From contig NZ_CP009747.1 of NCBI RefSeq assembly GCF_000800255.1, positions 3,162,001-3,226,000 on the forward strand: DNA of 64,000 nt, read 5' to 3'. Source of the stretch: Pseudomonas parafulva (GTDB taxonomy: Bacteria > Pseudomonadota > Gammaproteobacteria > Pseudomonadales > Pseudomonadaceae). The notes below the pieces were generated by a model. That model made no database searches and was not told the DNA's origin. It saw only the letters and a list, made by a program, of their open reading frames with translations. Position numbers and translations under genes: made by a program. Shown piece by piece: positions 1-64,000 of the stretch (positions are counted from its first letter, which is position 1; each line of letters opens with the position of its first letter).

Positions 1-222
1 GATGCGACTGTGGGCAGTCCAGGTGCTTTGCTCGAGAATCAGCCGGCCCCACTCGGCTTGCGCCTTGTCGCGCTCGCTGAGTTCGTTGTAAAGGGTGTTG
101 AGCAGTTGGCGGTTCCAGTGCGCGCTGTAGGAGACGGCAATGGCCGAGCCCAGCACGCCGACGAACAGCAGCAGCATCAGGAAGCTTCCGCCCGGCAGCG
201 GCTTGGCGAACAGCCGGCTCAC
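1..222 (-). CDS. ftsL: Cell division protein FtsL (partial, C-terminus outside window)
   Basis: FtsL is a small bitopic inner-membrane protein of the divisome FtsQLB subcomplex. The first 74 residues are visible. They show a short cytoplasmic N-terminus ([13 protein letters not shown]), one hydrophobic segment (about residues 13-31, [19 protein letters not shown]) and the start of the periplasmic coiled coil ([19 protein letters not shown]). The start is a GTG at 222 whose bases overlap the TGA of rsmH (GTGA), which implies translational coupling. Position directly after mraZ-rsmH is the conserved dcw order and is the main support; the sequence alone is short. Confidence 0.93.
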
Positions 223-1166
223 CGCAGTTTCTCCGCCACGCGCATGACGGCGCTACGCGCCCGCGGGTTGGCCTTGAGTTCTTCATCGGAGGCGAACTGC
301 GCCTTGCCGATCAGGCGGATCTTCGGTTCGAAGGCCTTGTGCTGAACCGGCAGGTTGCGCGGCAGGTTGTCTGCTTCGCCCTTGACCAGCTTGCGCATGA
401 ACAGCTTGACGATGCGGTCTTCGAGCGAATGGAAGCTGATGACCACCAGGCGACCACCCACCTCCAATGCGTCGAGCGCTGCTTCGAGGCCGGCTTCAAG
501 ATCGCCCAGTTCGTTGTTGACGTGGATGCGCAGCCCTTGGAAAGCACGCGTGGCCGGGTTCTTGCCCTTCTCCCAGGCGGGGTTGGCGACCTTGAGCACT
601 TCGGCCAGATCGGCGGTGCGGGTGAACGGCTGCTGTTCACGGCGCTGGACCACGGCACGGGCCATGCGCTTGGCGAAGCGCTCTTCGCCGTATTCCTTGA
701 ACACCCGGGCAATGTCCTCTTCTGGCGCCGAGGCAATGAATTCGGCGGCGCTGACGCCCTGACCGGGGTTCATGCGCATGTCCAGCGGACCGTCGTTGAG
801 GAAGCTGAAGCCGCGCTCAGGGTCATCCAACTGTGGCGAGGACACGCCCAGATCGAGCAGTACACCACTGACTTTGCCGTGCAGCTCGCGCGTGCGTACT
901 TCATCGCCCATCTCGGCGAAGCTGCGCTGCACAATGACAAAGCGGCCGTCTTCGGCCGCCAGCGCTTGCCCCGTGGCAATCGCTTGTGGATCTTTGTCGA
1001 AACCCAGCAGCCGCCCCTGCGGCCCCAGTCGACTGAGCATGAGACGGCTGTGGCCGCCCCGCCCGAACGTGCCGTCCAGATAGCAACCGTCGGCGCGCAA
1101 GGCCAGTGCCTCGACAGCTTCGTCGAGCAGGACGGTAATGTGGTTGAAGCCGCTATCTATGGTCAC
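219..1166 (-). CDS. rsmH: 16S rRNA (cytosine(1402)-N(4))-methyltransferase RsmH (MraW)
   Basis: SAM-dependent methyltransferase that N4-methylates C1402 in the decoding centre of 16S rRNA; in Pseudomonas it is the second gene of the division/cell-wall cluster. The 315-residue protein has normal family length. Visible motifs are the SAM-binding glycine loop DGTFGRGGH (residues 31-39), FDKDP (about 56-60), and the family signature [20 protein letters not shown] (about 103-122). The GTG start overlaps the mraZ stop by the sequence GTGA, and its own stop overlaps ftsL in the same way, so the three genes are probably translated in a coupled fashion. Confidence 0.98.
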
Positions 1167-1618
1167 AGGATCAGGTCACGCAGTTCGTCGGGCATGGCGC
1201 CCGGTTGTTGGATAGCGGCGAGGTCGGCTGCCGAAACCGCGTTCCAGGCATCCTCATCCCACAGCTGGAATTTGTTCAGTTGCCCCACCAGCATCGCCTT
1301 CTTGTCGAGCCGGGCGTACTCACGCAGGCGAGGCGGCACCAGGAAACGACCACTGCCATCGAGCTCCAGGTCCACCGCGTTGCCAATCAGCAGACGCTGC
1401 AGGCGACGGTTTTCCTCACGCAACGATGGCAAGGCACGCAACTTGGCTTCTATCTGCTCCCACTCGTCGAGCGGATAAACGCACAGGCAAGGATCTACAG
1501 CGTCGATGGTCACGATGAGCTGGCCATTGCAACGCGAATCGAGCTCGTCACGGTACCGGCTCGGCATGGCGAGACGGCCCTTGGCATCGAGACTGACGGC
1601 GTTGGCTCCGCGAAACAC
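1163..1618 (-). CDS. mraZ: Transcriptional regulator MraZ
   Basis: MraZ is the first gene of the dcw cluster and a DNA-binding autorepressor built of two AbrB-like (SpoVT-AbrB) halves. The 151-residue reading starts [21 protein letters not shown], the typical family N-terminus; the second half repeats the pattern ([21 protein letters not shown]). I place the start at the GTG at 1618 because it gives the family N-terminus and follows a GGGGA ribosome binding site; the open frame continues upstream but reads through the promoter. Three boxes upstream (separate entry) fit autoregulation. Confidence 0.97.
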
Positions 1619-1660
1619 GGCTGCGATTCCCCACAATGTTATCGTTTTTGTGCCAGAAAA

Positions 1661-1723
1661 CCCACTTCGTCCCACTTTCTGCCACTTGCGCACACTATAG
1701 GAATCCGCCCGCCGCACCGTCAA
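1661..1723 (-). promoter_or_regulatory. Sigma-70 promoter of mraZ with three MraZ boxes
   Basis: On the minus strand TTGACG (1723-1718) and TATAGT (1699-1694) are separated by 18 bp. Just downstream, AAGTGG(C/G) occurs three times at exactly 10-bp spacing (1687-1681, 1677-1671, 1667-1661). MraZ of other bacteria binds GTGG-type direct repeats in its own promoter, so these are likely its operator. The elements are directly visible; the regulatory role is inferred from the family. Confidence 0.75.
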
Positions 1724-1931
1724 GGCACGTTCATAAGGAAAACCCTTACAGGACCGAGATTTAGCGCAACAAAGGAAGGGGGAAAGACTACCGGGAGACA
1801 AAATTGACGGAAAAAATCACGCGCACTCAAATGGATAGAGTGTGAAGTTAAAGTGATTTATTAAGAGTAAGAACTTTTCGGCATTACCACAGGGGATCTG
1901 CTATCGATTGCAGCAGAGAAAGGGGAAGGTG

Positions 1932-2288
1932 GAGAGTCGATCTGTAAGCCGGGTTTTGTCGAGGACAGTCATTCCTCTACGACGGCCATCACTGGACGCC
2001 TCTAGCAACCTACCCGGTTCCGACGCGGGCCACGCCATAAGGAACCCTATTTGGTCTTGCTCCGAGTGGGGTTTACCTAGCCACGAACTGTTGCCAGTCG
2101 TGCGGTGCGCTCTTACCGCACCTTTTCACCCTTACCGGCACCGAAGTGCTTAGGCGGTTGTTTTCTGTGGCACTTTCCGTAGGCTCACGCCTCCCAGGGG
2201 TTACCTGGCACTCTGCCCTGCGGAGCCCGGACTTTCCTCCCCCTACTTTTGCGGAACAAAAGCAGGCAGCGACTGTCCGATCGACTCT
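1932..2288 (-). ncRNA. rnpB: RNase P RNA (M1 RNA)
   Basis: Catalytic RNA of ribonuclease P, which removes 5' leaders from pre-tRNA. Read on the minus strand it shows the type A landmarks: GAGGAAAGTCCGGGCTCC near the 5' end (CR I region), a GCCAGGTAA stretch, GGTAAGGGTGAAAAGGTGCGG in the middle, GAGCAAGACCAAATAGG (the CR V region), and ACAAAACCCGGCTTA near the 3' end. The ends pair as helix P1 (AGAGTCGATC at 2288 with its complement ending near 1933). About 357 nt, as expected. Ends are set by P1 and may be off by a few bases. No clear T-run terminator follows it. Confidence 0.97.
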
Positions 2289-2355
2289 CCGCCGACAAGG
2301 GTAACGGCAGGCGGGCGCAAGAACAAGCCTTCACTTAAATAATATCATTAAGCCA

Positions 2356-3231
2356 CTACTGGCTTTTTTGTTTATCCAATGCCGCCTGATAAAGAAGATT
2401 CTTACGCACGCCGGTAATTTCAGCCGCCAACGCTGCTGCGCGCTTGAGCGGCAACTCTGCCAATAGCAGATCCAATACGCGCTGGGCTTCGCGACTGATG
2501 GCCTGCTCGTCCTGAGGCGCCGTCCAGCCTGCCACCAGCACGACGCACTCGCCGCGCTGCTGGTTGGCATCGGCGGCGACGAACTCGCACAGCTCGCCCA
2601 ACGGCAGCCCCTTGAGCGTCTCGAACGTTTTGGTCAGTTCGCGTGCTAGCAATGCCGGACGCTCATCGCCGAACACCGCCTGCATGTCTTCCAGGCATTC
2701 GAGAATCCGGTGCGGCGCTTCGTAGAAGATCAGCGTACGCGGCTCCTCCCGGACCTGTTCGAGGCGAGCGCGACGTCCGGCCGACTTGGCTGGCAGGAAG
2801 CCTTCGAAAATGAAACGGTCCGAGGGCAGGCCGGCCGCCGAGAGCGCGGCGATCAGGGCACAGGCGCCCGGCACCGGCACCACCTTGATACCGGCAGCGC
2901 GCGCCTGACGCACCAAATGGTAGCCAGGATCGGAAATCAACGGCGTGCCAGCGTCGGACACCAGCGCCACATCATCGCCTGCCAGCAGTCGCGCGATGAA
3001 GCGGCTGCCCTCGTCGCGCTCGTTGTGCTCATGGCAGGCGGCCAGGGGAGTATCAATGCCGAAATGCTGCAGCAGGCGTACCGAATGGCGGGTATCCTCG
3101 GCGGCGATCAACGCTGCACCGGCCAGCACCTTGAGCGCCCGGGCGCTCATGTCATCGAGGTTGCCGATGGGCGTGGCCACGACGTAGAGCGTCCCGGCGG
3201 TAGATTGTGAAACCCCTGCAACATCCGTCAC
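2356..3231 (-). CDS. rsmI: 16S rRNA (cytidine(1402)-2'-O)-methyltransferase RsmI
   Basis: Tetrapyrrole-methylase-fold enzyme that 2'-O-methylates C1402, the same nucleotide modified by RsmH encoded just downstream. Motifs: [13 protein letters not shown] near the N-terminus, [29 protein letters not shown] and [14 protein letters not shown]. Length about 291-294 residues, normal. Two in-frame GTG codons are possible: 3240, or 3231 which gives MTDVAGVSQ and has an AGG eight bases upstream; I chose the latter. It diverges from lpoA, as in enterobacteria (yraL/yraM). Confidence 0.96.
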
Positions 3232-3418
3232 TGCGTGCACCTGTCTTGCCGATCAAAGGCGCCATTGTAGCCCGAGCACTTGCAACAGCGCGCAAACAAC
3301 TTCGAACTCGGGCCGCGACAAGCGACCTATAGTGAAGCTTCACCGTCAGCGACATCGCGCCCCGGCCAGTGCTTGGGTACAATCGCCCACCTCCTTGATC
3401 GAGTAACAGGATCCTTAC

Positions 3419-5235
3419 ATGATCGCTTGCCTGCGGCTGCTCTCAGCCTTCTGTCTCGCTGCCCTGCTGGCAGCCTGCGCCAGCTCGCCCTCATCCAGCC
3501 TGGGCGAGTTGCCGCGCACCCCGGACGCCAGCATCGAGCAGTTGCTCGAGAAGGCCGCGTCGAGCAAGTCCGCCGAAGACGCCGCACTGCTGCGCCTGAG
3601 CGCGGCCGACATGGCCTACCGGCAGAAGGACTTCCCGCGCGCCGCGCGCATCCTCGAACAGGTGCCACTGGACGGTCTCAAGCCTGCCCAGCAAATCTTC
3701 GCCAGCACCCTCGCTGCCGAACTGGCGATGAGTCGTAACCAGCCCAAGGCTGCCCTCACTGCCCTGGCGCACCCAAGCCTGCAACATGTCGGCGAACTGC
3801 CCGAGCCACAGCAAGTGCGTACTTACAGCGTGCATGCCGCTGCCTTGGAAGCCGACGGTCAGGCCCTGGCCGCCGCCCAACAGCGCGTCCTGCTGGCGCC
3901 ACTGCTCAGCGGCGAACCGGCGGCGAAAAACAACGACGCCATCTGGTCGCTGGTCGCCTCGCTGCCTGCCGAACAACTGCAGCAGCCGAGCGCCGACGCA
4001 ACCCTGGCCGGCTGGACCAGCCTGGCCCTGGCAGTCAAGAGTGCCGGCACCCTGGAACAGCAGCAGGCGGCCATCGACGCCTGGCGTCAGCAGCATCCCG
4101 ACCACGCCGCCGCCAAGCAACTGCCTGAAGCCTTGGTCAAGCTCAAGCAACTGGCCAGCCAACCGCTGACCAAGATCGCCCTGCTGCTGCCCCAGGAAGG
4201 CCCTCTGGCAGGCGTGGCCCGCGCCCTGCGCGACGGCTTCATGGCCGCCCACTTCCAGGCACAGCAGTCCGGTCAGCCAGCTCCGGCCGTGCAGGTATTC
4301 GACAGCTCGCGCCTCACCTCGCTGGATGATTTCTACCGCCAGGCCCAGGCCGCAGGCGTGCAGTTGGTCATCGGGCCTCTGGAAAAGCCGCTGGTCAAGA
4401 AACTCGCCGATTACCCGCAGCTGCCCATCACCACCTTGGCGTTGAACTACGCCGAAGCTGGGCAGAAATCCTCGCCACAACTGTTCCAGTTCGGTCTCGC
4501 TGCCGAAGACGAAGCCCGAGAGGTAGCGCGTCGAGCCCACGCAGACGGTCTGGTGCGCGCCGTGGCCCTGGTGCCGAGCGGCGAATGGGGTGACCGTGTG
4601 CTGGCAGCCTTCCGCCAGGACTGGGAAAGCAATGGCGGCACCTTGCTCGCCGCCGAGCGCATCGCCCAGCCCGTGGCCCTGGCTCAGCAAATTGCCGACC
4701 TGTTCCAACTGCGCCAGAGCGAAGGTCGCGCCAAGAGCCTGCAAAGCGCCGTGGGCGGTAACATCGCAGCCCAACCGTCGCGTCGCCAGGATATCGACTT
4801 CATCTTCCTCGCCGCCACGCCACAGCAAGCGCAGCAGATCAAGCCCACGCTCAACTTCCAGTACGCTGGCGACGTGCCGGTCTATGCCACGTCCAACCTG
4901 TACAGTGCCAGCGGCGATGTGAACCAGTACAACGACATGAACGGCATCCGCTTCTGCGAAACGCCATGGCTGCTGGACACCGGCAACAGCCTGCGCCAGC
5001 AGGTGGTGCAACAGTGGCCGCAAGCCGGTGGCAGCCTCGGACGCTTGTACGCCATGGGTGTTGACGCCTACAGCCTGGCGCCACGCCTGGGTCAGCTCAA
5101 GGCCCTGCCCGACAACCGCATGCAAGGCCTGTCCGGCAGCTTGAGCATCAACGCCAACCAGCGTGTCGAGCGCCAACTGCCATGGGCAGAATTCGCCGGT
5201 GGCCAAGTCAAACGCCTGCCGGACACGCCACGCTG

Positions 5236-5236
<1 letters not shown>
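3419..5236 (+). CDS. lpoA: Penicillin-binding protein activator LpoA (YraM), outer-membrane lipoprotein
   Basis: Outer-membrane lipoprotein that stimulates the class A peptidoglycan synthase PBP1a. The 605-residue protein has a lipoprotein signal with lipobox L-A-A-C (Cys20), an N-terminal alanine/glutamine-rich helical TPR-like half (about 30-245) and a C-terminal half resembling periplasmic ligand-binding proteins (KIALLLPQEGPLAGVARAL from about residue 252; IDFIFLAATPQQAQQIKPTL). The start codon follows AGGATCCTTAC. The stop overlaps the yraN start. Assignment rests on the family profile and on the conserved rsmI-lpoA-yraN-diaA-dolP order. Confidence 0.93.
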
Positions 5237-6864
<1,628 letters not shown>

Positions 6865-6942
6865 CATCCAGGCGCGGCATTACCGATGCCCGCGCCATCG
6901 CGCACATGAATTCGTCTCGTTTCTGACCATTCAGGAAAAGCC

Positions 6943-7161
6943 ATGAAGAAGTCTTTGCTGTCCCTCATCGCCATCGCCGGTTTCGCTGCCCTGGCAGGTT
7001 GCTCCACCCCGAGCGTGATCACCCTCAACGACGGCCGCGAGCTGCAGACCCTCGACAAGCCCAAGTTCGATGACGATTCGGGCTTCTACGAGTTCAAGCA
7101 GCTCGATGGCAAGCCGACCCGCATCAACAAGGATCAGGTCCGCACCATCAAAGACCTGTAA
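6943..7161 (+). CDS. YgdI/YgdR-type small lipoprotein (DUF903)
   Basis: 72-residue lipoprotein: signal MKKSLLSLIAIAGFAALAGC (lipobox L-A-G-C, Cys20), then the DUF903 core VITLNDGRELQTLDKPKFDD and the closing QLDGKPTRINKDQVRTIKDL. GGAAAAGCC precedes the ATG. The function of this very common lipoprotein family is not known. It is followed by a strong terminator. Confidence 0.92.
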   Translation: MKKSLLSLIAIAGFAALAGCSTPSVITLNDGRELQTLDKPKFDDDSGFYEFKQLDGKPTRINKDQVRTIKDL

Positions 7162-7175
7162 TCCGGGCTTGAAAG

Positions 7176-7208
7176 CAAAAAGGCGATCCTTCCGGATCGC
7201 CTTTTTTG
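7176..7208. terminator. Bidirectional intrinsic terminator between the DUF903 gene and sspB
   Basis: AGGCGATCC-TTCC-GGATCGCCT (7181-7202), a 9-bp stem with a 4-base loop, has an A-run on the left and a T-run on the right, so it can stop transcription of both convergent genes. Confidence 0.92.
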
Positions 7209-7643
7209 TTACTTGACCACCTTCAAGCTTGGTCGACCGCTGGGTCGCGGTGGCTGACCTCCACCTTCCGGTGGACCGTCGTCATCGGGCTGGACGCTAT
7301 CGTCTTCCTCGAGCGCCTCATCCTCCATCAGCGCAGGCTCCAGCTCGAAGACCATGCCCTGGCCGTTCTCGCGTGCATAGATGCCCAGAATCGCGGCGCT
7401 CGGCACGTACAGCGAATGGGCCACACCACCAAAACGCCCCTCGAAACTCACCGCATCGTTGTCCATGTGCAGGTTGCGCACGGCGCTGGGCGAGATATTC
7501 AGCACGATCTGACCATCGCTGGCAAAGCCTTGCGGGACCTGGACCGCTGGATACTCAGCATTGACCAGCATGTGGGGCGTGCAATCGTTGTCGACGATCC
7601 ACTCGTACAGTGCTCTAACCAGATAGGGGCGACTGGAGTTCAT
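7209..7643 (-). CDS. sspB: ClpXP protease specificity-enhancing factor SspB
   Basis: Adaptor that brings ssrA-tagged proteins and other substrates to ClpXP. The 144-residue protein has the globular substrate-binding domain at the N-terminus (MNSSRPYLVRALYEWIVDN), an acidic linker (EDEALEEDDSVQPDDD) and the C-terminal ClpX-binding peptide GRPSLKVVK. The start at 7643 follows AAGGAG. It lies 10 bp after sspA, the usual pair. Confidence 0.97.
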   Translation of the reverse strand: MNSSRPYLVRALYEWIVDNDCTPHMLVNAEYPAVQVPQGFASDGQIVLNISPSAVRNLHMDNDAVSFEGRFGGVAHSLYVPSAAILGIYARENGQGMVFELEPALMEDEALEEDDSVQPDDDGPPEGGGQPPRPSGRPSLKVVK

Positions 7644-7653
7644 CAACGGCTCC

Positions 7654-8277
7654 TTAAAGCTTGCGCATTTCACGTTCGGTAGCGGACAGGCTCGCCTGGA
7701 AAGGCTCGCGGGCGAACTGTCGCTCCATGTAATCCAGCAGCGGCTTGGCTTGCCGCGGCAGTTCGATACCCAGTACCGGCAAACGCCAGAGGATGGGCAG
7801 TAGACAGCAATCGACCAGGCTTTGCTCCTCGCTCATGAAGCAGGCGAACTCGCCGAACAGCGGCGAGACGCCGGTGAGGCTCTCACGCAGCGACTTGCGC
7901 GCCTCGCTGCGCGAGGTTTCGCCGGTCCGCGTATCGAGGATGAGATCGGCCAGCGCACACCAGTCACGCTGGATGCGGTGCATCAGCAGCCGACTGTTGC
8001 CACGCGCCACCGGATACACCGGCATCAGCGGCGGATGGGGGTAACGCTCTTCGAGGTATTCCATCACCACGGTCGGCTCGTACAAGGCCAGGTCGCGATC
8101 GACCAGGGTCGGCACGCTGCCGTAGGGGTTCACTTCGACCAGCTTGGGCGGCAGCCGATCGGCGACGACGTCGACGATCTGCGCATTGACGCCCTTCTCG
8201 GCGAGCACCAGGCGCACACGATGGGAATAGTGGTCGGCGGGGTCGGAATAGCAGGCTAACCTGTTGGTTGCGCCCAT
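7654..8277 (-). CDS. sspA: Stringent starvation protein A (SspA)
   Basis: RNA-polymerase-associated protein with a glutathione-S-transferase fold and no GST activity; needed for stationary-phase and virulence gene control in related bacteria. 207 residues from [20 protein letters not shown]; the thioredoxin-like N-terminal half holds [27 protein letters not shown], and the helical C-terminal half contains [20 protein letters not shown]. The open frame extends further upstream but only through a hairpin region; the start at 8277 is the family start. Confidence 0.96.
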
Positions 8278-8320
8278 GTAGCGGCTCCTCGCGGGGGTAT
8301 GCGTGTGAAACTGCAAATGC

Positions 8321-8376
8321 AAACGCGCCCTGGAGGGCTGCCGTGCATTCGCATGGCAGCGCCCCAGGGCGCGTTC
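8321..8376 (-). terminator. Long hairpin between petC and sspA (terminator or attenuator)
   Basis: On the minus strand AACGCGCCCTGG...GCTGCCATGC-GAAT-GCACGGCAGC...CCAGGGCGCGTTT forms a stem of more than 20 bp interrupted by a small bulge, followed by a short T-rich stretch. It lies after petC and before sspA, so it probably separates or attenuates the two units. Confidence 0.75.
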
Positions 8377-8399
8377 AACTACCAGCAACTACTGCGTGA

Positions 8400-9179
8400 T
8401 CAGTGCACGTCCTTCCAGTATTCGCGCTTGAGCAAGTAGGCGAACACGAAGAAGAAAGCCAGGTACAGCAGGACATAAGTGCCGATGCGCTGACTCTCCA
8501 GTTTGACCGGGTTGGCCGAATAGGCCAGGAAGGTCACCAGGTTCTTGACCTTCTCGTCGAACTGCTCGGCCGTCAGGGTACCGGATTTCGGCTCCACGGT
8601 CAGCTGATCGCAGGCTTCATGGGTCAGCGGAGCGCCGGTCAGCGGGTCGAACTGCTTCTTGCCATCGACCACGGTCTGGATCTGCTTGCAGCCGATCACC
8701 TGATTGCCCTGCAGGCCCACCAGCACGTTGGGCATGCCGACGTTGGGGAAGACCTTGTTGTTCACACCGTAGGGGCGCGACGGGTCCTGGTAGAAGCTGC
8801 GCAGGTAGCTGTACAGCCAGTCGTTGCCGCGAACCCGGGCGACCAGCGTCAAGTCCGGCGGCGCCGCGCCGAACCAGGTCTTGGCGTCATCGGGACGCAT
8901 GCCGATCTTCATGTGGTCGCCAATCTTGGCGCCCGTGAACACCAGGTTTTCCAGCATCACCTCATGCGGGATACCCAGGTCGTCGGCGACTCGCTCATAA
9001 CGCTGGAACTTGGCGCTATGACAACCCATGCAATAGTTGGCGAAGGTCCGAGCGCCATCCTGCATCGCGGCCTTGTCAGCCAGGTCGATATCGACCTTAT
9101 CCAGCTCAACGCCATGCTCAGCAGCGAACGACAGGCCAGGCATCAATGCCAGGCAAAGTACTGCAATCAACTTTTTCAT
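8400..9179 (-). CDS. petC: Ubiquinol-cytochrome c reductase, cytochrome c1 subunit
   Basis: Membrane-anchored c-type cytochrome of the bc1 complex; it accepts electrons from the Rieske protein and passes them to soluble cytochrome c. 259 residues: cleavable signal (about 1-19), heme motif C50-M-G-C53-H54, and a C-terminal membrane anchor (about 236-253, YVLLYLAFFFVFAYLL) followed by KREYWKDVH. The ATG overlaps the petB stop. Last gene of petABC. Confidence 0.98.
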   Translation of the reverse strand: MKKLIAVLCLALMPGLSFAAEHGVELDKVDIDLADKAAMQDGARTFANYCMGCHSAKFQRYERVADDLGIPHEVMLENLVFTGAKIGDHMKIGMRPDDAKTWFGAAPPDLTLVARVRGNDWLYSYLRSFYQDPSRPYGVNNKVFPNVGMPNVLVGLQGNQVIGCKQIQTVVDGKKQFDPLTGAPLTHEACDQLTVEPKSGTLTAEQFDEKVKNLVTFLAYSANPVKLESQRIGTYVLLYLAFFFVFAYLLKREYWKDVH

Positions 9180-10390
9180 CAGCCAGTCACCCTTTCCGGA
9201 ACCGGTTTGGTCTTCTCGAGCCTCGTGTAGAAGGGCATCAGCACGAAGTAGGCGAAATACAGCACGGTGCAGATCTGCGACAGCAGGGTTCGCCCGGGCG
9301 TTGGCGCCAGCACGCCGAGGATGCCGAGGATGATGAAGGCCACACAGAACACCAACAGGAACAGCTTGCTCAGCCAGCCCTTGTAGCGCATCGAGCGCAC
9401 TGGACTGCGGTCGAGCCAGGGCAGCACGAAGAGCACCGCGATCGCCGCGCCCATGGCGATGACACCGAAGAGCTTGTCAGGAACCGCGCGCAAGATGGCG
9501 TAGAACGGCGTGAAGTACCATACCGGGGCGATGTGCTCAGGCGTCTTGAAGGCGTTGGCCTGCTCGAAGTTCGGTTTTTCCAGGAAGTAACCACCCATTT
9601 CCGGGAAGAAGAACACTACGGAACAGAATACGAAGAGGAAGACCACCACCCCGACGATGTCTTTGACGGTGTAGTACGGGTGGAACGGAATGCCGTCGAG
9701 CGGGATGCCGTTTTCGTCCTTGTGCTTCTTGATGTCGATGCCGTCAGGGTTGTTCGAACCCACTTCGTGCAGCGCCAGGATGTGCAGCACCACCAGGCCG
9801 AGAATGACGATCGGCAGGGCCACCACATGCAGGGCAAAGAAGCGGTTCAGCGTGATGCCGGAGATCAGGTAGTCACCGCGGATCCACTGCGTGAGATCGT
9901 CACCGATCACCGGAATGGCACCGAACAGCGAGATGATCACCTGGGCACCCCAGTAGGACATCTGGCCCCAGGGCAGCAGGTACCCCATGAAGGCCTCGGC
10001 CATCAGCGCCAGGTAGATCAGCATGCCGAACAGCCACACCAGTTCGCGCGGCTTCTGGTACGAACCGTAGAGCAACCCACGGAACATGTGCAGGTACACC
10101 ACGATGAAGAACGCCGAAGCGCCGGTAGAGTGCAGGTAGCGCAGGATCCAGCCGTACTCGACGTCGCGCATGATGTACTCGACCGAGGCGAAGGCCTCTT
10201 CAGCCGAGGGCGTGAAGCTCATGGTCAGCCAGACGCCGGTGACGATCTGGTTGACCAGCACCAACAGCGCCAGGGAGCCGAAAAAGTACAGGAAGTTGAA
10301 ATTCTTGGGCGCGTAGTACTTGCTCAGGTGCTCTTCCCACATCTTGGTGGCGGGGAAGCGCGCATCCACCCAGTCCATGAACTTGCTCAT
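9179..10390 (-). CDS. petB: Ubiquinol-cytochrome c reductase, cytochrome b subunit
   Basis: Integral membrane subunit with two b hemes and the quinone sites. About 403 residues with eight predicted helices; heme-ligand helices are seen in YLHSTGASAFFIVVYLHMFRG and FFALHVVALPIVILGLVVLHIL. The Qo-site motif reads P-V-W-Y (EHIAPVWYF) where mitochondria have PEWY; to my knowledge this is usual in beta/gamma-proteobacteria. Two tandem ATGs exist (10393 and 10390); both fit the AGGAG site and both overlap the petA stop. Confidence 0.98.
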   Translation of the reverse strand: MSKFMDWVDARFPATKMWEEHLSKYYAPKNFNFLYFFGSLALLVLVNQIVTGVWLTMSFTPSAEEAFASVEYIMRDVEYGWILRYLHSTGASAFFIVVYLHMFRGLLYGSYQKPRELVWLFGMLIYLALMAEAFMGYLLPWGQMSYWGAQVIISLFGAIPVIGDDLTQWIRGDYLISGITLNRFFALHVVALPIVILGLVVLHILALHEVGSNNPDGIDIKKHKDENGIPLDGIPFHPYYTVKDIVGVVVFLFVFCSVVFFFPEMGGYFLEKPNFEQANAFKTPEHIAPVWYFTPFYAILRAVPDKLFGVIAMGAAIAVLFVLPWLDRSPVRSMRYKGWLSKLFLLVFCVAFIILGILGVLAPTPGRTLLSQICTVLYFAYFVLMPFYTRLEKTKPVPERVTG

Positions 10391-10983
10391 CATGCGTTCT
10401 CCTGATCGACGCCGATGACGATGATGTCGTCAGACTCGTACGAATGCGGCGGCACGGGCAGATTGAGCGGCGCCGGCTGCGACTTGTACACGCGACCAGC
10501 GAGGTCGTAGTGCGAACCGTGGCAAGGGCAGAAATAGCCGCCCACCCACTTCGGACCCAGGTCGGCTGGCGCCACTTCCGGACGGAAGGTGGGCGAGCAG
10601 CCCAGGTGCGTGCACAGCCCGACAAGGATGAGGATTTCCGGCTTGATCGACCGGACCTGCGGATCGACGTAGGTCGGCTGCACCGACTCCTTGGACTGCG
10701 GGTCGGAGAGCTCGCCGGTAAGATTTTGCAGATTCCCGAGGATCTCCGGCGTTCGCCGCACGATGAACACCGGTTGCCCACGCCATTCAGCGACCATCTG
10801 CTGCCCTGGCTCGATCTTGGCGATATTGACCTTCACAGGTGCCCCAGCCGCCTTGGCCTTGGCGCTTGGGAACCATGACCCCACGAACGGTACCGCAGCC
10901 CCGACCGCCCCTGCAGCCCCCACCACGGATGTGGCAGCTACGAGGAAGCGGCGCCGGCCTGCGTTGACGCCGTCATTGCTCAT
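10390..10983 (-). CDS. petA: Ubiquinol-cytochrome c reductase, Rieske iron-sulfur subunit
   Basis: Rieske [2Fe-2S] protein of the bc1 complex. 197 residues: twin-arginine-type N-terminus (GRRRFLVAATSVVGAAGAVG) that also serves as membrane anchor, then the Rieske boxes C124-T-H126-L-G-C129 and C152-P-C154-H155-G-S. C124, H126, C152 and H155 are the expected cluster ligands and C129/C154 the disulfide. First gene of petABC, preceded by a GGGAGAGGA site. Confidence 0.98.
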   Translation of the reverse strand: MSNDGVNAGRRRFLVAATSVVGAAGAVGAAVPFVGSWFPSAKAKAAGAPVKVNIAKIEPGQQMVAEWRGQPVFIVRRTPEILGNLQNLTGELSDPQSKESVQPTYVDPQVRSIKPEILILVGLCTHLGCSPTFRPEVAPADLGPKWVGGYFCPCHGSHYDLAGRVYKSQPAPLNLPVPPHSYESDDIIVIGVDQENA

Positions 10984-11193
10984 TCAATCCTCTCCCATCA
11001 GCTTTCTTCTCGCCCGTCGCAACAGGCGTCTATTAGTAATGTCTGTGGCGCTAAAAATTGGTCGCCATGGTAGGAAACAAGTCCACACACTGACAAGGTG
11101 ATTAGCGCTGCCAAGGACACAACCCGCGCTTTGCTTGATCTACGTCTATGTGGCAAGCGCCTGCGAATCCGCTGGGGAGAAATGGCAGACATA

Positions 11194-11227
11194 AAAAAAG
11201 CCCGGTTCCAAAGAACCGGGCTTTTTT
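11194..11227 (-). terminator. Intrinsic terminator after rpsI
   Basis: AAGCCCGGTTC-CAAA-GAACCGGGCTT (stem of 11 bp) flanked by A-run and T-run, 18 bases after the rpsI stop. It separates rplM-rpsI from petABC. Confidence 0.93.
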
Positions 11228-11244
11228 CGACTGCCGAAGCGGTA

Positions 11245-11637
11245 TTAACGCTTGGAGTACTGAGGACGCTTACGCGCTTTACGCAGACCCACTTTCTTAC
11301 GCTCGACTTCACGAGCGTCGCGGGTGACGTAGCCAGCACGACGCAGCGCGCCACGCAGGGTTTCGTCGTATTCCATCAGAGCGCGGGTGATACCGTGGCG
11401 GATCGCACCGGCTTGACCGCTGACACCACCACCGGCGACGGTGACGTAGATGTCGAACTTCTGGGTGCTCTCGGTCAGCTCCAGCGGCTGGCGAACAACC
11501 ATGCGAGCGGTTTCGCGACCGAAGAAGGTGTCCAGAGGACGGTTGTTGATGGAGATGTTACCAGTGCCCGGACGCAGGAAAACGCGAGCGGTTGCGGTCT
11601 TGCGACGGCCAGTGCCGTAATTTTGAGTCGCCGACAT
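11245..11637 (-). CDS. rpsI: 30S ribosomal protein S9
   Basis: 130-residue S9 protein (uS9): [21 protein letters not shown] at the start, the conserved [15 protein letters not shown] stretch and the basic C-terminal tail [12 protein letters not shown] whose last residues contact P-site tRNA. It follows rplM by 14 bp in the conserved rplM-rpsI operon. Confidence 0.99.
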
Positions 11638-11651
11638 AATGAACTATCCCG

Positions 11652-12080
11652 TTAGATCTTCAGTTCTTGAGGCTGCTGAGCAGTGTGAGGGTGAGCAGCA
11701 CCCGCGTACACTTTCAGCTTGCGGTACATGTCGCGACCCAGCGGGTTCTTCGGCAGCATGCCTTTGACCGCGGTCTCGATGACACGCTCAGGGGCCTTGT
11801 CGATCAGCTTCTCGAAGCTGATTTCCTTGATGCCGCCCGGGAAGCCGGAGTGGGAGTAGTACATCTTGTCCGAAGACTTGGCACCAGTGACACGAACCTG
11901 CTCGGCGTTGATGACGACGATGTAGTCGCCGGTGTCAACGTGAGGGGTGTACTCTGCCTTGTGCTTGCCACGCAGGCGACGAGCGATTTCGGTAGCCAGA
12001 CGACCCAGGGTCTGACCAGCGGCGTCAACTACGTACCAGTCGCGCTTTACTGTTTCCGGTTTAGCAGTAAAAGTTTTCAT
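11652..12080 (-). CDS. rplM: 50S ribosomal protein L13
   Basis: 142-residue uL13: [20 protein letters not shown] at the N-terminus, the typical [22 protein letters not shown] and [12 protein letters not shown] motifs. First gene of the rplM-rpsI operon; a good sigma-70 promoter lies 44-72 bp upstream. Confidence 0.99.
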
Positions 12081-12123
12081 TCTCTAAAGCCTCAGAGGCC
12101 GCCCAGCGAAAAATAGACGGCGA

Positions 12124-12152
12124 ATCTTACTGGATAGTGCACAGCTTGCCAA
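12124..12152 (-). promoter_or_regulatory. Sigma-70 promoter of rplM-rpsI
   Basis: On the minus strand TTGGCA (12152-12147), 17-bp spacer, TAAGAT (12129-12124). Transcript start would be near 12117, giving a leader of about 37 nt. Confidence 0.7.
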
Positions 12153-12341
12153 GGGCAAGCGCGCAGCCTCGCATTGGGCGCTAAGTGGGGGCTCGGGTCG
12201 GCGCGTCCAATGTTCGACAAAGGTTCCTCCTGCATGGTGGTGCATCACTTCCGCCACACGGAGAGGGTCGTCATTATCCAGATTGCGCTGAGAATATCAA
12301 CCTGCTTTGATGGCTTATTTCAACTGCAGAGAGCCTTCCCC

Positions 12342-13382
12342 ATGCATTACCGCAAGCTCGGCCGTACCGACCTCGACGTCAGCGCCCTGTGCCTGGGCAC
12401 CATGACCTGGGGCGAGCAGAACGTCCAGGACGAGGCCTTCGCCCAGATCGGCCTGGCCAAGGCCGCCGGCATCAACTTCATCGACACCGCCGAGATGTAT
12501 CCGGTGCCGCCGCGCCCGGAAACCTACGCCGCCACCGAGCGCATCATCGGTAACTGGTTCCGCGCCAACGGCGACCGTGACGACTGGATCCTCGCCAGCA
12601 AGGTGGCCGGTCCAGGCAACGGCATCAGCCATATCCGCGACGGCCAGCTCAAGCACAACCGCCAGCACATCGTCGCGGCGCTGGATGCCAGCCTCGAACG
12701 CCTGCAGACCGATCGCATCGACCTCTACCAATTGCATTGGCCAGAGCGCTCCACCAACTTCTTCGGCAAGCTGGGCTACCAGCACCAGCCCAATGACCTG
12801 TTCACCCCGCTGGAGGAAACCCTGGAGGTGCTCGACGAACAGGTGCGCGCTGGCAAGATCCGCCATATCGGCCTGTCCAACGAAACGCCCTGGGGCACCC
12901 TGAAGTTCCTGCACCTGGCCGAGACCCGCGGCTGGCCACGGGCGGTATCGATCCAGAACCCCTACAACCTGCTCAACCGCAGCTTCGAGGTGGGCCTGGC
13001 GGAAGTGGCGATCCGCGAGCAATGCGGCCTGCTGGCCTACTCGCCGCTGGCTTTCGGCATGCTGACGGGCAAGTACGAGGACGGCGCCCGCCCCGAGAAC
13101 GCCCGCCTGACCCTCTTTAGCCGCTTCGCCCGCTACTCCAACCCGCAGACCGTGGCCGCCTGCAGCCGCTACGTGCAACTGGCCCGCGAGCACGGCCTGG
13201 ACCCCGCACAGATGGCCCTGGCCTTCGTCACCGGCCAGCCCTTCGTCACCAGCAACATCATCGGCGCCACAGACCTGAAGCAACTGCAAAGCAACCTCGC
13301 CAGCGCCGATCTGGTGTTGAGCGACGAACTCCTGGCAGCGATCGAAGCCCTGCACCAGCAGCAGCCCAACCCCGCACCTTGA
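12342..13382 (+). CDS. NADP(H)-dependent aldo/keto reductase (Tas-like)
   Basis: 346-residue TIM-barrel oxidoreductase starting MHYRKLGRTDLDVSALCLGTM. The aldo/keto reductase tetrad is complete: D48, Y53 (FIDTAEMYP), K87 (ILASKV) and H132 (LYQLHWPE). C-terminal cofactor-binding region includes GLLAYSPLAFGMLTGKY and SNIIGATDLKQLQSNL. Closest to the Tas/YghZ branch of the superfamily; the true substrate cannot be read from sequence. The upstream open frame (from about 12174) is not needed, since the family start is here. Confidence 0.93.
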   Translation: MHYRKLGRTDLDVSALCLGTMTWGEQNVQDEAFAQIGLAKAAGINFIDTAEMYPVPPRPETYAATERIIGNWFRANGDRDDWILASKVAGPGNGISHIRDGQLKHNRQHIVAALDASLERLQTDRIDLYQLHWPERSTNFFGKLGYQHQPNDLFTPLEETLEVLDEQVRAGKIRHIGLSNETPWGTLKFLHLAETRGWPRAVSIQNPYNLLNRSFEVGLAEVAIREQCGLLAYSPLAFGMLTGKYEDGARPENARLTLFSRFARYSNPQTVAACSRYVQLAREHGLDPAQMALAFVTGQPFVTSNIIGATDLKQLQSNLASADLVLSDELLAAIEALHQQQPNPAP

Positions 13383-13384
13383 GG

Positions 13385-13467
13385 AAGCGGCAAGCGGCAA
13401 GCGGTAAGCGGCAAGAAAAAGCAGGGCGTGGGTGCCTGGACTATCGCTTGCCGCTTAAAGCTTGCAG
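13385..13467. repeat. Inverted 7-bp repeat array (AAGCGGC type), site 1
   Basis: Four tandem copies of AAGCGG(C/T) at 13385-13415 are followed by AAGAAAAAGCAGG and, about 30 bp further, by the inverted form GCTTGCCGCTTAAAGCTTGCAG (13446-13467). The two arms can pair. Same family as the elements at 14541, 22460/22918, 55030/55291 and 60867. Confidence 0.8.
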
Positions 13468-13532
13468 CCAACCGGAAAACATAAGACGATCCAGCCGGTG
13501 ATTGACCACTTTCCCCTATAAGAACAACGACG

Positions 13533-14531
13533 ATGATGTTTACCCAACCCTCCGCGTCATTGCGGCGCGTCAGCATCCTGGCAATCGATAAAGTCTTCGC
13601 ATCGACACTGATGCAGGCCAAGGACTTCTTCCACCTGGCCAGCCTGCGCTACAGCAAACAGCTGGGCCTGGGCCTGCAGTCGATGTTCGAGATTCACCTG
13701 GTAAGCCCAGATGGCCAGCCCGTCAACAGCTTCAGCGATGTTCAGTTGCCCGTGGACGGGGCACTGGGTGACGCCGACGTGATCATCCTTCCGGCCTTCT
13801 GGGAAGACTTCGACAACCTGCTCGCCCGCTATCCCCAAGTGCTACCCTGGCTGCGCGAGCAGCACGCCCGCGGCGCCGTGCTCTGCGGCGAGGCCAGTGG
13901 GGTGCTCTGGCTCGCCGAATCGGGGCTGCTCGACGGCAAGGAGGCGACCACCTACTGGCGCTTCTTCAACAGCTTCGCCGAGCGTTTCCCGAACATTCGC
14001 CTGAACCAGGACAAGCACCTGACCGACGCCGACAACCTGTACTGCGCAGGGGGCACCACCTCGGCCTGCGATCTGTACATCTACCTGATCGAGCGTTTCT
14101 GCGGCGCGAACGTGGCGCGCGCCGTGGCCCGCGACATCCTCTACGAGGTGCAGCGCAACTACACCCCAGGACGCATGGGCTTTGGTGGCCAGAAGCTGCA
14201 CCAGGACCTGATCATCCTGCAGGTCCAGCACTGGCTGGAGGAGCACTTCGCCGACAAGTTCCGCTTCGAGGACGTGGCGCGCAACCATGGCATGAGCATT
14301 CGCAACTTCATGCGCCGCTTCCAGGGCGCCACTGGCGACAAACCGCTGCACTACCTGCAGCGCCTGCGCATCGAAACGGCCAAGGGCCTGCTCTCCAGCA
14401 CCCGCAAGAGCATCAAGACCATCAGTTATGAAGTCGGCTACGACGACGCCAGCTTCTTCGCCCGTCTCTTCCGCCAGCACACTGAACTGTCCCCCAACCA
14501 GTATCGCCAGCAATTCATGCAGGAGGCCTAG
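13533..14531 (+). CDS. GlxA-type transcriptional regulator (DJ-1/PfpI + AraC HTH)
   Basis: 332-residue regulator. The N-terminal half (about 10-190) is a DJ-1/PfpI-like class I glutamine-amidotransferase fold (VIILPAFWEDFDNLL; the nucleophile-elbow region reads GAVLCGEASGVLWLAESGLLDG). The C-terminal half is a double AraC helix-turn-helix (FRFEDVARNHGMSIRNFMRRF and TISYEVGYDDASFFARLFRQHTELSPNQYR). The ligand and targets are unknown. In P. putida-type genomes such regulators often act on amine or betaine catabolism, but nothing nearby shows that here. A perfect 22-bp palindrome covers its stop codon. Confidence 0.92.
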   Translation: MMFTQPSASLRRVSILAIDKVFASTLMQAKDFFHLASLRYSKQLGLGLQSMFEIHLVSPDGQPVNSFSDVQLPVDGALGDADVIILPAFWEDFDNLLARYPQVLPWLREQHARGAVLCGEASGVLWLAESGLLDGKEATTYWRFFNSFAERFPNIRLNQDKHLTDADNLYCAGGTTSACDLYIYLIERFCGANVARAVARDILYEVQRNYTPGRMGFGGQKLHQDLIILQVQHWLEEHFADKFRFEDVARNHGMSIRNFMRRFQGATGDKPLHYLQRLRIETAKGLLSSTRKSIKTISYEVGYDDASFFARLFRQHTELSPNQYRQQFMQEA

Positions 14532-14540
14532 GCCTCCTGC
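14519..14540. repeat. Perfect 22-bp palindrome across the regulator stop codon
   Basis: GCAGGAGGC-CTAG-GCCTCCTGC is its own reverse complement; the TAG in the centre is the stop codon of the GlxA-type regulator gene. It can fold as a 9-bp stem with a 4-base loop and immediately precedes the site 2 repeat array. Confidence 0.85.
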
Positions 14541-14657
14541 AGCGGCAAGCTGTGAGCTTCAAGCTGCAAGAAAAAGCCAGAGCAGATCGCATTCTGCTCT
14601 GGCTTTTTCTTGCAGCTTGCAGCTTGTCGCTTGTCGCTTGTCGCTTGTCGCTTGCCG
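14541..14657. repeat. Inverted 7-bp repeat array, site 2
   Basis: Left arm AGCGGC-AAGCTGTGAGCTTC-AAGCTGC (14541-14568), right arm CTTGCAGCTTGCAG then four CTTGTCG units and CTTGCCGCTG (14610-14657). The arms are mirror images around a 26-bp perfect stem (terminator entry). It fills the gap between two convergent genes. Confidence 0.85.
14561..14618. terminator. Bidirectional terminator with 26-bp perfect stem
   Basis: 14561-14586 and 14593-14618 are exact reverse complements with a 6-base loop (TCGCAT). The stem includes AAAAAGCC and GGCTTTTT, so it can act as intrinsic terminator for both the AraC-type regulator (+) and zapE (-). Confidence 0.9.
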
Positions 14658-14664
14658 CTGCCCG

Positions 14665-15759
14665 CTAGGGCTTGTGCGCGCGCGACAGGAATTCGTGGGA
14701 CTGCATTTCCAGCAGGCGGCTGAGGGTGCGCTGAAATTCGAAGCTCAGGCGACCGCCGGTGTAGAGGTCTTTGAGCTCGACCTCGGCCGAGATGATCAGC
14801 TTGACGTTGCGGTCGTAGAACTCGTCGACCATGTTGATGAAACGCCGGGCGATGTCGTCGGTGGTGACGCCCATCTGCTCGACGTTACTCAGCAGCACGG
14901 CGTGGAAGATCTTGCCCAACTCGATGTAGTCGTTCTGGCTGCGCGGGCCGTCGCACAGCGCGCGGAAGTCGAACCAGGCGACATCGTCGCAGGTGCGCAA
15001 GGCATGGATCTCACGGTTCTCGATCACCAGCACATCGTTCTCGACGGCCTGGGTGCACTCCGGCGTCAGCGCCTTGAAGCTGGCGCGCATGCTCTGCTCG
15101 GCGGCCTCGTTGAGCGGGAAATGGAACAGCTCGGCTTGCTCCAGGTGACGCAAGCGATAGTCCACGCCACTGTCGACGTTCACCACCTCGGTGTACTGCT
15201 TGATCATGGCGATGGCCGGCAGGAAGCGCGCGCGCTGCAGGCCATCCTTGTACAGGCCGTCCGGCACGATGTTGGAGGTGGCCACCAACGACACGCCGTT
15301 CTTGAACAACTCTTCCATCAAGGTGCCGAGAATCATGGCATCGGTGATATCGGAGACGAAGAACTCGTCGAAGCAGATGACCCGCGCTTCCTGGGAGAAG
15401 CGCTTGGCGATGATCGTCAGCGGATTCTTCTCACCCTTGAGGGTCTTCATTTCCTCGTGCACGCGCTTCATGAAGCGGTGGAAGTGGGTACGCATCTTCT
15501 CCTTGAACGGCAGCGCCTCGAAGAAGGTGTCGACCAGGTAGGTCTTGCCCCGCCCTACCCCGCCCCAGAAATACAGGCCTTTGACCGGCGTCTGCTCCTT
15601 CTTGCCGAACAGCTTGCCGAGCATACCTGGCTTGTTGTTCTGCGCGGCGATCAGGTCGTCGTACAGGCGCTGCAAATGACGCACCGCCGTTTCCTGCGCC
15701 GCGTCATGGAAGAAGTCGGGGCGTTTGAGATCTGCTTGGTATCGTTCTAGGGGCGTCAT
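14665..15759 (-). CDS. zapE: Cell division protein ZapE (AFG1-like ATPase)
   Basis: 364-residue AFG1-family P-loop ATPase; in E. coli ZapE joins the Z-ring late in constriction and lowers FtsZ polymer stability. Walker A GGVGRGKT is at residues 66-73, Walker B lies in VICFDEFFVSD, followed by sensor-type ATSN. Length and motif order are those of the family. It has no signal or membrane segment, so it is cytosolic. Monocistronic, ends against a bidirectional terminator. Confidence 0.95.
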   Translation of the reverse strand: MTPLERYQADLKRPDFFHDAAQETAVRHLQRLYDDLIAAQNNKPGMLGKLFGKKEQTPVKGLYFWGGVGRGKTYLVDTFFEALPFKEKMRTHFHRFMKRVHEEMKTLKGEKNPLTIIAKRFSQEARVICFDEFFVSDITDAMILGTLMEELFKNGVSLVATSNIVPDGLYKDGLQRARFLPAIAMIKQYTEVVNVDSGVDYRLRHLEQAELFHFPLNEAAEQSMRASFKALTPECTQAVENDVLVIENREIHALRTCDDVAWFDFRALCDGPRSQNDYIELGKIFHAVLLSNVEQMGVTTDDIARRFINMVDEFYDRNVKLIISAEVELKDLYTGGRLSFEFQRTLSRLLEMQSHEFLSRAHKP

Positions 15760-15777
15760 GATTTCGTTAGCGAGGCA

Positions 15778-15812
15778 ACAAAAAACGGGCCGTCACTGTA
15801 GCGAGCGGCCCG
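15778..15812 (-). terminator. Intrinsic terminator downstream of trpS
   Basis: On the minus strand CGGGCCG (15812-15806), 13-base loop, CGGCCCG (15792-15786), followed by TTTTTTG. It lies between trpS and zapE. Confidence 0.88.
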
Positions 15813-15840
15813 CATAATGGCAATTGGCGTTGCGGCGGAT

Positions 15841-15910
15841 TGATCCGGTCAGGTTGACCCGATCAGGAATGACCCGGTCAGGTTGACTCGGTCGGGAATG
15901 ACTCAGTCGG
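15841..15910. repeat. Alternating 14/15-bp tandem repeat overlapping the trpS stop
   Basis: Five units of TGA(C/T)CCGGTCAGG(T/AA): 15841-15854 (14 bp), 15855-15869 (15), 15870-15883 (14), 15884-15898 (15) and a partial unit 15899-15910. The true period is therefore 29 bp. The last unit includes the trpS stop codon and last codons (GCCGACTGA on the minus strand). Confidence 0.85.
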
Positions 15911-17252
15911 CCTGCGGCGCAAGCGCCTCGCGCAGACGTTGTACAGCAGCATCGCGGCTTTGCTCATCGACCGCCTGCGGCCCTTCGGCCACCTGCTCGT
16001 CCGCCAGCCACAGCGAGAAGCCCAGGCCCTCGACCCGCACATCAGCGTCGCCGCCCTGCTGCAGTTGCTTGCTCACCGCACCCGCGCTCTTGCCGTCGGC
16101 GAAGCGCTTGGACAGCAGCAACTGCTCACCGTCGGCGGCCAGCAGGCGGAAGCGGAAGCTGCCGTCTTCGTCGCGGAAGCTAACGAAACGTGCACTCTTG
16201 ACCGCCTTTTTCTTGCCTTCGGCGCTGGCCTGAACGCTGCTGCGGAACGAACGCAGGCCGACCGATTCGCGAAGTTGCTCGAGGAACGGCGTGGCGATCT
16301 TGCGGGCTTTGGCAGCGCCCGCCAGGAGGATGTCTTCGAGATCGGCGGGGCGCGCGATGAGCTGATGATAGTGCTCGCGCTTCTCGGCCAGTTGACCGTC
16401 GAGCAGTTGGAACAGACGCTGTTTCGCTTCGCCCCAGCCCAGGCCTTGCAGCAGCTCCTCGCGGAACTCGCCTGCCTGGTCCACGCTGGCGAAGGCCTGG
16501 TACAGGGTGAACAGGTGCGCGTTGTCCGGATCCTTGGCCTCGCCCGGGGCGCGCGAATCGGTGACGATCCGCGAGATGGCGTCCTTCATGTCCTTGGCGC
16601 TGGTGAACAACGGGATGGTGTTGTCGTAGCTCTTGGACATCTTGCGCCCGTCCAGGCCCGGCAGCGTGGCCACGCTTTCCTCGATCAGCGCCTCGGGCAT
16701 GACGAAGAACTCCTTGCCCTGGCCGAACAGATGGTTGAAGCGCTGGCCGATGTCGCGGGCCATTTCCACGTGCTGGATCTGGTCACGGCCGACCGGGACC
16801 TTGTGCGCGTTGAACATGAGGATGTCGGCGGCCATCAGTACGGGGTAGCTGTACAGGCCCATCGACACACCGGCGTCCGGGTCTTCGCCGGTTTCCAGGT
16901 TCTTGTCCACCGACGCCTTGTAGGCGTGGGCGCGGTTGAGCAGGCCCTTGGCGGCCACGCAGGTCAGCAGCCAGGTGAGCTCGGGAATCTCCGGGATGTC
17001 GGACTGACGGTAGAAGGTGACCTTGTTCGGATCCAGGCCGCCGGCCAGCCAGGTGGCGGCGATTTCCAGGCGCGAGCGCTGGATGCGCAGTGGATCGTCA
17101 CACTTGATCAGGGCGTGGTAGTCGGCCAGGAAGTAGAACGAGTCGGCACCGGGCTGCTGGCTGGCGAGGATCGCCGGGCGGATGGCGCCGGCGTAGTTGC
17201 CCAGGTGCGGGGTGCCGGTGGTGGTGATACCGGTGAGAATGCGCGTGGTCAT
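15903..17252 (-). CDS. trpS: Tryptophan--tRNA ligase with C-terminal extension
   Basis: Class Ic aminoacyl-tRNA synthetase that charges tRNA-Trp. The HIGH-like motif is T-P-H-L-G-N-Y (14-20) and the KMSKS loop is R-K-M-S-K-S (203-208), followed by YDNTIPLF. At 449 residues it is about 110 longer than a typical TrpS (about 335). The extra C-terminal part (about 340-449) contains ARFVSFRDEDGSFRFRLLAA and GEQLLLSKRFADGKSAGAV, which looks like a DUF1508/YegP-type domain. Long TrpS forms occur in Pseudomonas, so I regard this as the intact gene. A terminator and a tandem repeat follow. Confidence 0.97.
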   Translation of the reverse strand: MTTRILTGITTTGTPHLGNYAGAIRPAILASQQPGADSFYFLADYHALIKCDDPLRIQRSRLEIAATWLAGGLDPNKVTFYRQSDIPEIPELTWLLTCVAAKGLLNRAHAYKASVDKNLETGEDPDAGVSMGLYSYPVLMAADILMFNAHKVPVGRDQIQHVEMARDIGQRFNHLFGQGKEFFVMPEALIEESVATLPGLDGRKMSKSYDNTIPLFTSAKDMKDAISRIVTDSRAPGEAKDPDNAHLFTLYQAFASVDQAGEFREELLQGLGWGEAKQRLFQLLDGQLAEKREHYHQLIARPADLEDILLAGAAKARKIATPFLEQLRESVGLRSFRSSVQASAEGKKKAVKSARFVSFRDEDGSFRFRLLAADGEQLLLSKRFADGKSAGAVSKQLQQGGDADVRVEGLGFSLWLADEQVAEGPQAVDEQSRDAAVQRLREALAPQAD

Positions 17253-17277
17253 GGGAGATCGCTTGTTCAGGCTTGGC

Positions 17278-17937
17278 TCAGTTCGAAAGACGCGGCAGCA
17301 GCAGATCCTTCAGATCGGTCAGCTTGCCATGGAAGAAGTGTCCGCATTCTGCCACTTTCAGCAGCGCATGGGGGCGAGTCAGCGCGTCGGACCATTCATA
17401 GACCAACCGAGGCTCGACCACCTCGTCGGTGTCAGGCTGGATCACCGTCAGCGTGCAGCGCTGCGCCAACGGGAACTGCTCGGTCAGGCGCATCACCGCC
17501 GGGGCGACCATGAACAGGTGCGCCAGCTCCACGCCAGCCGCCTCCAGGCGACCGGCCAGGCTGGCCGCGACGAAGCCACCGAAGGAGAACCCCATCAGCA
17601 CTAGCGGCAGGCCGGGGTGGCGCTCGCGCAGCCAGGCCGCTGCCGCTTCGGCATCGGCCACTTCGCCGGCGCCCATGTCGTGGCTGCCAGCGCTCTGGCC
17701 GACGCCCCGGTAGTTGAAGCGCAAGGTGACGTAGCCGGCGTCACGGCCGGTACGTTGCAGGGTCGAGACCACCTTGTTGAGCATGGTGCCACCCTGGACT
17801 GGGTTGGGGTGGCAGATAAGCACCGCGCCACGGGCGTCGGCCACATCCAGGTACAGCGCCTCCAGAGGACCGCAGGGGCCATCGATGAACAAGGGGGTTT
17901 CGCGGACAAGCAAGGCACTACTCCGTGACCTTGGCAA
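17278..17937 (-). CDS. Alpha/beta hydrolase, dienelactone-hydrolase-like
   Basis: About 210-219 residues with the alpha/beta-hydrolase order: oxyanion region HPNPVQGGTMLNKVV, FNYRGVGQSAGSHD, nucleophile elbow G-F-S-F-G-G (serine), D in TVIQPDTDEVVEP and a final H in VAECGHFFHGKL. This set matches the short hydrolases (COG2945) often encoded beside trpS. The substrate is unknown. The ATG at 17937 gives MPRSRSSALLVRETP; a TTG 9 codons later giving MLVRETPLFIDGPCG may be the real start. Confidence 0.85.
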   Translation of the reverse strand: MPRSRSSALLVRETPLFIDGPCGPLEALYLDVADARGAVLICHPNPVQGGTMLNKVVSTLQRTGRDAGYVTLRFNYRGVGQSAGSHDMGAGEVADAEAAAAWLRERHPGLPLVLMGFSFGGFVAASLAGRLEAAGVELAHLFMVAPAVMRLTEQFPLAQRCTLTVIQPDTDEVVEPRLVYEWSDALTRPHALLKVAECGHFFHGKLTDLKDLLLPRLSN

Positions 17938-18048
17938 AGGTCGATTCGTCTAGGAGGGGAATTCTGTTCTGATTTGCGATCGCTCGCGGTATACAGCGCA
18001 GGTCTGAGCCGTTAACGTAAAGCAAAGCCGTTTATAGAGGAAGGACTC

Positions 18049-18486
18049 GTGGAACACTCGCTCCTTGTTTGGTTGCTGCCGACCGTGGCACTGGTCGTTG
18101 GTGTCGTCGTCGGTTTCGCCCTGGCCCGCCTGCTTCCCAATGCGGCTCCCAGCAGCACGCAACGCCAGTTGGACGATATCCAGCAGCGTTTCGACAATTA
18201 CCAGAACGAAGTGGTCACCCACTTCAACAGCACCGCTTCGCTGGTGCGTAAACTCACCCAAAGCTACCAGGACGTGCAGGAACATCTGGCCGACGGCGCC
18301 AATCGCCTGGCCCTGGACGAACTGACGCGTCAACGTCTGCTGGCCTCGCTGCACCCCGATGCCGCCCACGGCCCGCGTGATCGCCTCACGCCACCGAAGG
18401 ACTCTGCCGAGGTGCCGCTGGACTACGCGCCGAAAGCCCCGAATTCGCCCGGTATGCTGGACGAGAGCTATGGCCTGAAGCGCTGA
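18049..18486 (+). CDS. YhcB/ZapG-like membrane protein (DUF1043)
   Basis: 145-residue inner-membrane protein: an N-terminal transmembrane helix (LLVWLLPTVALVVGVVVGFALARLL), then a cytoplasmic coiled coil (QRQLDDIQQRFDNYQNEV) and a disordered tail. This is the DUF1043 family; in E. coli YhcB (ZapG/LapD) links envelope growth to division. GTG start after GAGGAAGGA. The C-terminal conserved YAP-like segment (LDYAPKAPNSPGMLDES) is present. Confidence 0.9.
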   Translation: MEHSLLVWLLPTVALVVGVVVGFALARLLPNAAPSSTQRQLDDIQQRFDNYQNEVVTHFNSTASLVRKLTQSYQDVQEHLADGANRLALDELTRQRLLASLHPDAAHGPRDRLTPPKDSAEVPLDYAPKAPNSPGMLDESYGLKR

Positions 18487-18494
18487 AACTCGAA

Positions 18495-18519
18495 CCAGGC
18501 CGCTTGCAGCGGCCTTTTT
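18495..18519 (+). terminator. Intrinsic terminator
   Basis: AGGCCGCT-TGC-AGCGGCCT followed by TTTT, directly after the DUF1043 gene. Confidence 0.9.
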
Positions 18520-18549
18520 CATGTCTCGACGAAGGTGAGGAACGGCGTT

Positions 18550-19746
18550 TCAGACACTCGCCCGTAACGCCTGACCCAGGTCGGCCAGCAAGTCTTCGAT
18601 ATCCTCAAGCCCCACCGACAACCGCACCAGCCCTTCAGAAATGCCGTGTTCGGCCCGCTCCTGGGCGGTATAGCTGGAATGGGTCATGCTCGCCGGATGC
18701 TGGGCCAGCGACTCGGCATCGCCCAGGCTCACGGCCCGGCTGAACACCTGCAGCGCGTTCATGAACCGTCGCCCGGCCTGCTGCCCGCCCTTGAGTTCGA
18801 ACGCGATCATGCCGCCGGGCAGGCGCATCTGTCGCTGCGCCAGACCGAACTGGGGAAAACTCGACAGGCCAGGGTAGCGAATCACCTCGATCTGCGCCTG
18901 GCGCTCGAGGAACTGCGCGACGCGCAACGCGTTGCTGCAGTGACGCTCCATGCGCAGCGCCAGGGTCTTGAGGCCGCGCATGAGCAATGCAGCGTCCTGC
19001 GCCGAGAGCACCGCGCCGGTCATGTCCTTGAGGCCTTGCAAGCGAATACGCTCGATCAGTGCCTGGCGCCCCAACACCAGCCCGGCCGTGAGATCGCCGT
19101 GACCGCTGAGGTACTTGGTGGCCGAGTGCACCACCAAGTCCGCCCCCAACTCCATTGGCCGTTGCAGATAAGGCGTGCAGTAGGTGTTGTCGACCGTCAC
19201 CAGTAGCTCATGCCGGCGGGCCACGCCGACCACTGCGGGGATGTCGACCAGGTGCATGTTCGGGTTCGCCGGGGTCTCGAAATAGATCATGCGCGTCTGC
19301 GGGGTGATCGCCGCTTCGAGGGCGGCGAGGTCGTTCAAATCGACGTGACGGATCTTCACGCCGAACTCGCCGATGCCGTGGTGCAAGAAGGCGAAGGTGC
19401 AACCATAGAGGGTCTCGCCAACGATCAGCTCATCGCCAGGGCGCAACAAGGTCCACAGGGTCGAGGTGATGGCGCCCATACCCGAGGCCAGCGCCAGCCC
19501 GGCCTCGGCCCCCTCCAGCGAGGCCATGCGTTGCTCCAGCAAGGCCAGGGTCGGGTTGGAAATACGGCTGTAGACGTGCCCGGCCTGTTCGCCGGCGAAG
19601 CAGGCCGCGCCATATTCGACGCTCGCGAAGGCGTAGGTGGCAGTTTGATAAACCGGCGGCACCAAGGCGCCGCCGTGGGACTGAGGGTCGTAACCCAGGT
19701 GAATGGCGCGGGTGGAAAATCCTGGCTTGTGGCTGGCGGCGCGCAT
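18550..19746 (-). CDS. mdeA: L-methionine gamma-lyase MdeA
   Basis: PLP enzyme that splits methionine into methanethiol, 2-oxobutyrate and ammonia. The 398-residue length equals that of P. putida MGL, and its active-site residues sit at the same numbers: Y59 and R61 (HVYSRISNP), Y114 and C116 (GETLYGCTFAF) and PLP lysine K211 (HSATKYLSGHGD). C116 is the mark that separates MGL from cystathionine gamma-lyases and synthases (which have Gly/Pro there), so the assignment is firm. It diverges from an Lrp-type regulator. Confidence 0.97.
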   Translation of the reverse strand: MRAASHKPGFSTRAIHLGYDPQSHGGALVPPVYQTATYAFASVEYGAACFAGEQAGHVYSRISNPTLALLEQRMASLEGAEAGLALASGMGAITSTLWTLLRPGDELIVGETLYGCTFAFLHHGIGEFGVKIRHVDLNDLAALEAAITPQTRMIYFETPANPNMHLVDIPAVVGVARRHELLVTVDNTYCTPYLQRPMELGADLVVHSATKYLSGHGDLTAGLVLGRQALIERIRLQGLKDMTGAVLSAQDAALLMRGLKTLALRMERHCSNALRVAQFLERQAQIEVIRYPGLSSFPQFGLAQRQMRLPGGMIAFELKGGQQAGRRFMNALQVFSRAVSLGDAESLAQHPASMTHSSYTAQERAEHGISEGLVRLSVGLEDIEDLLADLGQALRASV

Positions 19747-19873
19747 GGCATCGGCCTCGTTGTTGTTTGTTCTAAGCTTATGCCCGGTGAAAGGCGAAAC
19801 TATTCCAAACTGTCCCGCCGCTGAACGAATTCCTGGAATGGAAACACTTAATCGATCAAACAAAGGGCATAAC
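19747..19873. promoter_or_regulatory. Divergent mdeA/mdeR control region
   Basis: The 127-bp gap between the divergent starts holds the palindrome ATTCC-T-GGAAT near 19834-19844 and a partner ATTCC near 19801, plausible Lrp-type operator half-sites. Promoter hexamers are not clear to me. Confidence 0.45.
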
Positions 19874-20353
19874 ATGCCAACGCCTCTGGACCGCACCGAC
19901 CGCGCTCTTCTGAACGCGCTGCAGAACAATGCTCGCCTGACCGTGGCCGAGCTCGCCGACCAGGTGTCGCTGACCACCTCACCCTGCTGGCGGCGGGTCA
20001 AGCTGCTGGAAGAAGCCGGCTACATCACGGGCTACCAGGCCACGCTGTCACCCAAAGCCCTGGGCTACGGCGTTACGGCCTTCGTCAGCATCATGATGGA
20101 GTCGCACAACAAAGAAGCCGCTCGAGTGTTCGAGCAACGGCTGATGGAGATTCCGCAGATCGTCGCCTGCCACAACGTGTCCGGACGCTATGACTTCCTG
20201 CTGGAAATCCTGGCCCACGATCTTGAATCGTTCGGCGAATTCGCCCGCGAAGTGCTGCAGACGCTGCCGGGGGTGAAGGAGATCTACTCGAGTTTTTCGT
20301 ACAAGGCGGTGAAGCAGCGGCGGGTGATTCCGGTGGCGGAGCGACCGTTATAA
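19874..20353 (+). CDS. mdeR: Lrp/AsnC family regulator, likely MdeR
   Basis: 159-residue Lrp/AsnC protein: N-terminal helix-turn-helix (LDRTDRALLNALQNNARLTVAELADQVSLTTSPCWRRVKLLEE) and C-terminal RAM ligand/oligomerisation domain (VSGRYDFLLEILAHDLESFGEF). It is transcribed away from mdeA; in P. putida the Lrp-type MdeR activates mdeA, so the role is inferred from this arrangement. The start at 19874 gives the family N-terminus MPTPLDRTD. Confidence 0.9.
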   Translation: MPTPLDRTDRALLNALQNNARLTVAELADQVSLTTSPCWRRVKLLEEAGYITGYQATLSPKALGYGVTAFVSIMMESHNKEAARVFEQRLMEIPQIVACHNVSGRYDFLLEILAHDLESFGEFAREVLQTLPGVKEIYSSFSYKAVKQRRVIPVAERPL

Positions 20354-20455
20354 ACCCGCTCAACCGTCGGCCAACGTTCTGCCGCTTTGGGCGCGTACGA
20401 TTTGAGTGAAGCGCTCGGGCGTCGAATCGGCGGCCCTTATGGATTCAGTAAAGAC

Positions 20456-20503
20456 TTGGCCGACAGCACCGGGCTGCTACGCAACCCCGTGACTGTCGGC
20501 CAA
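20456..20503. repeat. Inverted repeat in the mdeR-cysNC gap
   Basis: TTGGCCGACAG (20456-20466) and CTGTCGGCCAA (20493-20503) are exact reverse complements around a 26-base loop; a third GTCGGCCAA copy lies near 20366. The 195-bp gap between the convergent genes holds nothing else I can name. It may act as a terminator, though no T-run is present. Confidence 0.6.
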
Positions 20504-20548
20504 TCACCCAACTGGCGCGGAACCTGGAGCCCGCGTCCTAGCGCAGCC

Positions 20549-22450
20549 TTAAATAGCGCCGCGCTGGCGCAGTACCTCAAGCACCTGCTTCACGCCGTCC
20601 TCGACGCTGGTGCTCTGGGTATCGATCACCAAATCCGCATCCAGCGGCACATCGAACGGGAAGCTCTCGCCCGGGATGTTGTCGCCACCGGCAGCATACA
20701 GCCCCTGCGGGTCGCGCTCGCGGCAGACCAGCGGCGAGGCCTGCACGTAGACGGTGACCAGACGGTCCTTGCCGATCAGCGCCTTGGCCTGCTCACGGCC
20801 TTCGGCATCCGGGGCGACGAACGCCGCCAGGGTCAGCAGACCGGCTTCGTTGAACTGGCGCGCCACATGGGCGGCACGGCGCCAGTTCTCGGTACGTCCG
20901 GCGCGATCCTGCGGTAAGCCCTTGTTCAGGTCATGGCGCAGGTTCTGCCCGTCGAGCACGTACACCGCGCGGCCCATGTCGAACAGCTTGCGCTCCACGG
21001 CATAGGCCAGCGTGCTCTTGCCGGCGCCGGACAAGCCGCTGAACAGCACCGTCGCCGGCTGCTGGCCGAAGCGCAGGGCGCGCTCCTCGGTCGAGACATG
21101 CGCGGCCTTGCCGTGCTGACCGGCGCCGCCATGTGGCAGTACAGGCTCGGCGATGATCATGCCGGCACCGACGGTGCCATTGGTCAGGCGGTCGATGACG
21201 ATGAACGCCCCGGTGGTGCGATTGCTGTCGTAGCCGTCGAGGGCGATGGCAGCGTCCAGCGACACCTTGACCCGGCCGATCTCGTTCAGTTGCAGCGCGC
21301 TGGCGGCGCCCTTCTCCAACGTGTTCACATCGACCTTGTGGGCGATGCTGGCGATCGAGCCCGGCACATAGCTGGTGGCGCGCTTGATGTCGTACTTCTT
21401 GCCCGGCAGCATCGGCTCTTCGGCCATCCACACCAGCATGGCGTCGAACTGGTCGGCCACCTGCGGCACGTTGTCGGCATGCACCAGCAAGTCGCCACGG
21501 GAGATGTCGATCTCGTCTTCCATGGTCAGGGTCACGGCCTGGCCAGGCCCGGCGTTCTCCAGCTCACCTTCGTAGGTGACGATGGACTTGACCCGGCTGC
21601 TCTTGCCCGACGGCAGCACCACGATCTCGTCGCCCTTGTGCACCACGCCACTGGCCAGGGTGCCGGCGAAGCCACGGAAGTTCAGGTTTGGACGGTTGAC
21701 GTACTGCACTGGGAAGCGCAGGTCGGTGACATTGCGGTCGGCCGCCACTTCCACGGTTTCGAGGATTTCCATCAGCGCAGGGCCGGTGTACCACGGCGAA
21801 CGCTCGCTGCGGTTGACCACGTTGTCGCCCTTGAGCGCCGACATGGGCACGAAGTGCAGGCTGCTCGGCTTCAGGTCGATGGCTTCGGCGAACGCCAGGT
21901 AATCGGCCTTGATCGACTCGAACACCTGCTCGTCGAAGCCCTTGAGGTCCATCTTGTTGACCGCGACCACGATGTGCTTGATGCCCAGCAGCGAGGCAAT
22001 GTAGCTGTGGCGGCGGGTCTGGGTCTGCACGCCATAGCGGGCATCGACGAGGATGATCGCCAGGTCGCAGGTGGACGCACCGGTGGCCATGTTGCGGGTG
22101 TACTGCTCATGGCCGGGGGTGTCGGCGATGATGAACTTGCGCTTGGCAGTCGAGAAGTAGCGGTAGGCGACATCGATGGTGATGCCCTGCTCGCGCTCGG
22201 CCTGCAGGCCATCGACCAGCAGCGCCAGATCGACTTCCTCGCCGGTGGTGCCGGACTTCTTCGAGTCACGGGTGATGGCCTCGAGGTGGTCCTCGTAGAT
22301 CATCTTCGAATCGTGCAGCAGGCGCCCGATCAGGGTGCTCTTGCCGTCGTCGACGTTGCCGCAGGTGAGGAAACGCAGCAGTTCTTTGCGCTCGTGCTGA
22401 GCCAGGTAGGCGAGGATATCCTCGCTGATCAATTCGGATTGGTGACTCAT
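20549..22450 (-). CDS. cysNC: Bifunctional sulfate adenylyltransferase subunit 1 / adenylylsulfate kinase (CysNC)
   Basis: Sulfate activation. The N-terminal CysN half is an EF-Tu-like GTPase (G1 [10 protein letters not shown]3 [10 protein letters not shown]4 VNKMD) that drives ATP sulfurylase with CysD; the C-terminal CysC half (P-loop GLSGAGKST from about residue 472) phosphorylates APS to PAPS. 633 residues. I start at 22450 ([16 protein letters not shown]); the 10 upstream in-frame residues run into repeat sequence. A GGAG at 22465-22462, 11 nt before the ATG, is the only apparent ribosome binding site, and it lies in a repeat arm. The gene is separated from cysD by a four-helix-bundle gene. 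Confidence 0.97.
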
Positions 22451-22459
22451 TTCATTCGA

Positions 22460-22489
22460 GCTCCAAGCTGTAAGCGTCAAGCGGCAAGC
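22460..22489. repeat. Site 3 array, left arm (upstream of cysNC)
   Basis: AGCTCC-AAGCTGT-AAGCGTC-AAGCGGC-AAG, 7-bp units. It is about 80% identical to the reverse complement of the right arm at 22918-22947, so the two bracket the four-helix-bundle gene as an inverted pair. It contains the presumed cysNC ribosome binding site. Confidence 0.8.
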
Positions 22490-22503
22490 CTGTCGGCGTA
22501 CAA

Positions 22504-22845
22504 CTAGTTAGACATTCTGTTGATCAACCCACTCAGCATTCTGGAGAGCTCGCGGGTTTCATTAATCCAGCCGCTAGCCAGCCCAGCGTCGATGTAACCT
22601 ATCTCACCACCGATCATCAGCTGTGTACGCAACTCCCCGCAGGACGCTTTCGCAACGCTGAGATACCAAACCTTCTCTCTGCTCCCGCGCCGCTCCATGC
22701 CCTCGGCAATATTGGACGGGATGGAAAGTGCTGACCGCGTGACCTGATCCTTGAATCCATAATCACGACACCCAGCCAGTATCCGGTACAACTCAATGGC
22801 CAAACGCTTACTTCGTTGCCAAACTGCCAGCTTCTCAAAATCCAT
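22504..22845 (-). CDS. Four-helix-bundle protein of the 23S rRNA-intervening-sequence (S23/IVP) family
   Basis: 113-residue protein [20 protein letters not shown]..., with the family marks [51 protein letters not shown] and a C-terminal LSGLINRM. Members form pentameric four-helix bundles, are found in 23S rRNA intervening sequences and are relatives of Avd of diversity-generating retroelements; their own function is unclear. No reverse transcriptase is near. Base composition is visibly less GC-rich than the flanking cys genes, and the gene sits between cysD and cysNC inside inverted 7-bp repeat arms, so it looks like an inserted accessory gene. A start 12 codons further up is possible but lacks family similarity. 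Confidence 0.9.
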
Positions 22846-22917
22846 TACGAGCACTCCGAGCCGCCCGCAATACGGCGGCAATCCACAAGTCTCAAACGCT
22901 ACGCGTTCAGCTTCTGT

Positions 22918-22947
22918 CTTGCAGCTTGCCGCTTGTAACTTGAAGCT
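22918..22947. repeat. Site 3 array, right arm (cysD 3' end)
   Basis: CTTGCAG-CTTGCCG-CTTGTAA-CTTGAAGCT, inverted relative to the arm at 22460-22489. It ends on the first base of the cysD stop codon (on the plus-strand numbering), so it touches the coding region. Confidence 0.8.
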
Positions 22948-23864
22948 TAGAAATACCCTTGGCGTTTCTTGTCTTCCATGGAACCTGCGCCATCGTGGTC
23001 GATGACACGGCCCTGGCGTTCGGACGTGCGCGTCAGGAGCATTTCCTGAATGATGTCGGTGAGCGTCTCGGCTTCCGACTCGACAGCACCCGTCAGTGGG
23101 TAGCAGCCCAGGGTTCGGAAACGCACCTTCTTCTTGACGATGCGGGCTTTCTCTTCATCGGTCAGATGCTCGAGAATGCGCTCGTCGTCGATCATGATCA
23201 GGGTGCCGTTCTTCTCGATGACTTCGCGCTCGGCGGCGAAGTACAGCGGCACGATCGGGATGCCTTCGAGGTAGATGTACTGCCAGATGTCCAGCTCGGT
23301 CCAGTTCGACAATGGGAAGACGCGGATCGACTCGCCCTTGTTGACCTTGCCGTTGTAGACGTTCCACAGCTCCGGACGCTGGTTCTTCGGATCCCAGCGG
23401 TGCTTGCTGTCGCGGAACGAATACACGCGCTCCTTGGCCCGCGACTTCTCTTCGTCGCGGCGCGCACCGCCGAAGGCGGCGTCGAAGCCATGCTTGTCCA
23501 GCGCCTGCTTGAGGCCCTGGGTCTTCATGATGTCGGTGTGCTTGGCACTGCCGTGGGTGAAGGGGTTGATGCCCTGCGCCACACCCTCGGGGTTGACGTG
23601 GGTGATCAGCTCCAGGCCCATTTCCTCGACCATCTTGTCGCGGAAGCGGTACATCTCCTGGAATTTCCAGCGGGTGTCGACGTGCATCACCGGAAACGGC
23701 AGCTTGCCCGGGAAGAAGGCCTTGCGCGCCAGGTGCAGCATCACGGCGGAGTCCTTGCCGATCGAGTACAGCATCACCGGATTGTCGAACTCGGCGGCCA
23801 CCTCGCGGATGATGTGGATGCTTTCCGCCTCCAGCTGTTTCAAGTGCGTCAGTTTGTCGACCAT
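22947..23864 (-). CDS. cysD: Sulfate adenylyltransferase subunit 2 (CysD)
   Basis: PP-loop ATP pyrophosphatase subunit that forms APS from sulfate and ATP together with CysN. 305 residues; PP-loop [13 protein letters not shown] (34-46), the [15 protein letters not shown] loop and [14 protein letters not shown] near the C-terminus are all present. First gene of the sulfate-activation pair; the usual tight link to cysNC is broken by about 500 bp here. Confidence 0.98.
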
Positions 23865-24012
23865 GGCTACTCACGAAAAACGATCTTATGGACGGCCAGC
23901 GGGCCGTGTTCGAGCGGAGCACTTTATCACAGCGTCTGATTCTATTTAGGCGGTCAGCTAGATCGAAACGGTCTAATGATATGACTGCCGGTTTGGCCCT
24001 CGTACGCGGTAT

Positions 24013-24771
24013 TCAAATCGGATTGGGGCAGTCGATGAACAGGTGTTCGAGGGCGAAGCGCCTGGCCAGATAGTCGCCCAGCGCCTGCACGCCATAGCGC
24101 TCGGTGGCGTGATGCCCGGCGGCGATGAAGCTGACGCCGTTCTCGCGGGCACTGTGGAAGGTCTGCTCGGACGCCTCGCCACTGATGAACAGGTCCACAC
24201 CGGCAGCGATGGCAGCATCGATGTAGCCCTGCCCGCCGCCGGTGCACCAGCCCACCCGACGAACCAGGCTCTGGCCCTCGATCAATAGCGGCTCACGGCC
24301 CAGCGCCTCATGCACGCGGCGGGCGACATCGCTGGCGGCCATGGGCTCGGCCAGCGAACCGATCAGGCCAATTACCCGTGGATTGTCCGGATCGAGCGGG
24401 CCTTCGACGGTGATGTCGAGCTGGCGTGCCAACTGCACGTTGTTGCCGACTTCCGGGTGCACGTCCAGCGGCAGGTGGAACGCCAGCAGGCTGATGTCGT
24501 GCTTGAGCAGGGTCTTGATGCGGCGCTGCTTGATACCAGTGATGCACGGGCTTTCGCCCTTCCAGAAATAACCGTGGTGTACCAGCACCAGGTCGGCGTC
24601 GGCCTCGACCGCCGCGTCGAGCAAGGCCTGGCTGGCGGTTACGCCGGTGACGATGCGCCTGACCTGCGCACGCCCTTCGACCTGCAAGCCATTGGGGCAG
24701 TAATCCTGGATCTTGGCGCTGCCAAGGTAGCGCTCGGCTTCCTCGACCAGGGTGCTCAGGGCGACGGCCAT
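24013..24771 (-). CDS. Nif3-like dinuclear metal-center protein (YbgI family)
   Basis: 252-residue Nif3/YbgI protein. Metal-binding segments are visible: VLVHHGYFWKGE, LLAFHLPLDVHPEVGNN, FISGEASEQTFHSAREN and IAAGHHATERYGV. E. coli YbgI is a ring-shaped hydrolase-like protein of uncertain role. The ATG at 24771 has AGGAG eight bases upstream; the ATG two codons earlier is too close to it, so I use the former. Its upstream region is shared with algW. Confidence 0.92.
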   Translation of the reverse strand: MAVALSTLVEEAERYLGSAKIQDYCPNGLQVEGRAQVRRIVTGVTASQALLDAAVEADADLVLVHHGYFWKGESPCITGIKQRRIKTLLKHDISLLAFHLPLDVHPEVGNNVQLARQLDITVEGPLDPDNPRVIGLIGSLAEPMAASDVARRVHEALGREPLLIEGQSLVRRVGWCTGGGQGYIDAAIAAGVDLFISGEASEQTFHSARENGVSFIAAGHHATERYGVQALGDYLARRFALEHLFIDCPNPI

Positions 24772-24818
24772 CCACATATCTCCTCGTAATTCGCTGCTTC
24801 AACGGGCGCCAGGCCTCG

Positions 24819-24897
24819 TATACTGGCCGCCATTATGGGCTGTCGCGGTAGCCGGGGAAACCGGAGCCTGCGGCGCGGGCAAAGCCGCGCCTAGAGG
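24819..24897 (+). promoter_or_regulatory. algW promoter -10 and structured leader
   Basis: TATACT (24819-24824) is a good -10; the -35 is weak. The following bases form two stable hairpins, GCCGG-GGAAA-CCGG-type near 24852-24868 and GGCGCGG-GCAAAG-CCGCGCC near 24873-24893, before the algW start at 24953. I see no known riboswitch. Confidence 0.5.
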
Positions 24898-24952
24898 TGT
24901 ATCATCGCGCGCGTTCGCGTTCAGGCCCCCGCCCCACTCCAGGATTTTTTCG

Positions 24953-26113
<1,161 letters not shown>

Positions 26114-26128
26114 GCCAACCCCACGCCT

Positions 26129-26153
26129 CCAGAAGCGGGCAAGCCGCTTCTGG
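26129..26153. terminator. Hairpin between convergent algW and aapP
   Basis: CCAGAAGCGG-GCAA-(G)CCGCTTCTGG, a 10-bp stem in a 54-bp gap between convergent genes. There is no T-run, so it may be a rho-assisted or processing structure. Confidence 0.6.
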
Positions 26154-26167
26154 AAAGCCCCGCGTCA

Positions 26168-26932
26168 TCAGTGCAGGATCTGGCTCAGGAACAGCTTGGT
26201 GCGGTCGCTGCGCGGGCGGTCGAAGAAGTCGTCCGGCGCGGCCTGCTCGACGATCTCGCCCTTGTCCATGAAGATCACCCGATTCGCCACGGTGCGGGCG
26301 AAGCCCATCTCGTGGGTCACGCAGAGCATGGTCATGCCGTCTTCGGCCAGTCCGACCATGGTGTCGAGCACCTCCTTGACCATTTCCGGATCCAGCGCCG
26401 ACGTCGGCTCGTCGAACAGCATGATCTTGGGTTTCATGCACAGCGCGCGGGCGATGGCCACCCGCTGCTGCTGACCGCCGGACAACTGCCCCGGATACTT
26501 GTGCGCCTGCTCGGGAATGCGCACCCGCTCCAGGTAATGCATGGCGATTTCCTCGGCCTTGCGCCGTGGCAGCTTGCGCACCCACATCGGCGCCAAGGTG
26601 CAGTTCTCCAGAATGCTCAGGTGCGGGAACAGGTTGAAGTGCTGGAACACCATGCCGACCTCGCGACGGATCGCCTCGATCTGCTTGAGGTCGTTGGTCA
26701 ACTCCACGCCATCGACCACGATGCGCCCCTGCTGGTGTTCCTCCAGCCGGTTGAGGCAGCGGATGGTGGTGGACTTGCCCGAGCCCGACGGGCCGCACAG
26801 GACGATGCGCTCGCCCTGTCGCACGTTGAGGTTGATGTCCTTGAGCACATGGAACTGGCCGTACCACTTGTTCACGCCCTGCATCTGGATGATGCCTTCG
26901 GGGCCGGCGCTGTGTCTGATCGCTTCACTCAT
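26168..26932 (-). CDS. aapP: General L-amino acid ABC transporter, ATP-binding protein AapP
   Basis: ATPase of a polar amino-acid importer. 254 residues: Walker [11 protein letters not shown]-loop [13 protein letters not shown], signature [15 protein letters not shown], Walker [15 protein letters not shown] and the switch histidine in VTHEMGFA. Fourth gene of aapJQMP, 10 bp after aapM. Confidence 0.95.
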
Positions 26933-26942
26933 CTCGAAACTC

Positions 26943-28040
26943 CTAACGCTTGTGGCCAGTGTCCAGCTTGCGCTCCAGGTGCATGGAGTAGCGCGACATG
27001 GCGAAACAGAAAATCCAGTAAACCAGGGCGGCGAATACGTAGCCCTCGGTGGCCATGCCCAGCCAGGCAGGGTCTGCCGTGGCCTGGCGGGTGCTGTTGA
27101 GCAAGTCGAACAGGCCGATGATGATCACCAGGCTGGTGTCCTTGAACAGCGCGATGAAGGTGTTGACGATGCCCGGAATCACCAGCTTCAAGGCCTGCGG
27201 CAGGATCACCAGGCCCATGGCCCGCCAGTAGCCCAGGCCCATGGCGGCGGCGGCCTCGTACTGCCCCTTGGGGATGGCCTGCAAGCCGCCACGCACCACT
27301 TCGGCGATGTACGCCGACTCGAACAGGATGACGAAGATCATGGCCCGCAGCAGTTTGTCGAAGCTGGTGCCCTCAGGCATGAACAGCGGCAGCATCACCG
27401 ACGACATGAACAGCACGGTAATCAGCGGAATGCCGCGCCAGAACTCGATGAAGGTCACCGAGACCGCCTTGACCACCGGCATGTTCGAGCGCCGGCCCAG
27501 CGCCAGCAGAATCCCCAGTGGCAAGGCAGCGGCGATGCCCACGGTGGCGATCACCAGCGTCAGCATCAGCCCGCCCCACTGCGAAGTCGGCACGCTGCTC
27601 AGGCCGAAGCTGCCGCCGTGCAGCAACAGGTAGGCGAGGATCGGATACAGCACCAGGTAGCACAGGCCGTAGGGCAGTTTTCGCGGAAAACGCCGAATGA
27701 ACAGCGGCGCGGCGCCGATCACGCCCAGCCACACGCTCAAGTCCACCCGCCAGCGCAACTCGCTGGGGTAGTAGCCATACATGAACTGGCCGAAACGCTG
27801 CTGGATGAACACCCAGCAAGCGCCCTGCCCGCTGCAGTCGGCGCGGGTACTCCCGGTCCAACTGGCGTCGAGGAACGCCCAGTGCAGCAGCGGCGGCACG
27901 ATCAGCCAGATCAGGTACAGCGCGAATAGCGTCAGCAGGGTATTGGCCCAACTGGAAAACAGGTTGGCCCGCAGCCAGGCGAGCACGCCGACGGTCTTCA
28001 CCGGTGGCGGCATGTCGGGTTTGAAAAAATGGGTAGTCAT
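26943..28040 (-). CDS. aapM: General L-amino acid ABC transporter permease AapM
   Basis: Inner-membrane permease of the HisMQ type, 365 residues. Several helices, and the EAA loop [27 protein letters not shown] followed by [25 protein letters not shown]. The long N-terminal region before the permease core (about 140 residues) is typical for AapM/BztC-like proteins. Pairs with AapQ. Confidence 0.94.
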
Positions 28041-28050
28041 GCGCCGGCCC

Positions 28051-29229
28051 TCACCGTTCGATCAGCGCAATGCGCTTGTTGTACCCGTTCATCAGCAACG
28101 AGATGCTGATACTGATGGTCAGATACACGCCCATGGTGATCGCCATCACCTCCACCGACTGGCCGGTCTGGTTCAGCACCGTACCGGCGAACAGCGACAC
28201 CAGCTCGGGGTAGCCGATCACCGCCGCCAGCGACGAGTTCTTGGTCAGGTTCAGGTACTGGCTGGTCAGCGGTGGAATGATCACCCGCATGGCCTGGGGG
28301 ATGATCACCTTGCGCAGGGTCGGCCCTTCGCGCAGCCCAAGCGAGCGCGCCGCCTCGGTCTGGCCATGGCTGACCGAGCGGATGCCAGCGCGAACGATCT
28401 CGGCGATGAACGCAGCGGTGTAGATCGACAACGCCAGGGTCAACGCCAGGAACTCGGGAATCAGCACCCAGCCGCCGGTGAAGTTGAACCCTTTGAGCTG
28501 CGGCACCTGCCACTGCAGCGGGTTGCCGAACAGCAGCACGCACACCCCCGGGATACCGACCAACAGCAGCAGGCCGACCCAGAATTTGTGAAACGGCTGG
28601 CCGGTTTCATCGAAACGCCGGTTGGCCTGGCGCACCATCACCACGATTGCCACCAGCGCCAGCAACAGGGACACCACGAACGGCCAGAAGCCTTCGCCCA
28701 TCGACGCACCGGGCATGTTCACACCGCGACTGCTGATGAAGAACAGGTCATCGATGTTGATGCTGCCGCGCGGCCCCGGCAGCGCCGTGAACACGGCGAA
28801 GTACCAGAACAGGATTTGCAGCAACGGCGGGATGTTGCGGAAGGTCTCGACGTACACCGCCGCCAGCTTGCCGATCACCCAGTTCGACGACAGCCGCGCC
28901 ACGCCGATGATGAAGCCGAGCACGGTGGCCAGGACGATGCCGATGGCACTGGCCAGCAGGGTATTGAGCAACCCCACCAACAGCACGCGGGCGTAGGTGT
29001 CGGTCTCGTTGTAGTCGATCAGGTGCTGGGCGATGCCGAAGCCGGCACTGCGCTCGAGGAAATCGAAGCCCGAGGTGATCCCCCGGTGCTGCATGTTGGT
29101 CTGGGTGTTGTGAATGAGGAACCAGCCCAGGGCGATCACGGCCACGACCGTAACGACCTGGAACAGCCACGCACGCACGCGCGGATCGCTCAGGGACAGC
29201 CCTTTGCGCGCGCCGGTTGGATTGTTCAT
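28051..29229 (-). CDS. aapQ: General L-amino acid ABC transporter permease AapQ
   Basis: 392-residue permease, partner of AapM. EAA loop: AAFIAEIVRAGIRSVSHGQTEAARSLGL, then IPQAMRVIIPPLTSQYLNLTKNSSLA. The large periplasmic loop after the first helix (IHNTQTNMQHRGITSGFDFLERSAGF) is typical of AapQ/BztB. Start at 29229 gives MNNPTGARKG; a longer frame upstream would run into the aapJ-aapQ hairpin. Confidence 0.94.
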   Translation of the reverse strand: MNNPTGARKGLSLSDPRVRAWLFQVVTVVAVIALGWFLIHNTQTNMQHRGITSGFDFLERSAGFGIAQHLIDYNETDTYARVLLVGLLNTLLASAIGIVLATVLGFIIGVARLSSNWVIGKLAAVYVETFRNIPPLLQILFWYFAVFTALPGPRGSINIDDLFFISSRGVNMPGASMGEGFWPFVVSLLLALVAIVVMVRQANRRFDETGQPFHKFWVGLLLLVGIPGVCVLLFGNPLQWQVPQLKGFNFTGGWVLIPEFLALTLALSIYTAAFIAEIVRAGIRSVSHGQTEAARSLGLREGPTLRKVIIPQAMRVIIPPLTSQYLNLTKNSSLAAVIGYPELVSLFAGTVLNQTGQSVEVMAITMGVYLTISISISLLMNGYNKRIALIER

Positions 29230-29260
29230 GAAAGGCACCGAAAGCAAGGAAGTGGAACGA

Positions 29261-29287
29261 CCCGCGACGGCCACATACCGTCGCGGG
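29261..29287 (-). promoter_or_regulatory. Intercistronic hairpin aapJ-aapQ
   Basis: CCCGCGACGG (29261-29270) and CCGTCGCGGG (29278-29287) pair perfectly around a 7-base loop, with no T-run after it. In binding-protein transporters such a hairpin usually protects the upstream mRNA and lets the binding protein be made in excess over the permeases. Confidence 0.8.
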
Positions 29288-29296
29288 TGACGGCGA

Positions 29297-30325
29297 TCAG
29301 CGCACCGGTGGCGCGTACTGGATACCGCCGTTGTTCCACAGAGCGTTCAGCCCACGGTCGATCTGCAGCGGCGTGCTCTTGCCCAGGTTCTTCTCGAACA
29401 CTTCGCCGTAGTTGCCCACCTGCTTGACGATCTGCACCACCCAGTCCTTGGGCAGCTTGAGGTCCTTGCCGTACTCACCGTCGGCGCCGAGCATGCGCGC
29501 CACGTCCGGGTTCTTGGTGGACTTGGCCTCGGCTTCGACGTTCTTGGAGGTCACACCGGCTTCTTCGGCGTTGAGCATGGCGAACAGCGTCCAGCGCACG
29601 ATGCTGAACCAGTCTTCGTCACCCTTGCGCACTACCGGGCCGAGGGGCTCCTTGGAAATGGTTTCCGGCAGTACCACGTAGTCGCCCGGCGCGGCCAGCT
29701 TGGAGCGCTGTGCGTAGAGCTGCGACTTGTCCGAGGTGAGCACGTCGCAACGCCCGGACTCGAGCGATTTGGCGCTCTCGTCGGAGGTATCGAAGGTGAT
29801 CGGGGTGTACTTCAGGCCATTGGCGCGGAAATAGTCGGAAACGTTCAGTTCGGTGGTGGTGCCGGCCTGGATGCAGATGGTGGCGCCGTCGAGCTCCTTG
29901 GCGCTTTTCACGCCGAGCTTGTTGTTGACCAGGAAGCCGATACCGTCGTAGTAGGTGACCCCGGTGAACACCAGGCCCATGCCGGCGTCGCGCGAGCTGG
30001 TCCAGGTGGTGTTGCGCGACAGCACATCGACTTCACCGGACTGAAGCGCGGTGAAGCGCTCCTTAGCGTTGAGCTGGCTGAACTTGACCTTGCTGGCATC
30101 GCCGAACACGGCCGCCGCCACGGCGCGGCAGACATCGGCGTCGATGCCGACGATCTTGCCCTGGGCGTCAGGGACGGAGAAGCCCGGGAGGCCGTCGCTC
30201 ACGCCACACTGGACGAAGCCCTTCTTCTGCACCGCATCGAGCGTGGCCCCGGCCTGTGCGGTGCTCACGGCACCGAAGGCGGCGGCAGCGGTCAGGACTG
30301 CCAGCGTGGTTTTCAACATCTTCAT
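29297..30325 (-). CDS. aapJ: General L-amino acid ABC transporter, periplasmic binding protein AapJ
   Basis: Periplasmic solute-binding protein for a broad range of L-amino acids. 342 residues: cleavable signal (about 1-24, MKMLKTTLAVLTAAAAFGAV), then the family 3 binding fold (VQCGVSDGLPGFSVPDAQGKIVGIDADVCRAVAAAVFGD, FTALQSGEVDVLSRNTTWT). The GGAGG six bases before the ATG at 30325 decides the start. First gene of aapJQMP, behind a sigma-54 promoter. Confidence 0.95.
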   Translation of the reverse strand: MKMLKTTLAVLTAAAAFGAVSTAQAGATLDAVQKKGFVQCGVSDGLPGFSVPDAQGKIVGIDADVCRAVAAAVFGDASKVKFSQLNAKERFTALQSGEVDVLSRNTTWTSSRDAGMGLVFTGVTYYDGIGFLVNNKLGVKSAKELDGATICIQAGTTTELNVSDYFRANGLKYTPITFDTSDESAKSLESGRCDVLTSDKSQLYAQRSKLAAPGDYVVLPETISKEPLGPVVRKGDEDWFSIVRWTLFAMLNAEEAGVTSKNVEAEAKSTKNPDVARMLGADGEYGKDLKLPKDWVVQIVKQVGNYGEVFEKNLGKSTPLQIDRGLNALWNNGGIQYAPPVR

Positions 30326-30508
30326 CAACAACCTCCAAATGCTCTTGTTGTATCGAGCCGGAATTGCACCGCGCCCTCATGAGGCGCATCCGACCCTGGT
30401 TGGCGTGTTATTCGGGTCAATTGGCGCAACGGGCCGTTCTGTGACAGCCTTTCCTGCAAGTGGACGGTGTTACCGGTCCGGTTTCGCCCCGTGCAGCGAC
30501 ATGGACAT

Positions 30509-30524
30509 AGCAAGGGGCGTACCA
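30509..30524 (-). promoter_or_regulatory. Sigma-54 (RpoN) promoter of aapJQMP
   Basis: Minus strand TGGTACG-CCCC-TTGCT (30524-30509). GG and GC are separated by exactly 10 bases, as required for -24/-12 elements, with one mismatch to the TGGCACG-N4-TTGC consensus. The transcript would begin near 30497, about 170 nt before aapJ. It predicts nitrogen or two-component (enhancer-binding protein) control. I found no clear enhancer site in the remaining upstream bases. Confidence 0.75.
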
Positions 30525-30633
30525 CAGTGACCGCCTAAAGCGTTTAAGCAGACGTCAAGAGGGTAAAGTTGCAGCGTTGCGACATGCAGTTATGGCCCTC
30601 GCCATCCACGCCGCCTTTTCACGCACTCAATGA

Positions 30634-31317
<684 letters not shown>

Positions 31318-31419
31318 TTGCCCACGCGCCTGTAGTCGCGGGCGCATTGCACTACGCCGAGTGGGGTTCTTGCATTACACTGCCCGGCGTACATTCCTTA
31401 ATCAATTGACGAGACGACC

Positions 31420-32895
31420 GTGCTCAAGGCACTCAAGAAGATATTCGGCAAAGCCGACGCCGCCCCGCAGGCCGTCGCGCCCTCTGCCCCCGTGACAGCC
31501 CAAACGCCGCAGCCCACTGCCGCTCACCCGCCCAAGCCCGAGCGCGCCAGCGCGCCCAGCCCTCAGCCGGAGCCAGCGCCTCAGGCCACTGCACCGGTCG
31601 CCCGGACCCCGCGGGAAAAACCGCGCCGCGAGCGCAAACCCAAGCCGCAGGCCAGCCTGTGGAAACCGGAAGATTTCGTGGTCGAACCCCAGGAAGGCAA
31701 GACCCGCTTCCACGACTTCAAGCTCTCCGACACGTTGATGCATGCCATCCACGACCTGGGTTTCCCCTACTGCACGCCGATCCAGGCGCAGGTGCTGGGC
31801 CACACCCTGCGCGGCCAGGACGCCATCGGTCGGGCCCAGACCGGCACCGGCAAGACCGCCGCGTTCCTCATCTCGATCATTGCGCAACTGCAACAGACGC
31901 CGCCGCCCAAGGAACGCTACATGGGCGAGCCGCGCGCATTGATCATCGCGCCCACCCGTGAACTGGTGGTGCAGATCGCCAAGGACGCCGAAGCCCTGAC
32001 CCGCTACAGCGGGCTCAACGTGATGAGCTTCGTCGGCGGCATGGAGTACGACAAGCAGCTCAAGGCCCTGGAGAAACGCCACTGCGACATTCTGGTGGCC
32101 ACGCCTGGGCGCCTGCTGGACTTCCAGCAACGCGGCGAAGTGCACCTGGACATGGTCGAGGTGATGGTGCTGGACGAGGCCGATCGCATGCTCGACATGG
32201 GCTTCATCCCGCAGGTGCGGCAGATCATCCGTCAGACCCCGCCCAAGAGCGAACGTCAGACCCTGCTGTTCTCCGCCACCTTCACCGACGACGTGATGAA
32301 TCTGGCCAAGCAGTGGACCACCGATCCTGCCATCGTCGAGATCGAGCCGGAGAACGTGGCCAGCGAAACCGTCGAGCAGCACGTCTATGCCGTGGCCGGC
32401 AGCGACAAGTACAAGCTGCTGTACAACCTGGTGACGCAGAACGGCTGGCAGCGGGTGATGGTCTTCGCCAACCGCAAGGACGAGGTGCGGCGCATCGAGG
32501 AGCGCCTGGTGCGCGATGGCGTCAACGCCGCGCAACTGTCCGGCGACGTGCCGCAGCACAAGCGGATCCGCACCCTGGAGAACTTCCGTGAAGGGCGCGT
32601 CACCGTGCTGGTGGCCACCGATGTGGCCGGACGCGGCATTCACATCGACGGCATCAGCCATGTGATCAACTTCACCCTGCCGGAAGACCCGGACGACTAC
32701 GTGCACCGCATCGGCCGCACCGGGCGTGCGGGCACCAGCGGGGTGTCGATCAGCTTCGCCGGGGAGGACGACGCCTACCAACTGCCGGCGATCGAGGAAC
32801 TGCTGGGGCGCAAGATCAAATGCGAGATGCCGCCGGACGCGTTGCTCACGCCGGTGCCGCGCAAGGCCCAGGCGAGCGCCAACCCGTCGGTGTAG
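31420..32895 (+). CDS. rhlB: ATP-dependent RNA helicase RhlB (DEAD box)
   Basis: DEAD-box helicase, a partner of the RNase E degradosome in gamma-proteobacteria. 491 residues: a proline/alanine/glutamine-rich low-complexity N-terminus (about 10-80), Q-motif [10 protein letters not shown], motif I AQTGTGKT, motif II DEAD, motif III SAT and motif [15 protein letters not shown] start after a weak GAG site. The long disordered N-terminus is the main difference from the E. coli protein. Confidence 0.94.
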
Positions 32896-32905
32896 ACGCG
32901 CCCGG

Positions 32906-33355
32906 CTACTGCCAGCGCTCGGCCGCGTCCTGGTCGCTCTGACGGCCTTCCACCCAGCGCGGCCCCTCCTGGGTGGTTTCCTTCTTCCAGAAGGGCGCGC
33001 GGGTCTTGAGGTAGTCCATGATGAAATTGCAGGCGTCGAACGCCGCCTGCCGGTGCGCGCTGGCCACGCCGACGAAGACGATCGGCTCGCCCGGCTCCAG
33101 CGCGCCGATGCGATGCAGCACCTCGACCTTCAACAACGGCCAGCGCTGCTGCGCCTCGTCGACGATCTTGCCCAGCGCCTTCTCGGTCATGCCCGGATAG
33201 TGCTCGAGGAACATCCCCGCCACCTCGCGCCCGTCATTGAAGTCGCGCACGTAGCCAACGAATCCCACCACCGCACCCACGCCGACATTCGCCGCGTGCA
33301 GGGCATTGAGCTCGTAGCCCGCATCGAAGACGGCCTGCTGAACCCGTATGGCCAT
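32906..33355 (-). CDS. moaE: Molybdopterin synthase catalytic subunit MoaE
   Basis: 149-residue large subunit of molybdopterin synthase, which converts cPMP to molybdopterin with sulfur from thiocarboxylated MoaD. Family motifs: GAVVGFVGYVRDFNDG, LEHYPGMTEKAL, VLHRIGALEPGEPIVFV, ASAHRQAAFDACNFIMDYLKTRAPFWKKE (the last lysines are active-site residues). It starts 2 bp after moaD and is convergent with rhlB. Confidence 0.96.
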   Translation of the reverse strand: MAIRVQQAVFDAGYELNALHAANVGVGAVVGFVGYVRDFNDGREVAGMFLEHYPGMTEKALGKIVDEAQQRWPLLKVEVLHRIGALEPGEPIVFVGVASAHRQAAFDACNFIMDYLKTRAPFWKKETTQEGPRWVEGRQSDQDAAERWQ

Positions 33356-33357
33356 GC

Positions 33358-33603
33358 TCAGCCTCCCGTTACCGGTGGGAAAAAGGCCACCTGGTCGCCC
33401 TCCTCCACGGGCTCGTCGAGCCGGCACAATTCCTCGTTGCGGGCGCACATCAGGTTCTGCTCGGCCAGCACCGCGTAGGCGCCGCCCTTGGCCAGCAACG
33501 CCTGGCGCACGTCGTCGAGCACCTGAAAATCGCCGTCGAGCGACTCGCCGTCGAGCCCGAGCCGCTCGCGGTAGCGGGCGAAATACAACGTCCTGATCTT
33601 CAT
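33358..33603 (-). CDS. moaD: Molybdopterin synthase sulfur carrier subunit MoaD
   Basis: 81-residue ubiquitin-like sulfur carrier: [20 protein letters not shown] at the start and the C-terminal diglycine (FFPPVTGG) that is thiocarboxylated. The ATG shares one base with the moaC stop (TGATG). Confidence 0.96.
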   Translation of the reverse strand: MKIRTLYFARYRERLGLDGESLDGDFQVLDDVRQALLAKGGAYAVLAEQNLMCARNEELCRLDEPVEEGDQVAFFPPVTGG

Positions 33604-34073
33604 CACACAGGCACCTGGTAATGGCCGCTCTTGCCGCCGATCTTCTCCAGCAGGCGCACCTGCTCGATGACCATGCCTTTGTCGACGGCCTTGCACATGT
33701 CGTAGATCGTCAGGGCGGCGACACTCGCGGCAGTCAGCGCCTCCATCTCCACCCCGGTCTGCCCAGCCAGCTTGCAGCGGGCGAGGATGTGCACGGCGTC
33801 TTCGCCGTCGGCGCGCAGCTCCACCTTGACGCTGGTAAGCATCAGCGGATGGCACAGTGGGATCAGGTCGCTGGTTTTCTTCGCCGCCTGGATACCCGCA
33901 ATGCGCGCCACGGCGAACACATCACCCTTGGGGTGCTCGCCCTCGACGATCATGCGCAGCGTGGCCGGCAACATGCGCACCCGCGCCTCGGCGCTGGCCT
34001 CACGTGAGGTCACGGCCTTTTCAGTGACGTCGACCATGTTGGCGCGCCCCTGGGAATCGAGATGAGTCAGCAC
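33603..34073 (-). CDS. moaC: Cyclic pyranopterin monophosphate synthase MoaC
   Basis: 156-residue enzyme that, after MoaA, forms cPMP from the 3',8-cyclo-GTP intermediate. Motifs: [23 protein letters not shown] at the N-terminus, [16 protein letters not shown], and the [27 protein letters not shown] stretch with catalytic K/D residues. First gene of moaCDE. The roughly 100 bp upstream do not hold a molybdenum-cofactor riboswitch that I can recognise. Confidence 0.97.
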
Positions 34074-34144
34074 TGCTCTGCTCCTGTGAAGAGAGTGCAG
34101 AGTGTAAACCGCTACTGGGCGAATGTGCAGGCAAAGCGCCCCAG

Positions 34145-34160
34145 CGCCGGCGAGCCGGCG
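34145..34160. terminator. GC-rich hairpin between the PhoH-type gene and moaC
   Basis: CGCCGGC-GA-GCCGGCG lies 16 bases after the stop of the upstream PhoH-type gene (minus strand). No T-run follows; possible terminator or processing site only. Confidence 0.4.
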
Positions 34161-34175
34161 TTGAGGCGTTGGGGG

Positions 34176-35570
34176 CTACATATGCGACTCGGCGTACTCG
34201 GCCAGCACCGAGCGCGGCACACCCTGCAGGGTGATGTGCACGCCGTGGGGGAAGTCCTTGAAGCGCTCGGTGAGGTAGGTCAGGCCCGAGCTGGTGGCGG
34301 ACAGGTAGGGGGTGTCGATCTGTGCCAGGTTGCCCAGACATACCACTTTCGAGCCGGAGCCGGCACGGGTGATGATGGTCTTCATCTGGTGCGGGGTGAG
34401 GTTCTGGCATTCATCGATGAGGATCAGGCTCTGCTGGAAGCTGCGCCCACGAATGTAGTTCAGCGACTTGAACTGCAACGGCACGCGCTCGAGGATGTAC
34501 TCCACGCTGCCATGGGTGCTCTCGTCATCCATGTGCAAGGCTTCGAGGTTGTCGGTGATGGCGCCCAGCCAAGGCTCCATCTTCTCCGCCTCGGTGCCCG
34601 GCAGGAAGCCGATCTCCTGGTCCAGGCCCTGCACGCTGCGGGTGGCGATGATGCGCCGGTAGCGCTTGCTGACCATGGTCTGCTCGATGGCAGCGGCCAG
34701 CGCCAGGATGGTCTTGCCCGAGCCGGCGGCGCCGGTCAGGTTGACCAGGTGGATGTCCGGGTCGAGCAAGGCGAACAGCGCCAGGCTCTGATGGATGTCG
34801 CGCGGCTTCAGGCCCCAGGCCTCCTGATGCAGCAACGGTTCCTGGTGCAGGTCCAGTAGCAGCAATTCGCCTTCGCGCACCCCTTTGATCCAGCCGACGA
34901 AACCTTGCTCGTCGATGATGAACTCGTTCACGTGCACCGCCGGCAGCGGCTCGCTCAATTGCACGCGATGCCAGGTGCGGCCGCGCTCCTGGCGGGTGTC
35001 GACCTTGCTCACGCGGTCCCAGAACGAGCCGCTGACCGAATGGTAGCCCTTGGACAACAGCGACACGTCGTCGACCAACTGGTCGGTGCTGTAGTCCTCG
35101 GCGGCGATGCCGCAGGCCCGCGCCTTCAGGCGCATGTTGATGTCCTTGGTCACCAGCACCACGTCCAGGTCGCCGCGCCGAGCCCGCAGCTCCAGCAACT
35201 GGTTGATGATGATGTTGTCGTTCAGGTGTTCGGGCAGCAGCCGCGACGGCTCGTGGCGCGGACTCATCAGGATCGACAGGAAACCCTTGGGACCGCTCTT
35301 GCCACGCTGGATCGGCACGCCCTGTTCGACGTCGGTGGGCGAGGCCTCACCCAGGGTCTGATCGATCAGGCGGATGGCCTGGCGGCATTCGGCGGCGATG
35401 GTCTGCTTGCCGGTCTTGAGCTTGTCGAGCTCCTCCAGCACCGTCATCGGGATGGCGACGTGGTGCTCCTCGAAGTTGAGCAAGGCGTTGGGGTCGTGTA
35501 TCAGGACGTTGGTATCGAGGACATACAGGATGGGCTTGTTGGAGGAAGGGTTGCGTCCTTGGTCATCCAT
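34176..35570 (-). CDS. PIN-PhoH fusion ATPase (PhoH2 type)
   Basis: 464-residue protein with an N-terminal PIN ribonuclease domain (about 13-150; ILYVLDTNVLIHDPNALLNF, with the later acidic residues in LVTKDINMRLKA) and a C-terminal PhoH helicase-like ATPase domain (Walker A GAAGSGKT near 270, Walker B LILIDECQNLTPHQMKTIITR). This is the PhoH2 architecture, shown in actinobacteria to unwind and cleave RNA. No separate antitoxin-like partner is seen upstream, unlike PhoAT-PhoH2 pairs. Confidence 0.93.
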   Translation of the reverse strand: MDDQGRNPSSNKPILYVLDTNVLIHDPNALLNFEEHHVAIPMTVLEELDKLKTGKQTIAAECRQAIRLIDQTLGEASPTDVEQGVPIQRGKSGPKGFLSILMSPRHEPSRLLPEHLNDNIIINQLLELRARRGDLDVVLVTKDINMRLKARACGIAAEDYSTDQLVDDVSLLSKGYHSVSGSFWDRVSKVDTRQERGRTWHRVQLSEPLPAVHVNEFIIDEQGFVGWIKGVREGELLLLDLHQEPLLHQEAWGLKPRDIHQSLALFALLDPDIHLVNLTGAAGSGKTILALAAAIEQTMVSKRYRRIIATRSVQGLDQEIGFLPGTEAEKMEPWLGAITDNLEALHMDDESTHGSVEYILERVPLQFKSLNYIRGRSFQQSLILIDECQNLTPHQMKTIITRAGSGSKVVCLGNLAQIDTPYLSATSSGLTYLTERFKDFPHGVHITLQGVPRSVLAEYAESHM

Positions 35571-35873
35571 ACTCGGTCACCTTATGTGAAAGCAGGACGG
35601 CACAGGCGTACTGCGCCGCAGAGTGACCGCCGTTCTCCCCGTATCCGCGTCGTTACGGGCGGGGAGCGCACCTGGCAGAAGGAGGGCCTGGATGACGCCA
35701 CCTGTGCTGCAGGAATCGGCTGTCTGGCTCCTTCATACCGCAAAAAGCGTGACGGAAAAAAGACTTTTTACGCGCACATGAAGTTTATTTTGCTGAATGA
35801 CGAAGCGCCCTTGGCGTGATGCGCAACGACGACTACAGTCAGGGATGGAGCCGTTTTTTCTCCTGCACCACCG
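35571..35873. other. Non-coding gap between the deacetylase-like gene and the PhoH2 gene
   Basis: 303 bp without a convincing gene. It must hold the end of the upstream minus-strand unit and the PhoH2 promoter. An imperfect hairpin CTCCCCG...CGGGGAG (35635-35666) is the only structure I see. The stretch 35740-35800 is AT-richer than its surroundings. Confidence 0.5.
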
Positions 35874-37031
35874 TTAGCGCGCCGTCGCGTAGGCGTGGCA
35901 GTCTTCCCAGCCGATACCGCTCTGCGCCGTGTGCTGCAGCAGCCATTGGAGCGCAGGCTGGGCCTTGGGCTGGCTGTCATGGAACTGGATCACGCCCTTG
36001 CGCCATAACAGCATCAGCGTCAGCACGCGCTGGGCCGATTGCTCGGCGTCCAGCGCGGTGTCGTCCTGGGCATCGATGTCCCACAACGACACCTGTAGCC
36101 CCTGCGCGGTCATGAAGCCTTCGCCATCGGCGCGGCGCTGGCCATAGGGTGGTCGAAACAGGGGGACATACTGCTCGGGCATCAGCGCCTGCACCTGCGC
36201 CTGGCTGCGCCGCAGCGAGTCCTGCCAGTCCTGCCACTGGGCATGCGAGCGGTATTCCCAGCCCTGGATGCCCACGCACTGCCCGGCGTACAAGCTCGCC
36301 ACATCCGCGCCCTGGCTGGCGTCGCGGCGCTGCTGCACGCGGCTGCCGAGCACGAAGAAGGTGCCGCCCAGCTTCTGCCGGCGCAGGTAGTCGGCCAGTG
36401 TATCGCTGCTGCTGCCCACCGGGCCCGGGCCTCCGGCGAAGGTCAGCAGGAACACCCGATCGTTGAGCTCGTCGCCGCTGCGCTCGCGGCTGGAGAGTCG
36501 TTCGACCTCGCTGCTGGTCTGCGGAAACAGCGCGGCCTTGCGCAATTGCTCGTCCAGGTAGCGCTGGTTGAAGCGATGACTGGGCTCGACCCACCCCTGG
36601 TAGAACTCGCCCACCTCGCTGGCGAAGGTCGCCGAGCGCGTGCGCAGATCCGCCATCGAGTCCACGGCGTAGCAGAACGACGCATCCTCCTCGCAGCTCA
36701 GTTGCGCCTGCTGGTAGTTCTCCCACAAGCGCTGCCACATCCGCGCCCGCACCGCGCGCACCACCGACAGGTTGATCTGGCGCAGCCCCAGGCGCGCCGC
36801 CAGGCTGCCTTCATCGAGCATCTCGCTTTCATGCAGCACCTGGGCGAAGGAGAGGATCTGCGCCCGCGAGGCCACATCGAACAGGACCGGGCTGTCGAGC
36901 TGTTCCGGCCACAGGCTGCGGTCGAAACTGACCGCCAGCGGCGGGGCAGCCTGCGCCGCCGTAGCGAACAGCGCGAACAGAAGAGCGAGGGCGATGCGCA
37001 CGAGCAGTCTCCGCAAAATGAACTGACGCAC
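35874..37031 (-). CDS. Exported NodB-like polysaccharide deacetylase homologue, probably catalytically degenerate
   Basis: 385 residues: signal peptide (about 1-28, ending TAAQAA), an alpha-helical N-terminal region (30-190) and a C-terminal NodB-like domain. The domain keeps motif 3 FRPPYG and a FHDS-type motif 5, but motif 1 reads T-F-A-G-G-P (197-202) instead of T-F-D-D-G-P, so both the base and a metal-binding Asp are missing, and the H-x3-H motif is reduced to SHAQWQDW. I infer a non-enzymatic or altered role. The start follows a weak site; neighbours give no pathway. Confidence 0.85.
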   Translation of the reverse strand: MRQFILRRLLVRIALALLFALFATAAQAAPPLAVSFDRSLWPEQLDSPVLFDVASRAQILSFAQVLHESEMLDEGSLAARLGLRQINLSVVRAVRARMWQRLWENYQQAQLSCEEDASFCYAVDSMADLRTRSATFASEVGEFYQGWVEPSHRFNQRYLDEQLRKAALFPQTSSEVERLSSRERSGDELNDRVFLLTFAGGPGPVGSSSDTLADYLRRQKLGGTFFVLGSRVQQRRDASQGADVASLYAGQCVGIQGWEYRSHAQWQDWQDSLRRSQAQVQALMPEQYVPLFRPPYGQRRADGEGFMTAQGLQVSLWDIDAQDDTALDAEQSAQRVLTLMLLWRKGVIQFHDSQPKAQPALQWLLQHTAQSGIGWEDCHAYATAR

Positions 37032-37135
37032 TATAGCGTCACAGCCGCCGATGGTCTGTGCCTATGGCAGGCATAGTTTGGCGCGCCAGCGCAGGCCCCC
37101 GTAGAATCACGCCAACCTTTCCAGGAGCCGACCCC

Positions 37136-37915
37136 ATGTTGACGGTGATTTCCCCCGCCAAGACCCTCGACTACGACACCCCACCCGTCACCCAGCGTCA
37201 TACCCTGCCCCAGCACCTGGATCATGCGCAGATCCTCATTGAGCAACTGCGCGATTTTTCGCCGGCGCAGATCGCCGAACTGATGCACCTGTCCGACAAG
37301 CTCGCCGGCCTCAACGCCGCCCGCTTCGGCAGCTGGACGGCCGACTTCACTCCCACCAACGCCAAGCAGGCGCTGCTGGCCTTCAAGGGCGACGTGTACA
37401 CCGGGCTGGACGCCGAAAGCCTGAGCGAAGACGACTTCGCCTATGCCCAGCAGCACCTGCGCATGCTCTCGGGCCTGTACGGGCTGCTGCGTCCTCTGGA
37501 CCTGATGCAGCCCTATCGCCTGGAGATGGGCACCAAGCTGGCAAACGCTCGCGGCAAGGACCTCTACGCCTTCTGGGACACGCGCATCAGCGAATGGTTG
37601 AACCAGGCCCTGGCCGACCAGGGCGATGACCTGCTGCTGAACCTGGCCAGCAACGAGTACTTCGGTGCGGTGAAGAAAAACGCGCTCAAGGCGCGGGTGA
37701 TCGACGTCGACTTCAAGGACCTGAAGAACGGCCAATACAAGATCATCAGTTTCTACGCCAAGAAAGCCCGTGGCCTGATGAGCCGCTTCGTGATCCAGGA
37801 GCGCATCGCCGACCCCGAGCAGCTCAAGGGCTTCGACGTCCAGGGCTACTACTACAGTGCCGAGCAGTCGCGGCCAGACCATCTGGTGTTCCTGCGCGAC
37901 CAGCCCGAGCCCTGA
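37136..37915 (+). CDS. yaaA: Peroxide stress protein YaaA
   Basis: 259-residue DUF328 protein: [17 protein letters not shown] at the N-terminus, then [51 protein letters not shown] and [12 protein letters not shown]. In E. coli YaaA lowers free iron during peroxide stress and binds DNA. Start follows CCAGGAG. A GC-rich hairpin follows the stop. Confidence 0.94.
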
Positions 37916-37922
37916 CCCCACC

Positions 37923-37945
37923 GCCCCGCCACTCCCAGGCGGGGC
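37923..37945 (+). terminator. GC-rich hairpin after yaaA
   Basis: GCCCCGCC-ACTCCCA-GGCGGGGC, perfect 8-bp stem 7 bases after the yaaA stop; no T-run, so termination is only likely. Confidence 0.5.
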
Positions 37946-38838
37946 TAATCGGTGACCCACACCCACACTCACCCCGCCTCGAGGCCCTGGGCCTGCACGC
38001 CCGTCACCTGCGGGAGGTCCACGTATCGTCACGAACAATGAGCCTCGATCCCTGGTCACGAAAGCCACAAAAACCCGGCGGTTAAATGCAGCCGTCTGTG
38101 GTCGTCGTCAGCTCAGCGAAAATTCGACACCAGGAACGCCAAAAAATGGTCGCCAAAAAACCATCAGCCCTGTCTGTTGCCTAGGTTCATGAACGACCAC
38201 TCGTAAATTTCCGACTTTTTTTGAAAAAAAATTTCCGATGCTGGCATATAACCATCCCACCTCGTTTTGCCCCTTTATATATCGGGACGAAACCGGACCG
38301 TGCCATCAGAATGAAAGTATTTATCATTGAAAAAATATTTAGAAATCTTTCATCTGCGCCGAACCCACCCCGGAACTTACCTTCCAAGCACCGCTCATAC
38401 CACCCGTAACGATTCACCAGCGTGCAACGTGAGAGATGACTTACAGCTAACTTAAGGCCGGTTTCCACTGCCGGCCCCGACAACTTCGGCTACCGCTTCG
38501 GGTACACCCAGCGGCCGGTCCAAGAAGGAGAGACGCGCCCCTTACTAATCGTCCTAGTGGTTGATTTCAAAGGATTTACTCACTTGAAAGAACAAGCACA
38601 GCAACGCACCGCATAAGGCGTTGCAATAAAGACGGCTGCATTCAAGGGCACGCCTTTTAATTACTGGCCATTTAATTGCCAAGTTTGAGCGCACTGCAGT
38701 ATGCGCTCCGGATTCGTTCATGCCTGCGCCCGGTGAAGTGTCACTTCGCCATGGATCCGTGCGCCTGCAAGAGCAGGTCAATCAACCCGGCTCGGTTCTG
38801 TGGAAGAACCGGCGCGATATACACACGAGGTGAATACG
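37946..38838 (+). promoter_or_regulatory. Alginate operon control region and long algD leader
   Basis: About 0.9 kb without a gene, AT-richer than the rest, upstream of algD. Seen directly: paired CGCCAAAAAA motifs (38137-38146, 38151-38160); AAATTTCCGA twice 24 bp apart (38205-38214, 38229-38238) around A/T-runs; an AlgU-type promoter (38373-38399); and in the transcribed leader a hairpin GGCCGG-TTTCCACTG-CCGGCC (38456-38476) and GAAGTG-T-CACTTC near 38736. In P. aeruginosa the same region binds AlgR, AmrZ, AlgB and IHF over several hundred bp; I cannot identify good matches to the AlgR core here. A/T-runs suggest MvaT/H-NS-like or IHF binding. Confidence 0.7.
38373..38399 (+). promoter_or_regulatory. 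AlgU (sigma-22/RpoE-type) promoter of the alginate operon
   Basis: GGAACTT (GAACTT 38373-38378), 16-bp spacer, TCATA (38395-38399). GAACTT with this spacing is the AlgU -35 consensus, and the sequence resembles the P. aeruginosa algD promoter. The leader would be about 430 nt, comparable to the long algD leader known there. Confidence 0.75.
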
Positions 38839-40155
38839 ATGCGTATCAGCATCTTTGGTTTGGGTTACGTAGGTGCCGTCTGTGCAGGTTGCCTGTCGGC
38901 ACGCGGTCATGAAGTGATCGGCGTGGACGTGTCCACCACCAAGATCGACCTGATCAATCAGGGCAAGTCGCCCATCGTCGAGCCGGGCCTGGAGCAATTG
39001 CTGCAACAGGGCATCGCTAATGGCCGACTGCGTGGCACCACTGACTTCGCCGAAGCCATCCGCGCCAGCGACGTGTCGATGATCTGCGTCGGCACCCCCA
39101 GCAAGAAAAATGGCGACCTGGGCCTTGAGTACATCGAATCGGTGTGCCGCGAGATCGGCTATGTGCTGCGCGACACCACCCGCCGCCACACCATCGTGGT
39201 GCGCAGCACCGTGCTGCCGGGCACCGTGAAGAACGTGGTGATCCCAATCCTCGAAGACTGCTCCGGCAAGAAGGCGGGCGTCGATTTCGGCGTGGCGGTC
39301 AACCCCGAGTTCCTGCGCGAAAGCACCGCGATCAAGGACTACGACCAGCCACCGATGACCGTCATCGGCGAACTGGACAGCGCCAGCGGCGACGTGCTCC
39401 AAGCCATCTACGAAGAGCTCGACGCGCCGATCATCCGCAAGCCGATCGAAGTGGCCGAGATGATCAAGTACACCTGCAACGTCTGGCACGCCACCAAGGT
39501 CACCTTCGCCAACGAAATCGGCAACATCGCCAAGGCCGTGGGCGTCGATGGCCGCGAAGTGATGGACGTGGTCTGCCAGGACAAGGCCCTGAACCTGTCG
39601 CAGTACTACATGCGCCCTGGCTTCGCCTTCGGCGGCTCGTGCCTGCCCAAGGACGTGCGCGCCCTCACCTACCGCGCCGCCAGCCTCGACGTGAAAGCAC
39701 CTCTGCTCGATTCGCTGATGCGCAGCAACGAGTCCCAGGTGCAGAACGCCTTCGACATCATCGAAAGCCATGACAAGCGCAAGGTCGCCCTGCTTGGCCT
39801 GAGCTTCAAGGCCGGCACCGACGACCTGCGCGAAAGCCCGCTGGTGGAACTGGCCGAGCGCCTGATCGGCAAGGGCTACGAGCTGAACATCTACGACCAG
39901 AACGTCGAGTACGCCCGTGTCCACGGCGCCAACAAAGACTACATCGAGTCGAAGATCCCGCACGTGTCCTCGCTGCTCAACGCCGACTTCCAGCAGGTGA
40001 TCGACGGCGCCGACATCATCGTCCTGGGCAACCGCGACGAGCAGTTCCGCGCCCTCGCCCAGCAGGCGCCGGCAGGCAAGCAGGTGATCGACCTGGTCGG
40101 TTTCATGAGCAAGCCCACCAGCACCGCCAGCCGCACCGAAGGCATCTGCTGGTAA
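38839..40155 (+). CDS. algD: GDP-mannose 6-dehydrogenase AlgD
   Basis: NAD-dependent four-electron oxidation of GDP-mannose to GDP-mannuronate, the committed step of alginate synthesis. 438 residues: Rossmann motif IFGLGYVGAVCAGCL (5-19), active-site Cys268 in FGGSCLPKD, and a C-terminal UDP/GDP-binding domain (LGLSFKAGTDDLRESPLVEL). ATG at 38839 after GAGGTG. First gene of the twelve-gene operon. Confidence 0.99.
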   Translation: MRISIFGLGYVGAVCAGCLSARGHEVIGVDVSTTKIDLINQGKSPIVEPGLEQLLQQGIANGRLRGTTDFAEAIRASDVSMICVGTPSKKNGDLGLEYIESVCREIGYVLRDTTRRHTIVVRSTVLPGTVKNVVIPILEDCSGKKAGVDFGVAVNPEFLRESTAIKDYDQPPMTVIGELDSASGDVLQAIYEELDAPIIRKPIEVAEMIKYTCNVWHATKVTFANEIGNIAKAVGVDGREVMDVVCQDKALNLSQYYMRPGFAFGGSCLPKDVRALTYRAASLDVKAPLLDSLMRSNESQVQNAFDIIESHDKRKVALLGLSFKAGTDDLRESPLVELAERLIGKGYELNIYDQNVEYARVHGANKDYIESKIPHVSSLLNADFQQVIDGADIIVLGNRDEQFRALAQQAPAGKQVIDLVGFMSKPTSTASRTEGICW

Positions 40156-40209
40156 GCCAGCCCGACGCGGGGCCACCCGGCCCCGCCTTTTCCCGATTTC
40201 TCGCGACGG

Positions 40210-41700
40210 ATGCTGAACATGCAAAGGCTCCAGACAGTGCTGCTGCAGTGCGCCGGATGGCTGCTCTTCATGAGCCTGCTCATGCTGATCGCCCTGGCCC
40301 TGCCCAGCGATATCTTCGACTCGCAATCGAAGCACTTCATCTTCCTGGTCGGCGCTGTCGGCATCTGGCGCTACTCCATGGGCGCCACCCATTTCATCCG
40401 CGGCATGATCTTCCTGTACCTGGTCTACCCCTACCTGCGCCGCAAGGTGCAGAAGCTGGGCAAGGCCGCCGATCCGTCGCACGTGTACCTGATGGTCACC
40501 AGCTTTCGTATCGATGCGCTGACCACCGCCCAGGTGTACAGCTCGGTGATCCGCGAAGCGATCGACTGCGGCTACCCCACCACCGTGGTCTGCTCGCTGG
40601 TGGAGAAGTCCGACGAGTTGCTGGTCAAGAGCCTGTGGGCCAAGTACAACCCGCCCGAGCACGTGGCCCTGGACTTCGTGCGTATCGCCGGCACCGGCAA
40701 ACGTGACGGCCTGGCCTATGGCTTTCGCGCCATCTCCCGCTCGCTGCCGGACGAGAACGCCGTGGTGGCGGTGATCGACGGCGACACCGTGCTGGCCGAA
40801 GGCGTGGTGCGCAAGACCGTGCCGTGGTTCAAGCTCTACCCCAACGTCGGTGGCCTGACCACCAACGAATTCTGCGAAGTGCGCGGCGGCTACATCATGA
40901 GCGAGTGGCACAAGCTGCGCTTCGCCCAGCGCCACATCAACATGTGCTCGATGGCCTTGAGCAAGCGCGTGCTGACCATGACCGGGCGCATGTCGATGTT
41001 CCGCGCCAGCGTGGTCACCAACCCCGAGTTCATCGCCGACGTCGAGAGCGACTCGCTGATGCACTGGCGCCTGGGCCGCTTCAAGTTCCTCACCGGCGAC
41101 GACAAGTCCAGCTGGTTCAGCCTGATGCGCCTGGGCTACGACACCTTCTACGTGCCGGACGCGGCGATCAACACGGTCGAACACCCGCCGGAAAAGAGCT
41201 TCCTCAAGGCCAGCCGCAAGCTGATGTACCGCTGGTACGGCAACAACCTGCGGCAGAACTCCCGCGCCCTGGGCCTGGGCCTGCGGCGCCTGGGGCTGTT
41301 CACCAGCATCGTGCTGTTCGACCAGCGCGTGTCGATGTGGACCAGCCTGCTGGGCCTGACCGTGGCGCTGATCGCCAGCTTCAAGTTCGGCCTGCAGTTC
41401 CTGCTGGTGTACCTGCTGTGGATCGGCATCACCCGCCTGATCCTCACCATCATGCTGCTGTGCTCGGGCCACAGCGTCGGCCCGGCCTACCCGCTGATCC
41501 TCTATTACAACCAGATCGTCGGCGCGCTGATGAAGATCTACGTGTTCTTCCGCCTCGACAAGCAGTCCTGGACCCGTCAGCCGACGGCCCTCAAGCGTGA
41601 CCTCGCCAGCTTTCAACAATGGTTCAACACCTGGTCCTCGCGGACCATGACCTTCTCGGCGGCCAGCATCTTCGTCGCTGTGCTGTTCATGGTCGTGTGA
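40210..41700 (+). CDS. alg8: Mannuronan polymerase catalytic subunit Alg8
   Basis: Inner-membrane GT2 glycosyltransferase that links mannuronate units. 496 residues; two N-terminal helices (13-31, 44-56), a cytosolic catalytic domain with the acidic motif VIDGDTV and a Q/R-x-x-R-W-like region ([12 protein letters not shown]), then C-terminal helices. Works with Alg44. ATG at 40210 or 40219 (MQRLQTVLL) could be used. Confidence 0.97.
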
Positions 41701-41735
41701 GCCCAACCCGGATCGATGCAAAGGAACAAATCGCC

Positions 41736-42902
41736 ATGAATAACGCTGTCAACGTCAACGTCGTGCATGAGTCCGAGGCCCAGCGCCAGCACGCTCGCGT
41801 GCGTATTCCCGCCAAGCTGCGCTACCTCGACGGCGAGCGCCAGCAGCAGGAGGTCAAGGTCGACGACCTGTCCGCTGGCGGCCTGTCGTTCCATGCCAAG
41901 CGCGCCCTGCCGGTCGGCGAACTGCTGCGCGGCCGCCTGCAGTTCGTGGTCGACAACCTCGGCCTGGCGATGGACGTCGAGCTGCTGGTGCGCTCCAGCG
42001 ACACCAGCAGCGGGCGCATCGGCGCCGAGTTCCAGAACCTGGAACCGCGCGACATCGCCACCCTGCGCCACATCATCACCAGTCACCTGTCCGGTGAGCT
42101 GATCAGCGTCGGCGACGTGCTCAGTACCCTGCAACGCGACAACTTCACCAAGGCGCGCAAGCAGAAGGACGCCGGCTCCGGCCTGTCGCCCTTCGCCCGC
42201 CTGCGTGCGGTCAGTGTCACCCTCGGCGTGTTCGTGGTCGGCATCGCCGCCTTCGGCTTCGTCGCCAAGTCGCTGTACGGCCTGTACTTCGTCAGCCACG
42301 CCGAAGCCGGGGTGGTCGCCGTGCCCACCACCACCATCACCATGCCCCGCGACGGCAGCTTGCAGGGCCTGGTGCAGACCGGCGCGCAGATCGGCAAGGG
42401 CGCGCCGCTGGCCACCTTCAACACCAGCATGCTGGACCTGCTCAAGGGCCACCTGGACGACTCGCAACTGGAGCCGGCCAAGGTCGAGGAGCTGTTCGGC
42501 AAGCAGCTCTCCGGCACCCTCACCAGCCCCTGCGACTGCGTGGTCGCGCGGCAACTGGTGGACGACGGCCAGTACGCCAGCAAAGGCCAGCCGGTGTACC
42601 AGTTGATCCCGCGCACCACCCATCCAACGGTCGAAGCACGCTTCAGCTATCGCCAGTTCGACGAGGTCAAGCCCGGCACCCGGGTCAACTTCCAGGTGGC
42701 TGGCGAAGACCAAGTGCGCACCGGCGTGATCGTCGGCAGCAGCAGCCTGGACACCGACAACCTGGCCTCGGACATCCGCGTGCAGATCAAGCCTGACGGC
42801 GCGTTGCCCGCAGAGCTGGCCGGGCGTCCGGCCTCGGTGAACAGCGACCGTGGCCCGTCGATGGACTGGCTGATCGACCGCGCCGTGGCGCGCGGGCTGT
42901 AA
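41736..42902 (+). CDS. alg44: Alginate polymerase c-di-GMP receptor Alg44
   Basis: Activates Alg8 on binding c-di-GMP. 388 residues: N-terminal PilZ domain with R17-x3-R21 (QRQHAR) and D44-x-S46-x-x-G (DLSAGG), all at the positions known from P. aeruginosa Alg44, a transmembrane helix (about 163-183) and a periplasmic HlyD/membrane-fusion-like part (VVAVPTTTITMPRDGSLQGL; LTSPCDCVVARQLVDDGQ). ATG 41736 follows AAGGAAC. Confidence 0.98.
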   Translation: MNNAVNVNVVHESEAQRQHARVRIPAKLRYLDGERQQQEVKVDDLSAGGLSFHAKRALPVGELLRGRLQFVVDNLGLAMDVELLVRSSDTSSGRIGAEFQNLEPRDIATLRHIITSHLSGELISVGDVLSTLQRDNFTKARKQKDAGSGLSPFARLRAVSVTLGVFVVGIAAFGFVAKSLYGLYFVSHAEAGVVAVPTTTITMPRDGSLQGLVQTGAQIGKGAPLATFNTSMLDLLKGHLDDSQLEPAKVEELFGKQLSGTLTSPCDCVVARQLVDDGQYASKGQPVYQLIPRTTHPTVEARFSYRQFDEVKPGTRVNFQVAGEDQVRTGVIVGSSSLDTDNLASDIRVQIKPDGALPAELAGRPASVNSDRGPSMDWLIDRAVARGL

Positions 42903-42913
42903 GGGGACCGGGG

Positions 42914-44440
42914 ATGAAGCCTTTGAACGGTGTTTCTTCAGTGGCGGCGATGCTGCCTCCCACCGGTACGGCGCTGGAGACGAGCGCTGTGGGCGCGGGC
43001 TCGTCCCGCGGTCGGGCGAACAGCGCCCGCCCACTGACCTGGTGCGCCCTGGCCGCCGCCATCGCCCTGGCCGGCTGCTCCGGCCTGCCCGACCAGCGCC
43101 TGGCCAACGAAGCGCTGAAACGCGGCGACATCGCCACCGCCCAGGCCAACTACAAGGCCCTGGCCGACCTGGGCTACAGCGATGCCCAGGTGGGGCTGGC
43201 CGACATCCAGGTCAGCAGCCGCGATCCGGCGCAGCTCGAACAGGCCGAAGCCACCTACCGCGCGGCCGCCGCCACCTCGCCGCGGGCTCAGGCGCGTCTG
43301 GGCCGCCTGCTGGTGGCCAAGCCCGGCAGCACCCAGGCCGAGCGCGAAGAAGCCGAAACCCTGCTCAAGCTCGCCGCCCAGCAAGGCGAGGGCAATACCC
43401 TGATTCCGCTGGCCATGCTCTACCTGCAATACCCGCAGAGCTTCCCGGACATCAACGCTCAGCGCCAGATCGACCAGTGGCGCGCCGACGGCAACCCCGA
43501 GGCGGGCCTGGCCCAGGTGCTGCTGTACCGTACTCAGGGCAGCTACGACCAGCACCTGGACGACGTCGAGCAGATCTGCAAGGCCGCGCTCAGCGCCGCC
43601 GACGTCTGCTACGTGGAACTGGCCACCGTCTACCAGAAGCGTGGCCAGAGCGACCGCCAGGCCGACCTGCTCGACCAGCTCAAGTCGGCCCACGCCCGTG
43701 GCACGGTGCCGGCCACCCGGGTCGATAGCGTCGCCCGGGTGCTGGCCGACCGCAGCCTCGGCCAGACCGACGAGAAGACCGCCCAGGCCCTGCTCGAATC
43801 CGTCGCCCCGAACAACCCCGCGTCCTGGGTGAGCCTGGCGCAACTGCTCTACGACTTCCCCGAACTGGGCGACACCGAGCAATTGCTGGCCTACCTCGAC
43901 AAAGGTCGCGACGCCGAACAGCCGCGCGCCGACCTGCTGCTGGGCCGTCTGTACTACGAAGGCAAGCAGGTGCCGGCCGATGCTCACAAGGCCGAGCAGC
44001 ATCTGCAGGCTGCGGCCGATGCCGGCGAAATCAGCGCCCATTACTACCTCGGCCAGCTCTACCGCCGTGGCTACCTGGGTCAGGTGGAACCGCAGAAGGC
44101 GGTCGATCACCTGCTCAGCGCCGCCCGTGGCGGTCAGCTCAGCGCCGACTATGCCCTGGCCCAGTTGTACAGCGAAGGCCACGGCATCCGTCCCAATCCG
44201 GGCAACGCCTGGGTATTCGCCCAGCTCGCCCAGCTCAACCCCACTGAGCAGTCCAGCGAGCTGCTGCAACAGCTCGAACCGCAGCTCGACGCCGAGCAGC
44301 GCAGTCAGGCCCAGCGCCTGCTGGAGCAGGAAAAGACCGCGCGGGCCGGGATGCTCCAGGCCAGCACCAGCAGCCTGGCCCTGGACGCCCTGCAGGACGG
44401 CAACGACCAGAACGACGCAGACGCCGAGGATTCGCTATGA
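42914..44440 (+). CDS. algK: Alginate outer-membrane lipoprotein AlgK with REP-extended N-terminus
   Basis: TPR/Sel1-like lipoprotein scaffold that localises AlgE and contacts AlgX. 508 residues; mature part after lipobox L-A-G-C (Cys55) is about 454, normal. The 54 residues before Cys55 are about twice the usual length: [10 protein letters not shown]... is followed by a segment (about 25-34, [10 protein letters not shown]) encoded by a REP-like sequence (42987-43012). A GTG at 42989 inside that sequence, nine bases after GGAG, would give a normal 30-residue signal ([19 protein letters not shown]...), so either start may be used. Its stop overlaps the algE start. Confidence 0.95.
42983..43025. 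repeat. REP-like hairpin inside algK
   Basis: CTGTGGGCGCGGGCTCGTCC begins a 26-bp stretch (42987-43012) that matches the operon's own REP copy at 50063 in 23 of 26 positions. It is bounded by GCGCTGT and ACAGCGC arms and has an inner CGCGGG-CTCGT-CCCGCG stem. Confidence 0.8.
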
Positions 44441-45912
44441 CGCTCAACCCCTTCGTGAAAGCCGGCATCGGCCTGAGCTTCGCCCTGTTGTGGTCGCTGC
44501 CGACCCTGGCTGCCGAAACCGCCGCCAAGAACTTCGGCCTGGAGGTCAAAGTCACCGGTCAGTCCGAAGACGACCGCGACCTGGGCACCCGTCCCGGCGG
44601 CGACGTCAACGGCCTGGGCCTGGACCTGCGCCCCTGGGTCTACGGCGAGCGCGGTAACTGGAGCGCCTATGCCATGGGCCAGGCCGTGACGGCCACCGAC
44701 ACCATCGAAACCGACACCCTGCGCCAGAACGACGACGGCACCGCGGTGGACACCGGCGACGACAGCCGCAAGCCGGACAAGAGCTACCTGGCCCTGCGCG
44801 AGTTCTGGGTCGGCTACAGCGGCTTCACGCCCTACCCCGGCGAGCAACTGCGCTTCGGTCGCCAGCGTCTGCGCAGCGACGACGGCATGTGGCGCGACAC
44901 CAACATCGAGGCGCTGAACTGGAGCTTCGACACCACCCTGCTCAAGGCCGACCTGGGCGTGGCGCAGCGCTTCAGCGAATACCGCACCGACCTCACCGAA
45001 CTGGCCCCCGAAGACAAGCACCGCACCCATGTCTTCGGTAACGTCGCCACCCAGTGGACACCCGGGCACTGGGTCGGCCTGCGCGCCCATCACACCCACG
45101 ACAGCGGCAGCCTGAAAAACCCTGGCGAGCGCGTCGATGCCCTGGACAAGACCCGCACCGGCGATCTCACCTGGCTGGGCCTCGAAGCCAACAGCGATGC
45201 CTACAACTGGCGCAACGACCATACCGTCAACTACTGGGGCAGCCTGACCTGGCTGACCGGCAACCGCGACACCCTGAGCAGCCAACTGGTGGGCGACGAG
45301 CAGGTCGCCACCGGCACCCGCAGCGGCGACGTCAACGCCTGGGCCACCGACCTGGGCATCCGCCTGCGCCTGGACCCCAACTGGCAGGTCGGCGCGGCCT
45401 ATGCCCGCGGCAGCGGCGGCGGCAGCGACGGCTCGAACAACTTCGAGCAGACCGGCCTTGAAAGCAACCGCTCCAACTTCACCGGCACCCGCTCGCGCGT
45501 GCACCGCTTCGGCGAAGCCTTCCGTGGCGAGCTGGGCAACCTGCAGGCAGCCACCCTGTTCGCTTCCTGGCAACTGCGCGAGGACTACGACGCCAGCTTC
45601 ATCTACCACAAGTTCTGGCGCGTGGACGGTGAGCAGAACATCGGCTCCAGCGGTATCAACGCGGTGGTCAACGACGACGGCATCAACCGTCCGCTGGTCA
45701 ATGGCGAGAAAGACCTGGGCCAGGAAATGGACGTGGTGGTGACCAAGTACTTCAAGCAGGGCCTGCTGCCCGCCTCGCTGAGCCAGTCGATCGACGAGCC
45801 CTCGGCGCTGGTACGCCTGCGCGCCGGCGTGTTCAAGCCCGGCGATGCCTACGGCAAGGAAGCGGACTCGTACATGCACCGCGCTTTCGTCGACGTGATC
45901 TGGCGCTTCTAA
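44437..45912 (+). CDS. algE: Outer-membrane alginate porin AlgE
   Basis: Beta-barrel through which alginate leaves the cell. 491 residues: signal peptide (about 1-25), alternating amphipathic strands with aromatic girdles ([37 protein letters not shown]) and terminal phenylalanine (DVIWRF), the BAM signal. Overlaps algK by ATGA. Confidence 0.97.
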
Positions 45913-45930
45913 GGCCGGCCAAGGACTTTT

Positions 45931-47487
45931 ATGAACCTGCACCCGAACCTTCGCCACAGCCTGCTGGCCAGCGCCCTGCTGCTGGCCTGCGGTGTGGCCG
46001 CCGCGGAACCTGCGCTCACCGCCAAGGGGCTGCAACAGGCCAAGACCTACACCGTGGCCGCCGCGCCCAGCGAACCGTTGCAGATGGACCCGCCGACGCT
46101 GCCCGACCTCTCCGGCTACACCGCCGAGGCCGTGCAGCGCAAGATCGACCGTCGCCACAAGGGCAAGGTCAGCGTGCGCCGCATGCTCCAGGAAGATGCG
46201 CTCAAGGAGTTCATCGGCGGCGACAACAAGGCCGCCGAGTGGGTCCAGCGCCAGCACGGCATTCCCCAGGCGATTTTCGTCGACGACGGGCATGTCGACC
46301 TGACCGAACTGAGCCGCAAAGTGCCCGCCCAGTACCTGCGCGAAACCGCGCCGGGCGTGTACCTGGCGCGCCTGCCGATCGTGGTCGGACGCCACGGCGT
46401 GCTGGAGATCGACGGCAAGGTCAAGGAACTGCGTCTGTCCCAGGAGGGCGGCGCGTTCCTGATCAACGACGGCAAGCTGTTCGTGCGCGACACCCAGGTC
46501 ACCGGCTGGCGTGAAAAGGACAACGGCCCGGCCACGTTCCGCTCGCCCAAGGAATTCCGCCCGTTCCTGCTCAGTTGGGGCGGCACCGAGACCTACATCG
46601 TCAACAGCAAGATGGCCAGCTTCGGCTACGCCAAGTCCAAGTCCTACGGGGTGAGCATTTCCCAGTACACGCCGAACATGGCCAAGCAGATGGGCCGCCC
46701 CGAACCGACCGGCTGGATCATCGGCTCCACGTTCAGCGACATGTGGTACGGCTTCTACTGCTACGAGACCCAGGGCTTCGTGATCAAGGACTCGACCTAC
46801 CGCGACAACATCGTCTACGGCATCGACCCGCACGACCGCTCGCACGGCCTGATCATCGCTGGCAACACCGTGCATGGCACCCAGAAGAAGCACGGCATCA
46901 TCGTCTCGCGTGAGGTCAACGACAGCTGGATCATCAACAACAAGAGCTTCGACAACAAGCTCTCGGGCGTGGTGATCGACCGCAACAGCATCAACAACCT
47001 GGTGGCCTACAACGAGATCTACCGCAACCACACCGACGGCATCACCCTCTACGAGAGCGGCGACAACCTGATCTGGGGCAACCAGGTGATCAACAACCGC
47101 CGCCACGGCATCCGCGTGCGCAACAGCGTGAACATCCGCCTGTACGAGAACATCGCCATGGCCAACGGCCTGGTCGGGGTCTACGGCCACATCAAGGACC
47201 TCACCGACACCGACCGCGACATCGCCCTGGACCCCTTCGACGCCAAGGTCTCGCTGATCGTGGTCGGCGGCGAACTCACCGCCAACGGCTCCGGCCCGCT
47301 GTCGATCGACTCGCCCCTGTCGGTGGAGCTGTACAAGGTGGCCATGCTCGCCCCGCGCAAGTCCAGCGGCATCAGCCTCAACGGCGTGCTCGGCGAGCGC
47401 CAGGACGAAATCCTCGACCTGCTGGTGCGCCAGCAGAAGGCCGTGCTGATCGACCCGGTCGAACGCCAGAGCGAAATGATCGATTAA
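45931..47487 (+). CDS. algG: Poly(beta-D-mannuronate) C5-epimerase AlgG
   Basis: Periplasmic enzyme that turns mannuronate into guluronate within the polymer and belongs to the secretion scaffold. 518 residues: signal peptide (about 1-25), right-handed beta-helix with many short repeats (GVVIDRNSINNLVAYNEIYR, RRHGIRVRNSVNIRLYENI), and the active-site motif D-P-H-D-R-S-H. Confidence 0.98.
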   Translation: MNLHPNLRHSLLASALLLACGVAAAEPALTAKGLQQAKTYTVAAAPSEPLQMDPPTLPDLSGYTAEAVQRKIDRRHKGKVSVRRMLQEDALKEFIGGDNKAAEWVQRQHGIPQAIFVDDGHVDLTELSRKVPAQYLRETAPGVYLARLPIVVGRHGVLEIDGKVKELRLSQEGGAFLINDGKLFVRDTQVTGWREKDNGPATFRSPKEFRPFLLSWGGTETYIVNSKMASFGYAKSKSYGVSISQYTPNMAKQMGRPEPTGWIIGSTFSDMWYGFYCYETQGFVIKDSTYRDNIVYGIDPHDRSHGLIIAGNTVHGTQKKHGIIVSREVNDSWIINNKSFDNKLSGVVIDRNSINNLVAYNEIYRNHTDGITLYESGDNLIWGNQVINNRRHGIRVRNSVNIRLYENIAMANGLVGVYGHIKDLTDTDRDIALDPFDAKVSLIVVGGELTANGSGPLSIDSPLSVELYKVAMLAPRKSSGISLNGVLGERQDEILDLLVRQQKAVLIDPVERQSEMID

Positions 47488-47500
47488 GGAAGCCCAGACC

Positions 47501-48943
47501 ATGACCCCACATTTGATCAAACTGCTCGGCCTGTCCGCCGCCCTCCTGGCCATCAGCCAGGGCGTGCGCGCCGAGCAGGTGCAGGCGCCGAGTTTCAGCG
47601 CCGAGCCCTGCTGCCAACTGTGCCCCGAGGCGCATGACGCCAGCCGCTACGTGACCCGCTACCAGCAGAACTTCACCACGCTGGTGCAGGCCCAGGGCGA
47701 CTGGCTGTTCCGTACCCGCGAAGACCTGCGCACCGAGTTCGACACCACCCCCGGCGGCTACAAGCGCCTGCAGCAGGTGCACGATGCGTTCAAGACGCGC
47801 GGCATCGAACTGGTGATGGTGTACCAGCCCACCCGTGGCCTGGTGAACCGCAACATGCTCAAGCCCGAAGACAAGGCCGCCTTCGACTACCAGAAGGCCC
47901 TGCACAACTACCAGGCCATGCTGCAGCGCTTCGCGAAGATGGGCTACAACGTGCCTGACCTGTCGCCCCTGACCAACGAGCAGTTGGCCGCCGCCGACCA
48001 GGGCAAGGACTTCTACTTCCGCGGCGACCAGCACTGGACGCCCTACGGCGCCCAGCGCGCGGCGCGCATCGTGGCCGACACGGTGCACCAGATGCCGGCG
48101 TTCGAGGGCATCCCGCGCAAGGAATTCGAGACCCAGAAATCCGGGCGCATGGGCAAGACCGGCACCCTGCACAACGTTGCCGGGCAGTTGTGCGGCACCA
48201 GTTACGCGGTGCAGTACATGGACCAGTTCACCACCGAGCCGAAGGGCGAAAGCGGCGGCGACGACCTGTTCGGCGACTCGGGCAACGCCCAGATCACCCT
48301 GGTCGGCACCAGCCACAGCGGCAAGAACTACAACTTCGCAGGCTTCCTCCAACAGGCCATCGGCGCCGACGTGCTCAACGTCGCCTTCCCCGGCGGCGGC
48401 CTGGAGGGCTCGATGATCCAGTACCTGGGCAGCGAGGAGTTCCACAAGAACCCACCGAAGATCCTGATCTGGGAATTCTCCCCGCTCTATCGCCTGGACC
48501 AGGAAACCATCTGGCGGCAGATCCTCGCCCTGCTCGACGACGGCTGCGACGACCGCCCCGCGCAGATGAGCGCCAGCGCCACGCTCAAGCCCGGCAAGAA
48601 CGAATTGCTGGTCAACGGTCGCAATGGCGTGATCAAGGACCTGGTCAACCGCAACCACCAGCTCGACATCCGCTTCGAGGATCCGTCGGTCAAGGTGCTG
48701 CAAGCCACCCTCTGGTACCTCAACGGTCGCCACGAGGACATCAAGCTGGAGAAACCGGAGACCTCCGACACCGACGGGCGCTTCGTCTTCCAGATGCGCG
48801 AAGACGAGGACTGGGCCAGCCAGAACCTGCTGGCCCTGGAAGTCCAGGGACCGGAAAGCGGCACCCAGAAGGTCGAGGCCAAACTCTGCAAACGCAACAA
48901 CTTCGCCGGCAGCGCGCGCCACACCGCGCAAGCCGGCCAGTGA
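47501..48943 (+). CDS. algX: Alginate O-acetyltransferase AlgX
   Basis: Periplasmic acetyltransferase and scaffold protein. 480 residues: signal peptide (about 1-24), SGNH-hydrolase-like domain with D-x-H ([10 protein letters not shown]) and the serine in G-T-S-H-S-G-K-N, and a C-terminal carbohydrate-binding module (about 350-470). Follows algG by 13 bp. Confidence 0.98.
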
Positions 48944-48950
48944 GGCGAAC

Positions 48951-50054
48951 ATGACGGCATTCACGCGCACCCTGCGTCCTGCATTACTGACCCTGGCCCT
49001 GTTCGGCGGCGCCGCCCACGCGGCCCTGGTCCCGCCCCAGGGCTACTACGAGGGCATCGAGAAGCTCAAGGTCAGCGACGGCAACTTCCGCTGCGAACCG
49101 GCGCCCAAGCCCTACACCGGCGCGCTGCAATTTCGCAGCAAGTACGAAGGCTCGGACAAGGCCCGGGCCACCCTGAACCTGGCTTCCGAGCGAGCCTTCC
49201 ACCAGTCCACCGCCGACATCACCACGTTGGAGAAGGGCGTCAGCAAGATGGTCGGTCAGTACATGCGCGACGGACGCCCGGCGCAGCTCGACTGCGTGCT
49301 CGGCTGGCTCGACCGCTGGGCCGAGGCCGATGCGCTGGAGTCCACCGACTTCAACCACACCGGCAAGTCCATGCGCAAATGGGCGCTGGGCAGCATGAGC
49401 GGCTCCTGGCTGCGCCTGAAATTCTCCAGCGCCCAGCCCCTGGCTGCGCACCGCGCCGAGGCCCAGCGCATCGAGCGCTGGTTCGCCAAGCTGGCCGAGC
49501 AGACGGTGCGCGACTGGAGCGACCTGCCGCTGGAGAAGATCAACAACCACAGCTACTGGGCGGCCTGGTCGGTGATGGCCACTGCCGTGGCCACCGACCG
49601 CCGCGACCTGTTCGACTGGGCGATCAAGCAATACAAGGTCGGCATCAACCAGATCGACGACCAAGGCTTCCTGCCCAACGAGATCAAGCGCCGCCAACGC
49701 GCCCTGGCCTACCACAACTACGCCCTGCCGCCGCTGGCGATGATCGCCAGCTTCGCCAAGGCCAACGACGTCGACCTGCGCAGCGAGAACAATTTCGCCC
49801 TGCAGCGTCTGGGCGAAGGCGTGCTGGCCGGCGCTCGCGACCCGGTGCATTTCGCCGAGCGCGCCGGGGTCAAGCAGGACCTCAAGGACCTCAAGGTCGA
49901 CAGCAAGTACGCCTGGCTCGAACCCTGGTGCGCGCTGTACCAGTGCGTCGGCGACACCCAGCAGCGCAAGCACGGCATGCAGCCGTTCAACAGCTTCCGC
50001 ATGGGCGGCGACATGACCCGGGTGTACGACCCGAACGCAGAACGCAAGAAATGA
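48951..50054 (+). CDS. algL: Alginate lyase AlgL
   Basis: Periplasmic mannuronate lyase (PL5) that clears polymer left in the periplasm. 367 residues: signal peptide (about 1-24), alpha/alpha-toroid; the signature [13 protein letters not shown] with catalytic His, and [13 protein letters not shown] with the arginine/tyrosine pair are present. Followed by a REP pair before algI. Confidence 0.98.
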
Positions 50055-50060
50055 AATGAC

Positions 50061-50151
50061 CCCTGTGGGAGCGGGCTTGTCCCGCGATTGCGTCCGGCTG
50101 GACAACACCGGCGAATCGACTGACGCAATCGCGACAAGCCCGCACACAGGG
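50061..50151. repeat. REP pair (BIME-like) between algL and algI
   Basis: CCCTGTGGGAGCGGGCTTGTC (50061-50081) with CGCGATTGCGTC following, and the inverted copy GACGCAATCGCGACAAGCCCGC...ACAGGG (50121-50151), form a stem of about 30 bp. It fills most of the 178-bp gap, the largest in the operon after algD's leader. Confidence 0.88.
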
Positions 50152-50232
50152 ACCAAGGTGATCCGCCGCGTTTTCGTGGGGGGTTTGGGGGGCGCTGTGC
50201 CCTGGCTGCTGTGAATAAAAAGGAGAACCGGG

Positions 50233-51693
50233 ATGGTCTTTTCGTCCAACGTGTTCCTGTTCCTGTTCCTGCCGGTTTTCCTCGGCTTGTACTACTTGAG
50301 CGGCAACCGTTATCGCAACCTGCTGCTGCTGGTCGCCAGCTACATCTTCTACGCCTGGTGGCGGGTGGACTTCCTCGCGCTGTTCGCCGGCGTGACCCTG
50401 TGGAACTACTGGATCGGCCTGAAAGTCGGCGCCGCTGGCGTGCGCAGCAAACCTGCCCAGCGCTGGTTGCTGCTGGGCGTGGGCGTGGACCTGGCGATTC
50501 TCGGCTACTTCAAGTACGCCAACTTCGGCGTCGACAGCCTCAACGCGATCATCGCCTCGTTCGGCCTGGAACCGTTCATCCTCACCCATGTACTGCTGCC
50601 GATCGGCATCTCGTTCTACATCTTCGAGTCGATCAGCTACATCATCGACGTGTACCGCGGCGACACCCCGGCCACGCGCAACCTGATCGACTTCGCTGCG
50701 TTCGTGGCGATCTTCCCGCACCTGATCGCCGGTCCCGTGCTGCGCTTCAAGGACCTGGTGGAGCAGTTCAACCACCGCACCCACACCCTGGACAAGTTCT
50801 CCGAAGGCTGCACCCGCTTCATGCAGGGCTTCATCAAGAAAGTGTTCATCGCCGACACCCTGGCGGTGGTCGCCGACCACTGCTTCGCCCTGCAGAACCC
50901 GACCACGGGCGATGCCTGGCTCGGCGCGCTGGCCTACACCGCGCAGTTGTACTTCGACTTCTCCGGCTACAGCGACATGGCCATCGGCCTGGGCTTGATG
51001 ATGGGCTTTCGCTTCATGGAGAACTTCAAGCAGCCGTACATCAGCCAGTCGATCACCGAGTTCTGGCGGCGCTGGCACATCAGCCTGTCGACCTGGCTGC
51101 GCGACTACCTGTACATCACCCTGGGCGGCAACCGCAAAGGCACCCTGGCCACCTACCGCAACCTGTTCCTGACCATGCTGCTGGGCGGTCTGTGGCACGG
51201 CGCCAACTTCACCTACATCATCTGGGGCGCCTGGCACGGCCTGTGGCTGGCCATCGAACGGGCGCTGGGCATCGACACCAACCCGCAGCGCTTCAATCCG
51301 ATCAAGTGGGCCTTCACCTTCCTGCTGGTGGTGGTCGGCTGGGTGATCTTCCGCGCCGAGAACCTGGAAGTGGCCGGTCGTATGTACGGCGCCATGTTCA
51401 GCTTCGGCCAGTGGCAGCTGTCGGAACTCAACCGCGCCCAGCTCACCGGCTTGCAAGTGGCCACCCTGGTGGTCGCCTACCTGAGCATGGCGTTCTTCGG
51501 CCTGCGCGACTTCTATCGCAACGCCACCCCGCCGATTGCGGCGCGCGTGCCGGCGCAGGTCCACGGCGACGGCACCCTGAGCCTGGACTGGACCCGGGTG
51601 ATGACCCGCGCCCTGGTGCTGCTGCTGTTCGTTGCCTCGATCCTCAAGCTTTCGGCGCAGAGCTACTCGCCGTTCCTGTACTTCCAGTTCTGA
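50233..51693 (+). CDS. algI: Alginate O-acetylation membrane protein AlgI (MBOAT)
   Basis: Inner-membrane acyltransferase that passes acetyl groups to the periplasmic acetylation proteins. 486 residues, many helices; MBOAT histidine region EFWRRWHISLSTWLRDYLYI and GLWHGANFTYIIWGAWHG with the catalytic His. AGGAG precedes the ATG. First gene after the REP pair. Confidence 0.98.
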   Translation: MVFSSNVFLFLFLPVFLGLYYLSGNRYRNLLLLVASYIFYAWWRVDFLALFAGVTLWNYWIGLKVGAAGVRSKPAQRWLLLGVGVDLAILGYFKYANFGVDSLNAIIASFGLEPFILTHVLLPIGISFYIFESISYIIDVYRGDTPATRNLIDFAAFVAIFPHLIAGPVLRFKDLVEQFNHRTHTLDKFSEGCTRFMQGFIKKVFIADTLAVVADHCFALQNPTTGDAWLGALAYTAQLYFDFSGYSDMAIGLGLMMGFRFMENFKQPYISQSITEFWRRWHISLSTWLRDYLYITLGGNRKGTLATYRNLFLTMLLGGLWHGANFTYIIWGAWHGLWLAIERALGIDTNPQRFNPIKWAFTFLLVVVGWVIFRAENLEVAGRMYGAMFSFGQWQLSELNRAQLTGLQVATLVVAYLSMAFFGLRDFYRNATPPIAARVPAQVHGDGTLSLDWTRVMTRALVLLLFVASILKLSAQSYSPFLYFQF

Positions 51694-51702
51694 GGGGATG
51701 AC

Positions 51703-52860
51703 ATGAACCGGACACTTCGCATCACTTATTCGTTGTCGTTCCTGGGCCTGCTGGTCGGGCTGGGCGCCTGGTCGCTGGGCGGCCTGGACAGCTTTACCCG
51801 CACGCAACAGATGACCCTGCTCGACGGCAAGTTGGCCAAGGCCGCCGAGACCCACTACGACGAACAGTTCCCGATCAAGCGCGTGGGCACCAACCTGTGG
51901 GCGGCGCTGGACTTCACGCTGTTCAACGAAGGCCGTCCCGGCGTGGTGCTGGGCCGTGACCAGTGGCTGTTCAGCGACGAGGAGTTCAAGCCCGACGCCA
52001 GCGCCGGCCAGCAGATGCAGGACAACCTGGCGCTGATCCGTGGCGTGCGCGATACCCTGCAGCAGCGCAACATCGAGCTGGTGCTGGCGATCGTGCCGGC
52101 CAAAGCGCGGGTGTACGCCGAGTACTTGGGCAAGGAACAGCCGGCCAGCCTGCACGGCGAGCTGTTCAACCAGTTCCACGCCCAGGCGCGCCAGGCCAAC
52201 GTGTTCGCCCCCGACCTGCTGGCGCCGCTGCAGCAGGCCAAGGCGCGCGGCCAGGTGTTCCTGCGCACCGACACGCACTGGACGCCGATGGGCGCCGAAG
52301 TGGTCGCGCAGAGCCTGGGCGAAGCGGTCAAGCGCCAGCAACTGCTCAAGGCCGAGCCCCAGGCCTACATCACCGAGGCGGGCAAGAGCGCGCCGTACAA
52401 GGGCGACCTGACCAACTTCCTGCCGCTCGACCCGCTGTTCAGCGACCTGCTGCCACACCCCGATACCCTGCAGCAGCGCACCACGCGCCCCGCCCAAACC
52501 CAGGGCGAAGGCGACGACGCGCTGTTCGCCGACGCGTCCATTCCGGTCGCGCTGGTGGGCACCAGCTACAGCGCCAACCCGCACTGGAACTTCCTCGGCG
52601 CGCTGCAGCAGGCGCTGCACAGCGACGTGGCCAACTACGCCGAAGACGGCCATGGCCCCATCCAGCCGATGCTCAAGTTCCTGCAGAGCGACGCCTTCAA
52701 GAACACCCCGCCGCAGGTGGTGGTCTGGGAATTCCCGGAACGCTACCTGCCCATGGGCACCGACCTCAGCAGCTTCGATCCGCAGTGGATCGCGCAGTTG
52801 AAGAACACCCGTCAATCCGAAGCACACCTGGCCCTGTCGTCCACCCGGACGACCCACTGA
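51703..52860 (+). CDS. algJ: Alginate O-acetyltransferase AlgJ
   Basis: Signal-anchored periplasmic SGNH-like protein of the acetylation complex. 385 residues: N-terminal hydrophobic anchor (about 6-26), D-T-H-W (DTHWTPMGAE) and the serine in GTSYSANPHWNF, which correspond to the AlgX triad elements. Confidence 0.97.
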   Translation: MNRTLRITYSLSFLGLLVGLGAWSLGGLDSFTRTQQMTLLDGKLAKAAETHYDEQFPIKRVGTNLWAALDFTLFNEGRPGVVLGRDQWLFSDEEFKPDASAGQQMQDNLALIRGVRDTLQQRNIELVLAIVPAKARVYAEYLGKEQPASLHGELFNQFHAQARQANVFAPDLLAPLQQAKARGQVFLRTDTHWTPMGAEVVAQSLGEAVKRQQLLKAEPQAYITEAGKSAPYKGDLTNFLPLDPLFSDLLPHPDTLQQRTTRPAQTQGEGDDALFADASIPVALVGTSYSANPHWNFLGALQQALHSDVANYAEDGHGPIQPMLKFLQSDAFKNTPPQVVVWEFPERYLPMGTDLSSFDPQWIAQLKNTRQSEAHLALSSTRTTH

Positions 52861-52877
52861 AAGAGAGGAACACGCAC

Positions 52878-53525
52878 ATGACTCGCAAGCCATCCATCGC
52901 CAAAGCCCTCACCCTCGCGGCCGGCCTGTCCCTGGCATCGCTGCAGGCCTTCGCCGGCGCCGACGCCGCCCTGTACGGCCCCAGCGCACCGAAAGGCTCG
53001 ACCTTCGTGCGCCTGTACAACGCCGGTTCCGCACCAACGGCAGCCTCGGTGGGCAACACCCAGATCAAGCAGGTCGGCGCCCAGGCCAGCAGCGACTTCA
53101 GTTTCCTGCCCGGTGGCGACTACACCGCCCAGGTGGGCGGCCAGAGCGTGCCGGTCAAGCTGGCCGCGGACAAGTACTACACCCTGGTCAACAACGCCAG
53201 CGGCACCCCACAACTGGTCGAGGAACCGCCGTTCAAGAACAAGCAGAAGGCGCTGGTGCGGGTGCAGAACCTCAGCGACCAGGCCCTGACCCTGAAGACC
53301 GCCGACGGCAAGACCGAAGTGGTGAAGTCGGTGGCGGCCAAGGGGCGCGGCGAGCGCGAGATCAATCCGGTCAAGGTCAACCTGGCCTTGTTCGAAGGCA
53401 ACAAGAAAGTCGGCGACGTCAAACCCGTCGCTCTGGAGCGCGGCGAAGCGGCCGTGCTGTACGTCACCGGTTCCGGCACCCGCCTGTCGCCGGTGTGGGT
53501 CACTCGCCCCGTGGCTAGCAACTGA
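52878..53525 (+). CDS. algF: Alginate O-acetylation protein AlgF
   Basis: 215-residue periplasmic protein: signal peptide (about 1-26, SLQAFAGA) and two small beta-rich domains (ALYGPSAPKGSTFVRLYNAG; KALVRVQNLSDQALTLKTADG). It bridges AlgJ and AlgX in the acetylation complex and has no evident catalytic motif. Start at 52878 follows AGAGAGGAA. Confidence 0.97.
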   Translation: MTRKPSIAKALTLAAGLSLASLQAFAGADAALYGPSAPKGSTFVRLYNAGSAPTAASVGNTQIKQVGAQASSDFSFLPGGDYTAQVGGQSVPVKLAADKYYTLVNNASGTPQLVEEPPFKNKQKALVRVQNLSDQALTLKTADGKTEVVKSVAAKGRGEREINPVKVNLALFEGNKKVGDVKPVALERGEAAVLYVTGSGTRLSPVWVTRPVASN

Positions 53526-53558
53526 TCCCTGCCTCTCAACGACTATTGGAGAAACACG

Positions 53559-55013
53559 ATGATCCCGGTAATTCTTTCTGGTGGTAGCGGTTCGCGTCTG
53601 TGGCCTTTGTCGCGCAAGCAGTTCCCCAAGCAGTTCCTGGCCCTGACCGGCGAGCACACGCTGTTCCAGCAAACCATCGAGCGCCTGGTGTTCGAGGGCA
53701 TGGACACCCCCATCGTGGTCTGCAACAAGGCCCACAAGTTCATCGTCCAGGAACAGTTGGGCGCGCTGAAGCTCGACACCCAGGCGATCCTGATGGAGCC
53801 GTTCGGCCGCAACACTGCGCCGGCGGTGGCGATGACCGCGATGAAGCTGGTCAACGAAGGGCGCGACGAGCTGATGCTGGTGCTGCCGGCCGACCACGTG
53901 ATCGAGGACCAGAAGGCCCTGCAACGCGCCCTGGCCCTGGCCACCGTGGCCGCCGAGCGGGGCGAGATGGTGCTGTTCGGTGTGCCGGCGACCAAGCCTG
54001 AGACCGGCTACGGCTACATCCGCTCCAGCCAGGATGCGCTGCTGCCCGAGGGCGTGGCGCGGGTCGCGCAGTTCGTCGAGAAGCCCGATGAGAAACGCGC
54101 CAACGAGTTCGTCCGCGCCGGCGGTTACTTCTGGAACAGCGGCATGTTCCTGTTCCGCGCCAGCCGCTTCCTCGAAGAACTGAAAAAGCACGACCCGGAC
54201 ATCTACGACACCTGCCTGCTGACCCTGGAGCGCAGCGAAGAAGACGCCGATGCGCTGAGCATCGACGAGGCCACCTTCGCCTGCTGCCCGGACAACTCCA
54301 TCGACTACGCGGTGATGGAAAAGACCCAGCGCGCCTGCGTGGTGCCACTGTCGGCCGGCTGGAGCGACGTGGGCTGCTGGTCGTCGCTGTGGGACGTGCA
54401 CGAGAAGGACGATAACGGCAACGTGACCAAGGGCGATGTGGTGGTGCAGGACAGCCACAACTGCATGATCCATGGCAACGGCAAGCTGGTGTCGGTGATC
54501 GGCCTGGAGAACATCGTGGTGGTCGAGACCAAGGACGCGATGATGATTGCCCACAAGGACAAGGTCCAGGGCGTCAAGCAGATGGTCAACACCTTGGACG
54601 AGCAGGGCCGCAGCGAGACCCAGAATCACCTGGAGGTCTACCGTCCGTGGGGCTCCTACGACTCGGTGGACATGGGCGGGCGTTTCCAGGTCAAGCACAT
54701 CACGGTCAAGCCCGGCGCCAGCCTGTCGCTGCAGATGCACCACCACCGCGCCGAACACTGGATCGTGGTGAGCGGCACCGCCGAGGTGACCTGCGACGAG
54801 AACGTGTTCCTGCTGACCGAGAACCAGTCGACCTACATCCCCATCGCGTCGGTGCACCGCCTGCGCAACCCGGGCAAGATCCCGCTGGAGATCATCGAGG
54901 TGCAGTCCGGCAGCTACCTGGGCGAGGATGACATCGAGCGCTTCGAGGACGTCTACGGCCGCACCTCCACCCCGGTCGAACGCGGCGTCTCGGTCAAGAC
55001 GATCGCGCAGTAG
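53559..55013 (+). CDS. algA: Mannose-1-phosphate guanylyltransferase / mannose-6-phosphate isomerase AlgA
   Basis: Bifunctional cytosolic enzyme at both ends of GDP-mannose synthesis. 484 residues: N-terminal nucleotidyltransferase with GGSGSRLWPLSRKQFPKQFL (7-26) and FVEKP, and C-terminal cupin isomerase domain (MHHHRAEHWIVVSGTAEVTC, metal-binding His/Glu). Last gene of the operon. Confidence 0.99.
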   Translation: MIPVILSGGSGSRLWPLSRKQFPKQFLALTGEHTLFQQTIERLVFEGMDTPIVVCNKAHKFIVQEQLGALKLDTQAILMEPFGRNTAPAVAMTAMKLVNEGRDELMLVLPADHVIEDQKALQRALALATVAAERGEMVLFGVPATKPETGYGYIRSSQDALLPEGVARVAQFVEKPDEKRANEFVRAGGYFWNSGMFLFRASRFLEELKKHDPDIYDTCLLTLERSEEDADALSIDEATFACCPDNSIDYAVMEKTQRACVVPLSAGWSDVGCWSSLWDVHEKDDNGNVTKGDVVVQDSHNCMIHGNGKLVSVIGLENIVVVETKDAMMIAHKDKVQGVKQMVNTLDEQGRSETQNHLEVYRPWGSYDSVDMGGRFQVKHITVKPGASLSLQMHHHRAEHWIVVSGTAEVTCDENVFLLTENQSTYIPIASVHRLRNPGKIPLEIIEVQSGSYLGEDDIERFEDVYGRTSTPVERGVSVKTIAQ

Positions 55014-55029
55014 GCCTGGGCCTACGGCC

Positions 55030-55069
55030 AGCTTCGAGCGGCAAGCGGCAAGTAAAAGCGGGGTGGTGG
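55030..55069. repeat. Site 4 array, left arm
   Basis: AGCTTCGAGCGGC-AAGCGGC-AAGTAAAAGCGGGGTGGTGG. It matches the reverse complement of 55291-55334 except for one missing 7-bp unit and a few mismatches. The intervening cargo is a REP pair. Confidence 0.8.
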
Positions 55070-55136
55070 GGCATTCGAAATCGAGCGCTCACCACCGTCC
55101 TAACGCGATTCACTCAAGATGTGCATAGCTGGAATT

Positions 55137-55263
55137 GGGGCTGCTGCGCAGCCCATCGCGGCGCAAGGCCGCTCCCACAGGGGCCGTATAAACCCATGTT
55201 TCTGGGTTCACGCGGACGTTGTGGGAGCGGTCTTGTGCCGCGAAAGGGCTGCGCAGCAGCCCC
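55137..55263. repeat. REP pair (BIME) downstream of algA
   Basis: GGGGCTGCTGCGCAGCCC (55137-55154) and its reverse complement (55246-55263) flank the inverted REP cores GGCCGCTCCCACAG and GTGGGAGCGGTCTTG and a small central hairpin AACCCA-TGTTTC-TGGGTT. Likely doubles as operon terminator. Confidence 0.85.
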
Positions 55264-55290
55264 AGCATTCCTCAAGTGAACAGCACTACT

Positions 55291-55365
55291 CCACCGTCCC
55301 GCTTTTTCTTGTCGCTTGCCGCTTGCCGCTTGCAGCTACAAGCTTGTAGCTTGTAGCTTTTCGAA
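55291..55365. repeat. Site 4 array, right arm
   Basis: CCACCGTCCCGCTTTTTCTT then CTTGTCG-CTTGCCG-CTTGCCG-CTTGCAG units and CTACAAGCTTGTAGCTTGTAGC. Inverted partner of 55030-55069; CTACAAGCTTGTAG is itself a 14-bp palindrome. Confidence 0.8.
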
Positions 55366-55379
55366 GGCCTGGGCACGTC

Positions 55380-55844
55380 ATGATCATCGGTGCGTTTCTC
55401 ATCCTTACCTGGTTGGTGCTGCTGCTGCGTTATCCGGGCAAGGCCTTGCCGATTTCGCTGGCGGCGCTGTGCGGACTGGGGCTGGTCGCTCTGGTCGTGG
55501 TCTGGCAGGACAATCGTGAAGCCTCGCAACTGGCGCGACTGGACATTCGCCTGAGCTATGCGCCTGGGCAATGTCCTGCCGATCGGGCGCTGCACGTCAG
55601 CATGAGAAACGCCAACCAAGCCCCGCTCAGCGAACTGCGCTGGCGCGTGGGCGCTTATGCGCCGGGCGATACCGTCAACCTCGCTGAAAACACCTACGCT
55701 GCGCCGCGCTATCGCGGGCCGGGTGAGCTGCAGGCCGGCGCCGAGTGGAACGACTGCCTGCCGCTGCCGCCGCTGCGCGCCGGGTATCGGCCGCAAACCC
55801 TGGAGTTTCGCGCCGAGCATCTGCAAGGCACCTTCGCCAATTGA
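55380..55844 (+). CDS. Conserved small membrane protein of unknown function
   Basis: 154 residues: two hydrophobic N-terminal helices (about 2-17 and 23-40, with RYPGKALP between) and a C-terminal periplasmic domain of about 110 residues with two cysteines (APGQCPADRALHVSMRNANQ; EWNDCLPLPPL) that could form a disulfide. It resembles proteins in Pseudomonas downstream of alginate genes that are loosely called multidrug transporters; I see no transporter fold. Just upstream of the SDR gene. Confidence 0.8.
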   Translation: MIIGAFLILTWLVLLLRYPGKALPISLAALCGLGLVALVVVWQDNREASQLARLDIRLSYAPGQCPADRALHVSMRNANQAPLSELRWRVGAYAPGDTVNLAENTYAAPRYRGPGELQAGAEWNDCLPLPPLRAGYRPQTLEFRAEHLQGTFAN

Positions 55845-55874
55845 TCCGACCTGCCCCAACTAAAGGCTTTGACC

Positions 55875-56687
55875 ATGACTACCGTGCTCATCACCGGTTG
55901 CTCCAGCGGCATCGGCCGCGCCCTGGCCGACGCCTTTCGCGATGCCGGTCACGAGGTCTGGGCCACCGCCCGTAAAGACGTCGACGTTCAGCGCCTGCAC
56001 GCGGCCGGCTTCAGCGCCCGCCAGCTCGATGTCAACGATGCCCAGGCCCTCGACCGCCTGGCCGAAGAGCTGCCGCACCTCGACATCCTCATCAACAATG
56101 CCGGTTACGGCGCCATGGGACCGCTGCTCGACGGCGGTGTCGAGGCGCTGCGCCAGCAATTCGAAACCAACCTGTTCGCCTTGGTCGGCGTGACCCGCGC
56201 GCTGTTCCCGCTGCTGCGTCGCTCCCGTGGCCTGGTGGTGAACATCGGCAGCGTGTCCGGCGTGCTGGTCACCCCGTTCGCCGGGGCCTATTGCGCGTCC
56301 AAGGCCGCGGTGCACGCCTTGAGCGATGCCCTGCGCCTGGAACTGGCGCCGTTCGGCATCCGCGTCATGGAGGTGCAGCCGGGGGCCATCGCTTCGCAGT
56401 TCGCCAACCATGCCCAGCACTCGGTCGAACAGCTGCTGGCGGCAGACTCGCCATGGTGGCCGTTGCGCGAACAGGTGCAGGCACGGGCGCGGGCTTCGCA
56501 GGATCGCCCGACCCCGGCCAGCGTGTTCGCCCAAGGGCTGCTGGCCGCTACCCAGCGCTCGCCGGTGCCGGCGCTGGTGCGCTTGGGCAATGGCAGCAGG
56601 GCACTGCCGCTGATTGCCCGGTGGCTGCCGCGACGGCTGCTGGACTGGGTGCTGCGCAAGCGCTTCGGCTTGCTGCGACCGCTGTAA
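55875..56687 (+). CDS. Short-chain dehydrogenase/reductase
   Basis: 270-residue classical SDR: NAD(P) motif TGCSSGIG, NNAG (LINNAGYGAMG), active-site S in NIGSVSG and Y-x-x-x-K (YCASKAA). The C-terminal 80 residues are rich in Arg and Leu and may touch membranes. The substrate is unknown. ATG at 55875; an upstream TTG is less likely. Confidence 0.92.
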   Translation: MTTVLITGCSSGIGRALADAFRDAGHEVWATARKDVDVQRLHAAGFSARQLDVNDAQALDRLAEELPHLDILINNAGYGAMGPLLDGGVEALRQQFETNLFALVGVTRALFPLLRRSRGLVVNIGSVSGVLVTPFAGAYCASKAAVHALSDALRLELAPFGIRVMEVQPGAIASQFANHAQHSVEQLLAADSPWWPLREQVQARARASQDRPTPASVFAQGLLAATQRSPVPALVRLGNGSRALPLIARWLPRRLLDWVLRKRFGLLRPL

Positions 56688-56708
56688 GCAGCGCGGCGGC
56701 GCTCGACC

Positions 56709-58142
56709 TCAACCCAGATCGAACGCCTGCCAGCCGCCACCGAGCGCCTTGTATAGCCCCACCAGCGCCTGCGACACCGCCGCCGAACTGTCGATCCACT
56801 GCTCTTCGCTGGCCAGCAGCGCCGACTGCACCGACAGCACGTTGAGAAAGTCCACCGCCCCTTCCACGTACTGACGCTGCGCCGTTTCCAGCGCGATGCG
56901 GTTCTGCTGCACCGCTTCGGCCAGATGGTCGCGCCGCAACTGGCTGGCGTTGTACAGGCGCAGCACATCGTCGATCTCGTGCCAGGCGCCGAGCACCACC
57001 TTGCGGTAGTTCAGCGCCGCTTCCTGTTGCTGGGCCTCGCGCAAGTGCAACTGCCCTGTGAGCCGTCCACCTTCGAAGATCGGCAGCGACACCTGCGGCC
57101 CGAAGGCGAAGCGCCGCGCATCCCAGGCGCCGAAGTCGGCGAGCTGCAGCGACTGGAACCCGGCGCTGCCGGACAAGCGAATGCTCGGGTAGAAGTCGGC
57201 CTTGGCCACCCCGATGCTGGCGGTGGCAGCGTGCAGACGGGCCTCGGCCTGGCGGATGTCCGGGCGCCGCTCGGCCAGTTGCGACGGGATGCCGATGGCG
57301 AAGCGCTGCTGCGGCGCCGGCAGCTCGCCGGGCGCCAGCAGGGTGCTCTGCAAGCTGCGCGGCGGTTCGGCGGCCAGCAGGCTGAGGGCATTGATCAGGT
57401 CGTCGCGACGCGCCTGCAAGGTCGGCAGCCGCGCCTCGATCATCGCCACCTGGGCGTTGGCCTGGGCCACGTCGAGCCGGGTGGCGACGCCTTCGGCCTG
57501 GCGCTGTTCGGAGAGTGTCAGGCTGTGCCGGGCCAGGTCGAGGTTGTCCTCGGTGATCTGCAAGGTGTGCTGCACGGCGCGCAACTGAATGTAGTCGCCA
57601 GCGGTTTCGGCCAGCAGTGCCAGCAGCACGGCATTGCGGTCGTTCTCGGCCACCGCGACATTGGCATCGGCCGCCTCCACCTGACGCCGCACGCGCCCCC
57701 ACAGGTCCAGCTCCCAGCCGGCCACCAGATCCCCCTGCCAGAGGTTGTAGGCCGACTTGCCGGCGTTGCCGGACGGATCGTTCAGGCCCTCGGCGCTGTT
57801 GCGCGAGCGGCTGTAGCCGGCCTCGGCCGCCACCGACGGCGCCTGGTCGGCGGCCACGCTGCTGCGCAGCGCCCGGCTCTGCAGCAGGCGTGCACTGGCC
57901 ATCTGCAGATCCAGGTTGCGGGCCGCCACCTGCTCGATCAGGGCACTCAGGCGCGGGTCGTGGAAGCTCTCCCACCAACGCTGTTGCAGCGGCTCGGCCA
58001 GGGGTTGGCTGGCGGCCTGCTCGCCTTGCACGGCGCCCCACTGCTGCGGCGCCTGACTGTCGGGGCGCTGGAAGTCCGGGCCCAGGGTGCAGCCGCTGAG
58101 CAGCGCGGCGAGTAACAGGGTGACGGCTGGCTGGCGGCTCAT
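56709..58142 (-). CDS. Efflux outer-membrane factor (OprM/NodT family lipoprotein)
   Basis: 477-residue TolC-like outer-membrane channel: lipobox L-S-G-C (Cys18), TLGPDFQRP N-terminus, and two homologous halves with GWELDLWGRVRRQVEAADAN and RPDIRQAEARLHAATASIGVAKADFYPSI. Its ATG overlaps the stop of the HlyD gene (ATGA). Third gene of a tripartite efflux operon. Confidence 0.94.
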   Translation of the reverse strand: MSRQPAVTLLLAALLSGCTLGPDFQRPDSQAPQQWGAVQGEQAASQPLAEPLQQRWWESFHDPRLSALIEQVAARNLDLQMASARLLQSRALRSSVAADQAPSVAAEAGYSRSRNSAEGLNDPSGNAGKSAYNLWQGDLVAGWELDLWGRVRRQVEAADANVAVAENDRNAVLLALLAETAGDYIQLRAVQHTLQITEDNLDLARHSLTLSEQRQAEGVATRLDVAQANAQVAMIEARLPTLQARRDDLINALSLLAAEPPRSLQSTLLAPGELPAPQQRFAIGIPSQLAERRPDIRQAEARLHAATASIGVAKADFYPSIRLSGSAGFQSLQLADFGAWDARRFAFGPQVSLPIFEGGRLTGQLHLREAQQQEAALNYRKVVLGAWHEIDDVLRLYNASQLRRDHLAEAVQQNRIALETAQRQYVEGAVDFLNVLSVQSALLASEEQWIDSSAAVSQALVGLYKALGGGWQAFDLG

Positions 58143-59200
58143 CGTGCGCTCACCTGTTTACCGGCGAGGCCGTCATCCTGCGTATCGATGGTCGCCTCCA
58201 CCGACATGCCCACCCGCAGGCGCTCGCGCAAGGGCTGGTCGTCATCGAAAACGATGCGCACCGGGATGCGCTGCACCACCTTGGTGAAATTGCCGGTGGC
58301 GTTGTCGGGCTTGACGGCGGCAAAGGTCACACCGGTGGCCGGAGCGATGCTCTCGACCCGCCCGTGCAAGGTTTCGCCCGAAAAAGTATCCACGCTGATG
58401 CGCACCGCTTGGCCCGGCTGGACGTGGGTGAGCTGGGTTTCCTGAAAGTTGCCCACGACGTAGGCCTGCTGCAGCGGCACCACCGACAGCAAGCGCGCGC
58501 CTGGATTGACGTAGGCGCCCACGCGCAACGCGCGTTCGCCGACCATGCCGTCCACTGGCGCGACGATGCGCGTATAGGACAGGTCCAGCTCGGCCTTCTC
58601 CACCCCGGCCTCGGCGCGTTTGAGCTGGCCGTCGGCACTGGCGACCTGGGCCTGGAGAATGTCCACCTGCTTGCGCGTGGCCAGCAGCGCCGCCTGGGCG
58701 TTGGCCAGCCGTGCCCGCGCCTGGTCGACCCGGCTGCGCGCCTGCTGGGCGTTCTGCACCGTGCCGGCGCCCTGCTCGGCCAGGCGGCTGTAACGGGTCA
58801 CTTCATGGTCGGCGAAGCCGACTTCGGCCTGCGCCGCCTTCACCGCCGCCTCGGCCTGGGCGATCAGCGCCGCCTGACGATCCAGGGTGGCGCGGGCATC
58901 CAGGCTCTGCGCCTTGGCCACCAGCAACTGGGCCTGGGCGGCATCCAGCGCGGCCTGGTAATCGCGGGCGTCGAGGGTGGCCAGCAACTGACCAGCCTTG
59001 ACCTGCTGGTTGTCCTCCACCAGCACCTGCTTGACGAAGCCCGCCACCTTCGGCGCGACCACGGTGTAGTCGGCGGTGACGTAGGCGTCGTTGGTGCGCT
59101 GCTGGTGGTCGCTGCCCAGCAGCCAGGGGCCGACCACGGCGGCCAGCAGGGCCACGGCGAGCACCGCCGCGATGATGAGTGTCTTGCGCGTGTGGGTCAT
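58139..59200 (-). CDS. HlyD/EmrA-type efflux membrane fusion protein
   Basis: 353 residues: N-terminal membrane anchor (about 8-28), lipoyl halves (VVAPKVAGFVKQVLVEDNQQVKAGQLLATLD; TRIVAPVDGMVGERALRVGAYVNPG), a long coiled coil between them (about 85-200) and a beta-barrel domain. Periplasmic link between the MFS pump and the outer-membrane factor. Starts 21 bp after the MFS gene. Confidence 0.94.
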   Translation of the reverse strand: MTHTRKTLIIAAVLAVALLAAVVGPWLLGSDHQQRTNDAYVTADYTVVAPKVAGFVKQVLVEDNQQVKAGQLLATLDARDYQAALDAAQAQLLVAKAQSLDARATLDRQAALIAQAEAAVKAAQAEVGFADHEVTRYSRLAEQGAGTVQNAQQARSRVDQARARLANAQAALLATRKQVDILQAQVASADGQLKRAEAGVEKAELDLSYTRIVAPVDGMVGERALRVGAYVNPGARLLSVVPLQQAYVVGNFQETQLTHVQPGQAVRISVDTFSGETLHGRVESIAPATGVTFAAVKPDNATGNFTKVVQRIPVRIVFDDDQPLRERLRVGMSVEATIDTQDDGLAGKQVSAR

Positions 59201-59221
59201 TTTGGCTTGTCTCGAACGGGG

Positions 59222-60754
59222 TCAGGCCACGGCACGGGGTGGGTAGACCCGGGTAGGCACGAAGGGAATCAGGCAGATCAGGGCAACGGCGACAGCCGCC
59301 ATCACCAGGTACAAGTCGGCACTGGTCAGCACCAGGGCCTGCTGATGCAGGCGCCCGGCCAGGTTGGCCGCCGTGTCGTCCACCAGCGGCGCGTTACCCA
59401 GGCTGTCGACCAGGTGGTTGGAATGGAAATGCCGGCGCAGGGTGCCCAGCGCATCGAGCAGGCCGACTGCGACCGCTGCCGACAGCCCTTTGACCGTGTT
59501 GAACCAGGCCGAGGCGAACGGGCCATCCTGCGGACTCATGCCGGTGGTGGAGAGCATCAGCAGCGGCAGCACCGCCATCGGCTGACCGAACACCTGCAAC
59601 AGGTAATACGGGTAGAAGTCGCCACGAATCCACTGGCTGGTCAGCAGGCTGCTGCCCAGGCACGAAGCCGCGAGCATCGCCAGCCCGGTCGCCAGCACCC
59701 AGCGGCAGTCCACCGCGCGGATATTGCACAGCGCGGCGGTGAGCGGCAGGGCCAGCAGTTGCGGCAGCGCCACCAATAGCATCAGCGGGCTGGTCTGCGC
59801 CGGGCGATAGGCCTGGATCTGCGCCAGGTAGGCCGAAGGAATGCTGGCCACCCCGGAGAGCACGATCAGCACCCCGGCCAGCGTCACTAGGGCAAAACTC
59901 AGGTTGCGCCGCGACAGCAGGCGCAACTGGAAGAACGGCAGCGGTTCGGACCATTCGTTGTACAGGAACAGCACCAGCAGCAGGCTGCCCCCGCCGAGCA
60001 GCCAACAGATGAGCGGCGAGTCGAACCAGCCCCAGCGGTCGCCCAGCGACAGGCCCAGCACCAGGCTGCTGATGGCCGGCAAACCCAGCAGCACGCCGCG
60101 CCAGTCGAACTGGGCGAAGCGTTCCAGGCGCAGCGGATCCTGCGGCAACCCCCAGGCCACGCAGCCCATGGCCAGCAGCGACGGCAGGATGATCTGCCAG
60201 AACGCCCACTGCCAGCCGACGTACTCGGTCCACAGCCCGGCCAGCGGCGTGCCCAGGTTCGGCCCGAAGGTGGCGGTGAGGGCATAGCAGGCCAGCCCAT
60301 AGACCTTGATCCCCGGCGGCAGAAAACGCAGCGCCACGCTCATCAGCATCGGCGGCAATGCGCCGGAGGCGAAGCCTTGCAACACGCGCAGCAGCATCAG
60401 GCTGTGCAGGTTGGGGGCGAACGGCTGCACCAGGCCGAGCCCGGCAAAGGCGGCAATGGCGATGAGGGTGAAACGGCGCAAGGAAAAGGTGGTGGCCAGC
60501 CAGGGCGAAAAGGCCATGGCGGACACCGACGCCGCGGCATACACCGCCAGCAGCCAGGCCCCTTCATCGGCGCCGATGCCCATGGCCCCGCGTATATCGG
60601 CCAGGGCAATCTTGGTCACCCCCTCATTGAGCCCGGCACACAGCACCGCCAGCAGCACGCCGAACAGCCCCACCACCACCCGCAGGCCAAACGGCGACTG
60701 CGCAGGCGCTGCGGCCACCGGGGCGGCGATAGCAGGTGCGGTCAGGGCACTCAT
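59222..60754 (-). CDS. DHA2-family MFS efflux transporter (EmrB-like)
   Basis: 510-residue proton-driven exporter with about 14 hydrophobic helices; MFS marks ADEGAWLLAVYAAASVSAMAFSPWLA, RRFTLIAIAAFAGLGLV and the LRVLQGFASGALPPMLMSVALRFLPP loop. With the HlyD and outer-membrane proteins it forms an EmrAB-TolC-type system. The substrate is not deducible. Its promoter carries a LysR-type box at -65. Confidence 0.93.
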   Translation of the reverse strand: MSALTAPAIAAPVAAAPAQSPFGLRVVVGLFGVLLAVLCAGLNEGVTKIALADIRGAMGIGADEGAWLLAVYAAASVSAMAFSPWLATTFSLRRFTLIAIAAFAGLGLVQPFAPNLHSLMLLRVLQGFASGALPPMLMSVALRFLPPGIKVYGLACYALTATFGPNLGTPLAGLWTEYVGWQWAFWQIILPSLLAMGCVAWGLPQDPLRLERFAQFDWRGVLLGLPAISSLVLGLSLGDRWGWFDSPLICWLLGGGSLLLVLFLYNEWSEPLPFFQLRLLSRRNLSFALVTLAGVLIVLSGVASIPSAYLAQIQAYRPAQTSPLMLLVALPQLLALPLTAALCNIRAVDCRWVLATGLAMLAASCLGSSLLTSQWIRGDFYPYYLLQVFGQPMAVLPLLMLSTTGMSPQDGPFASAWFNTVKGLSAAVAVGLLDALGTLRRHFHSNHLVDSLGNAPLVDDTAANLAGRLHQQALVLTSADLYLVMAAVAVALICLIPFVPTRVYPPRAVA

Positions 60755-60792
60755 GATTCAGACATCTCCAGCAACAATTCTTGGCTGGAGGG

Positions 60793-60866
60793 ATTTTAGA
60801 GGCGGCCAATGCTTACGAAAACTGACTTGTCGGAAGGTTAGAGTTGCGCCGGGCGCAACTCTAACC
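60793..60866 (-). promoter_or_regulatory. Efflux operon promoter with perfect 31-bp palindrome and LysR-type box
   Basis: GGTTAGAGTTGCGCC-G-GGCGCAACTCTAACC (60836-60866) is a perfect inverted repeat. Its core TTGC-N7-GCAA (60844-60858; T-N11-A) is a LysR-type motif, also found before the LysR gene. TAAAAT (60798-60793, minus strand) is the likely -10, with a weak -35, placing the box centre near -65 from the start, the classic LysR recognition position. Confidence 0.7.
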
Positions 60867-60985
60867 AGCGGCAAGCTTCGAGCGGCAAGCTGCAAGTGAA
60901 AGCGGATCGCGGCGCTTTTGATTTTTCTTGCAGCTTGCAGCTTGCCCCTTGCAGCTCGCCTTTTCCGCTTGCAGCTTAAAGCTAA
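60867..60985. repeat. Inverted 7-bp repeat array, site 5
   Basis: Left AGCGGC-AAGCTTCGAGCGGC-AAGCTGC-AAG (60867-60896), core TGAAAGCG...CGCTTTTGATTTTT, right CTTGCAG-CTTGCAG-CTTGCCC-CTTGCAG and CGCTTGCAGCTTAAAGCT (60927-60985). Fills the gap between the LysR gene end and the efflux promoter; likely terminator for LysR. Confidence 0.8.
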
Positions 60986-60991
60986 GCGCCG

Positions 60992-61888
60992 CTAGGCGGC
61001 GCAGTCCTTGACGGTGCGGCGTAGCCAGCGGTGGGCGGGGTCGTTGTCGAAGCGGGGGTGCCAGGCTTGCATCACTCGCACTTTTTCCAGGGGGACCGGG
61101 ATCTCGAAGGCGCGCAGCGGCAGGCCGAATTCCAGGACATTGCCGAGGATGTTGGCCGGCATCGGCAGGATCAGGTCAGACACTGGCAGCGAGAACATCG
61201 CTGAGTGGAAGCTGGGGGTGATCAGCGCGATGCGCCGTTGCAGCTTGTGGTTGGCCAGCTCCACGTCGATCGGGCCACTGGCGCGGCCACGGCGCGAGAC
61301 GCTGATCTGCGGATACAGGGTGAAGCGCTCGGGGGTGATGGGCTGCGCGAAGATCGGATGCTGCTCGCGGGCCAGACCGACGAAATGGGTGTCGAACAGA
61401 TGCTGCACCTTGATCTCCGGGCCCAGGTCGATGCTCGAACTCACCACCAGGTCGATCTGGCCCTGACGCAGCACCAGGTCGTCGTCGCCGTGCGCCTCCG
61501 GCACGAAGCGCAGCACCGTGCGCGGCGCCTGTTCCTGCATGACATGCAGCAGGCGTGCGCCGTACAAGGCGACGAACAGGTCGTTGGTGCGGATATTGAA
61601 CGTGCGCTCCAGGCCTAACAGGTCTACGTCCTCGCCGCTGTTGAACACCAGTCCGGCCTGCTCCACCAGCGCCCGCACCTGATCGCGCAGGGCCATCGCC
61701 CGGGGGGTAGGCACCAGACCGCGCCCGGCGCGCACCAGGATCGGGTCGCCGAGCGCCTCGCGAATGCGCCCCAGGGTCCGGCTCATGGCGGCAGGGCTCA
61801 GGTTCATACGCTGCGCTGCGCCCACCACGCTGCCCTCGTCGAGCAAAGCGTCGAGGGCGACCAGCAGGTTCATGTCCGGAAGTTGCAT
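60992..61888 (-). CDS. LysR-family regulator, probable controller of the efflux operon
   Basis: 298-residue LTTR: N-terminal winged helix-turn-helix (MNLLVALDALLDEGSVVGAAQRMNLSPAAMSRTLGRIREAL) and periplasmic-binding-protein-like effector domain (about 90-295). It is in the same direction as the MFS-HlyD-OMF operon. Both its own upstream region and that operon carry TTGC-N7-GCAA, which is the basis for the suggested target. Confidence 0.93.
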   Translation of the reverse strand: MQLPDMNLLVALDALLDEGSVVGAAQRMNLSPAAMSRTLGRIREALGDPILVRAGRGLVPTPRAMALRDQVRALVEQAGLVFNSGEDVDLLGLERTFNIRTNDLFVALYGARLLHVMQEQAPRTVLRFVPEAHGDDDLVLRQGQIDLVVSSSIDLGPEIKVQHLFDTHFVGLAREQHPIFAQPITPERFTLYPQISVSRRGRASGPIDVELANHKLQRRIALITPSFHSAMFSLPVSDLILPMPANILGNVLEFGLPLRAFEIPVPLEKVRVMQAWHPRFDNDPAHRWLRRTVKDCAA

Positions 61889-61939
61889 GGGCGATTACCG
61901 TGATCCGTGTGTGAAGCGCGATGGTAGCAGGTCGCACGA

Positions 61940-61954
61940 TTGCGTCTGGTGCAA
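61940..61954. promoter_or_regulatory. LysR-type box between the LysR gene and uspA
   Basis: ATTGC-GTCTGGT-GCAAT (61939-61955) has the T-N11-A form and the same TTGC-N7-GCAA core as the box at 60844-60858. Fits autoregulation of the LysR gene; the divergent uspA gene could also be affected. Confidence 0.65.
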
Positions 61955-62063
61955 TGACGACATGCGCCGCAGGCTCTTTATCGTGGCAGGCAAAGGCGCA
62001 AGAATGCGAGCGGTCGTTTGCGGGTCAATCGCTGCGGCGAACCCCACCCCGCCAGGAGTTTCC

Positions 62064-62513
62064 ATGCCTCAGCCGATCCTCATCGCCATCGACGCCTCCC
62101 CCGCCAGCACTGCGCTGATCGACCTCGCGCGTCGCTACTGCCGTCCCGACCAACACCGCCTGCACGTGCTCCTGGCCATCGACCCGACCTTCGCCGTGCA
62201 CGCGCGCCCGGCGACCTACTCCGAAGAGGAGCGCGAGGAATATCCTGCGGCCTGCGACGAGCAGCAACTGGCCGAGCGCGCCCTGCAGCAGGCCGTGGCC
62301 ACCTTGCGCGAGGCGGGCTTCGACTGCGAGAGCGCCATGGTCGCTGGGCAGCCACAGGACGCTATCGTCGCCAAGGCCCAGGCACTGGACTGCGCCCTGA
62401 TCGTCATGGGCCACCGGCACCTGTCGCGGCTGGGGCGACTGCTGGACCCGTCGATCAGTGCCAAGGTGATCGACCGGGTGAAGGTGCCGGTGCTGGTCTG
62501 CCCCGCGTCCTGA
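62064..62513 (+). CDS. Universal stress protein (UspA family)
   Basis: 149 residues: MPQPILIAIDASPAS N-terminus, DCALIVMGHRHLSRLGRLLDPSISAKVIDRVKVPVLVCP C-terminus. The ATP-binding loop G-x2-G-x9-G-(S/T) is changed: GHRHLSRLGRLLDPSIS lacks the second and third glycines in place, so it may not bind ATP. AGGAG precedes the ATG. Confidence 0.9.
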   Translation: MPQPILIAIDASPASTALIDLARRYCRPDQHRLHVLLAIDPTFAVHARPATYSEEEREEYPAACDEQQLAERALQQAVATLREAGFDCESAMVAGQPQDAIVAKAQALDCALIVMGHRHLSRLGRLLDPSISAKVIDRVKVPVLVCPAS

Positions 62514-62625
62514 CACCTGCTCACAGCCTGTCGCGAAGGCCTGGCGCGCAGCGCGCCGTCATCAGCCATCGCGGGGTTTCAGGATGATTTCGGTCGCCAG
62601 GTGTTGCGGCCGCTTCGCGGCGGAT
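62514..62625. other. Gap between convergent uspA and aaeA-like genes
   Basis: Contains a perfect hairpin GGCGCGC-A-GCGCGCC (62543-62557) and a small GCCGC-TTC-GCGGC stem near 62609, REP-like in composition. Possibly terminators; no T-run. Confidence 0.45.
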
Positions 62626-63489
62626 TCAGTCTTCAATGCTCGGCGTCACCACCACCGTACAGGTGGTGCCCGCCGCCAGCAGATAGCCCTCGGGCACCTC
62701 GTCGATGTGAATGCGCACTGGCACCCGCTGGGCCAGGCGCACCCAGTTGAAGGTCGGGTTGACGTCCGCGACCAGCTCGCGGCTCTGCGGGTTGTCGCGG
62801 TCGTAGATACCTCGGGCGATGCTCTGCACATGCCCCTGCAGCACCTCGCCGCTCATCATCTGCAACTCGGCCCGATCGCCCGGCTTCACATGGGGCAGCT
62901 TGGTCTCCTCGAAGAACCCGTAGACCCAGAACGACTGCTCGTCCACCACCGCCATCACCGCCTCGCCGGTGCGGGCGTAGTCGCCCTGATGAACGTTGAG
63001 GTTGGTCACGTAGCCGTCGACGCTGGCGAGGATCTCGGTGCGCTTGAGGTTCAGCTCAGCCGCCGCCAACTGCGCTTGGGCCTGCTGGTAATCGGCCAGC
63101 GCGGCGTTGGCGAGGTTGCTGGCGTCGTCGCGGTTCTCCTTGGAGATCACCAGGTTGTCCAGATCGGCGCGGCGGCGGGCGTTGTCCTTGCGCATCTCCC
63201 AAGTGGCCTTGCGCGAAGCCACCAACGCGCGCGCCTGATCCAGCGCCACCCGGTAATGCTCGGGGTCGATGCGAATCAGCACATCGCCCTTCTTCACCCG
63301 CTGGTTATCGTGCACCGGCACCTCGACCACATAGCCAGGTACGTCGGCAGCGACGTTGATGATGTCGGCGCGTACGCGGCCATCGCGGGTCCAGGGGGTG
63401 GTCATGTAGTGCAGCCACAACTGGCGACCGATCACCACCGCAGCGGTGAGCACCAGCAAGGTGGCCAGCAGGCTGAAGAACTTTTTCAT
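62626..63489 (-). CDS. HlyD-type membrane fusion protein (AaeA/EmrA-like)
   Basis: 287 residues: N-terminal anchor (about 7-22), TTPWTRDGRVRADIINVAADVPGYV (the AaeA-type signature), short coiled coil and barrel domain ending TCTVVVTPSIED. Partner of the FUSC-type pump encoded upstream; this set exports aromatic carboxylic acids or fusaric acid in relatives. Third in an operon FUSC-DUF1656-HlyD. Confidence 0.93.
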   Translation of the reverse strand: MKKFFSLLATLLVLTAAVVIGRQLWLHYMTTPWTRDGRVRADIINVAADVPGYVVEVPVHDNQRVKKGDVLIRIDPEHYRVALDQARALVASRKATWEMRKDNARRRADLDNLVISKENRDDASNLANAALADYQQAQAQLAAAELNLKRTEILASVDGYVTNLNVHQGDYARTGEAVMAVVDEQSFWVYGFFEETKLPHVKPGDRAELQMMSGEVLQGHVQSIARGIYDRDNPQSRELVADVNPTFNWVRLAQRVPVRIHIDEVPEGYLLAAGTTCTVVVTPSIED

Positions 63490-63499
63490 AAGGGCATTC

Positions 63500-63700
63500 T
63501 CACCAGTAGACCGACAGCGCCATCACGCCGAACAGGCAGACGAACAGGGACAGGCGCAGCAGCGCCGGGTGCCAGAAAAAACGGTAACCGTCATGGCTGG
63601 CGATGAAGCGGTCCAGGCCCCAGGCCAGGCCCGCAGCGAGCAGGAACATCAAGGTCATGGTGGGCAGGTACACGCCATGGAAGGCGATCTCACGGGGCAT
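63500..63700 (-). CDS. DUF1656 small membrane protein (AaeX-like)
   Basis: 66 residues, MPREIAFHGVYLPTMTLMFL..., with two transmembrane helices (about 12-29 and 46-64). The DUF1656 family lies between FUSC and HlyD genes. It overlaps the end of the FUSC gene by 11 bp and precedes the HlyD gene by 10 bp. Confidence 0.92.
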   Translation of the reverse strand: MPREIAFHGVYLPTMTLMFLLAAGLAWGLDRFIASHDGYRFFWHPALLRLSLFVCLFGVMALSVYW

Positions 63701-64000
63701 GGTGCAATCCTTTGGCCGGGGCCAGGGGTGACTGGGGGTCGAGCAGGGAGCTGCGGATGAAGTGCAGGTAACTCTGGGCGCGGCGCAGCACCGAGGTGTC
63801 GAAGTGCCGGGCGAACGGTTCGTCGGTGGCCTGCACGCGGCTGATGGCGTGATCCACGGCCACCAGCGCACGCTCGTGGTTGGCGGCACTGGGTTGCAGG
63901 AACAGCCGCGCCAAGGCCCGGCCCATCACCCGGATCGCCTGGCGCCACGCCTGCGACTCGGCGTAGGCCGGGTGCACCGGGGCGTTAGCCTGCTCCTTGC
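63690..64000 (-). CDS. FUSC-family aromatic acid/fusaric acid efflux protein (C-terminal part only)
   Basis: The last about 103 residues are seen: AYAESQAWRQAIRVMGRALARLFLQPSAANHERALVAVDHAI...SYLHFIRSSLLDPQSPL. No membrane helix is in this part, as expected for the cytosolic C-terminus. Family named mostly from its operon partners (DUF1656 and AaeA-type HlyD). The rest lies beyond the window edge. Confidence 0.8.
   Translation of the reverse strand, partial: KEQANAPVHPAYAESQAWRQAIRVMGRALARLFLQPSAANHERALVAVDHAISRVQATDEPFARHFDTSVLRRAQSYLHFIRSSLLDPQSPLAPAKGLHHAP

Follow-up and report, generated by a model that had tools for sequence, protein, structure and literature searches.

On either side of a RAYT gene lie inverted copies of a short, lineage-specific sequence, which is also dispersed in palindromic pairs; REPs and REPINs are the dependants of a RAYT. 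In the intervening sequence (IVS) of the Coxiella 23S rRNA, the available part of one report describes three tandem heptamers (GACAGAT) that precede an S23 ORF and vary in number by strain; according to the same text, RNase III excises this IVS in vitro, and the ORF is reported to be under reductive evolution (PMC4990558). Heptameric repeats have also been described in Xanthomonas (GGGAATC), Nostoc (GGGGATT), Calothrix, H. pylori (GTGATTA) and Beggiatoaceae (TAACTGA) (PMC4692102, PMC4679880). Xcc carries 70 convergent inverted heptamer pairs (PMC4692102, in part). In one survey, as far as its accessible text goes, in most genomes heptamers outnumbered the other classes of repeats of 5-11 nt, and polymerase slippage was proposed; the abstract, by MacGregor, states that no transfer mechanism was evident (PMC4679880). 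The terms S23, four helix and intervening are absent from the main texts of PMC4692102 and PMC4679880. Here we compare with these systems a gene inserted between cysD and cysNC in Pseudomonas parafulva. On balance, we consider it probable that this insert is one case of a widespread, RAYT/REP-like element of two parts, an IVP gene and its own inverted heptamer arrays.

The insert between cysD and cysNC

The window analysed here is a stretch of 64,000 nt from the P. parafulva genome, which is 5.09 Mb long and a single contig. An initial annotation of the window had recognised a lower-GC gene of the IVP family between cysD and cysNC, and had proposed that the inverted arms on either side of it pair as a stem in RNA. 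We found that the family assignment was borne out by three profiles, PF05635 (E 1.5e-28, 99.6 bits against a curated cut-off of 33.8, full length), NF008912 (E 3.7e-47) and TIGR02436 (E 8.5e-30, 103.2 bits against a cut-off of 24, full length). The GC content of the gene is 53.2%, compared with 60.3% for cysD and 64.8% for cysNC. The features of the locus, and the other AAGCNNC arrays of the window, are as follows.

22504..22845, minus strand: IVP (S23, four-helix-bundle) gene, 113 aa from ATG, with PF05635, NF008912 and TIGR02436 matches
22917..22948, minus strand: arm upstream of IVP (cysD side), an AAGCNNC array that reads towards IVP on the minus strand
22460..22489, plus strand: arm downstream of IVP (cysNC side), an AAGCNNC array that reads towards IVP on the plus strand
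Contig positions 3184472-3184489: AAGCNNC match in the cysNC-side arm, from the genome pattern search
22451..22946: whole element, 496 nt from the cysD stop to the cysNC start
22947..23864, minus strand: cysD, upstream neighbour (CysD match in 46/46 IVP loci)
20549..22450, minus strand: cysNC, downstream neighbour (CysNC match in 46/46 IVP loci)
13385..13402, plus strand: dispersed AAGCNNC array elsewhere in the window (contig 3175385-3175402)
14615..14653, minus strand: dispersed AAGCNNC array elsewhere in the window (contig 3176615-3176653)
55314..55359, minus strand: dispersed AAGCNNC array elsewhere in the window (contig 3217314-3217359)

The arms are indeed inverted copies of one another, but the initial annotation had set the second of them one base off and both of its counts one too high. 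In the register that it gave (22918-22947) only 5 of 30 positions are identical; the true partner of 22460-22489 is 22917-22946, which gives the best register, with 23 of 30 positions identical and 25 of 30 pairable when G-U is allowed. A second register one heptamer away (22924-22953, 22 of 30 identical) also fits, because the arms are arrays of the AAGCNNC heptamer. Of 1,017 positions spaced evenly over the window, 3 equalled or exceeded the local arm score of 15.0, and a repeat search found this pair to be the longest inverted repeat for 22000-23600.

An IVP ORF between inverted repeats is the layout of a 23S intervening sequence, a likeness that the initial annotation had drawn and to which the heptamers of the Coxiella IVS, as described in the available part of PMC4990558, can be added. 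The site, however, is the cysD/cysNC gap and not a 23S rRNA gene. The insert had been called a new setting for the family, which understates the matter: 0 of 52 IVP stretches contained a match to LSU rRNA (Rfam). A separate Rfam search of 22300-23100 returned a single 14.1-bit match, which we judged to be due to chance, and no rRNA match there.

The IVP protein is predicted by AlphaFold2 to consist of four helices (pLDDT 97.4). Foldseek placed this model close to XCC0516 (2GSC chains, TM 0.84-0.90), BT_0352 (2RLD, TM 0.79-0.84) and Avd (4DWL, TM 0.79, E 0.04), a protein that binds nucleic acid. PF05635 is described as Avd-like in the accessible part of PMC10053308, and the title of a reference in that paper gives 2GSC as an assembly of five bundles. 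The residues of XCC0516 gave no match in phage records; in five genomes from the order of G644, a genome sampled below, the best identity to XCC0516 was 58%. Across 40 members of the family, W10, S42, N46, A48, E49, G50, S69 and E72 do not vary (numbering starts at the valine that precedes the ATG). The median dN/dS was 0.105 for 118 pairs among 32 Pseudomonas IVP ORFs, 14 of the 46 copies having been dropped because, through the start rule or a broken frame, they yielded no ORF in the range of 105-125 codons. The Pseudomonas IVP gene is under purifying selection. PF05635 was the only profile match of the gene at E up to 0.001, and no Y1 (HUH) transposase domain was present; a copying enzyme was thus not found.

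Gene presence and array number in Pseudomonas

PF05635 was present in 46 of 398 genomes of the genus, the host genome included, and all 46 genes lie inside the cysD-cysNC gap, which at these loci is 351-499 nt long. AAGCNNC upstream and its inverted copy downstream, within 300 nt of the gene, were found at 44 of the 46; the remaining two loci (L065 and L068, in genomes G317 and G356) have another inverted pair that is not AAGCNNC. Close relatives with the gene and without arms, a possibility raised by the initial annotation, were therefore not found among the 46. For comparison, CysD was sought in 80 genomes that lack the IVP gene and found in 79, one of them with two copies, which gave 80 loci; this sample is not random, as it takes in every genome with at least 20 array hits (50) but just 30 from among the other 302 (CysD matched in 29). 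In 73 of these 80 loci the gap measures 1-16 nt. The other seven gaps, of 115-205 nt, retain a downstream arm and an IVP tail, and in five of them an upstream array is visible by eye. The presence and absence of an insert at one site, as the initial annotation had it, is what the 46 filled gaps, the short gaps and the scars display.

The IVP gene switches between present and absent no fewer than 34 times on a tree built from cysD+cysN of 125 genomes. The distances among IVP proteins track those of cysD-cysN (Mantel r 0.68; 0 of 2,000 permutations), so these data hold no sign of recent movement of this copy. In another gammaproteobacterial family, one locus (L207, 537-2144) has the order cysD-IVP-cysN with an IVP 60% identical; this order reflects either renewed use of the same gap or an old insertion.

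The best lead in the initial annotation was its hint of AAGCNNC arrays, which proved to be dispersed genome-wide. The pattern AAGCNNCAAGCNNCAAGC has 128 matches in the host genome (53 forward, 75 reverse), and the reversed-pattern control has 0. Of the 20 genome stretches with pattern matches that were read, most show convergent arrays about a short centre; by an eye count among the matches listed, seven pairs of arrays no more than 200 nt apart are convergent and no pair is divergent. The sequence just inside 32 dispersed arms (20 nt each) is more like the inner end of the 5' arm of the IVP element than shuffles are (mean 5.5, compared with 4.5, p 2e-4), with a lower value of 4.28 against the 3' inner end, which suggests a modest likeness to the 5' end of the element. 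Among individual genomes, the highest AAGCNNC count of the 398 (386) belongs to G356, the arms of whose IVP gene are not AAGCNNC; G347 (L109), G002 (L152) and G061 (L140) have 302, 148 and 121 matches, respectively, together with a clean gap and no PF05635.

Array counts differed strongly between genomes with and without the gene: the 46 IVP-bearing genomes had a median of 60 matches and a minimum of 13, whereas the 352 others had a median of 4, with 73 of them reaching 13 (Mann-Whitney p 2e-22, 398 genomes). Fifteen of the 20 genomes with at least 100 matches have an IVP gene. In PGLS with lambda 1, the slope was 0.47 log10 units (p 1.3e-6, 125 genomes), and at the best-fitting lambda of 0 the p value was 9e-7; the cysD+cysN tree used here held 46 IVP-bearing and 79 IVP-less genomes, the latter enriched for high counts, which works against the association. 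In nearest-neighbour pairs, the IVP-bearing genome had the higher count in 34 of 46 cases and not in 12 (Wilcoxon 1.3e-5). The state of the gene mattered as well, with median counts of 70.5 where it is intact (40 genomes), 27.5 where it is degenerate (6 genomes with an internal stop, or a partial or split match), 25 where a remnant gap is left (7) and 4 in the rest (345, of which 273 are IVP-less genomes whose gap was not read). From these results, we conclude that array number tracks the presence and intactness of the IVP gene and that the link survives correction for phylogeny; in Pseudomonas it is well supported.

These data bear on two other explanations of the arrays. The arms could act in cis only, as operators or hairpins that serve IVP autoregulation or mRNA stability, with the genome-wide arrays being unrelated and a common lineage effect. 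Arms that adjoin the gene and face inward would suit such a role, as would the purifying selection on IVP. We nevertheless consider this explanation quite unlikely: the association is kept both in PGLS and in sister comparisons, the inner sequence of dispersed arms resembles the 5' end of the element, and the gene has appeared or disappeared repeatedly on the tree. Alternatively, heptamer palindromes may arise in some other way, such as slippage, and IVP genes may merely land inside them. Consistent with this, 50 of the 352 IVP-less genomes have at least 20 array matches and no PF05635 match, and the cysD-cysNC gap is short and clean in 45 of them, so that arrays can exist or persist without the gene; the abundance of heptamers in the survey that proposed slippage, to the extent of its available text (PMC4679880), points the same way. 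At cysD-cysNC, however, the 73 short gaps leave no room for an array and the seven longer ones all bear an IVP scar; among the 80 gaps read, therefore, no palindrome without IVP was seen. Arrays are also fewer where IVP is broken or lost. Together with the heptamer units described below, these points make a preference for landing in ready-made palindromes unlikely.

Heptamer arms at other IVP loci

Beyond the 398 genomes, arms were called at a score of at least 14. A class-level sample contained PF05635 in 77 of 369 genomes, the host genome being one. Inverted arms were found at 25 of the 30 other class-level loci returned, whereas of 460 control positions in the same stretches 1 had them; among periods of 3-12, 7 was best for both arms at each of the 25 loci. 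Named genomes, from many phyla by their titles, had arms at 53 of 80 loci among the matches listed (control, 27 of 5,970); a period of 7 was best for 48 of the 5' arms and 44 of the 3' arms. When the sets were pooled, again among the matches listed, arms were present at 76 of 106 IVP loci versus 28 of 5,931 controls and 30 loci fell below the threshold. Four named loci that also belong to the Pseudomonas set were left out of the 106, which lie beyond the 398-genome set though not all outside the genus. L206 and L208, whose contigs are equally long and whose arms are the same, are apparently one locus and are both counted. Period 7 characterised at least one arm in 71 of the 76 loci with arms among the matches listed, and both arms in 67. 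Further IVP copies in the same genomes, outside G722, had arms in 11 of 16 cases.

Plasmid records gave 27 PF05635 matches; 16 were examined, and arms were found at 15 of them, as opposed to 7 of 276 controls. The period was 7 on the 5' arm in 13 of these loci and 8 in two (L361 and L369). Sites on plasmids include nrdB/nrdA, cas6/cas4 and cas10/cmr3, and the IVP gene of Nostoc edaphicum is antisense to nrdB and nrdA. Taken together, comparison of these sequences very well supports an anatomy in which the IVP gene lies between inward-facing, inverted, locus-specific heptamer arrays.

Several loci deserve mention in their own right. Cyanobacterial plasmid CRISPR-Cas operons hold IVP between inverted arrays at L360:1486-1854, L363:1489-1848 and L361:1483-1839 (cas6|cas4 twice, cas10|cmr3 once). 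tRNA genes lie within about 100 nt of IVP at L197:1370-1440, L203:1880-1950 and L206:1866-1936. In the 1.5-Mb genome G722 there are 11 PF05635 matches, of which 10 closely resemble one another; the four that were read (L343-L346) look like DGR cassettes by eye, with an Avd-like ORF after a repeated coding end and another ORF next. No heptamer arms were found at these four Avd-type copies (score 12), and within them ATTAACG arrays lie some hundred nt downstream.

The heptamer itself is a property of the locus. Arms match within a locus (score of at least 14) at 78 of 110 loci, compared with 255 of 11,990 cross-locus pairs, and in 48 cases, against one expected, the best match among the 110 is the locus's own 3' arm. 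Genome G521 has three IVPs and three units, with one arm scoring only 12.5. Among the matches listed, AG is present in 62 of 71 period-7 units (1.01 per 7 nt, versus 0.17 for CT), and the inward strand is richer in G than in C at 68 of 76 loci. At the level of sequence, then, we have shown that the unit differs between loci and agrees between the arms of one locus, usually takes the form nAGnnnn, and reads inward on both sides. Two published heptamers share this form, as TAACTGA is CAGTTAT on the other strand and GTGATTA rotates to TAGTGAT; GGGAATC and GGGGATT have it on neither strand. A unit tied to the individual locus, even among the three IVPs of G521, argues against the idea that IVP genes merely land in palindromes made by other means.

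Agreement between the arms and arrays dispersed elsewhere in a genome was more variable. Fixed 21-mers of three units were sought in 33 genomes with one mismatch allowed; patterns of a single heptamer miss degenerate arrays. The 21-mers of GAGTTCT, AGTGTTC and GGCAGTC were found in 2, 4 and 3 of the 33 genomes, respectively: GAGTTCT in G521 (72 matches) and G533 (5), AGTGTTC in G481 (33), G591 (24), G454 (13) and G473 (1), and GGCAGTC in G405 (7), G731 (6) and G521 (2). The dispersed unit agrees with the genome's own IVP arm in G591, G454, G521 and G731 and not in G481 or in G405, whose GGCAGTC array differs from its own arm unit; in G533, the tested heptamer was found only at its IVP. The four IVPs of G481 (L330-L332, L182) comprise two with arms of other units and two below the threshold, and its AGTGTTC array may be that of an IVP since lost or not seen. 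Blind searches for period 7 covered small samples, 780 kb from 6 genomes and 20 kb from one without IVP. Arrays related to the genome's own arm appeared in G519, G521 and G644, alongside other units (judged by eye), and no convincing dispersed array in the samples of G659, G533 and G760 (380 kb). The four plasmid samples gave 10 period-7 arrays, of which 3 agree with the unit of their own arm at 6/7 or better. These comparisons indicate that coupling is strong from arm to arm and, outside Pseudomonas, uneven from arm to dispersed array.

The same loci bear on the RNA stem of the initial annotation, in which the arms pair in the cysD-cysNC transcript and loop out IVP, with RNase III cutting the stem, the cysNC ribosome binding site being masked, or both. 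Folding, a check suggested by that annotation, gave the predicted result: the arms pair at the base of the 526-nt predicted transcript (z -3.3), a usual outcome for inverted repeats. In addition, a GGAG at 22461-22464 on the minus strand, the putative ribosome binding site 10 nt before the cysNC ATG, lies inside the complement of the cysNC-side arm, and the Coxiella IVS, which also carries heptamers, is cut out by RNase III in vitro in the part of PMC4990558 available. Selection on a sense RNA stem, however, would favour G-U over A-C mismatches between the arms, and we found 86 G-U versus 81 A-C at 78 loci, and 32 versus 30 at the 46 Pseudomonas loci, which are related and not independent. With no excess of G-U, selection on the RNA stem is left without support. 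Moreover, IVP can lie antisense to its flanking genes (the nrd locus of N. edaphicum), the arm rule holds at loci with unrelated neighbours, and a stem leaves the locus-specific units and the dispersed arrays unexplained. We therefore regard an RNA intervening sequence as improbable, and any RNA effect could be a side effect of the element. From the initial annotation as a whole, the IVP family, the insert, the likeness to an IVS and the array hint have held up, and selection on an RNA stem has not.

A probable two-part element and its relation to known systems

Our results favour an element made up of an IVP gene and its own inverted heptamer arrays. That the protein acts on the arrays, and that the element is mobile, we infer by analogy with RAYT and REP. 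The IVP protein, which has a fold in common with Avd and XCC0516, may recognise the hairpins of its own heptamer, whether in DNA, in single-stranded DNA or in nascent RNA. Together with host replication or repair enzymes, it would extend the arrays and seed copies elsewhere, and the dispersed palindromes would be dependants of one IVP gene, as REPs and REPINs are of a RAYT. Such an element might be tolerated in tight operon gaps because both flanking genes stay intact.

We further propose, more tentatively and as an idea that is plausible rather than probable, a pan-bacterial class of elements, so far unrecognised, whose autonomous members are the IVP (PF05635) genes. Each protein would be specific for one heptamer of its own, of the nAGnnnn type, and would cause inward-facing arrays to grow and spread; 23S IVSs and the orphan heptamer repeats of Xanthomonas, cyanobacteria, Beggiatoaceae and the Coxiella IVS would be products of this class. 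What would be new is the class, on the basis of anatomy and association, while the cysD-cysNC locus itself contains a known protein family. In open-access PMC, we found no paper that joins the PF05635 family outside rRNA to heptamer repeats, the nearest being the report on the Coxiella IVS (PMC4990558), which concerns that one case. Crystal structures of PF05635 proteins have been available since 2006-2007 (2GSC, 2RLD) under titles that call them hypothetical or of unknown function, and bacterial heptamer repeats have so far been described without a cause. If IVP explains the heptamer repeats, both questions can be tested using a 113-aa protein and a 30-nt oligonucleotide, and the IVSs of 23S rRNA would be one insertion site of a general element.

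Compared with known systems, the element differs from an insertion sequence or MITE in that no target-site duplication was seen by eye between filled and empty cysD-cysNC gaps. It shares a fold with the Avd protein of diversity-generating retroelements (TM and E values above), and differs from such a retroelement in its neighbours, which are cysD and cysNC, with no reverse transcriptase beside IVP. Like the published heptameric repeats, as the available texts describe them, its arrays are intergenic, dispersed and built of 7-nt units; unlike them, the array is here tied to an IVP gene. The 23S IVS likewise has an IVP ORF between terminal inverted repeats, and in Coxiella it begins with heptamers (PMC4990558, in part); here, in contrast, the setting is a protein-coding operon and purifying selection acts on IVP, whereas that text reports reductive evolution for the Coxiella ORF. 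Finally, the element departs from RAYT-REP systems in that IVP is without a Y1 transposase domain and the unit is a 7-nt tandem array rather than a fixed hairpin, and it resembles them in that, in Pseudomonas, the flanking repeat is dispersed in inverted pairs whose count is linked to the gene, a correspondence that is uneven in other genomes.
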